Shown one piece after another: positions 1 through 35,766 of a stretch of DNA of 35,766 nucleotides. Numbering within the stretch: the stretch's first letter is position 1; every line of letters starts with the position of its first letter. The DNA lies in contig JAFEDX010000008.1 in assembly GCA_018241365.1 (NCBI GenBank), positions 1 to 35,766 on the forward strand, given 5' to 3'. The notes under the pieces were generated by a model that was not told the origin of the DNA, searched no databases, and saw only the letters and a list, made by a program, of their open reading frames with translations. This DNA comes from Pseudomonadota bacterium. Lineage in GTDB: Bacteria > Pseudomonadota > Gammaproteobacteria > Xanthomonadales > Rhodanobacteraceae. A program made the position numbers and the translations under genes.

Positions 1-19
1 CGACAACCATTGCTTCACC

Positions 20-81
20 GTAGGAGCGACCGTGGTCGCGACCGGCCATCACCCGATGGTCGCCTGCACGCAGGCTCCTAC
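20..81. repeat. REP pair (gt-loop family)
   Basis: Two inverted REP units. The unit at 20-42 reads GTAGGAG, then a stem GCGACC/GGTCGC around a two-base gt loop, then CGAC. The unit at 59-81 is the opposite orientation of GTAGGAG with the different stem GCCTGC/GCAGGC and the same gt loop. A third, decayed copy at about 82-103 runs into the terminator of the next gene. The same two unit types recur at 1876-2142, 3881-4327 and 4877-4960. Confidence 0.85.
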
Positions 82-104
82 GACCCATTCACCGTGGTCG
101 CAAC

Positions 105-133
105 AAAAAACGGGCGACCCGAAGGCCGCCCGT
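105..133 (-). terminator. Rho-independent terminator of the first secreted-protein gene
   Basis: Read on the - strand, a GC-rich stem CGGGCGGCC/GGTCGCCCG closes a TTCG tetraloop and is followed directly by TTTTTTGTT. It lies about 40 bases past the stop at 175. The same structure follows the paralog at 4961-4990. A second small hairpin, GGTTCC/GGAACC at 145-161, sits between stop and terminator in both copies. Confidence 0.85.
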
Positions 134-174
134 TGAAGGTTTCCGGTTCCGCTGGGGAACCGCACAACAGGATG

Positions 175-1689
175 TCAGTGACCCTGGGGAATGACGTCCC
201 CGGTGTGCTGCTCCATGCCATGGCCGGTGACCGGCACGCCCAGGTTGTTCAACGTGCCCGAGGTGTTGTTGCGGTTGAGGTTGGTCACTTCCATGCTGCC
301 GATCTGGCCGACCACCGTGACGATCCACTTGCCGGTACCTGCGCCCAGCGAACCGGTCAGTCCCTTGGCGGCATTGCCGTTCTCGAGGTCGCTCGAGCTG
401 AGCTGGATCGACTGCGCGGCACCCAGGGTGAAGGTCACCGGACCCGCCTTGTGACCGGAATCGTCCACGGCGGTGATCGTGATCAGGCCAGCCGCGGGAC
501 TGGTGTTGCTGATGCGCAGGAAGCTCTGCTGGTTGGTGTTGGTCGCCGGATTGAAGGAGAACGCGGTCTGCACCGGGCCGTTGTACGTCATCGCCAACGC
601 GTTCGCCGTGCCCGTGTCGGTCTTGCCGGTCCACGTGCGGGTGGCCGTGACATTGGCGACGATCGTGGTCGGGTTGATGGTGGTGGTGCCGCCCGGTGCG
701 ATGAAGCAGATGTTCTGGTTGTTGACGCTGGCATACGGCAACGCACCGAAGTCGGCGCTGGTGCCCGCGGCATTGATTGTGGCGGTATGGGCGCCGGCCG
801 GAAGCGTGGTGGCGCAAGGCCCGGGAGCACCGAGGTAGATGGAGCCGCCGGTCGCGGCAAAGGTCGTGAAGTTGCCGGTCAAGGCAAGGTCAAGCGTATC
901 GCCGGCGCTGGGGTAGCTCGCCCACTGGAAGACGGCAGGAACACTGCTCACGAAGAATGGGTAATAGCTGTCCGACGGTGGAACGGGTACGTCGACAATC
1001 TGCACGGTGCCCGCATTGAACGACGTGGTGTCGTTGTTGCTGTTGACCGAACCGCCCGGTGCAAACAGGGTACGGCTGGGGCCATGGTCGGAGCCGACGT
1101 CGATCTTCTGGTTGGGGTTCGCGATGTGGATCGAGTACTGCAACGGATCGCTCACCGTGATCAGCGCGAACTGCATGGGGTTGAGGATGTCTGCGGTGGT
1201 GACCGGGTCGAAGAATTGCAGGGTGGCGTTCACCGTGCCCGTCACGCCCGTGAGCGTGAAACCAGATGCGGCGAACAACGAACCCGCCACGATCCCGGTC
1301 GAGCCCGCACCCGGCGAGAAGGTGAAGATCGCCACGTTCTGGCCGTTGCCGGTACCCGATGCCACGGCCACCGTCCAGCCCGCGGGCAAGGCGGTTCCCG
1401 CAAAGAAAGTACCGGGTACAAGATTGCTGAACTTGACGCCGGCCGGCAGCGCGAAGCGCAGGGAAAAACCGGTGGTGCGGCCGATGATCTGGTCGGACGG
1501 TTCGATGTTGACCTGGAAGGGCGCGTAAAGCCCGACGGGGTTCGCCGGCAGGACGTCGACGTCCGCCACGTAATACGCAAACGGCTTCGTCGGCGCGAAA
1601 TATTGACTCACGGTCGCCGCCAGCGCGGACGGAACGGTGAAGGCGCACGCCACCGCCAACGCCAGCGAGGTCTTGCTGCAAGTTCTCAT
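175..1689 (-). CDS. Secreted protein of unknown function, paralog 1
   Basis: A 504-residue protein that I do not recognise by family. The start is the ATG at 1689, giving a classical Sec signal peptide (MRTCSKTSLALAVACAF, then TVPSALA with cleavage near ALA|AT). The open frame continues upstream without a better start. The mature part is rich in Thr, Ala, Gly, Asn and Ser with alternating hydrophobics, as in secreted beta-sandwich proteins. It has few cysteines and no membrane anchor. A shared motif SDQIIGRTTGF occurs near residue 85, and the last 130 or so residues (from FNPATNTNQ to DVIPQGH) almost match the paralog at 5030-6538. It may be a surface or extracellular protein. Its closeness to a type II secretion operon makes it a candidate substrate, but that is inference. 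It ends in its own terminator and is probably monocistronic. Confidence 0.85.
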   Translation of the reverse strand: MRTCSKTSLALAVACAFTVPSALAATVSQYFAPTKPFAYYVADVDVLPANPVGLYAPFQVNIEPSDQIIGRTTGFSLRFALPAGVKFSNLVPGTFFAGTALPAGWTVAVASGTGNGQNVAIFTFSPGAGSTGIVAGSLFAASGFTLTGVTGTVNATLQFFDPVTTADILNPMQFALITVSDPLQYSIHIANPNQKIDVGSDHGPSRTLFAPGGSVNSNNDTTSFNAGTVQIVDVPVPPSDSYYPFFVSSVPAVFQWASYPSAGDTLDLALTGNFTTFAATGGSIYLGAPGPCATTLPAGAHTATINAAGTSADFGALPYASVNNQNICFIAPGGTTTINPTTIVANVTATRTWTGKTDTGTANALAMTYNGPVQTAFSFNPATNTNQQSFLRISNTSPAAGLITITAVDDSGHKAGPVTFTLGAAQSIQLSSSDLENGNAAKGLTGSLGAGTGKWIVTVVGQIGSMEVTNLNRNNTSGTLNNLGVPVTGHGMEQHTGDVIPQGH

Positions 1690-2277
1690 CTTCTTGTTCC
1701 CCAAAGTTCGAATGGTGCCAACGTGGCCATCACCCGCCACGACCCTGCCTTTGCAACGGCAGCCCTACACGTACGCAACGCGCGCAGTCTACACCCGTAC
1801 AAGATATCTGCCACATTCAAGCGTGCGTGACGCCGCATCGGAGCTTCCGCGGTCGGGCCTTCCGGCCCTCCTACCGTAGGAGCGACCGTGGTCGCGACAG
1901 GTCATCACCCGATGGTCGCCTGCACGCAGGCTCCTACGCAGGAACGATCCGGCGCACGGCGCCGGCCGATGCCGTGGGCTGCGACAACCATTGCTTCACC
2001 GTAGGAGCGACCGTGGTCGCGACCAGCGTTCCTGCACCACGTGATAGTCGCCTGCACGCAGGCTCCTACAAACGCTCTTCGTAGGAGCGACCGTGGTCGC
2101 GACAGGTCATCACCCGATGGTCGCCTGCACGCACGCTCCTACAAACGCTCTTCATAGGGACAACCGTGGTCGCGGCGACAACTGTTGCCGCGGTCGCGGA
2201 CGAACGCTTTTCGTGAGACGATCGCAAGTCCGCATTCCGTTGCCCAGTTATTGTCCACGCTGCGAGCGAGCGACCCC
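1690..2277. other. Intergenic region, mostly REP repeats
   Basis: No credible gene. The first 150 bases hold the promoter region of the - strand secreted-protein gene; I see no clear -35/-10 pair. The rest is the REP cluster described separately, up to the start of the TPR-sulfotransferase gene at 2278. A decayed REP copy lies at about 2152-2180. Confidence 0.7.
1852..2142. repeat. REP cluster (mixed families)
   Basis: In order: a ggaa-loop unit (GGGCC/GGCCC stem) at 1852-1874, then gt-loop units at 1876-1898, 1915-1937, 2001-2023, 2047-2069, 2081-2103 and 2120-2142 in alternating orientation. All share GTAGGAG at one end and CGAC at the other. The first unit belongs to the family found around the second RAYT near 9.5-10.2 kb; the others belong to the family around the first RAYT. 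Confidence 0.85.
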
Positions 2278-3873
2278 ATGGCCACAGCCAGCCTCAAACC
2301 GACTCCATTGCCGCCCGCCGTGCAGGGACTGCTCCAGCGGGCCGCCGATGAACTCAACAGCGGCCAGCCGGCTGCGGCGGGCCGCACCCTGGCCAAGGTG
2401 CTGGCGCTGGCACCGGGCAATCTCGAAGCCATACGCTTGACCGGCATCGCGGCACAGCGCGAACGGGACTACCCGACGGCCATCGCCTGCTTCCGGCAAG
2501 TGCTGCCGTCGCGCCCGGATGACGCGCAGTTGCACATCCTGATCGGCATCACCCTGTTCGAGTACGGCGAGGTCGATGGCGCCATCACGCATTTGCAGCG
2601 GGCCGCCGAGTTGGAACCGGACTCCGCGCTGGCCTGGTTCAACCTCGGTGAAGCGCTGCGGCGCCAGGCGCGCACCGACGAAGCGCTGGCGGCGCTGCAG
2701 CAGGCGGTGCGCGCCGATCCCACGCACACGCCGGCGCAGCTTGCGCTGGCGCGCGCACAGGTCAACCGCGGCGAGATCGACGCGGCGGTGCAGGGCTACC
2801 GCCAGGTCCTGCAGCGCGAGCCGGCCACTGCCGATGCCTGGTTCGGGCTGGCCAACCTCAACACGCTCCGCTTCACGGCGGACGACGTTGCGCAACTGCG
2901 CCGCGCCTACGCGCGCGACGACCTGCCGCCCGTCACGCGCATCCATTTGGGCTTCGCGCTGGCCAAGTCGCTCGAAGACCAGGGCAACTACGACGAAGCC
3001 TTCGACGTCTTCAGCGCGGTCAACGCGCTGCAACGCCAACAGGGCCAGTGGGACGCCGCCAAGGACCACGCCAGGGTCGATGCCATCCTGCGCGCATTTG
3101 AACGCTGGTCACCACCGGCGCCCACCGATCCGCAGCGCGGACGCGAAGTGATCTTCATCGTCAGCCTGCCGCGCTCGGGCTCGACCCTGGTCGAACAGAT
3201 CCTCGTTTCGCACCCCGAGGTCGAGGGCGCCAACGAGATCGCGGACCTCGCGAATGTGGTGAATGAGGAAACCCGGCGCCGCCCCGAGGACTTTCCACTC
3301 TGGATTCCGTCGGCAACGGCCGCCGACTGGCAACGCCTGGGCGGGGATTACCTCGCGCGTACCGCCCGCTGGCGGGAGCACAAGCCGCGTTTCACCGACA
3401 AGAACCTGATCACGTGGTACCTGCTCGGCACCGCGCTGGCGATGCTGCCGGCCGCGCGCTTCGTGATCGTGCGGCGCGATCCGGTGGAAACCTGTCTGGC
3501 CATCTTCCGGCAGATGCTCGCGAGCGACGCCAGCTATTCGAATGACCTCGACGACATGGCGGACTACTGCATCGACTTCATGCGGCTGACCCGCCTGTGG
3601 CTGCAGCAGTACCCCGAGCGCGTGATGGAGCTGGAATACGAGACGCTGGTGGCGCAACCCGAACCGACCATCCGCCGGCTGCTGGATTTTTGCGGGCTCA
3701 CGTTCGATCCGGCTTGCCTCGCGTTCCATGCGACCTCGCGTACCGTGATGAGCGCGCCCAGCGCCGCGCAGGTCCGCCAGCCGTTGCGCGGCGATACGGC
3801 CCGCGCGGCACGTTACGGACACAAGCTGGATGGTTTGCGCGCGCGGCTGCGCGCTGCGGGTTTGACGCGCTGA
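2278..3873 (+). CDS. TPR-repeat sulfotransferase
   Basis: A 531-residue cytosolic-looking protein. Roughly residues 14-270 form tetratricopeptide repeats (for example AWFNLGEALRRQARTDEALA). The C-terminal half is a PAPS-type sulfotransferase domain: the 5'-phosphosulfate loop LPRSGSTL is at residues 297-304 and the 3'-phosphate motif VRRDP is at 398-402. Enzymes of this family move sulfate from PAPS to a hydroxyl or amine of a glycan, lipid or protein; the acceptor cannot be read here. The ATG at 2278 is chosen because the TPR region starts right after it; the ribosome site is weak (GAGCGAG). The gene stands alone between REP clusters and lies between the two secreted-protein paralogs. Sulfation of those proteins or of the glycan made by the 19-30 kb operon is possible but unproven. 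Confidence 0.88.
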   Translation: MATASLKPTPLPPAVQGLLQRAADELNSGQPAAAGRTLAKVLALAPGNLEAIRLTGIAAQRERDYPTAIACFRQVLPSRPDDAQLHILIGITLFEYGEVDGAITHLQRAAELEPDSALAWFNLGEALRRQARTDEALAALQQAVRADPTHTPAQLALARAQVNRGEIDAAVQGYRQVLQREPATADAWFGLANLNTLRFTADDVAQLRRAYARDDLPPVTRIHLGFALAKSLEDQGNYDEAFDVFSAVNALQRQQGQWDAAKDHARVDAILRAFERWSPPAPTDPQRGREVIFIVSLPRSGSTLVEQILVSHPEVEGANEIADLANVVNEETRRRPEDFPLWIPSATAADWQRLGGDYLARTARWREHKPRFTDKNLITWYLLGTALAMLPAARFVIVRRDPVETCLAIFRQMLASDASYSNDLDDMADYCIDFMRLTRLWLQQYPERVMELEYETLVAQPEPTIRRLLDFCGLTFDPACLAFHATSRTVMSAPSAAQVRQPLRGDTARAARYGHKLDGLRARLRAAGLTR

Positions 3874-3880
3874 GTGGATA

Positions 3881-4003
3881 GTCGCCTGCACGCAGGCTCC
3901 TACAACCCTTTGACCGCGGTCGTGACTCATGTCGCCTGCACGCAGGCTCCTACAACCCTTTGACCGCGGTCGTGACTCATGTCGCCTGCACGCAGGCTCC
4001 TAC
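3881..4003. repeat. Perfect 50-bp tandem duplication of a REP unit
   Basis: Bases 3881-3930 and 3931-3980 are identical 50-mers, each holding one gt-loop REP unit plus a 27-base tail (aaccctttgaccgcggtcgt and on). A third unit begins at 3981 and diverges after 4003. It starts 7 bases past the stop codon of the sulfotransferase gene. Confidence 0.95.
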
Positions 4004-4327
4004 GGCCATTTCATTGTGGCCGCAATGACATCCCATTCATCGCAGGAGCGACCGTGGTCGCGACGCGATGCTCTCCAACATGCCGCATGGACCGTCGCCT
4101 GCACGCAGGCTCCTACGACCGTTTCATCGTGGTCGCACGACCTCATCGTAGGAGCGACCCGACGCCCGGCGCCGGCCGTTGCTGGGGGCTACGACAATCA
4201 TTGCTTCACCGTAGGAGCGACCGTGGTCGCGACCCATGTCGCCCCCACAAAGTCGCTGCACGCAGGCTCCTACGACCACTTCATCGTGGTCGCAAGACCT
4301 CATCGTAGGAGCGACCGTGGTCGCGAC
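3981..4327. repeat. REP cluster on the downstream side of the first RAYT
   Basis: Gt-loop REP units at 3981-4003, 4042-4064, 4094-4116, 4148-4160 (partial), 4211-4233, 4252-4273 and 4305-4327, in both orientations. The block 3981-4064 is matched at 79 of 84 positions by 4877-4960 on the other side of the RAYT. The stretch 3874-4338 holds no credible gene. Confidence 0.88.
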
Positions 4328-4338
4328 TGGCATATTCA

Positions 4339-4800
4339 TCACAGCCATTCGGCGTTCCAATACGGATATTGCATCGCATCGGCGACCAGGCCGGCACGTT
4401 CCGGATTGGCGACGATATAGCGCGCAGCGGCCCATACATCTTCGTCCCGGCGCATTGCGTGGTCGTGGAAACCACGCGCCCAGATGGCGGCCTGCCTGCC
4501 GAGCGCGGCGTGACAAGCAACGGTAGCGCGACCCTTCAGCCGCTGCACACAGCGTGAAAGATCCTGCGAGCCGTGCAGACGCAACAGGCCATGAAAGTGA
4601 TCCGGCATCAGTACCCAGCACATCCATTCCGCATCTGCGGCGGCAATCGACGGAGCGAATGTCCGGCAGGCCGCCATGGCTGTCGCAGGGTCATGAAACC
4701 ATGGTGTGCGGTTCACCGTCGCGAAGGTGACGTGATAGATGCGCCCGCGTTCGGAACCGCGTCCCTTGCGCAACGCCTTGTGTCCTTGCGAGTGCGTCAT
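4339..4800 (-). CDS. REP-associated tyrosine transposase (RAYT), first copy
   Basis: A 153-residue Y1_Tnp/IS200-like transposase of the RAYT group. These enzymes nick single-stranded REP DNA at its GTAG end and are held responsible for spreading REPs. The metal-binding HUH motif is in VLMPDHFHGLL (His68 and His70), and the likely nucleophile is Tyr128 in ARYIVANPERAGLV. Length is normal for the family and the frame is intact. The ATG at 4800 is chosen because the family fold (GRIYHVTFATV) begins soon after; upstream codons run into REP sequence. REP units of the gt-loop family lie on both sides, the expected arrangement for a RAYT and its cognate repeats. It shares the general motif pattern with the second RAYT at 9523-10014 but is clearly diverged. 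Confidence 0.93.
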   Translation of the reverse strand: MTHSQGHKALRKGRGSERGRIYHVTFATVNRTPWFHDPATAMAACRTFAPSIAAADAEWMCWVLMPDHFHGLLRLHGSQDLSRCVQRLKGRATVACHAALGRQAAIWARGFHDHAMRRDEDVWAAARYIVANPERAGLVADAMQYPYWNAEWL

Positions 4801-4876
4801 GCCGGCATGTTCGCGCGACAAGTGCGATGAGTCCGTCAGCGTACGTCCCGGCAGGGTGTCGGTGAGTGCCGCAACG

Positions 4877-4960
4877 GTCGCCTGCACGCAAGCTCCTACG
4901 ACCGTTTCATTGTGGCCGCAATGACACCCCATTCATCGTAGGAGCGACCGTGGTCGCGAC
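4877..4960. repeat. REP pair on the upstream side of the first RAYT
   Basis: Units at 4877-4899 and 4938-4960 in opposite orientation. The whole 84 bases match 3981-4064 with five substitutions, so the RAYT lies between direct copies of one REP pair. The last base abuts the terminator of the second secreted-protein gene. Confidence 0.9.
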
Positions 4961-4990
4961 AAAAAACGGGCGACCCAAAGGTCGCCCGTT
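4961..4990 (-). terminator. Rho-independent terminator of the second secreted-protein gene
   Basis: On the - strand a perfect 9-bp stem CGGGCGACC/GGTCGCCCG with a TTTG loop, followed by TTTTTTGTC. Compared with the copy at 105-133, one G-U pair has become A-U, so pairing is kept. The small hairpin at 5001-5016 (GGTTCC/GGAACC) is also kept. Confidence 0.87.
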
Positions 4991-5029
4991 GAAGGTTTCC
5001 GGTTCCGTGAGGAACCGCACAACAGGATA

Positions 5030-6538
5030 TCAGTGACCCTGCGGAATGACGTCCGGGGTGTACTGTTCTTGACCATGCAACGTGACCGGGTTGCCGAGGT
5101 TGTTCAGCGTGCCCGAACCGTTGTTGCGGTTCAGGTTGGTCACTTCCATGCTGCCGATCTGGCCGACCACCGTGACGATCCACTTGCCGGTGCCATGACC
5201 GAACGAACCGGTCAGGCCCTTGGCGGCATTGCCGTTCTCGAGGTCGCTCGAGCTTAACTGGATCGACTGCGCGGCACCCAGGGTGAAGGTCACCGGACCC
5301 GCCGCATGGCCGCTGTCGTCCACCGCGGTAATCGAGATCTGGCCTGCCTGACCGCTGGTGTTGCTGATGCGCAGGAAGCTTTCCTGGTTGCTGTTGCTGG
5401 CCGGGTTGAAGGTGAACGCGGTCTGCACCGGGCCGTTGTACGACATGGTCTGAGCCGGCGCAGTGCCGCTGTCGGTGTTGCCGGTCTGCTTGCGGGTCGC
5501 CGTGAGCGTGGTGTTGATCGTGGTCGGGTTGATGGTGACCGCACCACCCGGGGCGATGAAGCAGATGTAGTAATTCGCCACGCTGGCGAACGGCAGGTCG
5601 CCAAAATCGGCGCTGCTGCCTGCGGCGTTGATGGTGGCGGTATTGGCGCCAGCCGGAACCGTGGCCTGACATTGGGGACCAGTAGCGCTGAGGTAAATGG
5701 CGCCACCGGTCGCGGCGAAGGTCGAGAAGTTGCCGGTCAAGACCAGATCAGCCGTATCGCCGGTGCTGAAGCTGTCGGTACCCCACACGAACGCACCACC
5801 GGCTCCGTTGAAGACCGGGGCAATCGGCGCGCCCGGAGGATTGGTGATGATCACCCGGCCTGCATCGAACCACAGGTGGTCATTGTTGCTGTTGACCGAG
5901 CCATAGGTCGCGAAGTGGGTACGGCTGGGGAAGTTGTTGGAGCCGACGTCGATCTTCTGCTCGTAGATCGGCCACGCCGTCGTGTCAACCTTGTACTGCA
6001 GCGCATTGACGCCGCTCAGCAGGTTGACCGTCATCGGGTTGAGGATGTTGTTGGTGGTAACCGGGTCGTACACCTGGATCGCGGCGGTCACCGAGGCCGT
6101 CACGCCCGTGAGCGCCATGGCGGTGAGGTCCACCAACTGGCCGGCGCCGACGGTGCTGGCGGCGGTGGTGGGCGAGAAGGTCACCACGATGACGTTCTGG
6201 CCGTTGCCGGTGCCGGTGGCGATGGCCGGGGTCCAGCCGCCGACCAGGGCGGAGCCGGCGGTCACGGTCGGGTTGGCACCCCACTTCACGCCCGCGGGCA
6301 GGGTGATCTTCAGCGCGAAGCCGGTGGTGCGGCCGATGATCTGGTCGGAGGGGGCGATGGCGATGCCGAGGTCCGAACCGAGCGACATGGCGGCGGACAA
6401 ATCCGTATCACCCACGTTGTAGCTGTACGGAGTTCCTGCGGTGCCATTGTTCACAGACGCCGCCATGGCCGGCGCGGCAAAGGCAAAGGCCGCTGCCACT
6501 GCCAATGCCAGGTTGGTCTTGCGAGAGAATTTCGACAT
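5030..6538 (-). CDS. Secreted protein of unknown function, paralog 2
   Basis: A 502-residue protein with a Sec signal peptide (MSKFSRKTNLALAVAAAF, then AFAAPAMA with cleavage near AMA|AS). The ATG at 6538 is chosen for this peptide. The mature chain is Thr/Ala/Gly/Asn-rich and probably all-beta. It is collinear with the protein at 175-1689: N-terminal halves are moderately similar (shared SDQIIGRTTGF, PAGVK, GTGNGQNV, DPVTT, QKIDVGS and GSVNSNND), while the C-terminal 130 residues are nearly identical, including LENGNAAKGLTGS and GKWIVTVVGQIGSMEVTNLN. The similarity continues in DNA past the stop, through two hairpins and into the neighbouring REP. Function is unknown; an extracellular or surface role is inferred from the signal peptide and the lack of an anchor. 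Confidence 0.87.
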   Translation of the reverse strand: MSKFSRKTNLALAVAAAFAFAAPAMAASVNNGTAGTPYSYNVGDTDLSAAMSLGSDLGIAIAPSDQIIGRTTGFALKITLPAGVKWGANPTVTAGSALVGGWTPAIATGTGNGQNVIVVTFSPTTAASTVGAGQLVDLTAMALTGVTASVTAAIQVYDPVTTNNILNPMTVNLLSGVNALQYKVDTTAWPIYEQKIDVGSNNFPSRTHFATYGSVNSNNDHLWFDAGRVIITNPPGAPIAPVFNGAGGAFVWGTDSFSTGDTADLVLTGNFSTFAATGGAIYLSATGPQCQATVPAGANTATINAAGSSADFGDLPFASVANYYICFIAPGGAVTINPTTINTTLTATRKQTGNTDSGTAPAQTMSYNGPVQTAFTFNPASNSNQESFLRISNTSGQAGQISITAVDDSGHAAGPVTFTLGAAQSIQLSSSDLENGNAAKGLTGSFGHGTGKWIVTVVGQIGSMEVTNLNRNNGSGTLNNLGNPVTLHGQEQYTPDVIPQGH

Positions 6539-6846
6539 GTCGAACTGACTCCTGTTGTTTGATGTTCGAACGTAGTCCCCAGTGGCCGCTGCGAGCCTCG
6601 GTACCAAGGCTCTGGTGCTGCGGTCGGCGACTTGTGGAGCGGCCGATGTTGGCACTCCCCAACGAGCAACGCCGAACTACCCGCGCAATTTATCCAGTGT
6701 TGGCGCCAGCGTCAACAGGTCTTTAACGAAAAAAGTTCGTGCTGGATCACGCGTCACACTTGGCGTGACGGGCTTCGCACCTGCTCGTTCAGGAAAGCGC
6801 GCCTGTATCCTACCCGGCTGTTTGCCCCGCTACCGATGCACGATCG
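6539..6846. other. Divergent intergenic region
   Basis: This 308-base stretch separates the - strand secreted-protein gene from the + strand ABC permease gene, so it should hold two divergent promoters. I see no convincing -35/-10 pair. An imperfect inverted repeat, cgtcac-acttg-gcgtgacg, lies near 6752-6770 and an A-rich patch near 6727-6737. No REP units and no credible small gene are seen. Confidence 0.5.
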
Positions 6847-7659
6847 ATGACTGTGCGCCTGCTCGAACTTGCCCTGCCCTTCGTGCGCCACCACGCCTTG
6901 TTCCGCGCGCTGCACCGGCGCGAACTGGCAAGCCGTTATCGCGATTCGTTCCTCGGCAGCCTGTGGATGGCGATCACGCCGCTGCTGATGCTGGCGCTGT
7001 ACACGTTCGTGTTCGGCGTGATCTTCAAATCGCGCTGGCAGGGCATGGGCGACGGCGGCATCGCGACGTACGCGATCGTGCTGTTTTCCGGCCTGCTGCT
7101 GCACGGCATGCTCGCCGACACGCTGGGCCGCGCGCCGCGGCTGATGCTGGAAGAACCCAACTACGTCACCAAGGTGGTGTTTCCGCTGGAACTGCTGGGC
7201 TGGGTCAACATGCTGACCGCGCTGGTGCATTACCTCGTGGGCCTGACGATCCTGCTGGTGGTGATTGCGCTGGTGATGCCGCCGTTGACGTTCAATGCAC
7301 TGTGGTTGCCGCTGATCGTCGCACCCTACATGCTGTACCTGGTCGGGATCAGCTGGGCGTTGTCGGCGGTGGGCGTGTACCTGCGCGATTTGTACCTGCT
7401 GATGAACACCATCATCAGCCTGCTGCTGTTCCTGAGCCCGATTTTCTATACGCGCGACAAGGCGCCCGGCGGCATGGGCAAATGGCTGATACTGAATCCG
7501 CTGACGGTGCCGGTGGAGCAGGCGCGCGAAATCCTGTTCAAGCACCAGTCGCCGCAGTTCGCGACGCTGGCGTGGTACGCGCTGGGCGGAGTCGTGGTGT
7601 ACTTGGCGGGACTGCTGGTGTTCCAGAAACTCCGGCGTGGTTTTTCCGACGTGATGTGA
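6847..7659 (+). CDS. ABC-2 type polysaccharide export permease (Wzm/TagG-like)
   Basis: A 270-residue inner-membrane protein with about six hydrophobic segments and the family's typical start (LFRALHRRELASRYRDSFLGSLW), followed by ITPLLMLALYTFVFGVIF. Late in the chain it carries the family signature YLRDLYLLMNTIISLLLFLSPIFY. Proteins of this type pair with a Wzt/TagH ATPase to export undecaprenyl-linked O-antigen or other polysaccharide. Length is normal. No ATPase partner lies in the window: the next gene, 8 bases downstream, is the secretion ATPase gspE, which is unrelated to ABC ATPases. The partner must be elsewhere. A link to the glycan genes at 19-32 kb is plausible but inferred. Confidence 0.88.
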   Translation: MTVRLLELALPFVRHHALFRALHRRELASRYRDSFLGSLWMAITPLLMLALYTFVFGVIFKSRWQGMGDGGIATYAIVLFSGLLLHGMLADTLGRAPRLMLEEPNYVTKVVFPLELLGWVNMLTALVHYLVGLTILLVVIALVMPPLTFNALWLPLIVAPYMLYLVGISWALSAVGVYLRDLYLLMNTIISLLLFLSPIFYTRDKAPGGMGKWLILNPLTVPVEQAREILFKHQSPQFATLAWYALGGVVVYLAGLLVFQKLRRGFSDVM

Positions 7660-7667
7660 GGCGCGCG

Positions 7668-9350
7668 ATGGCAGCCAAACCGCTCCTTGGCGAAATGCTG
7701 GTATCCGAGGGCACGGTGCGCACGGCCGACGTGGAGCGTGCGCTCGAAATGCAGAAGCAACTGGGCGGGCGCCTGGGTTCGCTGCTGCTGCGCGTGGGCG
7801 CGGTTTCGGAAGACAGCCTGCTGGAGGCGCTGTCGCGGCAACTGGGCTTGCCGTTGCTGGGCCGCGAATTGCCCGCGCCCGACGACGGCGCGCTGCGCGC
7901 GCTGGCGCAAAACGCCAATCCTTCCGCGCTCGACTGGATGCTGGACCAGCAGGTGCTGGCGTGGGAAGACGCCGAGGGCATCCGCCATTGCGCGGCGCGC
8001 GATCCGCTGGCGCCCGGCCTGCGCGAGGCGCTGCGTTTCGTGCTGGGCGCGCACGACGTGGCGTATTGCCTCGCATCCAGCCAGTTGCTGGAACGGCTGC
8101 TGGACCAGTTGGCGCACCTGCGGCGCGGCGCGCAGGCGGAGCTCGGCGACAGCGTGCAGCAACTGCGCGAGATGGCCGAGGAAGCGCCGATCGTCGAACT
8201 GGTCAACAACGTGATGGCGCAAGCCGTCGAACAACGCGCGTCGGACATCCACTTCGAACCGGAAGAACATCAACTCGTCGTGCGCTTCCGCATCGACGGC
8301 GTGCTGTACACGCGCCTGCAGTTGCCGCGCGAACGTTTCGCGGCGGTCGCCTCGCGCGTGAAACTGATCAGCGACATGGACATCGCCGAACGCCGCCTGC
8401 CGCAGGACGGGCGTTTGAGCATCCGCGCCAGCGGACAGGAACTGGACGTGCGCGTGTCGGCGATCCCCGGCGTGCACGGCGAATCCATCGTGCTGCGCCT
8501 GCTGCCCAAGGATCGCAAGGATTTGTCGCTCGCCAACCTCGGCATGGCGCCCGATCACCTCGCGCTCATGCATGCGTGGACCCGCGAAACGCACGGCATC
8601 GTGCTGGTGACGGGCCCGACCGGTTCGGGCAAATCGACCACGTTGTACGCGGCGCTCGCGGCCAGCAACGACGGCCAGAAGAAGATCATCACCGTGGAAG
8701 ACCCGGTGGAATTCGAGTTGCCGGCGGTGACGCAAATCCAGACCCACGCGGAAATTGGCCTGACCTTTGCGAGCGCGCTGCGTTCGATCCTGCGCCAGGA
8801 TCCGGACGTGGTGATGATCGGCGAAATCCGCGACCTCGAAACCGCGCAGATCGCGATCCAGGCGTCGCTGACCGGGCACCTGGTGTTGTCCACATTGCAC
8901 ACCAACGATGCAATCAGCGCGTTCACGCGCCTCGTGGACATGGGCGTGGAACCGTTCCTGGTGGCGACGCCGCTGCGCGCGGTGCAGGCGCAACGGCTGG
9001 TGCGCCGGCTGTGTCCGCATTGCGCGCGCGCCGCCAGCGTGGTGCCGGCCGAAGCCGCGGCCTTGGCGCCGCTGGCGCGGCGCGTGCTCGGCGACGTGCC
9101 GGCGCAATGGCGGGAACCGGTAGGCTGCGCGAAATGTCTCAACACCGGTTACAAGGGCCGCGTGGGCATCTACGAAATGGTCGATGTATCGACCGCAATG
9201 CGCGCGAAGATCAACGCCGGCGCCAGCGTCGCGGAAATGACCGAGCTCGCGCGCGCGGAAGGTTTCCGTTCGCTGCGCGAGGACGGCATGCTGAAAGCCT
9301 GGCAAGGCGTGACCTCGGTGGAAGAAGTGCTGCGCGTCACCGGCAGTTGA
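7668..9350 (+). CDS. gspE: Type II secretion ATPase GspE (XpsE-like)
   Basis: A 560-residue cytoplasmic hexameric ATPase that powers pseudopilus assembly and docks to GspL. The N-terminal 150 residues form the GspE/MshE N-domain (LLGEMLVSEGTVRTADVERAL). Walker A is GPTGSGKST at residues 316-324 and the Walker B region is DVVMIGE at 380-386. A zinc-binding four-cysteine motif is complete (Cys449, Cys452, Cys487, Cys490), as is typical of GspE and not of PilT. The ATG at 7668 follows the permease stop by 8 bases with TGAGG as a ribosome site. It heads the secretion operon as xpsE does in Xanthomonas, but here a RAYT and REPs (9351-10313) separate it from gspF. Confidence 0.95.
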   Translation: MAAKPLLGEMLVSEGTVRTADVERALEMQKQLGGRLGSLLLRVGAVSEDSLLEALSRQLGLPLLGRELPAPDDGALRALAQNANPSALDWMLDQQVLAWEDAEGIRHCAARDPLAPGLREALRFVLGAHDVAYCLASSQLLERLLDQLAHLRRGAQAELGDSVQQLREMAEEAPIVELVNNVMAQAVEQRASDIHFEPEEHQLVVRFRIDGVLYTRLQLPRERFAAVASRVKLISDMDIAERRLPQDGRLSIRASGQELDVRVSAIPGVHGESIVLRLLPKDRKDLSLANLGMAPDHLALMHAWTRETHGIVLVTGPTGSGKSTTLYAALAASNDGQKKIITVEDPVEFELPAVTQIQTHAEIGLTFASALRSILRQDPDVVMIGEIRDLETAQIAIQASLTGHLVLSTLHTNDAISAFTRLVDMGVEPFLVATPLRAVQAQRLVRRLCPHCARAASVVPAEAAALAPLARRVLGDVPAQWREPVGCAKCLNTGYKGRVGIYEMVDVSTAMRAKINAGASVAEMTELARAEGFRSLREDGMLKAWQGVTSVEEVLRVTGS

Positions 9351-9365
9351 TCCGTCGCACGACCG

Positions 9366-9526
9366 GTCGGGCCTTCCGGCCCTCCTGCAAGAGCGGCTGT
9401 TGTAGGAGCGGCGGCAGCCGCGACCGCGCGCAACACCCGTGCCGTGTAGGAGCGGCGGAAGCCGCGACCGTTCGCGTTGCGTGCAGACAACATCGCCAAC
9501 ACGGTCGGGCCTTCCGGCCCTCCTAC
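9366..9526. repeat. REP cluster (ggaa-loop family) between gspE and the second RAYT
   Basis: Units at 9366-9388 (GGGCC/GGCCC stem), 9402-9424 (GCGGC/GCCGC stem), and the pair at 9446-9526. All keep GTAGGAG at one end and CGAC at the other, and most have a ggaa loop. The pair 9446-9526 recurs at 10084-10164. Confidence 0.88.
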
Positions 9527-10164
9527 GGCAACCATTCACTATCCCAGAACGGCCAGGCCCATGGCGATTCGACCAGCCCTGCACGCACCGGATTCGCGAC
9601 GATGTAACGGGCCGCAGTTTCGATCTGTTCGCCGCAACGCAACGCGTGGTCGTGAAAGGCGGGAGCCCAGAATGGTCGAGCATCGGGCGCCACGCTGCCA
9701 GCCGCCCGGGCGCTCACCGCCTTCACGCGCGCCATCAATCGCGACAGCGATTCGCCTTGCCCCAACGACACCAACAGATGCATGTGATCGGGCATCAGCA
9801 CCCAAGCGTGGATCACATTGTCGCGCCACAAACGCTTGCTGCCGATTTCCCTGGCCAACGCACAGGCAATACGCCAATGTGACAACCAAGGCACGCGATC
9901 CGCCGTCACCGTCGTGAGCATGTAGGTTTGTCCCGGCAGGGAACAACGTCCGCGGCGCAAGGCAGCATGGCCGGGTTTGCGCGATGTGGGTTGGCGATTC
10001 ACCGGCGCAAGCATGCGCAGCGACGTGACCCACCGGGATCATCCGCGCGCTACATGCATGGTCAGCGACGTGCCCGCATTCGTGTAGGAGCGGCGGAAGC
10101 CGCGACCGTTCGCGTTGCACGCAGACAACATCGCCAACACGGTCGGGCTTTCCGGCCCTCCTAC
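9446..10164. mobile_element. RAYT bracketed by direct copies of an 81-bp REP pair
   Basis: The 81-base blocks 9446-9526 and 10084-10164 have the same orientation and differ at only three positions. They bracket the RAYT gene at 9523-10014. The whole unit interrupts the type II secretion operon between gspE and gspF. RAYTs are not known to carry transposon ends of their own, so calling this a composite unit is inference from the flanking repeats. Confidence 0.65.
9523..10014 (-). CDS. REP-associated tyrosine transposase (RAYT), second copy
   Basis: A 163-residue Y1_Tnp-family transposase, antisense to the secretion operon. The HUH motif is in VLMPDHMHLLV (His77 and His79); the likely nucleophile is Tyr137 in ARYIVANPVRAGLV. 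The gene looks intact from the ATG at 10014. Its TAG stop at 9523-9525 is formed by the CTCCTAC end of the neighbouring REP. It is flanked by ggaa-loop REPs, whereas the RAYT at 4339-4800 is flanked by gt-loop REPs, so the two enzymes probably serve different repeat families. Being antisense between gspE and gspF, it may weaken transcription of the downstream secretion genes unless these have their own promoter. Confidence 0.93.
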   Translation of the reverse strand: MLAPVNRQPTSRKPGHAALRRGRCSLPGQTYMLTTVTADRVPWLSHWRIACALAREIGSKRLWRDNVIHAWVLMPDHMHLLVSLGQGESLSRLMARVKAVSARAAGSVAPDARPFWAPAFHDHALRCGEQIETAARYIVANPVRAGLVESPWAWPFWDSEWLP

Positions 10165-10240
10165 AAAGAATCGCCACGCAAACCGGTCGGCCTTCCGGCC
10201 CTCCTACAGTCAAGATCGGTTGGATCTCCCGGCCCTCCTG
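10084..10240. repeat. REP cluster (ggaa-loop family) upstream of gspF
   Basis: A REP pair at 10084-10164, a single unit at 10186-10207, and a decayed unit at about 10217-10240. The block ends about 75 bases before the gspF start. The remainder of 10015-10313 contains no gene that I can support; a promoter for gspF would have to lie here if transcription does not read through from gspE. Confidence 0.85.
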
Positions 10241-10313
10241 CGGAACCTTCCGTGATCGCGCAGGTATCATGTCCACCTGCCGGATTCACGCAGCCAGCCA
10301 CTGCGACGATGCA

Positions 10314-11507
10314 ATGCCCCATTTCGACTACGAAGCCCTGAACGCCGACGGCATGGTGCTGACCGGCAACCTCGTCGCGGATGGCGAGCGCGACGCGCTG
10401 CGCCAGCTGGAACGACGCGGGCTGACCACGCTGTCGATCAAGTCGCAGGCGGCGCGCAAGGCGCGGCGCGCGGGACGGCTGCGCACGCTGGACATCGTGC
10501 TGCCGATGCACGAACTGGCGACGATGTTGAATTCGGGCGTGGGCCTGGCCGAAGCCGTCACCGTGCAATCGCAATCCGCGCACCATCCGGTGGTGGTCGG
10601 CGCGTTCGCGCAGATGGCGACCTCGCTGCAACGCGGGCAGGCGTTCTCCGATGCGCTGGCGGCCACCAGGCTGCCGCTGCCGTCCTACGTGCTCCAATTG
10701 GTGAAGGCCGGCGAGATGACCGGCGAACTCGGCAAGTCGCTGGAAGGCGCGGCCGAGCAGATGGAATACGAGGAGCGCGTGCGCACCGAAATGCGCAATG
10801 CGCTGATCTACCCGACCATCCTGATCTGCGCCGGCGTCGCGGCGGTGCTGATCGTGTTCACCTTCGTGGTACCGAAATTTTCGATGCTGCTGAAGAAGTC
10901 CGACCAATTGCCGTGGCTGGCGTGGGCGGTGCTGGAAGGCGGCACCTGGGTGAACGCCAACCGCGTGTGGCTGTTCCCGCTGGCCATCATCGCGGTCATC
11001 GGCGCGGCGGCGGCGCTGCGCAAGGCCAGCGTGCGCGACCGGCTGTACCAGCAGATCAGCGGTTGGCCGCTGATCGGCGCGTGGCTCACGGAATCGGAAA
11101 TCGCGCGCTGGGCGAAGATGATGGGCACCCTGCTCGGCAACAAGGTCGCGCTGCTGGAGGCGCTGGAGTTGTCGAGCGAAGGCCTGCGCCTGCAGCAGCG
11201 GCGCATCCGCATGCGCGAAGTCGCGCGTGCGGTACGTTCAGGTTCGACCCTGGCGCAGTCGCTGGAAAACCACGACGCACTCACCGGCACGGGCTACAAT
11301 CTGGTCGGCGTGGGCGAGCGCACGGGCACCCTGCCCGGCATGCTGCAATCGCTGGCCAAGCTGTACGAGGAAGCCGGGCGGCAGCGCATGAAGCGCGTGC
11401 TGGCCTTGATCGAACCGCTGGCGATCCTGGTGATCGGCGCCGTGATCGGGACGATCATCCTCGGCGTGGTGCTGGCGATCACCAGCGCCAACACCCTTGC
11501 GACATGA
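10314..11507 (+). CDS. gspF: Type II secretion inner-membrane platform protein GspF
   Basis: A 397-residue polytopic membrane protein. GspF forms the inner-membrane platform with GspL and GspM above the GspE ATPase. Two T2SSF domains are visible, each with the helical pattern and short VKAGEMTGEL / VGERTGTLPGML motif. Membrane segments lie near 163-187, 220-238 and 364-390. The ATG at 10314 (MPHFDYEAL) is chosen because this is the usual family N-terminus; codons upstream add a non-conserved stretch. The stop overlaps the first possible gspG start as ATGA. Upstream lies the RAYT/REP insertion rather than gspE. Confidence 0.95.
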   Translation: MPHFDYEALNADGMVLTGNLVADGERDALRQLERRGLTTLSIKSQAARKARRAGRLRTLDIVLPMHELATMLNSGVGLAEAVTVQSQSAHHPVVVGAFAQMATSLQRGQAFSDALAATRLPLPSYVLQLVKAGEMTGELGKSLEGAAEQMEYEERVRTEMRNALIYPTILICAGVAAVLIVFTFVVPKFSMLLKKSDQLPWLAWAVLEGGTWVNANRVWLFPLAIIAVIGAAAALRKASVRDRLYQQISGWPLIGAWLTESEIARWAKMMGTLLGNKVALLEALELSSEGLRLQQRRIRMREVARAVRSGSTLAQSLENHDALTGTGYNLVGVGERTGTLPGMLQSLAKLYEEAGRQRMKRVLALIEPLAILVIGAVIGTIILGVVLAITSANTLAT

Positions 11508-11995
11508 AACGAGGTTCTGGCGTGAAATACGCAAAGCGACAACAATCCGGATTTACCCTGCTCGAGATGATCGTGGTGCTGGTCATCATCGGACTGATCG
11601 CGGGCCTGGTCGGGCCGCGGCTGTTTTCGCAAGCCGACAACGCCAAGGTGCAAACCGCGAACGTGCAGATCAAGATGCTGCGCAGCGCGCTGGAAACCAT
11701 GCAGGTGGACATCGGCCGTTTCCCGAACGCACAGGAAGGCCTGTCCCTGCTGGTGGACAAGCCGGCCGACCAGGCGCTCGCGGCACGCTGGCACGGCCCG
11801 TACCTCAGCGACGGCGTGCCGCTGGATCCGTGGGGCCATCCGTACCAGTACTCGCCGGAGCCCAGCGGCCTGCAGCCCTTCACCTTGTATTCCTTCGGCG
11901 CCGACGGCAAGCCGGGAGGCACAGGCATTGATGCCGACATTGGCTACCTGCCGCAACAGCAGCAGCAACAGCAGCAACCGCAGGCGCAGCAGTAA
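11504..11995 (+). CDS. gspG: Major pseudopilin GspG
   Basis: A 163-residue major pseudopilin that builds the T2SS pseudopilus. The prepilin peptidase site is SG|FTLLEMIVVLVIIGLIAGLVG, with Phe1 and Glu5 present. The body has the expected features RFPNAQEGL, DPWGHPYQY and SFGADGKPGG (the calcium-binding C-terminal loop). The ATG at 11504 overlaps the gspF stop; a GTG at 11522 has a better ribosome site (GAGG, 7-base spacing) and would give a 10-residue leader, so that may be the true start. After the usual end of the family, the protein gains a glutamine-rich tail of about 15 residues (eight Gln in a row), encoded by a CAG/CAA repeat that is also the leader region of gspH in another frame. Confidence 0.93.
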   Translation: MKRGSGVKYAKRQQSGFTLLEMIVVLVIIGLIAGLVGPRLFSQADNAKVQTANVQIKMLRSALETMQVDIGRFPNAQEGLSLLVDKPADQALAARWHGPYLSDGVPLDPWGHPYQYSPEPSGLQPFTLYSFGADGKPGGTGIDADIGYLPQQQQQQQQPQAQQ

Positions 11996-12410
11996 TCCGC
12001 GCACGCACGCCGGCTTCACCCTGCTGGAAATGATGGTGGTGCTGGCGATCGTGGCGCTGGTGGTCGGCGTGGCCGCGGTGAATGCCTTTGCCATGATGCA
12101 CAGTTGGCGCGCGCGCACCCAGCTCGATGCGATCGGCGCGCAGTTTGCGCACCTGCCGGTGCTGGCGCGCCAGCGCGGACGCGCGATCGTGCTGCCGCCC
12201 AAGGCCGATCCCGATCCGGAGAACGCGAAGCTGCCGCCGGCGATCAGCTTGCCCGCGAACTGGCTGATCCGTTTCGACCATCCGCTGAAGGTGCAGGCCA
12301 CCGGCTTGTGCGAAGGCGCGACCATCACGCTGGAGCACTTCGACCGCACCTACCACCGCCGGATCCTGCCGCCGTTCTGCCAATGGCAGGCGATCGACGA
12401 AGCACCATGA
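11931..12410 (+). CDS. gspH: Minor pseudopilin GspH
   Basis: A 159-residue minor pseudopilin of the tip complex. The cleavage site is HAG|FTLLEMMVVLAIVALVVG with Glu5. The only in-frame starts lie inside gspG: ATG at 11931 (ribosome site GGGAGG at 11914-11919, 11-base spacing) or TTG at 11928. The gene therefore overlaps gspG by about 65 bases. The leader of about 28 residues is Ser/Asn/Arg-rich because it is read from the CAG/CAA repeat in a shifted frame. The body is short but ends normally (FCQWQAIDEAP). The stop overlaps the gspI start as ATGA. Confidence 0.88.
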   Translation: MPTLATCRNSSSNSSNRRRSSNPRTHAGFTLLEMMVVLAIVALVVGVAAVNAFAMMHSWRARTQLDAIGAQFAHLPVLARQRGRAIVLPPKADPDPENAKLPPAISLPANWLIRFDHPLKVQATGLCEGATITLEHFDRTYHRRILPPFCQWQAIDEAP

Positions 12411-12994
12411 CGGCGCACATCGCACCGGATCGGTCGGGCCTTCCGGCCCTCCTACACGGGCGTTGCAGGAGCGGCGGCATCCGCGACGGTTCACGGCACG
12501 CACCAACCGCTACGCAAAACCTGTCGGGCCTTCCGGCCCTCCTGCACGGGCGTTGCAGGAGCGGCGACAGCCGCGACCGGACCAATCATCAACACGGCTT
12601 CATGTTGCTGGAAGCCATCGTGGCGCTGGTGATCTTCAGCCTGGTCGCTGTGTCGCTGTACGCGTGGCAAAGCACCAACGTGCAGGCCATCCAGCGCGCC
12701 GAAGCCCACGCCCGCAGCAACGCGGCCACGCGTTCGGCGCTGGCCGTGCTCGCCGACGTCAATCCCATGCTCACGCCGAAAGGCGAACGCCCGATGGGCG
12801 CGGATACGGTGCATTGGGACGCCACCGCAGTGCGCCCCGTGCGCAACGGCGTCACCGCGGTCGGGCTGCCGAGCCTGTTCGATCTCGGATTGTACGAGAT
12901 GCACGTGCAGGTGACGGACGCCAACGGCGTGATCGCCGCGTTCGTGGTGCGCCAGGCCGGTTACAAGCAGGTCCGCCAGATGGACAAGCCATGA
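12407..12994 (+). CDS. gspI: Minor pseudopilin GspI with REP-encoded leader
   Basis: A 195-residue reading, of which the last 131 residues are an ordinary GspI: cleavage site HQHG|FMLLEAIVALVIFSLVAV with Phe1 and Glu5. The frame opens at ATG 12407, overlapping the gspH stop as ATGA, the operon's usual junction. The 64 residues before the cleavage point are mostly translated REP sequence: the phrase SGLPALLHGRCRSG occurs twice, 30 residues apart. No ATG, GTG or TTG lies in frame between the REPs and the cleavage site, and the next ATG at 12602 would remove the leader and Phe1. Either the long leader is used or gspI is poorly expressed. The gene ends in ATGA with gspJ. The pseudopilin body appears intact. 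Confidence 0.85.
   Translation: MTAHIAPDRSGLPALLHGRCRSGGIRDGSRHAPTATQNLSGLPALLHGRCRSGDSRDRTNHQHGFMLLEAIVALVIFSLVAVSLYAWQSTNVQAIQRAEAHARSNAATRSALAVLADVNPMLTPKGERPMGADTVHWDATAVRPVRNGVTAVGLPSLFDLGLYEMHVQVTDANGVIAAFVVRQAGYKQVRQMDKP
12433..12577. repeat. Two REP pairs inside the gspI 5' end
   Basis: Ggaa-type units at 12433-12455, 12463-12487, 12523-12545 and 12553-12577. The second pair repeats the first at a 90-base period (a multiple of three). The members facing forward have GCAGGAG instead of GTAGGAG. All lie within the open gspI frame. Confidence 0.9.
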
Positions 12995-13602
12995 GGCGCG
13001 CGCACGGTTTCACCCTGATGGAAGTGCTGGTCACGCTGATCATCACCGCGCTGGCGGTCGCGTTGATGTTCCAGGCGCTGGGCAGCTTCAACCACGCGCG
13101 CGTGCGCACCGCGGCGCTGGAAGGCGTGCGCGACAACAAGACCGTGATGGCCGGCTGGATCGGCGACAGCATCCGCGGCATCGTCGCAATCGATCCACGC
13201 TCGCTGGCGGTCAGCAAGAAGGGCGATCCGGAGCTCGGCTTGACCGGCGACGCGAACGGATTCTCGGCCATGACGGTGTCGCCGCTCGAAGGCGGCGCCG
13301 GCATCCCGACGGTGATCCGCTGGCAGGTCGAGCGCGGAGCCGCGGACGATCAACTCGCCTACCGCGAAGCGGGACGGCAGGCGCTGTACCTGCCGATGGG
13401 CCAGTCGCTGCAGTTCGCCTACATGGACGACAAGGGCAAGCTGCACGCGCAGTGGCCGCCGGAACAAGGCCTGCAGCAGGCGCTGCCCGATGCGATCCAG
13501 CTCACCTGGAACGACGATGGCCAGGCCAAGGTGCTGGTCACCGCCATCGCCGCACCCAAGCCGACGCTGCTGGCGCCCTACGACCTCGAGGTCGCCGAGT
13601 GA
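12991..13602 (+). CDS. gspJ: Minor pseudopilin GspJ
   Basis: A 203-residue minor pseudopilin that joins GspI and GspK at the pseudopilus tip. A short leader of six residues precedes the site RRAHG|FTLMEVLVTLIITALAVAL, with Phe1 and Glu5 present. The rest fits GspJ (RWQVERG, LTWNDDGQAKVLVTAI). Start ATG overlaps the gspI stop (ATGA) and the stop overlaps the gspK GTG start (GTGA), so translation is likely coupled. No unusual features. Confidence 0.92.
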   Translation: MRRAHGFTLMEVLVTLIITALAVALMFQALGSFNHARVRTAALEGVRDNKTVMAGWIGDSIRGIVAIDPRSLAVSKKGDPELGLTGDANGFSAMTVSPLEGGAGIPTVIRWQVERGAADDQLAYREAGRQALYLPMGQSLQFAYMDDKGKLHAQWPPEQGLQQALPDAIQLTWNDDGQAKVLVTAIAAPKPTLLAPYDLEVAE

Positions 13603-14720
13603 AACGACGCCTGCCACGTGGACATCAGCAACAGGAGGGTGGTTTCATCCTGCTGACGGTGCTTGCGATGTTGGTGGTGCTGGTGCTGCTGGCCAGCGCC
13701 GCGGCCACCACGGCCGACCGCGTGCGCGCCGACCAGCAGCTGGACGACGCGCGCCTTGCGGGCCAACTGGACGCCCACTCCACCGAAGCGACGCTGCTGT
13801 ACCTGTTGTCCACGCAGCGGCGCACCTTCGCCGGACTGACGGTGGATGCCCGCATCGTCTATTCGCCGTCGGAACTGGCCGAGAAAGCGCACGGCGAGTT
13901 CGTGACCACGCTGATGCCGGTCGGCAACGAGCTGCGCATGAACGACGAGCTTTACAGCGGTCTCGGCAGCAGCCGCTTTGCGTTGATGACCGATGCGGGT
14001 CGCGCCAACATCAGCATGAACCCGCAGCTGCGCCAAGGCTGGCTGATCCAGCTGCACACGACGCCCGAACAGCAGTCGCGGCTGGGCGACACCTTGCTGG
14101 ACTACCAGAGCCCCGGCAACTTCCCGCGTCTCAATGGCGCCAAGGCTGACCAGTATCGCGAGAAGGGGTTGCAGCCGCCGCCCGGACGCACCCTGTTCAC
14201 GCCGCTGGAGCTGCGCCGCGTGATGGACTGGGGCAAGCTGCTGGCACCGCTGGACGATGCAAGCCTGATGAACACCCTCACGACGGTTCGCCCCAACGCG
14301 ATCGATGTCAACGCCGCGCCGCCATCGGTGCTGACGATGTTGCCCGGCGTGACCAGGTCCATGGCCGAACGGGTGGTGGCGCTGCGCAACGTGCAAGCCT
14401 TCAACGAATACTCGAGCGTCTATGCCCTGCTGCCGACGCTGGATCCGGACAACGACTCGATCGGTCTGTATCCTTCGGACTCCGGTACCATGGCGCTTTG
14501 GCCTGATTCAACGGGTGCTGGCACACTCGTGCACTGGACCCTGACCCCATTCGACGATGGCGGAAGCCCCTGGCACATCGATTATGAACTCCGGCTTCCG
14601 GCGCGCGCAGGTGGCGGCGACGCGACTCCTCACCCGCCTCAGACGCCGCTTCTTGGCGACGCGCAGGCTGCGGACCCGGGACAACCTGACGCCACTGCGG
14701 GAAGCGGGCCGGCAGGTTGA
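13599..14720 (+). CDS. gspK: Minor pseudopilin GspK
   Basis: A 373-residue protein, the large tip pseudopilin. The GTG start at 13599 overlaps the gspJ stop. The cleavage site is EGG|FILLTVLAMLVVLVLLASA; position 5 is Thr rather than Glu, which is the known exception for GspK and not a defect. The extended globular domain has the helix-hairpin-like segment NAAPPSVLTMLPGVTRSMAERVVALR expected in this family. The last 137 bases overlap the start of gspL in a different frame. The C-terminal tail past ELRLPAR is low-complexity and is probably poorly conserved. Confidence 0.91.
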   Translation: MKRRLPRGHQQQEGGFILLTVLAMLVVLVLLASAAATTADRVRADQQLDDARLAGQLDAHSTEATLLYLLSTQRRTFAGLTVDARIVYSPSELAEKAHGEFVTTLMPVGNELRMNDELYSGLGSSRFALMTDAGRANISMNPQLRQGWLIQLHTTPEQQSRLGDTLLDYQSPGNFPRLNGAKADQYREKGLQPPPGRTLFTPLELRRVMDWGKLLAPLDDASLMNTLTTVRPNAIDVNAAPPSVLTMLPGVTRSMAERVVALRNVQAFNEYSSVYALLPTLDPDNDSIGLYPSDSGTMALWPDSTGAGTLVHWTLTPFDDGGSPWHIDYELRLPARAGGGDATPHPPQTPLLGDAQAADPGQPDATAGSGPAG

Positions 14721-15708
14721 GTGGGTGGTGTCGCGCGGCTGGTGCCTGTTCCTGCGGGTGGACTGCGGCACGGTGCCGCGCAAGCGGCGCGCGGATTTCG
14801 TGGCGACGGCGGTGCGGCGCGCGGCGCCGTTCCCGGCGCCGGGCTGGCGGATCGCGTGGCAAGGCGACCGGGCCATGGTGTGGATCTGGCCGCAGGACCA
14901 GTTGACGGATCCGGGGGCCCAACCCGAGATCGCCCAGACCGCCGCGCCGCAACGATTCATCCCCGAAACCCTGTTGCGCGGCGCACCGCAGGCCGATGGC
15001 GTGGAACTGGTGCGCTGCTCGGACGGCGTGGAGGCGCGCGCCTGGCGGGACGGCTGCCTGCAGGCCAACAGCTGGTGGCCGGAGACACCGGACGTTCCCG
15101 CATGGGAAGCGTTTTGCCGCGGCGCGGGTTTTGCGCCGCAAGCGGTTCCCGCGGTGGCCGACTTGCCTTGGCGCGAAGAGCCGTGGACGGTCACGCGCGA
15201 CCTCTCGCTCAATACCGCCATCCAGCAATCGCAGCGCTGGGCCATACCCGCCGCGTGCGCGCTGGTGGTGCTGGCCGCTGCTTGGCAGGCCGGGGCGCTG
15301 CTGCGGCTGGAGCTGGCCCGCCATGCGGTAACCAGCCAGATCGCCAGCGAAAGTGCACGCGTCTCCGACATCCTGACCCAGCGCAACCACGCGGAGGATG
15401 ATCTGGCGGCGATCCACGCCCTGCTGGCGCTGCGTCCGCCGGTGCCACAGGTGGAACTGATGACACGCGTGGGCCAGCTGCTGGACAAACAGCAGGCGCG
15501 AATCGTGCGCTGGTCCATGCCGGACCCAAGGACCCTGGACGTCACGGTCAGCATGCCGGCGCCCAATCCCCGGGCGCTGGTGCTGGCGTTCCAGCAGACC
15601 GGCTTGTTCACGGACGTGGGGGCGGATGTCGGACGCGGCGGCGAAAACCAGCTCATCATCCACGCCAAGGTGGTATCGGCCAGGGCCAACGGGGGAAATG
15701 GCGCGTGA
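14584..15708 (+). CDS. gspL: Type II secretion protein GspL
   Basis: A 374-residue bitopic membrane protein that links the GspE ATPase to the inner-membrane platform. An Arg-rich N-terminus and a cytoplasmic domain of about 215 residues precede one membrane segment near 219-240 (AIPAACALVVLAAAWQAGALL), then a periplasmic ferredoxin-like domain. ATG 14584 gives a 137-base overlap with gspK; ATG 14557 and GTG 14725 are alternatives, the last avoiding the overlap but losing the basic N-terminus. Identification rests on topology, operon position and size, since GspL sequences are variable. Stop overlaps the gspM GTG. Confidence 0.85.
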   Translation: MNSGFRRAQVAATRLLTRLRRRFLATRRLRTRDNLTPLREAGRQVEWVVSRGWCLFLRVDCGTVPRKRRADFVATAVRRAAPFPAPGWRIAWQGDRAMVWIWPQDQLTDPGAQPEIAQTAAPQRFIPETLLRGAPQADGVELVRCSDGVEARAWRDGCLQANSWWPETPDVPAWEAFCRGAGFAPQAVPAVADLPWREEPWTVTRDLSLNTAIQQSQRWAIPAACALVVLAAAWQAGALLRLELARHAVTSQIASESARVSDILTQRNHAEDDLAAIHALLALRPPVPQVELMTRVGQLLDKQQARIVRWSMPDPRTLDVTVSMPAPNPRALVLAFQQTGLFTDVGADVGRGGENQLIIHAKVVSARANGGNGA

Positions 15709-16271
15709 CGAAACTGAAGGCACTGGCGCCCCTCGCCGAGGAACTGAAGCAGAATCCCCGCTTGCGCCTCGGGCTGGTCGTGATCGTCGCCCTGATCGCC
15801 ATCTACCAGATCGCCGGCATCAGCCAGTGGCGCGACAGCATGGCCGCAGACTATGCGCTGCAACAGGAACGGTTGTTGCGTGTCCGTGGAATTTCCAGGG
15901 AAGACGGCTGGGCGCAGCGCGCCGCGGACGCCGCCAGCATGCGCAAGGCGCTGCAAGCCGAAATTTCCGACGCCAACAGCGTCGGGTTGGCCCAGGCCAC
16001 GTTCCAGGGCTGGCTGAGCGGCCTGGTGCGCAGTACCGGCAAACCGATGCAGATCACCATGGGCGCGCCGGTCAAGCTGCCGGGGCAGGACGGCTACTGG
16101 AAGATCCCGGCCCAGCTGGCCGGCAACGTAAGCGTCCGCGAGGCGATGGAACTGATCCGGCAGGTGGAAAGTCGAAAAGAGCTCGTGACCGTTGACAGCA
16201 TCGAGCTCAACAACGACCAGTACCCCCGGGCGTCGCTGGCGCTTGCCACCTACTACCACGTTGCGCAATAA
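15705..16271 (+). CDS. gspM: Type II secretion protein GspM
   Basis: A 188-residue bitopic inner-membrane protein, partner of GspL. GTG start in a GTGA overlap with gspL, preceded by GGGGGAAA. A cytoplasmic tail of about 20 residues is followed by the single membrane segment LRLGLVVIVALIAIYQIAGI, then a helical and ferredoxin-like periplasmic part. Position between gspL and gspN supports the assignment; the sequence itself has no catalytic motif. Confidence 0.86.
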   Translation: MTKLKALAPLAEELKQNPRLRLGLVVIVALIAIYQIAGISQWRDSMAADYALQQERLLRVRGISREDGWAQRAADAASMRKALQAEISDANSVGLAQATFQGWLSGLVRSTGKPMQITMGAPVKLPGQDGYWKIPAQLAGNVSVREAMELIRQVESRKELVTVDSIELNNDQYPRASLALATYYHVAQ

Positions 16272-16281
16272 GGTGCCCACG

Positions 16282-16836
16282 ATGCAGCTTCCCGCCTGGG
16301 CCGTCCGGCACCCCTGGCTTGCCGGAATCACCGCATGCGTCGTGGTGGGCGTGCTGGCCGGCTGGCTGGCCAACGGGTTGCCGGCCCCGCCCTCGCACCT
16401 GACGGAAAGCAATGCCTGGAGCCTGCCGGACAAGAACGCGCTGAACCGCTATGATGCCGCGGCTTTCCAGGCGCTCACCCAATCCGGTGCGTGGCAACCT
16501 CCCGCCGGGGCGCACGTCGCGGGCGGCAGCGGCGGCGCTGGCACGCAACCAGGCGGTTGGAAACTGGTCGGCATCGTGACCGCGTCCGGACCGTATGCCT
16601 TGGTGCTGCCGCAAGGCGGCGGTACCACGCAACGCTTGACCATTGGCGAAAAATTGCCGGATGGCGCCACGATCCGGCAGATCCACCACGAGTCGATCGA
16701 ATTCGTGGCCGCGGGCTGCACCCAGACGCGGGAACTGTTCCCCGTTCCGGGCAGCTCCACGGCCAGGAACCCGACATGCAAGCCCGCCGCAGGCGACCAG
16801 CAACCGCCCGCGGCTGACGGAGAAACCCATGAGTAA
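16282..16836 (+). CDS. gspN: Type II secretion protein GspN (XpsN-like, GspC role)
   Basis: A 184-residue protein with an N-terminal membrane anchor (WLAGITACVVVGVLAGWLA) and a periplasmic domain resembling the GspC/PilP homology region: WKLVGIVTASGPYALVLPQ, IGEKLPDGATI. In Xanthomonas the protein at this place, XpsN, links the inner-membrane platform to the secretin in place of GspC. ATG 16282 has AAGG 8 bases upstream. The tail is Pro/Ala/Gly-rich. The stop overlaps the gspD start. No separate gspC is seen in the window. Confidence 0.85.
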   Translation: MQLPAWAVRHPWLAGITACVVVGVLAGWLANGLPAPPSHLTESNAWSLPDKNALNRYDAAAFQALTQSGAWQPPAGAHVAGGSGGAGTQPGGWKLVGIVTASGPYALVLPQGGGTTQRLTIGEKLPDGATIRQIHHESIEFVAAGCTQTRELFPVPGSSTARNPTCKPAAGDQQPPAADGETHE

Positions 16837-19111
16837 AGTCCGCCCGCTTTCCCTGGCGCTGATGATGGCCACGTTGGCAGGCTGCCAGACGGCCCCCGCC
16901 AAGCTGCAATTGCCGGGCCCGTTGCCGGTGGCATCGCCACCCGAGAGCTCGGGTGCGACGCAGCTCTCCGGCAACGAGGCCAAGCGCACGCAGATGGGCG
17001 TCGCGGAAACCCCCACTCCGCCCACGCCGCCCACCGGGATTTCCGGGCTGGAAGTCAAGCAGCCCATGCCCAAGCTGACCGGCCCGGATGTCACGGCCAA
17101 CCTCGACAACCTGCCGCTGCCGGCCTTCATCAACACCGTTTACGGGCACCTGCTGCACGTCGATTATTTCCTCGACCCGAGCCTGGCCAAGACCTCTGAT
17201 CTGGTGACCCTGCGCGTCAACGAGCCGCAGCCCCCTGCCACCTTCTACAAGGTCGCCGCCGACGTGCTGCAGCGCTACGGCGTCGCCGTGCAATGGGATG
17301 GCCACACCGTCAACCTGATTCCCGCCAAGGAAGCCAAGGGCAGCGAGCCGCCGATCCTCATCAGCGGCAGCGCGCTGCCGAGCGTTCCGGAAAGCCATCG
17401 GCCGGTGTTCCAGTTGATCCAGCTGCACGCCGTCGCCACGGGTGATGTCCAGCGCTGGCTGGAAACGGCCTACGCCAACAGCCAGTTGAAGATCGATACG
17501 GACATCCGGCGCAATGCAGTGATCCTGTCGGGGCCGGAAGCCCTGGTCCGGCAAGCCGTGCAAGCCGTCAAGGTGCTGGACCGGCCGTTCCTGCGCGGCA
17601 GCTTCAGCCGGCGCATCGAGCCCGCCTTCATCAGCGCCACCGACCTCGCGCCACGGCTGGTCGATGCCCTGAATGCCGAAGGCTATTCCGCCAGCACCGG
17701 CGTGGAACCGGGCCGCTCGATCATCATCCTGCCGATCACCGCGGCCAACAGCCTGCTGGTGTTCGCCCCCGACCAGGCCACGCTGGACCACGTCATCCAG
17801 TGGGCGCACACCATCGACCAGCCCAACCCGACCTCGGGCAAGGACAGCCTGTTCTATTATCCGGTGCAAAACACCAAGGCCGCCGAGATCGCGGCGGTGC
17901 TGAACGGCACCTCGGGCACCGGCAACCAGGACCTGACCATGGGTTCGAATCCGACGCCCACGGCCACGGCCACCCCCCTGGGGAAACCCGCCAACGAAGC
18001 CAATCCCAAGGGCGGTAGTGGCACTGCGGGCGCCATCGGCGAGGGCTCCCTGCGCGTGGACGTGCCACGCAACGCGCTGATCTACCGCGGCGATCCGACC
18101 GAATGGCAGCGCATGCTGCCGTTGATCAGGCAGATGGACCGCCCGGCCCGGCAGGTCATGATCCAGGTGACGATCGCCGAAGTCACCTTGACCAGCGACA
18201 CCAACTACGGCGTCTCGTGGCTGGCCTTCGACAAGCATGGCCGGTTCAATGGCAACTGGGTGGTCGGCCAACTGGGCGGAACCACCGGCACGGGTACTGG
18301 CACCGGTGGAACAGGCGGTACCGGCGGCACAAGCGGCTCCAGCAGCATCGGCAACGGTGGCTTGAGCTATCTGGTCGACGTGGCCGGCGCCAACCGCGCC
18401 CAGCTCACCGCGCTGGCGTCCGACAATCGCGTGACCATCCTCTCCACCCCGCGCCTGCTGGTGCAGAGCGGCCAGCAAGCCAGCATCAACGTCGGTACGC
18501 AGGTACCCACGCTGACCTCCACCACCGCATCCAACCAGCAGACCGGAGGCACCTCCAACCTGTTGCAGTCGGTCCAGTACGTCAACACGGGCATCATCCT
18601 GGACGTCAAGCCCACGATCTTCTCCGACAACCGGATCGACCTCGAGATCAGCCAGGAAGTCAGCGCGGCGCTGCCTGTGGCCACGACCGGTCCCCAGTCC
18701 CCCGCGATCTCGGACCGCAAGGTGAGCACGACCCTGACCCTGCAGGACGGCGGCTCGGTGGTGCTGGGCGGCCTCATTTCGACCCAAACCACGAATGGCA
18801 ACACTGGCGTGCCCTTGCTCAAGGACATCCCGCTCATCGGCAACCTGTTCAGTTCACACACCAAGAACAAGCAGCGCGATGAGCTGCTGATCATGATCGT
18901 GCCCTACATCATCGATTCGGACGCGCAGGCCAAGGCGGTCACGCAGGCCGTGATCGACAGCACGCCCAGCATCGGCGACAAGACCGTTAAAGAGTCGCTG
19001 ATGCCGGTGCCGCAGACGCAGCCACGGCTGCCGCCAGCGCCGCACCCCCCGACGCCGGCCCAGACCCAAGGCATCGGCAACGGCGAGCACGATCCATCCA
19101 TACACGGGTGA
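16829..19111 (+). CDS. gspD: Type II secretion outer-membrane secretin GspD
   Basis: A 760-residue secretin that forms the outer-membrane channel. It starts with a lipoprotein signal (MATLAGC, lipid on Cys19), as in Xanthomonas XpsD. N0-N3 periplasmic domains span roughly 85-450 (LPLPAFINTVYGHLLHVDYF, RNAVILSGPEALVRQAV). The secretin domain follows to about 700, with VPLLKDIPLIGNLFSSHTKN and DELLIMIVPYII near its end. A low-complexity Gly/Thr/Ser stretch encoded at about 18274-18345 sits in the secretin region, and the C-terminal tail is Pro/Gln-rich. It overlaps gspN by 8 bases and is last in the operon. Confidence 0.95.
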   Translation: MSKVRPLSLALMMATLAGCQTAPAKLQLPGPLPVASPPESSGATQLSGNEAKRTQMGVAETPTPPTPPTGISGLEVKQPMPKLTGPDVTANLDNLPLPAFINTVYGHLLHVDYFLDPSLAKTSDLVTLRVNEPQPPATFYKVAADVLQRYGVAVQWDGHTVNLIPAKEAKGSEPPILISGSALPSVPESHRPVFQLIQLHAVATGDVQRWLETAYANSQLKIDTDIRRNAVILSGPEALVRQAVQAVKVLDRPFLRGSFSRRIEPAFISATDLAPRLVDALNAEGYSASTGVEPGRSIIILPITAANSLLVFAPDQATLDHVIQWAHTIDQPNPTSGKDSLFYYPVQNTKAAEIAAVLNGTSGTGNQDLTMGSNPTPTATATPLGKPANEANPKGGSGTAGAIGEGSLRVDVPRNALIYRGDPTEWQRMLPLIRQMDRPARQVMIQVTIAEVTLTSDTNYGVSWLAFDKHGRFNGNWVVGQLGGTTGTGTGTGGTGGTGGTSGSSSIGNGGLSYLVDVAGANRAQLTALASDNRVTILSTPRLLVQSGQQASINVGTQVPTLTSTTASNQQTGGTSNLLQSVQYVNTGIILDVKPTIFSDNRIDLEISQEVSAALPVATTGPQSPAISDRKVSTTLTLQDGGSVVLGGLISTQTTNGNTGVPLLKDIPLIGNLFSSHTKNKQRDELLIMIVPYIIDSDAQAKAVTQAVIDSTPSIGDKTVKESLMPVPQTQPRLPPAPHPPTPAQTQGIGNGEHDPSIHG

Positions 19112-19146
19112 TGCGTTCCACGACATGCAGGCCTGGCGACTGATGC

Positions 19147-19299
19147 GTCGGGCCTGCCGACCCTCCTACAAGAGCGGCTGTCGTAGGAGCGGCGGAAGCC
19201 GCGACCACGCGTTGCTCGCAAACAAGGTCGCAAGCTTCGTCGGGCCGTCCGGCCCTCCAGCTTGAAGCGCCGCCGTATCGGGCCTTCCGAACCGCCTAC
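19147..19299. repeat. REP cluster between gspD and gmhB
   Basis: Ggaa-loop-type units at 19147-19169, 19183-19205 and about 19240-19260, plus a decayed one at about 19277-19299. The last provides the TAG stop of gmhB. It lies between two convergent operons, where REPs can act as transcription barriers. I see no separate T-tailed terminator. Confidence 0.83.
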
Positions 19300-19802
19300 C
19301 GCAAGTAACCGATGGCATCGCGCAAGCCCGGCAGGGCTTCGCCGCCGAGTTGCAGATTGGAGCCGACACCGGCGGCACGCCCGGCCGCGAGATCGGAGTC
19401 GCTATCGCCGACGAACAGCGACGCGTCGAGGTCGAGATCCAGCTCGCGTTGCGCTTGCAGCAGCATCCCCGGCTTGGGCTTGCGGCACTCGCAATCACGC
19501 AAATATTCGCCGCGGCCGTGCACCGGATGGTGCGGGCAGTAGTACACCGCGTCCAGGTGCGCACCGTGCCGATCGAATTCCCCGCGCAGCCAATCCACGT
19601 AAGCATGGAAGTCCGCTTCGGTGTAATAGCCGCGCGCGATGCCGGCCTGGTTGGTGACCATCACGTTCAGGTAACCGTGTGCCGTCGCAGCCCGGCACAG
19701 GTCGAAAATCCCGTCGATGAATTCGGTGCGCTCCGGCGTGCACACGTAGCCGTGGTCGACGCTGATCACGCCATCCTTGTCGAGGAACAGCGCGCGCTGC
19801 AT
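19296..19802 (-). CDS. gmhB: D,D-heptose 1,7-bisphosphate phosphatase GmhB
   Basis: A 168-residue cytoplasmic HAD phosphatase that removes the C7 phosphate of heptose 1,7-bisphosphate. Catalytic motif FLDKDGV with Asp8 and Asp10; VTNQ as motif II; KPKPGM as motif III; VGDSDSDLAAG as motif IV. The zinc-binding loop CPHH...CEC (Cys89, His91, Cys104, Cys106) is typical of GmhB. ATG 19802 overlaps the hddC stop (TGATG). The TAG stop lies in REP-like sequence, so the final residues may have been reshaped. Last gene of the heptose operon; with hddC beside it, the alpha-anomer route to GDP-heptose is likely. Confidence 0.93.
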   Translation of the reverse strand: MQRALFLDKDGVISVDHGYVCTPERTEFIDGIFDLCRAATAHGYLNVMVTNQAGIARGYYTEADFHAYVDWLRGEFDRHGAHLDAVYYCPHHPVHGRGEYLRDCECRKPKPGMLLQAQRELDLDLDASLFVGDSDSDLAAGRAAGVGSNLQLGGEALPGLRDAIGYLR

Positions 19803-20518
19803 CAGCGTGCGCCCGCCGGCATGGCCGCGAACTGCGCCTGCGCGCGCAGGTAATCCTCGGGCACGCCGATGTCGATGAAGCCCCGGGTCGCCGTGAACCC
19901 CACGACCGGCGCACGCGACGCGATCGGTTCCAGCACCTCGCGCTCGAACGAGAACGCATGGCCGGGCGCAAAACCTGCGAGCACTTCGCGCCTGAGCCAA
20001 TACACGCCGGCGTTGATGTAGCCCGCCCCCGCGCCACCTTTTTCCTCGAAGCCAACGATGCGCTCGCCATCCACATGCACGGCGCCGTAGCGCCCGACGT
20101 CCGGTACCCGCGCCAGCGCGATACCCAGCGGCGCACCGGAATCCATCGCGGCATGCGCGAACGCGGTGTAGTCCAGCTCCAGCCAGGTATCCCCGTTCAA
20201 CGCGAACAGCGTGTCGCCCTCGATCGCGGACAGCGCCAACGCCAGCGCCCCGCCGGTGCCGAGCGGCGCAGGTTCGCGCGAATAGGCGAGCGCCATGCCG
20301 CGCCACGTCGAACCCAACGTCGACTCGACCTGGTCACCAAGATGGCCGGTGGCCAGTACCACGCGGCGCAGCCCTTGCGCTGCGAGCACATCCAGCATCC
20401 ACGCAAGAAACGGGCGGCCGGTGACCGGCGCCAGCGGCTTGGGCACAGCATCGACGACGCCGCGCAGGCGGGTGCCGAATCCGCCGGCCAGGATGATGGC
20501 CTCGTCAGTCGTGCCCAC
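19802..20518 (-). CDS. hddC: D-glycero-alpha-D-manno-heptose 1-phosphate guanylyltransferase HddC
   Basis: A 238-residue nucleotidyltransferase with the sugar-nucleotide pyrophosphorylase start AIILAGGFGTRL and VPKPLAPVTGRPFL. Other family motifs are GTGGALALA and LNGDTWLELD (metal-binding Asp). It should join GTP and heptose 1-phosphate to make GDP-D-glycero-alpha-D-manno-heptose. Start is GTG at 20518, inside the last 14 bases of gmhA. The choice of GTP over other nucleotides is inferred from its neighbours hddA, gmhA and gmhB, since the fold alone does not decide it. Confidence 0.88.
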   Translation of the reverse strand: MGTTDEAIILAGGFGTRLRGVVDAVPKPLAPVTGRPFLAWMLDVLAAQGLRRVVLATGHLGDQVESTLGSTWRGMALAYSREPAPLGTGGALALALSAIEGDTLFALNGDTWLELDYTAFAHAAMDSGAPLGIALARVPDVGRYGAVHVDGERIVGFEEKGGAGAGYINAGVYWLRREVLAGFAPGHAFSFEREVLEPIASRAPVVGFTATRGFIDIGVPEDYLRAQAQFAAMPAGAR

Positions 20519-21104
20519 GCGGAAACATCTCGCGCTCGATCATCCCGCAGACCAGGTGCCCGAGCAGTTCATGGCCTTCCTGGATCTTCGGCGTCTCGTC
20601 GGAGGGCATCCTGAGGCACACCGTGCAACGTTCGGCCATCGCACCGCCCTTGCGACCGGTGAAGCCGACGACCTCGATGCCGGCGGCGCGTGCAGTGTCG
20701 ATCGCCAGCAGGATGTTTCTCGAATTGCCGGAGGTTGAAAGCGCGAACAGCAGGTCGCCCTTGCGGCCCAGGGCCTCGATCTGCCGCGCAAACACCCGTT
20801 CGTAACCGTAGTCGTTGCCGATCGCGGTCAGCGCGCTGGTGTCGGTGGTGAGCGCGATGCCGGCAAGCCCCGGCCGGTCGTAGTTGAAGCGGCTGACCAG
20901 CTCGGCCGCCCAGTGCTGCGCATCGGCCGCGCTGCCGCCGTTGCCCGCGAACAGGATCTTGTTGCCGCGCTGCAGGGCCGCAATCGAGCGCGCCAACACA
21001 TCCAGTACCTGCTGCCGCAACGTCGCGTCCGCGGCCATCGCCTCGACCAGCTTGCGCGACTTGTCGAATTCGGTGTCGAGGTAGGCGTTCAACCGATCCG
21101 CCAC
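20505..21104 (-). CDS. gmhA: Sedoheptulose 7-phosphate isomerase GmhA
   Basis: A 199-residue SIS-domain enzyme that converts sedoheptulose 7-phosphate to D-glycero-D-manno-heptose 7-phosphate. Motifs GNGGSAADAQHWAAELVSRF, LSTSGNSRNILLA and GHELLGHLVCGMIE match GmhA. The GTG at 21104 is chosen because it has GGGAG seven bases upstream and gives the usual family N-terminus; it overlaps the hddA stop by 16 bases. The open frame extends farther upstream but those codons lie inside hddA. Confidence 0.93.
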   Translation of the reverse strand: MADRLNAYLDTEFDKSRKLVEAMAADATLRQQVLDVLARSIAALQRGNKILFAGNGGSAADAQHWAAELVSRFNYDRPGLAGIALTTDTSALTAIGNDYGYERVFARQIEALGRKGDLLFALSTSGNSRNILLAIDTARAAGIEVVGFTGRKGGAMAERCTVCLRMPSDETPKIQEGHELLGHLVCGMIEREMFPRGHD

Positions 21105-22117
21105 GAGCCGGCTCCCTGCTGGGTGAAATGAAAGTCCAGAATACTGCCGCCTTCGGCCAACAGCGCGCGGCTGAGGCCGATGCGGTCCTCGGGATCGCAC
21201 AGGAACATCATGAATCCGCCGCCGCCGGCGCCGGAAACCTTGGCCGCGCGCGCGCCGTGTGCGAACGCGAGCGCTTCCATCCGGTCGATCAACGGATTGC
21301 TGATCCCCGCCGCCATGCGCTTCTTGGCTTCCCAGCCCGCCTGCATGGTGGCTTCCAGCCCGCGCAGGTCGCCCTTCAACACGCACTCCTTCATGCGGAT
21401 GGCCTCTTCCTTCAGCCGGTGCGTGGCTTCGGTGGCGTCGTGGTTTTCAGCGCCGATGTTCTTCACCTGCTGATCGATGATTTCGGCCGAGGCGCGCGAC
21501 ACGCCGGTAAAGTACAGCACCAGCGAGGCCTCCAATTCCGCGCGCACCCAGTCCTTGATGCGCAGCGGATTCACGATCACCCGGTCGCCGGCGTAGAACT
21601 CCATGAAGTTGAAACCGCCGAAGGCCGCGGCGTACTGGTCCTGCTTGCCGCCCGCAAGTTGCAGGTCCTTGCGCTCGATGTCGTAGGCGAGTTGCGCGAC
21701 TTCGTACTCGCCTAGCGGCAGCGAAAAATATTCGGCGAACGCCTGCACCAGTGCGACCACCATGGTCGAGGACGAACCGAGGCCCGATCCGGGCGGTGCA
21801 TCGGAAAAGGTTTTCACCGATAGCGGTGGCCGCTCGTCGTTGAGGAAATCCCGCGACACCCGCGCATACACGCCTTTCAACAACCGCAGGGATCCGCTGC
21901 CGTCGATCGCGCGATCGCAGGCGTGGGTTTCCTCGCGGCCCACGTCGAGCGCATGGAAGCACGCCTCGCGTCCGTCACGCGGCGCGATGATTGCGTACGC
22001 ATAGCGGTCGATGGTGGCGTTCATCACCCGTCCGCCGTAGCGGTCGCAATACGGCGAGACGTCGGTGCCGCCCCCGGCAAGGCCCAGCCGCAGCGGCGCA
22101 CGCGCACGCACGATCAT
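21089..22117 (-). CDS. hddA: D-glycero-alpha-D-manno-heptose 7-phosphate kinase HddA
   Basis: A 342-residue GHMP-family kinase that phosphorylates heptose 7-phosphate at C1. N-terminal [16 protein letters not shown] is typical of HddA; the ATP loop is [14 protein letters not shown] at residues 108-121; the third motif is [17 protein letters not shown] 22117 overlaps the stop of the upstream glycosyltransferase (ATGA). With gmhA, hddC and gmhB following in overlap, the complete pathway from sedoheptulose 7-phosphate to GDP-heptose is present. Confidence 0.93.
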
Positions 22118-25100
22118 GGTTTGTCCTCGAGCTCGAACACGCCGGCCAGCGCGCGGCGCATCGACGCGCGCGAAAAACGCGCTTCGGCGTAGCGCGCTGA
22201 TGCCGCGGAACACGCAAGCCACGCGGACTCATCCATCAGCAATTCCACCACCGCATCGGCGATGGCGGCCTCGTCGTCGGCAACCCGCACGATTTTATCG
22301 ACGCCGTCCAAGCCCTGCGCTCCCACGTGGGTGGTGACCAGCGGCAAGCCTTGCTGCAGCGCTTCGACCACCTTCGACTTGACGCCCGCGCCGAAGCGCA
22401 GCGGCACCACCGCCACGCGGCTGCGCGCATAGTAATCCTGCAGGGCGGCGTCGCACACGTAGCCTGCGACGAGCACATGTTCGCAGGCGAGCGCCTTCAC
22501 CGCATCGGTCGGGTTGGAACCGACCAGGTGCAGGCGCGTGTATGGCAGCCGCTCGCGCACGCGCGGGAAAATCCGCTCGACCAGCCACACCGCCGCATCC
22601 ACGTTCGGCGGATGCGCGAACCCAGCCACGAACAAGACATCCGCACGTTGTTTGAACGAACTCCCCGCACGCGCGCCGAATGTATCGAAGCAATAGGCTT
22701 GGACGGGCCGCACGTCCACGCGTGGCGCCAATCGGTGGACCTCGGCCACTTCCTCGCCGGACGGATACAACGCCACGTCGGAGCGCTCCCACAGCGTCCG
22801 TTCCATGGTTTCGCAACGTTCGGCTTCCTTGCGCACGGCGACATCACCGGTCTGTCCGAAGCGTTGGCGCAAACGCGCGCAGTGCAAATCGTGCCCGTAA
22901 TAGACCACGCGGGCCTTGGGCAACTTGCGCCGCACCGCGTCGATGAACTGGATGGCGACATACGGGCGGTTCAACAGCACGCTGTCGATCGCCCCCCCCG
23001 ACTCGGCCAGGTAGCGCTCGAATCCACCGGCCCACGCGGCACCGTAGACGACTTCCACGCCCATGCGCTGCAGGGTCGGCACGTACACCGGATCGCGGAA
23101 AAGATTTTCCGGCCAGAACTTCACCACGCAGCCGAGATCCAGCAGGGCCTGGATGAACTGCATCACCGTGCGCGAACCGGCGTCGCGGTCAGGTTGCGGT
23201 ACGTAGTGGTCCACCACCAGCACCACCTTGCGGCCCTGGCTGCGCTCGCGTGCACGGAAGACGTTCTCCGCATTCGGATAATGCGTCGCCAGTTCGCGCT
23301 GCCAACGCTCGCGGAATTTCTTCTGGTTGATGGCCTGGTACGCCTTGATGCCGCTGTGCTCGTCGGTGCCGTGCGAAACGCCCTCGTAATGGACGACGAT
23401 GGAAAACGGCGTGTAGTACAGCTTGCGGCCGGCCGCGCGCACCTTGAACGCAAGATCCGAGTCTTCGCAGTACGCTGGCACGTAGGCTTCGTCGAACCGA
23501 CCCAGCTCATCGAACAGCGCCTTCGGGATCAGCAGCGATGCGCCCGAACAGTAGTCGGTTTCGCGCACATAGTTGAAGCGCGGCTCGTCCGGGTCGGCGA
23601 GGCGCCCGAAGTTCCACGCGCTCGCGTCGCGCCATACGATACCGCCGGCTTCCTGCAAGCGGCCGTCGGGATACACCAGCTTGGAACCAACCATGCCGCA
23701 GTCGGGAAAGCGCGCGAATACGTCCAGCATGGCATCCAGCCAGCCCTCGGTCACCTCGGTGTCGTTGTTGAGGAAATACACGTAGCGACCGCGCGCCATG
23801 CCCGCTGCGCGATTGCACGAACGCAGGAAACCGAGGTTCCGCGGATTGACCTCGTAGCGAAGGCCCGGCACCTGGCGCAATGCCTCCATGTCGGTATCGC
23901 CCGAGGCATCTTCCGCCACCAGTACCTCGCATGAGGCGAGCGGCGGATGCGCGGCGATGGAACGCAGGCAGGTCGCGGTGACATCAAGCCTGCCGTAGGT
24001 CGGGATGATGATGCTGACTTCGGGTGCGGCGTGGACGGGGAATGCCAGCCCGGCCAGCGCCGCCCGCCGTGCAGTGTCCGTCATCGGCCCCGACTCGCCA
24101 GCTGGCGTTGACACCAGGGGTGACGCAGCCAACGGACGGACCGGCAGGCGTGGTTGCCGCAGACGCGCCCGGAACCCGCTGACGTTGCCGCGCATCAGCA
24201 TGGCAAGGCCGCGCAACGGGCGCGTCAGGCGCCACGATCGAGATTGCACCACCATCTGGTATTGGTGGTCCTTGGCCGCGAGTTCACTCGTCAGGCGGTC
24301 AACATGCGCGCGCAGCCGTGACTGCTCAACCACTGCGCGCTCGAGATCGACCATCGTCCGCGCATGTTCCACGCGCAATCCTGTCAACTGCTCATCCAAC
24401 TCCTTCGCCCACGCCACCGCCTGCTCGTGATCGGCCACGGTGCGCGCATGGATGCCCCGCAATTCGGCCAACTGCTCGTCCAGCCGCATCGCCCAGGCAC
24501 TGCGTGCATCCACCTCGCTCTGCAATTGCGCCTGCGTCTGTTCGCCCTGCAGCTGGATGCGGGTCCGGTCGCCCGCCAGCTCGTCGACCAAGCCGACGGC
24601 GTGTTCCAGGCCTTGCGCCAAGTGCCCTTCCAGACCTGCAAGCACCGTCCAGGCCTCTTCGTCGGTGCTGACGCGACGCAGACGTGCATAGGCACCAGCG
24701 GCAAGCTGCGCAAGGTAGTCGCCCCCGGTTGGCCCACGAAAAGCATGATGGCGCCCGGATCCATCGAGAAAGACCGCAGCCTCGCCTTGCACTGCTTCCG
24801 GTTGGCGCGGCCAGTCGATCCCGAGACCCGCGGCAATCCGCTCGACGCCGCCCCGCCAATCGGCGAGCAGATCTTCGTAGGCGACGAGCTGACGCGGGCA
24901 CCCGCGGCTGGCACGTTCGGCCTCGATCAAATGGCGCAGCCACAGCAACCGCGCGGTATCCGGCATCGGCGCCCCGCCGCGCTCCGTCAATGACGCGATC
25001 ACCTCTTCCGGATGACGCACCACCAGCACGAACACCGGTTCGATGCCGCGCGCATGCAGCACCTCGCGCCACAGGGGCGCAGTGCGGCTGAGGCGCGGAT

Positions 25101-25446
25101 CCTTGGCCGCCCACAATGGCGATGCCGCGAATTCCCGTGCCACGAGTTCGCCGATGGCGGCCCGCGCCTGCTGTGCCGATGCCGACGCCATCCAGTCCTG
25201 CGGCAGCGGGCGCACGTCGTCCCAGTGCCGATCGAGACCCGCGAGCAGGGATTCGTTGATCGCAACGACGTCGAGGTTTTCCCAGAACCCCTTGGGGTTG
25301 TCGGGCGCCGGCGCCATCAAATGCCGCCCGAGGTCCACCCCGAGGATCTTGAGCAGGCCAGCCGACGCCGAAGTGCCGCTGCGGTGCATGCCCAGCACCA
25401 GGACCGCCTTGCCGGGCACGGCGACGGTCGTGTCGTGGTCAGCCAA
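22114..25446 (-). CDS. Three-domain sulfotransferase-GT2-GT4 protein
   Basis: An 1110-residue fusion. Residues 12-250 form a sulfotransferase-like domain with the phosphosulfate loop [10 protein letters not shown] (18-27) and a second motif [14 protein letters not shown] (140-153). About 290-395 is a charged heptad-like coiled coil. Residues 475-690 are a GT2 glycosyltransferase ([18 protein letters not shown] at 559-565, [12 protein letters not shown]). About 740-1105 are a GT4-type glycosyltransferase ([30 protein letters not shown]). No membrane segment or signal is seen. It could add two sugars and a sulfate to one surface glycan, but donor and acceptor are unknown. The start is a TTG at 25446 that overlaps the upstream gene by 8 bases, with GGAAAG upstream; a later start is possible. 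Confidence 0.85.
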
Positions 25447-26596
25447 GCGCGCTTTCCAGTTCGACCTTGAGATCGGCCACCGCTTCCACGCCCACCGACA
25501 ACCGGATCAGGCCATCGCTGATGCCGAGCCGCTTGCGGTTGGCGGGCGGCACCGAAGCGTGCGTCATGATGGCCGGGTGTTCGATCAGGCTTTCGACACC
25601 GCCCAGGGATTCAGCCAGCGAAAACAAATGGCAGCGCTCCAGCATGCGCCGCGCCTTCTTCAGCCCGCCCTTCACCTCGATCGTCACGATGCCGCCGAAG
25701 CCGTGCATCTGGCGGCGCGCCAACGCGTGCTGCGGGTGCGATTTCAGGCCCGGATAAATCACGCGATCCACGGCAGGATGCCGCTCCAGCCAGCGGGCGA
25801 TTTCCAGCGCGTTCGCGCAGTGCGCCTGCATGCGCAGCGCGAGGGTCTTGACCCCACGCAGGGCCAGCCACGCGTCGAACGGCCCGGCGACGGCGCCGAC
25901 CGAGTTCTGCAGGAAGGCCATGCGTTCGGCGAGTTCCTTCGAGGCGACCACCGCGATGCCGCCGACCATGTCGGAGTGGCCGTTGATGTACTTGGTCGCA
26001 GAATGCACCACGATGTCGGCGCCGAACTCCAGCGGGCGCTGCACCAGCGGCGAACAGAAGGTGTTGTCGACCACCAGCAGCAGGCCGTGTTTCCGCGCGA
26101 ACTTCGCAACCCTGGCCAGGTCGACGAGCTTCAGCGTGGGATTGGTCGGCGTCTCGGCCCAGATCATCCGGGTATTGGGCTTCAGCGCCGCCTTGAGCGC
26201 CGCCGGATCGTTGAGGTCGATGAAGCTGAAATCCAGCCCTGCGCTGCGCCGGCGCACGCGCTCGAACAGACGGTAGCTGCCGCCATACAGGTCATCCATC
26301 GCGATGACGTGGCTGCCGGAATCGAGGAGTTCCAGCACGGTCGCCGTGGCCGCCATGCCGGAGGCGAAGGCGAAACCCGCGACGCCGCCTTCGAGGTCGG
26401 CGATGCAGCGCTCGTAGGCGAAACGCGTGGGATTGTGGGTGCGCGAATACTCGAAGCCCTTGTGCACGCCGGGGCTCTGCTGCACGTAGGTCGAGGTCTG
26501 GAAGATCGGCGTCATGATCGCGCCGGTCGACGGATCGGGGGACTGGCCGGCGTGGATCGCGCGGGTGGCGAGGGCAAGGCGTTTGTCTGCAGGCAT
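25439..26596 (-). CDS. metB: Cystathionine gamma-synthase / gamma-lyase family enzyme
   Basis: A 385-residue PLP enzyme of the Cys/Met metabolism family. The PLP lysine is Lys202 in [12 protein letters not shown]; also seen are [26 protein letters not shown], and the C-terminal [17 protein letters not shown]. It either makes cystathionine from an acyl-homoserine and cysteine (MetB) or cleaves cystathionine to cysteine (gamma-lyase). The neighbouring cystathionine beta-synthase favours use in reverse transsulfuration, but sequence alone does not separate the two. Start ATG 26596; a GTG a few codons upstream is possible. It lies inside a glycan operon, 122 bases after the cbs stop and overlapping the next gene. 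Confidence 0.88.
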
Positions 26597-26651
26597 GATG
26601 CTCACGATTGGGCACGGGACCGGACGCTGCTGCGGCCGATCAGAAAACGAT

Positions 26652-26657
26652 ATTGTA
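26652..26657 (-). promoter_or_regulatory. Possible -10 box upstream of the gamma-synthase/lyase gene
   Basis: TACAAT read on the - strand, 56 bases before the ATG, in an AT-rich island of an otherwise GC-rich 122-base gap. No good -35 box is seen at the right distance. It would allow the genes from metB to gmhB to be expressed apart from cbs. Confidence 0.25.
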
Positions 26658-26718
26658 AGGCCCCCGCCGGGTTCCAGCCGCATGCGCCCGCAGGCGTCGC
26701 GCCCACGCGGGCGATGCG

Positions 26719-28086
26719 TCACGCCACGCGTCGGCGCAGGTAATTCAGCAGGTCGATGCGGGTGATGAGCCCGAGGAACCGTTCGCCATCCATCACGATC
26801 GCGACGCGACCGTGCTCGAAGATCGGCAGCAGATCCTCGATCGGCGCCTTCACGTCGAGCAACTGCAGTTGGGTAATCATCGCAGTCGCGACCGTGTCGA
26901 GGAACTTCTTTTCGTCGCCGTACACGTGCACCAGCAGGTCGGATTCGTCGATGAGGCCGGCGATCCGGTCGCCGTCCATCACCGGAAGCTGCGAGACGTC
27001 GTACAGCTTCATCCGGTTGTACGCCGTCACCAGCAGGTCGGCCGGCGCCGCGACCACCGTGTCGCGCTGCGCATACGGACGCATGATCAGGTCGCGCAGG
27101 TCGTTGGTCGGCAGGCGGTCGAGGAATCCGTTGTCCGACATCCAGTAGTCGTTGTAGAGCTTGGACAGGTACTTGTTGCCGGTGTCGCACACCAGCGTCA
27201 CCACGCGTTTGGGCGATGACTGCTCGCGGCAGTAGCGCAGCGCCGCGGCCAGCAGGGTGCCGGTCGAGGAACCGCCGAGCACGCCTTCCTGTTTCAGCAG
27301 CTCGCGCGCGGTGAGGAAACTGTCCTTGTCGGAAATCGAATACGCCTTTTTCACCCGCGTGAAATCGCTGATGGACGGCAGGAAATCCTCGCCGATGCCT
27401 TCCACCATCCACGAGGCGCTTTTTTTCGATAGCGTGCCTTCGTTGATGTATTGCGCCAGCACCGAACCCACCGGATCGGCAAGGATGAACTCGGTCGCGG
27501 GCGAGGCCTTGGCGAAGTAGTGCGACAGCCCCGCCAGCGTGCCCGACGAACCGCAGCCGACCACGATCGCGTTCACGCAGCCATCCATCTGCTCGAGGAT
27601 CTCGGGGCCGGTGGTGGCCTCGTGCGCGGCGGGATTGTCGGGATTGCCGAACTGGTTGATGAAGTACGCGCCGGGCGTCTTCGCGGCGATGCTGGCGGCG
27701 AGGTCCTGGTAATACTCGGGATGGCCCTTGGCGACATCCGAACGCGTCAGCACCACTTCCGCGCCCATGGCCTTGAGGTTGAAGATCTTCTCGCGGCTCA
27801 TCTTGTCGGGCACCACGAGGATCAGCTTGTAACCCTTGGCCTGCGCAACCAGCGCAAGACCGAGGCCGGTGTTGCCGGCGGTGCCTTCGACCAGCGTCGC
27901 GCCGGGCCGTATCTTCCCCGCTTTCTCGGCGCCTTCGATCATCGACAACCCGATGCGATCCTTGATCGAGCCGCCCGGGTTGAACGATTCGAGCTTGAGG
28001 AACAACTCGCAGCGGCCGGCATCGAGCCGCTGCACGCGCAGCATCGGCGTGCGGCCGATCAGTTCAAGGACGCTGTTGACGATCAT
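26719..28086 (-). CDS. cbs: Cystathionine beta-synthase with CBS-domain pair
   Basis: A 455-residue PLP enzyme joining serine (or an activated serine) and homocysteine to cystathionine. The PLP lysine is Lys42 in NPGGSIKDRIG; the substrate loop is EGTAGNTGLGLAL; the phosphate-binding loop is GCGSSGTLAG; SSTGTLLAAAL is near the end of the catalytic domain. Residues 330-455 form two CBS domains (DVSQLPVMDGDRIAGLIDES and AIVMDGERFLGLITRID), the usual regulatory module. ATG 28086 is chosen; a GTG four codons earlier is possible. The gene follows a glycosyltransferase by 21 bases and precedes metB. Confidence 0.92.
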   Translation of the reverse strand: MIVNSVLELIGRTPMLRVQRLDAGRCELFLKLESFNPGGSIKDRIGLSMIEGAEKAGKIRPGATLVEGTAGNTGLGLALVAQAKGYKLILVVPDKMSREKIFNLKAMGAEVVLTRSDVAKGHPEYYQDLAASIAAKTPGAYFINQFGNPDNPAAHEATTGPEILEQMDGCVNAIVVGCGSSGTLAGLSHYFAKASPATEFILADPVGSVLAQYINEGTLSKKSASWMVEGIGEDFLPSISDFTRVKKAYSISDKDSFLTARELLKQEGVLGGSSTGTLLAAALRYCREQSSPKRVVTLVCDTGNKYLSKLYNDYWMSDNGFLDRLPTNDLRDLIMRPYAQRDTVVAAPADLLVTAYNRMKLYDVSQLPVMDGDRIAGLIDESDLLVHVYGDEKKFLDTVATAMITQLQLLDVKAPIEDLLPIFEHGRVAIVMDGERFLGLITRIDLLNYLRRRVA

Positions 28087-28107
28087 GGGGCACGGCACTC
28101 GCGCAAA

Positions 28108-30372
28108 TCAGGGTGGCGGTACGGACGCATCAAGCCACGCGCCATCATAGCCCATGCCCCGCGCCGCCCGGTTGCGCACGCGCGGCGGGAACGCGAGCCG
28201 GCAATCGAGATCGTGCAGCGACAGGTTGGGGTTGTACGCCGGATCGTCGCGCAGCAGGTCACCCCAGCGCTCGCGCATGCGGGCAATCCCTGCCTCACGC
28301 GCGCGCTTCGCGCCCGCGTCCGCGACGACGCGCGACGCCGACTCATGGTGGTACAGCTCCGCGAACGGCGTCCACACGTTCCGATAGCCGCGTTGCTGCA
28401 GGCGCAAGCAGAAATCCACGTCATTGAACTCCACCGGCAGTCCTTCATCGAATCCGCCGACGTCATCGAACAACTTGCGCCGTACCAGCAGGCACGCGCC
28501 GGTCACCGCGGAAACGTTTTGCGCGATCCGCGTGCGTTCCAGGTAGCCGTGGTCGCCGCGCGGCCTGCCCGCGTAGATGTGGCCCGCCACGCCATTCACG
28601 CCCAACACCATCCCCGCGTGCTGGATGGTGTCGTCGGGGTAATACAGCATCGCACCCACCGCACCTGTGTCCGGCCTCAGCGCGAGGCCAGCCATTTCCT
28701 CCAGCCAATCCGGCGCGATGACCTCGATGTCGTTGTTGACGAAACCCAGCAGCAAACCGTCGCACTGCCTTGCCGCCCAGTTGTTGATGGCCGAGTAATT
28801 GAAGGGCGCGTCGTAGCGCAGCACGCGCACGCGTGCACGCGCAGAGAGTCGCTCCAGATAGCGCAGCGCGGCACGCTCGCGCGACTGGTTGTCCACCACC
28901 ACCAGCTCAAAATCGGGGTACGTGGTTTTCGCAAGAAGGCTTTCCACGCACACCTGCAGAAACTTGCCACGATCGCGCGTCGGGATGATCAGGCTGATTT
29001 TCGGCGCCGGTTGCGGCGCCGGCCAGCGGATGCGGCGCAACGCGGCCTGCTCGTCAATATTTTCCACAAGCGCGCCGTTGCCGAGGCGTTCCAGATGCGT
29101 GGCCACGGCCCGCAATTCCGCCGCCGCAACATCCCGCGTGCGCGCGGGTGACGCGGAATCGACGAATCGGTGACACAGGATCGCTGGAAGATGGTGGACG
29201 TTTCCCGGCGCCGCGCGCTCGCTGCAACGCAGGACCAGGTCGTAAATCCCGCTGCCTTCGAACCCGGTGCGGAATCCGCCGGACGCGCGCGCCAATGCAG
29301 TACGCATGGCAACGCAGCCGCCGAGGTAGTTCCGGCTGCGCAGCAGGTCCGGATTCCAGTCGGGATTGAATTCAGGGTCGGAACGTTTGCCTTCATCGTC
29401 GATCCGGTCTTCATCCGCATACAGCACGTCCAGCCCGGAATCCGACGCAACGGCCTCCGACACCTGCAGCAGCGCGTGCGGCCGCAGCCCGCAATCTGTT
29501 CCCATCGGCACGATGAACTCGCCCCGCGCCCGCGCCAGTGCAGCATCGAATGCCACGTCCCTGTCGCAATCCCGCGCATTCCGGATCACCTGAATGTGCG
29601 GGTCACGCGAGGCGTAATCATCGAGAATCGTGGCGAGTTCGGGATCAACGCACGTCACCCACGCCTCCCAGCGTTCCCATGCCTGCGCCAGCAAACCGTC
29701 GAGGCAACGGCGCAGCGACGCCGCGGAGGCGTCTTGCGCAACCAGCAGCACCGAGACCAGCGGCCCACGATCATGCAAAACACGGGCACGTTGCCGGAAT
29801 GCATCCAACGCGGCAGCATCCAGTGTGTCGTACTTCCGCACCCACGCTGCGTACTCGCTGATACCGCGCGGCCACGTGCACCTGCGGTAATCGGCGTACA
29901 GCGCGTCGGTCGCTTTTTTCAAGCCGCGCCGCCGGACGCGCCGCGCCCAAGCGGACAAGCGCGCGACACGACCCGCGCCCGAGGATCCGCCCGACAGGCT
30001 CCACAATGCCTTGAAGCGCGACACACGCCGCAGGCTGGCATCGTGCATGCGTGCGTGCGCATCCGGAACGCCCGGGGCGAATTCCAGCGACGCCACCTCG
30101 TCGAGAAACAACAGCAGGACGCGGATGCGCCCGTCCGCAGCCGGAGCTGGCAGCATGACCTCTGCGTCCCCCAGCGTGGAATCGCCCGTGTAACGCACAT
30201 ACACGCCGGCCAGCGGACGCATGTCCGCCTCGGCCGTCAGCCGGCCGCGCAGTTCATACCAGCCCGCCGCCAGCGCACGCGCCAGCACCTTCCCCGCCGG
30301 AACAAGGTCAGGTCGCCCGTTTGCATCCGACCGGGGACTGCCCAGGCTGCCATGTCCACCGCTGTTGGCCAC
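28108..30372 (-). CDS. Two-domain GT2 glycosyltransferase
   Basis: A 754-residue protein. The first 150 residues are a beta-rich region of unknown role and a basic stretch. Two GT2 (GT-A fold) domains follow: about 204-400 (PLVSVLLVAQD; acidic YADEDRID at 318-325) and about 458-690 (KISLIIPTRDRGKF; FVNNDIE at 544-550; FNDVDFCLRLQQRGY). Double-GT2 proteins of this kind build O-antigen or other surface glycans. No membrane segment is seen. GTG 30372 is chosen for its strong ribosome site (GGAAGGAAG, about 5-9 bases upstream). First gene of the long - strand operon that ends with gmhB. Confidence 0.9.
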   Translation of the reverse strand: MANSGGHGSLGSPRSDANGRPDLVPAGKVLARALAAGWYELRGRLTAEADMRPLAGVYVRYTGDSTLGDAEVMLPAPAADGRIRVLLLFLDEVASLEFAPGVPDAHARMHDASLRRVSRFKALWSLSGGSSGAGRVARLSAWARRVRRRGLKKATDALYADYRRCTWPRGISEYAAWVRKYDTLDAAALDAFRQRARVLHDRGPLVSVLLVAQDASAASLRRCLDGLLAQAWERWEAWVTCVDPELATILDDYASRDPHIQVIRNARDCDRDVAFDAALARARGEFIVPMGTDCGLRPHALLQVSEAVASDSGLDVLYADEDRIDDEGKRSDPEFNPDWNPDLLRSRNYLGGCVAMRTALARASGGFRTGFEGSGIYDLVLRCSERAAPGNVHHLPAILCHRFVDSASPARTRDVAAAELRAVATHLERLGNGALVENIDEQAALRRIRWPAPQPAPKISLIIPTRDRGKFLQVCVESLLAKTTYPDFELVVVDNQSRERAALRYLERLSARARVRVLRYDAPFNYSAINNWAARQCDGLLLGFVNNDIEVIAPDWLEEMAGLALRPDTGAVGAMLYYPDDTIQHAGMVLGVNGVAGHIYAGRPRGDHGYLERTRIAQNVSAVTGACLLVRRKLFDDVGGFDEGLPVEFNDVDFCLRLQQRGYRNVWTPFAELYHHESASRVVADAGAKRAREAGIARMRERWGDLLRDDPAYNPNLSLHDLDCRLAFPPRVRNRAARGMGYDGAWLDASVPPP

Positions 30373-30390
30373 TCGTTCTTCCTTCCGTCG

Positions 30391-30402
30391 TGCACGCGTG
30401 CA
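30391..30402. promoter_or_regulatory. 12-bp perfect palindrome upstream of the GT2 operon
   Basis: TGCACGCGTGCA lies in the leader of the - strand operon, about 10 bases upstream of the ribosome site of the gene starting at 30372. It could be a protein-binding site or chance in GC-rich DNA; no second copy was noticed. Confidence 0.25.
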
Positions 30403-30484
30403 TGTGGGCGCTATGTGAACACGCTACGACCATCGTCATGCAGAGACCGGCATCCTAACGACGATGCCGTGCCTACGCGACAGC

Positions 30485-30515
30485 TTGCGGAAGCCGACGC
30501 CCGCGTTTGTACACT
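30485..30515 (+). promoter_or_regulatory. Possible promoter giving a leaderless transcript
   Basis: TTGCGG at 30485-30490 and TACACT at 30510-30515, with a long 19-base spacer. The -10-like box ends six bases before the ATG at 30522, so transcription would start at or next to the A of ATG. No Shine-Dalgarno sequence precedes this ATG. Confidence 0.3.
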
Positions 30516-30521
30516 CTGCGC

Positions 30522-31883
30522 ATGAGCTCCGACACACCGGAACAGCCTGCCACGCATGTCCAGCGACCACGGAGCCACGGCGCACTGCGGCGCGTCTTGC
30601 GGCGAGTCCGATCCCGGGTCGCGGGACTGGCATGGCTGACCGCATGGCTTCCGTTCACCTGGCGCCTGGCCCTGCGCCGGCGCCTGCACGCGCTGGCCGG
30701 GACGCCCATGCCGCCGCTGCCGCTTCCGGCGGCGCGGCGGCGCAATCTCGTGGCGTCCCCTCCCACCACGCCGGGCGTCAACCTCATCGGTTATGCACGC
30801 GGCGAATTCGGTGTCGCGGCAACCCTGCGCAGCCACGCCTGCGCGCTGGAACAAGCCGGCTACCCCTTCGGAATCCTCGCTCTCGATGTCGGCACGGCCA
30901 GCCGCCAAACCGATCATTCGATGGACAGTCATTGCGTGGATGGCTTGCGCCATGCCACCAACGCGTTCTTCCTCAACGCCGACCAGCTTCCGATCGCGCG
31001 CAGCGTGCTGGGCCGGCTTGCCTTCGCGAATCATCACAACATTGGTTATTGGTTGTGGGAACTCGAGAAGTTCCCGCGTGATTGGCGCGGCTCGTTCAAG
31101 CTGATCGACGAAGTATGGACGCCGACCGCGTTCGTGCGCGATGCGATCGCAGCCGCGACCACCAGGCCCGTGTTGCGGATCCCGCTGGCGGTGGCGTGCG
31201 ACGCCCCCCCGGGCATGGATCGCGCGACGTTCGGATTGCTGCCCGACGACTTCGTGTTCCTGTCCAGTTTCGACTTCAACGGTTTCGCTGCGCGCAAGAA
31301 TCCCGAGGCCGTCATCGCGGCATTCCGCCGAGCCTTCGATGACGGCACCCGGAACGTGAGGCTGCTGGTGAAATCCAGCAACGGCGCGCGCTTCCCCGAC
31401 CGGCTGGCCGCGTTGCAGCAACTCGCCTCCGGCGATCCGCGGATCGAAGTGCGCGACGGCTTCCTCGCAAGCGACGCCATGCGTGGTCTGCAAAACGCCT
31501 GCGACTGCTTCGTCTCGCTGCACCGTGCGGAAGGCTTCGGGCTGGGGCTTGCCGAATGCATGGTCCTGGGCAAGCCGGTGATCGCGACCGGCTACTCCGG
31601 CAACCTCGATTTCATGAACCAGGGCAACAGCCTGCTGGTGGATTACCGCCTGGTGCCGCTGCGTCGTGGCGATTATCCGTACTGGCGGGGCCAGCACTGG
31701 GCCGAGCCCGACATCGCACATGCGGCACATTGGCTGCGCCGGGTGTTCGATGATCGCGAATTTGCCCGCCGGATCGGAGGCGAGGCAGCATCCAGTATCC
31801 GGCGCACGCATTCGCTGGCGGCATGTGCCGCTGCCGTGACGGCAAGGCTGCGGGAGATCGACCGGCGACGCATCAACCAGTGA
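30522..31883 (+). CDS. GT4-family glycosyltransferase
   Basis: A 453-residue protein with a GT-B/GT4 C-terminal domain. LSSFDFNGFAARKNPEAVIAAF begins the donor-binding half, and HRAEGFGLGLAECMVLGKPVIATGYSGN (334-361) holds the two spaced glutamates (337, 345) of the nucleotide-sugar site. An Arg-rich N-terminal stretch of about 60 residues may be membrane-associated. It is read divergently from the GT2/heptose operon and probably works on the same glycan. Substrate is unknown. ATG 30522 is the first plausible start. Confidence 0.88.
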   Translation: MSSDTPEQPATHVQRPRSHGALRRVLRRVRSRVAGLAWLTAWLPFTWRLALRRRLHALAGTPMPPLPLPAARRRNLVASPPTTPGVNLIGYARGEFGVAATLRSHACALEQAGYPFGILALDVGTASRQTDHSMDSHCVDGLRHATNAFFLNADQLPIARSVLGRLAFANHHNIGYWLWELEKFPRDWRGSFKLIDEVWTPTAFVRDAIAAATTRPVLRIPLAVACDAPPGMDRATFGLLPDDFVFLSSFDFNGFAARKNPEAVIAAFRRAFDDGTRNVRLLVKSSNGARFPDRLAALQQLASGDPRIEVRDGFLASDAMRGLQNACDCFVSLHRAEGFGLGLAECMVLGKPVIATGYSGNLDFMNQGNSLLVDYRLVPLRRGDYPYWRGQHWAEPDIAHAAHWLRRVFDDREFARRIGGEAASSIRRTHSLAACAAAVTARLREIDRRRINQ

Positions 31884-31976
31884 CCCCACGATGGATACGC
31901 AGCGTTGCAACCGGGCTTGAAACGAACCGACCCGCGCAAGGCGGGCCGGCTGGGATTCTTCGGTTTTGGATGGGCG

Positions 31977-32198
31977 TCACGCGTTGCCCATTTCGCTCCA
32001 CATTCGGGTCAGGCGTTCCTTGACCAGCAGCTTTTCCTTCTTCATGCCATGCAACAGGTCATCGTGCATCGGCAGGACGCCGAGTTCCGCATCGCGAACC
32101 TTGCTGTCCAACTCCTGGTGGTGGTGGTAAAGACGGCGGAATTCGGGATTCGCCTTCATCACCGCTTCTATGTGATCCTTTTGCTGGTGTTCAAACAT
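31977..32198 (-). CDS. DUF465 (YdcH-like) small protein
   Basis: A 73-residue helical, charged protein. The pattern FEHQQKDHIEAVMKANPEF-RRLYHHHQELDSKV and MKKEKLLVKERLTRM is typical of DUF465 proteins, whose biochemical role is unknown. ATG 32198 has a perfect AGGAGG ribosome site. No neighbour suggests a role. It seems to be a single gene. A weak GC hairpin (ACCCGC/GCGGGC, about 31928-31945) lies past its stop but lacks a good T-run. Confidence 0.9.
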   Translation of the reverse strand: MFEHQQKDHIEAVMKANPEFRRLYHHHQELDSKVRDAELGVLPMHDDLLHGMKKEKLLVKERLTRMWSEMGNA

Positions 32199-32518
32199 GG
32201 AGCTGCCTCCTCTTGCGTGGACGACGCTTGACGGATGGTGGCGCACGCACGATCGCATCCACGCGCCGCGGCTGCGGGGCGTGGAAACCGGAAGATTGCG
32301 GGATTCATGCGATGGCGCCTCGGGGCCGGCAAGAGGCCGGCCTCGACGTTGACCCTACTCCGACCGGAGAGGCTTGGCAAGCTAGCCGCCGCGGCACGGT
32401 GACCTTGGACCGCAACAGCAATCAGGCTTTGAAAATCAATGAGCTGCAAGCAGCGTCCCTGAGAGCGTGAACGCGCCGCGGGCGACCACCTGGGACTTCT
32501 GCCAGTCGGTCCGGCCGG
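32199..32518. other. Intergenic region with one strong stem-loop
   Basis: No credible gene. Bases 32322-32344 hold a GC stem-loop (GGCCGGC/GCCGGCC, loop AAGAG) without a T-run. The - strand promoter of the DUF465 gene must lie here; no clear boxes are seen. The lack of REP units contrasts with most other gaps in the window. Confidence 0.5.
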
Positions 32519-33412
32519 CTATTTTTCCGCGCGGATTTCCACTTCCGCACCCTTGGCCGTGCGGCCGACCGGGCGGATCGAGACCTGGCCCGCACCCGCC
32601 GCGGCCAAGGCCGCCTCCACCGCCACCGCGCGGCGTCCGGCCAGCACCCGCGAATCGCTGGCACCACGCGGCTCGACGAGGATGCGCTGGCTCGCGTGCG
32701 CGCGTGCGAAATCCGCGACACGCCGGCGCCCGGACTCGGTCAGATTGTCCGAGCCGCTGCCGAACGAAGCCGCGGACAAGTGCAGGCTGGCGGCGCGATC
32801 ACCGGTTTCGGCCGGTGCGCTGCTGCCCCCTTGCAGCACCCGCGTGGCGGCCTCGGCCAATTGCGCCTGCCTGCGCGCCAGTGACGCCGCGCGCGCCTGC
32901 GCAGCAGCCAGTTTCTTGGCCTGCGCCGCCTCGGCCTGGGCCTGCTCGGCCTGCTGGGCCGCCTGCGCGCCTTGCTCTTGCAGCATTTGCGCCTGCTGAA
33001 CGGCGGCTTCGTACTGCAGCCGCTGCCGGGCAAGCTCCGCGCGTGCAGCCGCGGCATCGGCCTGACTGGCATCCAGCATGATCTGGTCATGCTCGCGTTG
33101 CAGTTGTTCCAACCTGGCGCGATCTGCATCCACCTTGGCCGCGGCCACCGCAAGTTGTACCCGCTGCTCGGCCATGAACAGCGCGTGGTCGTGCCCGCTG
33201 CGTCCGGCGTTCTCCAGGTCGGCAATCGCGTTGCGCGCCAGCGTCCGCTGCGCGATGGCGTACTGGCCGAGCACCGGATCGGCACCCAGCTGTTCGAGCT
33301 GCGCGGACAACCGCACCACGTCGGCATCCGGCTTGGACGCGGCATGCGCATCCGGCACCGCGCACGCGAGCATCAGTGCAACCAGGGTCGAGACGGCCAA
33401 TACGCGCATCAT
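32519..33412 (-). CDS. Periplasmic coiled-coil protein with OmpA-like C-terminus
   Basis: A 297-residue exported protein. Signal peptide MMRVLAVSTLVALMLACAV, cleaved near AHA|AS. Residues 30-110 resemble DUF4398; about 95-195 are Ala/Gln/Glu-rich coiled coil; 205-297 resemble an OmpA-type peptidoglycan-binding domain (SGRRRVADFARAHA, DSRVLAGRRAVAVEAALAAAG). The usual aspartate-rich part of the OmpA signature is weak, so binding is uncertain. ATGA overlap with the upstream DUF4398 lipoprotein gene suggests that the two act together in the envelope. Confidence 0.82.
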   Translation of the reverse strand: MMRVLAVSTLVALMLACAVPDAHAASKPDADVVRLSAQLEQLGADPVLGQYAIAQRTLARNAIADLENAGRSGHDHALFMAEQRVQLAVAAAKVDADRARLEQLQREHDQIMLDASQADAAAARAELARQRLQYEAAVQQAQMLQEQGAQAAQQAEQAQAEAAQAKKLAAAQARAASLARRQAQLAEAATRVLQGGSSAPAETGDRAASLHLSAASFGSGSDNLTESGRRRVADFARAHASQRILVEPRGASDSRVLAGRRAVAVEAALAAAGAGQVSIRPVGRTAKGAEVEIRAEK

Positions 33413-33996
33413 GGATTCATCCCCGGGTACGGATCGCCGGACGTGCCGGCGGAAGCCGGCATCCCGTCATTCGACGTGGGCGTGGGAGGTTGGCCAAGCT
33501 GGATCGACGGCAACGTCACCGGAGCGTTGGCCGAAGACGCCGATGCCGGCGCGGCACTCGACGATGCCGGCGCTGGCGGTGCCACGGCGGCCTGCTGGGC
33601 TGCCGCCGCGGCAGCCTGCCTGCGTTCGAGATCGGCCTGCAGCCCCGCGTTCACGGCAACCTGCTGCCGGATCTCGCGGTTCAGGCGCGCCGCATCGGCG
33701 CGCATGCGCGCGGTCGCCGCAGCGGCTTCCGCCTCGGCGGCCTTGTCGGTGGCCTTGTCGTTGTCGTCGTTGGCGCTGAGCTGCTGCGCGGCCGCCAGCC
33801 TGCGTTCCGCTTCGGCCAGCACCTCGGGCGCGGTAGCGCCCGCGCCGGCATTGCGCGCCGCCCGGATCTCGGACTGCGCGCGGTCCATCAACTGGATCGG
33901 CGGTGGCGCGGTGGCGCAGCCGGCGAGCACGGCGGCCAGTGCCGCCGTCGACACTATCGATGCGAAGCCATGGATTTTTCGGCGCTTGCGTGTCAT
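33409..33996 (-). CDS. DUF4398 lipoprotein
   Basis: A 195-residue predicted lipoprotein: lipobox LAGC with lipidated Cys27. Residues 35-120 have the DUF4398 helical pattern (MDRAQSEIRAARNAGA, APEVLAEAERRLAAAQQL); the tail is Ala/Pro/Ser-rich and low-complexity. It overlaps the OmpA-like gene by four bases (ATGA). Start ATG 33996 with GTGAAG just upstream. Function unknown; an envelope role is inferred. It is divergent from pilU, about 96 bases away. Confidence 0.82.
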   Translation of the reverse strand: MTRKRRKIHGFASIVSTAALAAVLAGCATAPPPIQLMDRAQSEIRAARNAGAGATAPEVLAEAERRLAAAQQLSANDDNDKATDKAAEAEAAAATARMRADAARLNREIRQQVAVNAGLQADLERRQAAAAAAQQAAVAPPAPASSSAAPASASSANAPVTLPSIQLGQPPTPTSNDGMPASAGTSGDPYPGMNP

Positions 33997-34092
33997 AAAC
34001 TTCACTGGCGGGGACGCGTCAGCGCATTGTCGGCGTACCATTTCGGCTTTGCAACGCCAGTCGACGGCCTCATTCCTGATCGGGGACCAGTG

Positions 34093-35205
34093 ATGGATAT
34101 CGGATATTTCCTCAAGCTGATGATGGATCGCGGCGCCTCGGACATGTTCCTGTCCACCGGCACGCCGGTGCACATCAAGATCGAAGGCAGGCTGGCTGCG
34201 CTCGGCACTTCGCCGCTGCCGTCGGGCATGGTGAAGAAGATTGCCTACTCGCTGATGGACGAGGGCTCGGTCCCGAAGTTCGAGCGCGAACTCGAATACA
34301 ACATGGCGCTGGCGGTGAAGGATGTCGGCCGTTTCCGCGTCAACGTGTTCAAGCAGCGCGGCGAAGTCGCGCTGGTGATCCGCGCCATCAAGAGCGACAT
34401 CCCCACGATCGAGGAGCTGCTGCTGCCGCAGATCTACAAGAAGCTGATCATGGAACCGCGCGGACTGATCCTGGTGGTCGGCGCCACCGGCTCGGGCAAA
34501 TCCACCACGCTGGCCTCGATGATCGACTACCGCAACAGCAATGCTGCCGGCCACATCCTGACGGTCGAGGACCCGATCGAGTTCCTGCACAAGCACAAGA
34601 AATCCATCGTCAACCAGCGCGAAGTCGGCCTCGACACCCACAGCTACCACGAGGCGCTGAAGAACGCGATGCGCGAGGCGCCGGACGTGATCCTGATCGG
34701 CGAAATCCGCGACACCGACACCATGGACGCCGCGATCGGTTTTTCGGAAACCGGCCACATCTGCCTCGCGACGCTGCACTCCAACAACGCCGACCAGACC
34801 ATCGAGCGCATCCTCAACTTCTTCCCCGAGGCCGCGCACAAGAACATCCTGATGAACCTCGCCTTGAACCTGAAGGCGATCATTTCGCAGCGCCTGGTGG
34901 TCGGCAAGGACGGCCGCCGCCGCCCGGCGACGGAGGTGCTGATCAACACGCCGCACATCCGCGACCTGCTGCGCCGCGGCGAGGTGCACGAGATCAAGCT
35001 GGCGATGGAACGCAGCCTGGAGGAAGGCATGCAGACCTTCGACCAGTCGCTGTTCAAGCTGTACAAGGAAGGCACCATCGACCTCGAGGAAGCGCTGTCG
35101 AAGGCGGACTCTCGCGACGGCCTCGCGCTCAAGATCCGGCTGGCCGAAGGCGCGACCGGCACCGACCTGCCGCAGGATGACCCGTACGGGATGGGCGTCG
35201 GCTGA
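34093..35205 (+). CDS. pilU: Type IV pilus retraction ATPase PilU
   Basis: A 370-residue hexameric ATPase that assists PilT in pulling in type IV pili. Walker A GATGSGKST at residues 130-138; Asp box ILTVEDPIEFLH; Walker B VILIGEIRD; His box GHICLATLHSNNA. The N-terminus MDIGYFLKLMMDRGASDMFL and the C-terminal tail favour PilU over PilT. ATG 34093 is preceded by GGGGA. The usual pilT neighbour is not in the window; on the other side lies the DUF4398 pair on the opposite strand. Confidence 0.92.
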   Translation: MDIGYFLKLMMDRGASDMFLSTGTPVHIKIEGRLAALGTSPLPSGMVKKIAYSLMDEGSVPKFERELEYNMALAVKDVGRFRVNVFKQRGEVALVIRAIKSDIPTIEELLLPQIYKKLIMEPRGLILVVGATGSGKSTTLASMIDYRNSNAAGHILTVEDPIEFLHKHKKSIVNQREVGLDTHSYHEALKNAMREAPDVILIGEIRDTDTMDAAIGFSETGHICLATLHSNNADQTIERILNFFPEAAHKNILMNLALNLKAIISQRLVVGKDGRRRPATEVLINTPHIRDLLRRGEVHEIKLAMERSLEEGMQTFDQSLFKLYKEGTIDLEEALSKADSRDGLALKIRLAEGATGTDLPQDDPYGMGVG

Positions 35206-35766
35206 CCGAGGCGCAGTCCCGGTGCAACCCGGGTGCATTTGGATTTCACTCGTCTCACCCGCGAGAGCAGCGATGTCGCGATGGTTCCGCTCGCCTACTC
35301 GCCACATCCCTGTGGCTCGCCCTTCGGGCCGCCTACGGCGTTCAAACCGGCAGTCCCTGCCGGTTTAGTCAGCGGCGAGCGGGGTACTTTTTGTTTCGTC
35401 AAAAAGTACCCAAAAACCATTGCGCCTGTGGCGGTGGTCGAACGAACGTCGTGTTCGTTCGACTGCCCTGCGATGCTCGCCGAACGGCGGCCACGCCGAA
35501 CTCGCACTTCCATGTGCTCAAACATTCGGCGCTTGCTACGCCGTTCGGCTGTGCTTCTCGGCACCGCCAACGGCGCGTTTGTCGCTTCGCTCCCGGCCAT
35601 CCATGGCTTGTACCGCTGCAGACTGCGGAATCGAAGGTCATGGATGACCGGCAACGAAGCAAAGCTCTTCCCGCGCCCTCGCACGACTCTGAGCATCGCA
35701 GCGCCAAGCGGGAGCAAGGCGCGCATGTTTGAGGCCATGGATGGCCGAGTTCGCGCCGGCCCGCTT
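35206..35766. repeat. Non-coding block with several perfect inverted repeats
   Basis: No credible gene to the window end. Inverted repeats: 35344-35366 (10-bp arms AAACCGGCAG/CTGCCGGTTT, loop of three), 35382-35411 (12-bp arms GGGTACTTTTTG/CAAAAAGTACCC, loop of six), 35437-35463 (11-bp arms GTCGAACGAAC/GTTCGTTCGAC, loop of five) and a distant pair 35479-35489 with 35539-35549 (GCCGAACGGCG/CGCCGTTCGGC). The first could end pilU transcription, though it lacks a T-run. The rest reads like an intergenic repeat family and may continue past the window. Confidence 0.7.

Follow-up and report, generated by a model that had tools for sequence, protein, structure and literature searches.

An array of REP elements lies in frame in the predicted GspI prepilin leader of a type II secretion operon that carries a REP-associated transposase gene

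Results

A type II secretion operon with a transposase gene between gspE and gspF

The window, by which we mean the whole stretch of 35,766 nucleotides analysed here, is one contig of a 3.2-Mb source genome (G000) in 222 contigs. It carries a type II secretion (T2SS) operon in the order gspE, a gap bearing a transposase gene, gspF, gspG, gspH, gspI, a prepilin gene at the gspJ position, a K-like gene, a C-like gene and gspD. On the forward strand, gspF occupies 10314-11507 (with an alternative start at 10269) and is followed by gspG, encoding the major pseudopilin, at 11522-11995 (TIGR01710, 173.1 bits against a cut-off of 88.85). The gspH gene at 11931-12410 ends with the stop codon TGA at 12408-12410, which overlaps the ATG of the 195-residue gspI reading frame (12407-12994) as ATGA. 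The prepilin gene at the gspJ position lies at 12991-13602 and matches through its N-terminal prepilin motif only. The start of gspH also overlaps its upstream neighbour: its 28-residue leader, from ATG 11931, is encoded out of frame over the glutamine-rich end of gspG (11931-11995). The same overlap is found in a second species of the genus, represented by the one-contig genome G004, where the glutamine run differs.

The gap between gspE and gspF contains, on the reverse strand, a gene for a REP-associated tyrosine transposase (RAYT) at 9526-10014 (NF047646, 129.3 bits, cut-off 80). It is flanked on one side by an array of REP half-units in the order A, B, B, A (9366-9527, forward strand) and on the other by an array in the order B, A, A (10083-10208, forward strand). 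These are the same A and B REPs that are found in the gspI leader, and it is likely that the operon RAYT is their transposase. G004 has the same RAYT gene in the same place, at 89% identity. A second RAYT gene lies on the reverse strand at 4342-4932 (NF047646, 124.7 bits), with repeats at 3881-4327 and 4877-4960 that are of a different REP type (GTAGGAGCGACCGTGGTCGCGAC and GTCGCCTGCACGCAGGCTCCTAC). The window thus holds two RAYT/REP pairs inside 6 kb. Neither an Rfam scan of the window at gathering thresholds nor a search of it for tRNA and tmRNA genes gave a match.

In the operon, gspI is preceded by gspH and followed by a further prepilin gene. Its product scores 21.1 bits against the GspI model TIGR01707, below the cut-off of 44.35 and over the first 37 of 101 model positions, so that the name GspI rests on position, motif and orthologs. 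Seven of the ten members of the ortholog alignment match TIGR01707 at E up to 0.001, and five of the ten match the XpsI model NF047828; the window protein is not among the XpsI matches. When solved structures were searched with a profile built from the GspI alignment, no pseudopilin was retrieved; the one match was a chemotaxis protein at E 0.2. The prepilin motif itself is recognised at the N-terminus by PF07963 (22.2 bits, cut-off 21.2) as G^FMLLEAIVALVIF, with Gly(-1), a hydrophobic stretch and Glu(+5).

Two REP pairs lie in frame ahead of the predicted cleavage site

REPs are normally located between genes. In gspI, four REP half-units sit within the reading frame, arranged as two inverted pairs at 12433-12487 and 12523-12577. 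The pairs are 55 nt each, 95% identical and repeated with a period of 90 nt. The first pair consists of half-unit A at 12433-12456 and half-unit B at 12464-12487, the second of A at 12523-12546 and B at 12554-12577, all on the forward strand. The units have an end that resembles TGTAGGAG, and their stems, GGGCC-TTCC-GGCCC and GCGGC-GACA-GCCGC, are GC-rich and about 5 bp long, the stem of the first B unit being weaker. The first A unit is a GTAG-type REP seen from the complement, with the exact tag (TGTAG), and the tags of the other three read GCAG, so that the exact GTAG 5' tag is present in one of four leader units of the window; it is present in all five of G004. Copies of the A half-unit with at most two mismatches number 76 in G000 and 75 in G004, and a reversed-pattern control gave 0. 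This high copy number against the control identifies the leader repeats as genuine REPs and not chance resemblances.

The frame is open through both pairs and translates as MTAHIAPDR(SGLPALLHGRCRSG)GIRDGSRHAPTATQNL(SGLPALLHGRCRSG)DSRDRTNHQHG^FMLLEAIVAL, where the caret marks the predicted prepilin peptidase site between Gly(-1) and Phe(+1) (12596-12601, from PF07963). Cleavage there would leave a mature GspI that begins at 12599 and release a 64-residue class III leader encoded by 12407-12598. The leader is hydrophilic and net positive, with nine K/R and four D/E residues in the window and ten and five in G004. A scan for start codons found that the nearest in-frame ATG, GTG or TTG before the cleavage site is ATG 12407, 64 residues upstream. 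The earlier note had described the two REP pairs with their 90-base period between the ATGA junction and the cleavage site, the open frame giving a 64-residue leader with SGLPALLHGRCRSG twice, and the lack of such a start codon after the REPs. Every detail checked held. An in-frame CTG is present at 12542-12544, and the corresponding unit of G004 reads CTA.

This leader is exceptionally long. Of the 25 prepilin motifs of G000 and G004, 23 have a leader of 3-25 residues when measured from the nearest start; the other two are those of the gspI genes, with 64 and 67. Across 250 genomes of the order, the 30 GspI loci that scored best all have leaders of 3-20 residues. A prepilin peptidase gene is present in G000 (PF01478, 93.6 bits), and its protein is matched in 13 of 16 genomes of the genus. 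In G004, of which a stretch reads partly N, the Pfam model gave no match at E up to 0.001, and the G000 protein gave none at E up to 10. We set aside a loss of the peptidase in G004, since absence from such a sequence is not interpretable; processing of the GspI leader in G004 is unsupported.

The long leader is a derived state present in two species

GspI was found at E up to 1e-5 in G004 alone among 60 relatives, that is, in two of 61 genomes counting G000. A search with GspF in 16 genomes of the genus gave close matches in G000 and G004 alone, the remaining matches having 23-26% identity. In 233 genomes of the family the GspF search recovered seven further orthologous operons, all in other genera, and these serve as outgroups.

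The earlier note had called for an alignment of gspH-gspI junctions, and the seven outgroups indicate what the leader was before the insertion. In 7/7 the GspI leader has 6-7 residues and begins at a codon overlapping the stop of gspH. The leader sequences are MKHARG, MKRARG (twice), MRHARG, MRRRQRG, MRRRQHG and, from a TTG start, (M)NTRQSG. No A/B REPs occur in any of these loci (L034-L040). Because all seven orthologs from other genera have short leaders free of A/B REPs, the long REP leader is a derived state. To judge from the shared overlap with the gspH stop, ATG 12407 is at the ancestral start position. Four of the outgroup loci (L034-L037) span both gspE and gspF; the search found no RAYT in them, and 8-183 bases separate the aligned gene ends.

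In G004 the array is at the same place in gspI, and the linkers between its units can be aligned with those of the window. It has one more half-unit, which amounts to a 33-nt insertion, and the frame remains open with no stops. The G004 leader has 75 residues when counted from the ATG that overlaps gspH, and 73 or 67 from further in-frame starts. Position, spacing and linkers suggest that the two species share the array by descent. Only these two species carry it, probably as the result of one event.

REPs are also piled up around the operon in G004. There, a region of 27.5 kb around the operon contains 50 of the 74 A units listed (75 reported), and the 15.5 kb of the locus itself (L011) yielded 68 called REP units. 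Upstream of the gspE-I genes of G004, L011 3829-5306 is a dense array of 36 units over about 1.5 kb, in which directly adjacent A units are spaced by 37 nt.

Selection acts on the mature protein and hardly on the leader sequence

Comparison of the window with G004 gives dN 0.057, dS 0.365 and dN/dS 0.155 for mature gspI, indicating purifying selection. The corresponding dN/dS values of its neighbours are 0.077 (gspG), 0.109 (gspH) and 0.171 (gspJ). Provided that the two species inherited the array from a common ancestor, the divergence of mature gspI, and hence the purifying selection, came with the array present.

The leader, by contrast, is barely constrained (dN 0.242 versus 0.057 for the mature part; dN/dS 0.67). 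Third codon positions do not stand out among its differences, which number 8, 18 and 17 at positions 1, 2 and 3, of 63 each. Codon-level conservation of the REP-encoded peptide was sought in the window and G004 leaders and was not found. The earlier note had spoken of a 'domesticated' REP. Since the leader evolves fast and gives no sign of a peptide function, that part of the reading is unsupported.

The A units of the gspI arrays are spaced by 90, 90 and 33 nt, all three divisible by 3. Elsewhere, this is true of 12 of 41 A-unit spacings and of 1 of the 24 spacings of directly adjacent A units, whose values are 37 (15 times), 31 (6 times), 43, 45 and 124 nt. Because many of these copies come from one amplified array, the comparison is suggestive and does not amount to a test. 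The window array is open in all three forward frames, and the G004 array in two of three. Among 39 other all-forward arrays of at least two REPs, drawn from the window, L011 and 40 fetched stretches, two forward frames are open in 27, one in 8, three in 2 and none in 2; over arrays of at least 120 nt elsewhere, 14 of 30 forward frames are open. These REPs are poor in stops and open in most forward frames, so an open frame alone is weak evidence, and we rejected it as proof of translation.

In-frame repeats at other places

A comparable situation is found in the same operon of another genus. In genome G212, the gspH leader has a 108-nt in-frame insertion when aligned with its relative G211. The inserted segment is a palindromic repeat of a multi-copy family (L039 5702-5814, reverse strand), absent from this place in G211, and the TAG stop codon of gspG comes from it. 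The family is matched at least 26 times in G212, counting the inserted copy, and at least 40 times in G211, from 40 candidates scored per genome, some places being matched on both strands. The repeat in G212 may be untranslated, because an in-frame GTG follows the insertion. This gspH case hints that the prepilin leader is a recurring soft target. That prepilin leaders recurrently shelter mobile palindromic repeats, with gspI in this genus and gspH in G212 as independent events, is a tentative idea that we regard as possible but somewhat doubtful. If true, the two would be cases of one rule, by which insertions are nearly free while the frame holds, since the segment is removed.

REPs also occur in frame outside leaders. 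In G004, the linker that joins the MeaB and mutase domains of a methylmalonyl-CoA-mutase-like protein contains an in-frame REP pair (L108 1160-1223, reverse strand). In two other species of the genus, G013 (L152) and G014 (L153), this linker contains different, longer in-frame stretches without A/B REPs, which look repeat-derived. More generally, 42 REP clusters in the 40 fetched stretches, which are a selection of the A-unit places in G000 and G004, include 12 frames that stay open for about 100 codons or more to either side. Ten of these 12 frames were scanned with Pfam: the L108 frame has domains on both sides, one other (L103) has a domain downstream only, and eight gave no match.

Discussion

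From the observed array and its frame, its derived state, its presence in a second species, the purifying selection on mature gspI and the RAYT gene in the operon, we propose an explanation that we consider likely as a whole: the operon was invaded by a RAYT/REP system, and one array is read in frame as a cleavable GspI leader of which frame and length are under selection. An ancestor of the two species would have acquired the RAYT gene and its REPs in the operon, between gspE and gspF. The REPs would then have multiplied locally, local spread being the presumed source of the array. One A-B-A-B array may have landed in the short gspI leader, behind the start codon at the overlap with gspH, and in frame by chance. 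GspI would still be initiated at ATG 12407, and the ribosome would read the REPs as a net positive, cytoplasmic leader of 64-75 residues. Prepilin peptidase is expected to cut after Gly(-1) and so to leave the mature pseudopilin unchanged. Selection would act on the frame and length of the REP-encoded segment and hardly on its sequence. Very probably, then, the REPs are read by the ribosome, and as filler.

The earlier note had also offered removal of the leader as the explanation for tolerance of the insertion, and we retain this as the likely reason. The second species keeps the frame through a 33-nt indel, purifying selection acts on mature GspI, the seven orthologs with short leaders free of these REPs start at the same overlap with gspH, and no ATG, GTG or TTG follows the REPs ahead of the cleavage site, all of which agrees with the presumed translation and cleavage.

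The main rival explanation is that translation has shifted to the ATG at 12602-12604, which encodes Met at mature position +2. GspI would then start as MLLEAIV and remain unprocessed, and the REPs would be untranslated or irrelevant. It is true that Met at +2 is confined to the REP-leader proteins: both have it, compared with none of the 53 other prepilin and GspI sequences scanned (all T or S) and none of the eight other members of the ortholog alignment (Thr or Ser). Moreover, N-terminal REPs are often described as non-coding, with translation that may start downstream, in the portion of PMC3733652 available to us. Such a protein would, however, be without Gly(-1), Phe(+1) and all the charges of the leader, and according to the accessible text of PMC10191384 it is by the positive-inside rule that a prepilin leader is kept inside. 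Gly(-1), Phe(+1) and the frame of the array are kept in both species despite the 33-nt indel. The Shine-Dalgarno sequence of ATG 12602 is also weak, at -1.7 kcal/mol against a random median of -2.4, compared with an ordinary -2.9 kcal/mol at ATG 12407, which translational coupling to gspH could explain. Because of the loss of the processing features and the weak ribosome-binding score, we rate a start at 12602 as improbable.

A slightly less probable rival is that the array serves after transcription, its hairpins lowering the expression of gspI relative to gspG and gspH, with in-frame translation as a by-product. By raw folding energy the arrays appear to fold strongly (-86.4 kcal/mol over 204 nt in the window and -115.9 over 236 nt in G004), and down-regulation would fit GspI, which is a minor pseudopilin by model name. 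Yet there is no sign of selection for hairpins. Read by eye, the alignment of the two species shows units that have drifted apart and a weakened stem in the window, and REPs are dense across the locus in any case. A role of hairpins would be compatible with an in-frame leader, the two not being exclusive. That gspI is decaying or misassembled, the REP insertion having broken the gene, is largely refuted and very improbable: though repeat-rich DNA is error-prone and G000 is in 222 contigs, the separate one-contig genome G004 has the same structure and mature gspI is under purifying selection.

On our preferred explanation, in which the REPs are read as a removable leader, the case is useful in several ways. 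It presents an N-terminal REP insertion with no downstream start ahead of an apparently required cleavage site, and selection is visible on the mature protein. Since the usual escape of a downstream start is missing ahead of that site and selection can be seen, the translation of bacterial REPs becomes directly testable here. The case also offers a reason why a REP insertion can be harmless, in that the segment is cut off. In addition, it presents a RAYT/REP system that is apparently spreading within a secretion operon.

Comparison with known systems

In-frame REPs are already known. The available text of PMC3733652 (BMC Genomics 2013) describes intragenic GTAG-type REPs associated with REPtrons/RAYTs, N-terminal cases included, in which dimers or groups encode 20-30 residues and clusters encode 43-82. 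It states that R. conorii proteins with N-terminal RPE-1 elements are expressed in vivo. Many N-terminal REPs are judged there to be possibly extragenic, most of those in three named species being non-coding on the grounds of shorter homologs and downstream starts. The REPs of gspI resemble these in their palindrome, dimers and clusters, in the RAYT nearby and, for part of the units, in the GTAG tag. They differ, as far as that text goes, in that no ATG, GTG or TTG follows them ahead of the predicted cleavage site, and in that the segment is, by prediction, a cleaved leader.

Two further systems can be compared. Rickettsia palindromic elements (RPEs, PMC10969869) are likewise palindromic mobile repeats in frame in protein genes. 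Compared by description, they are a different element in many unrelated genes, and the text available of that paper describes no cases in which a leader is removed. Among prepilins, the T4bP pilins and PilE1/PilE2 of Streptococcus sanguinis illustrate that class III leaders vary in length and can be long, in the available parts of PMC10191384 and PMC6497953; unlike for gspI, those parts state neither a length of 64-75 residues nor an origin from mobile repeats. Our literature search turned up no prepilin leader reported to contain REPs, though the supplementary table of intragenic REPs in PMC3733652 may include one. Thus, as far as this search shows, what is new is the combination of REPs in a prepilin leader, no downstream start ahead of the cleavage site, occurrence in two species and a transposase gene nearby.
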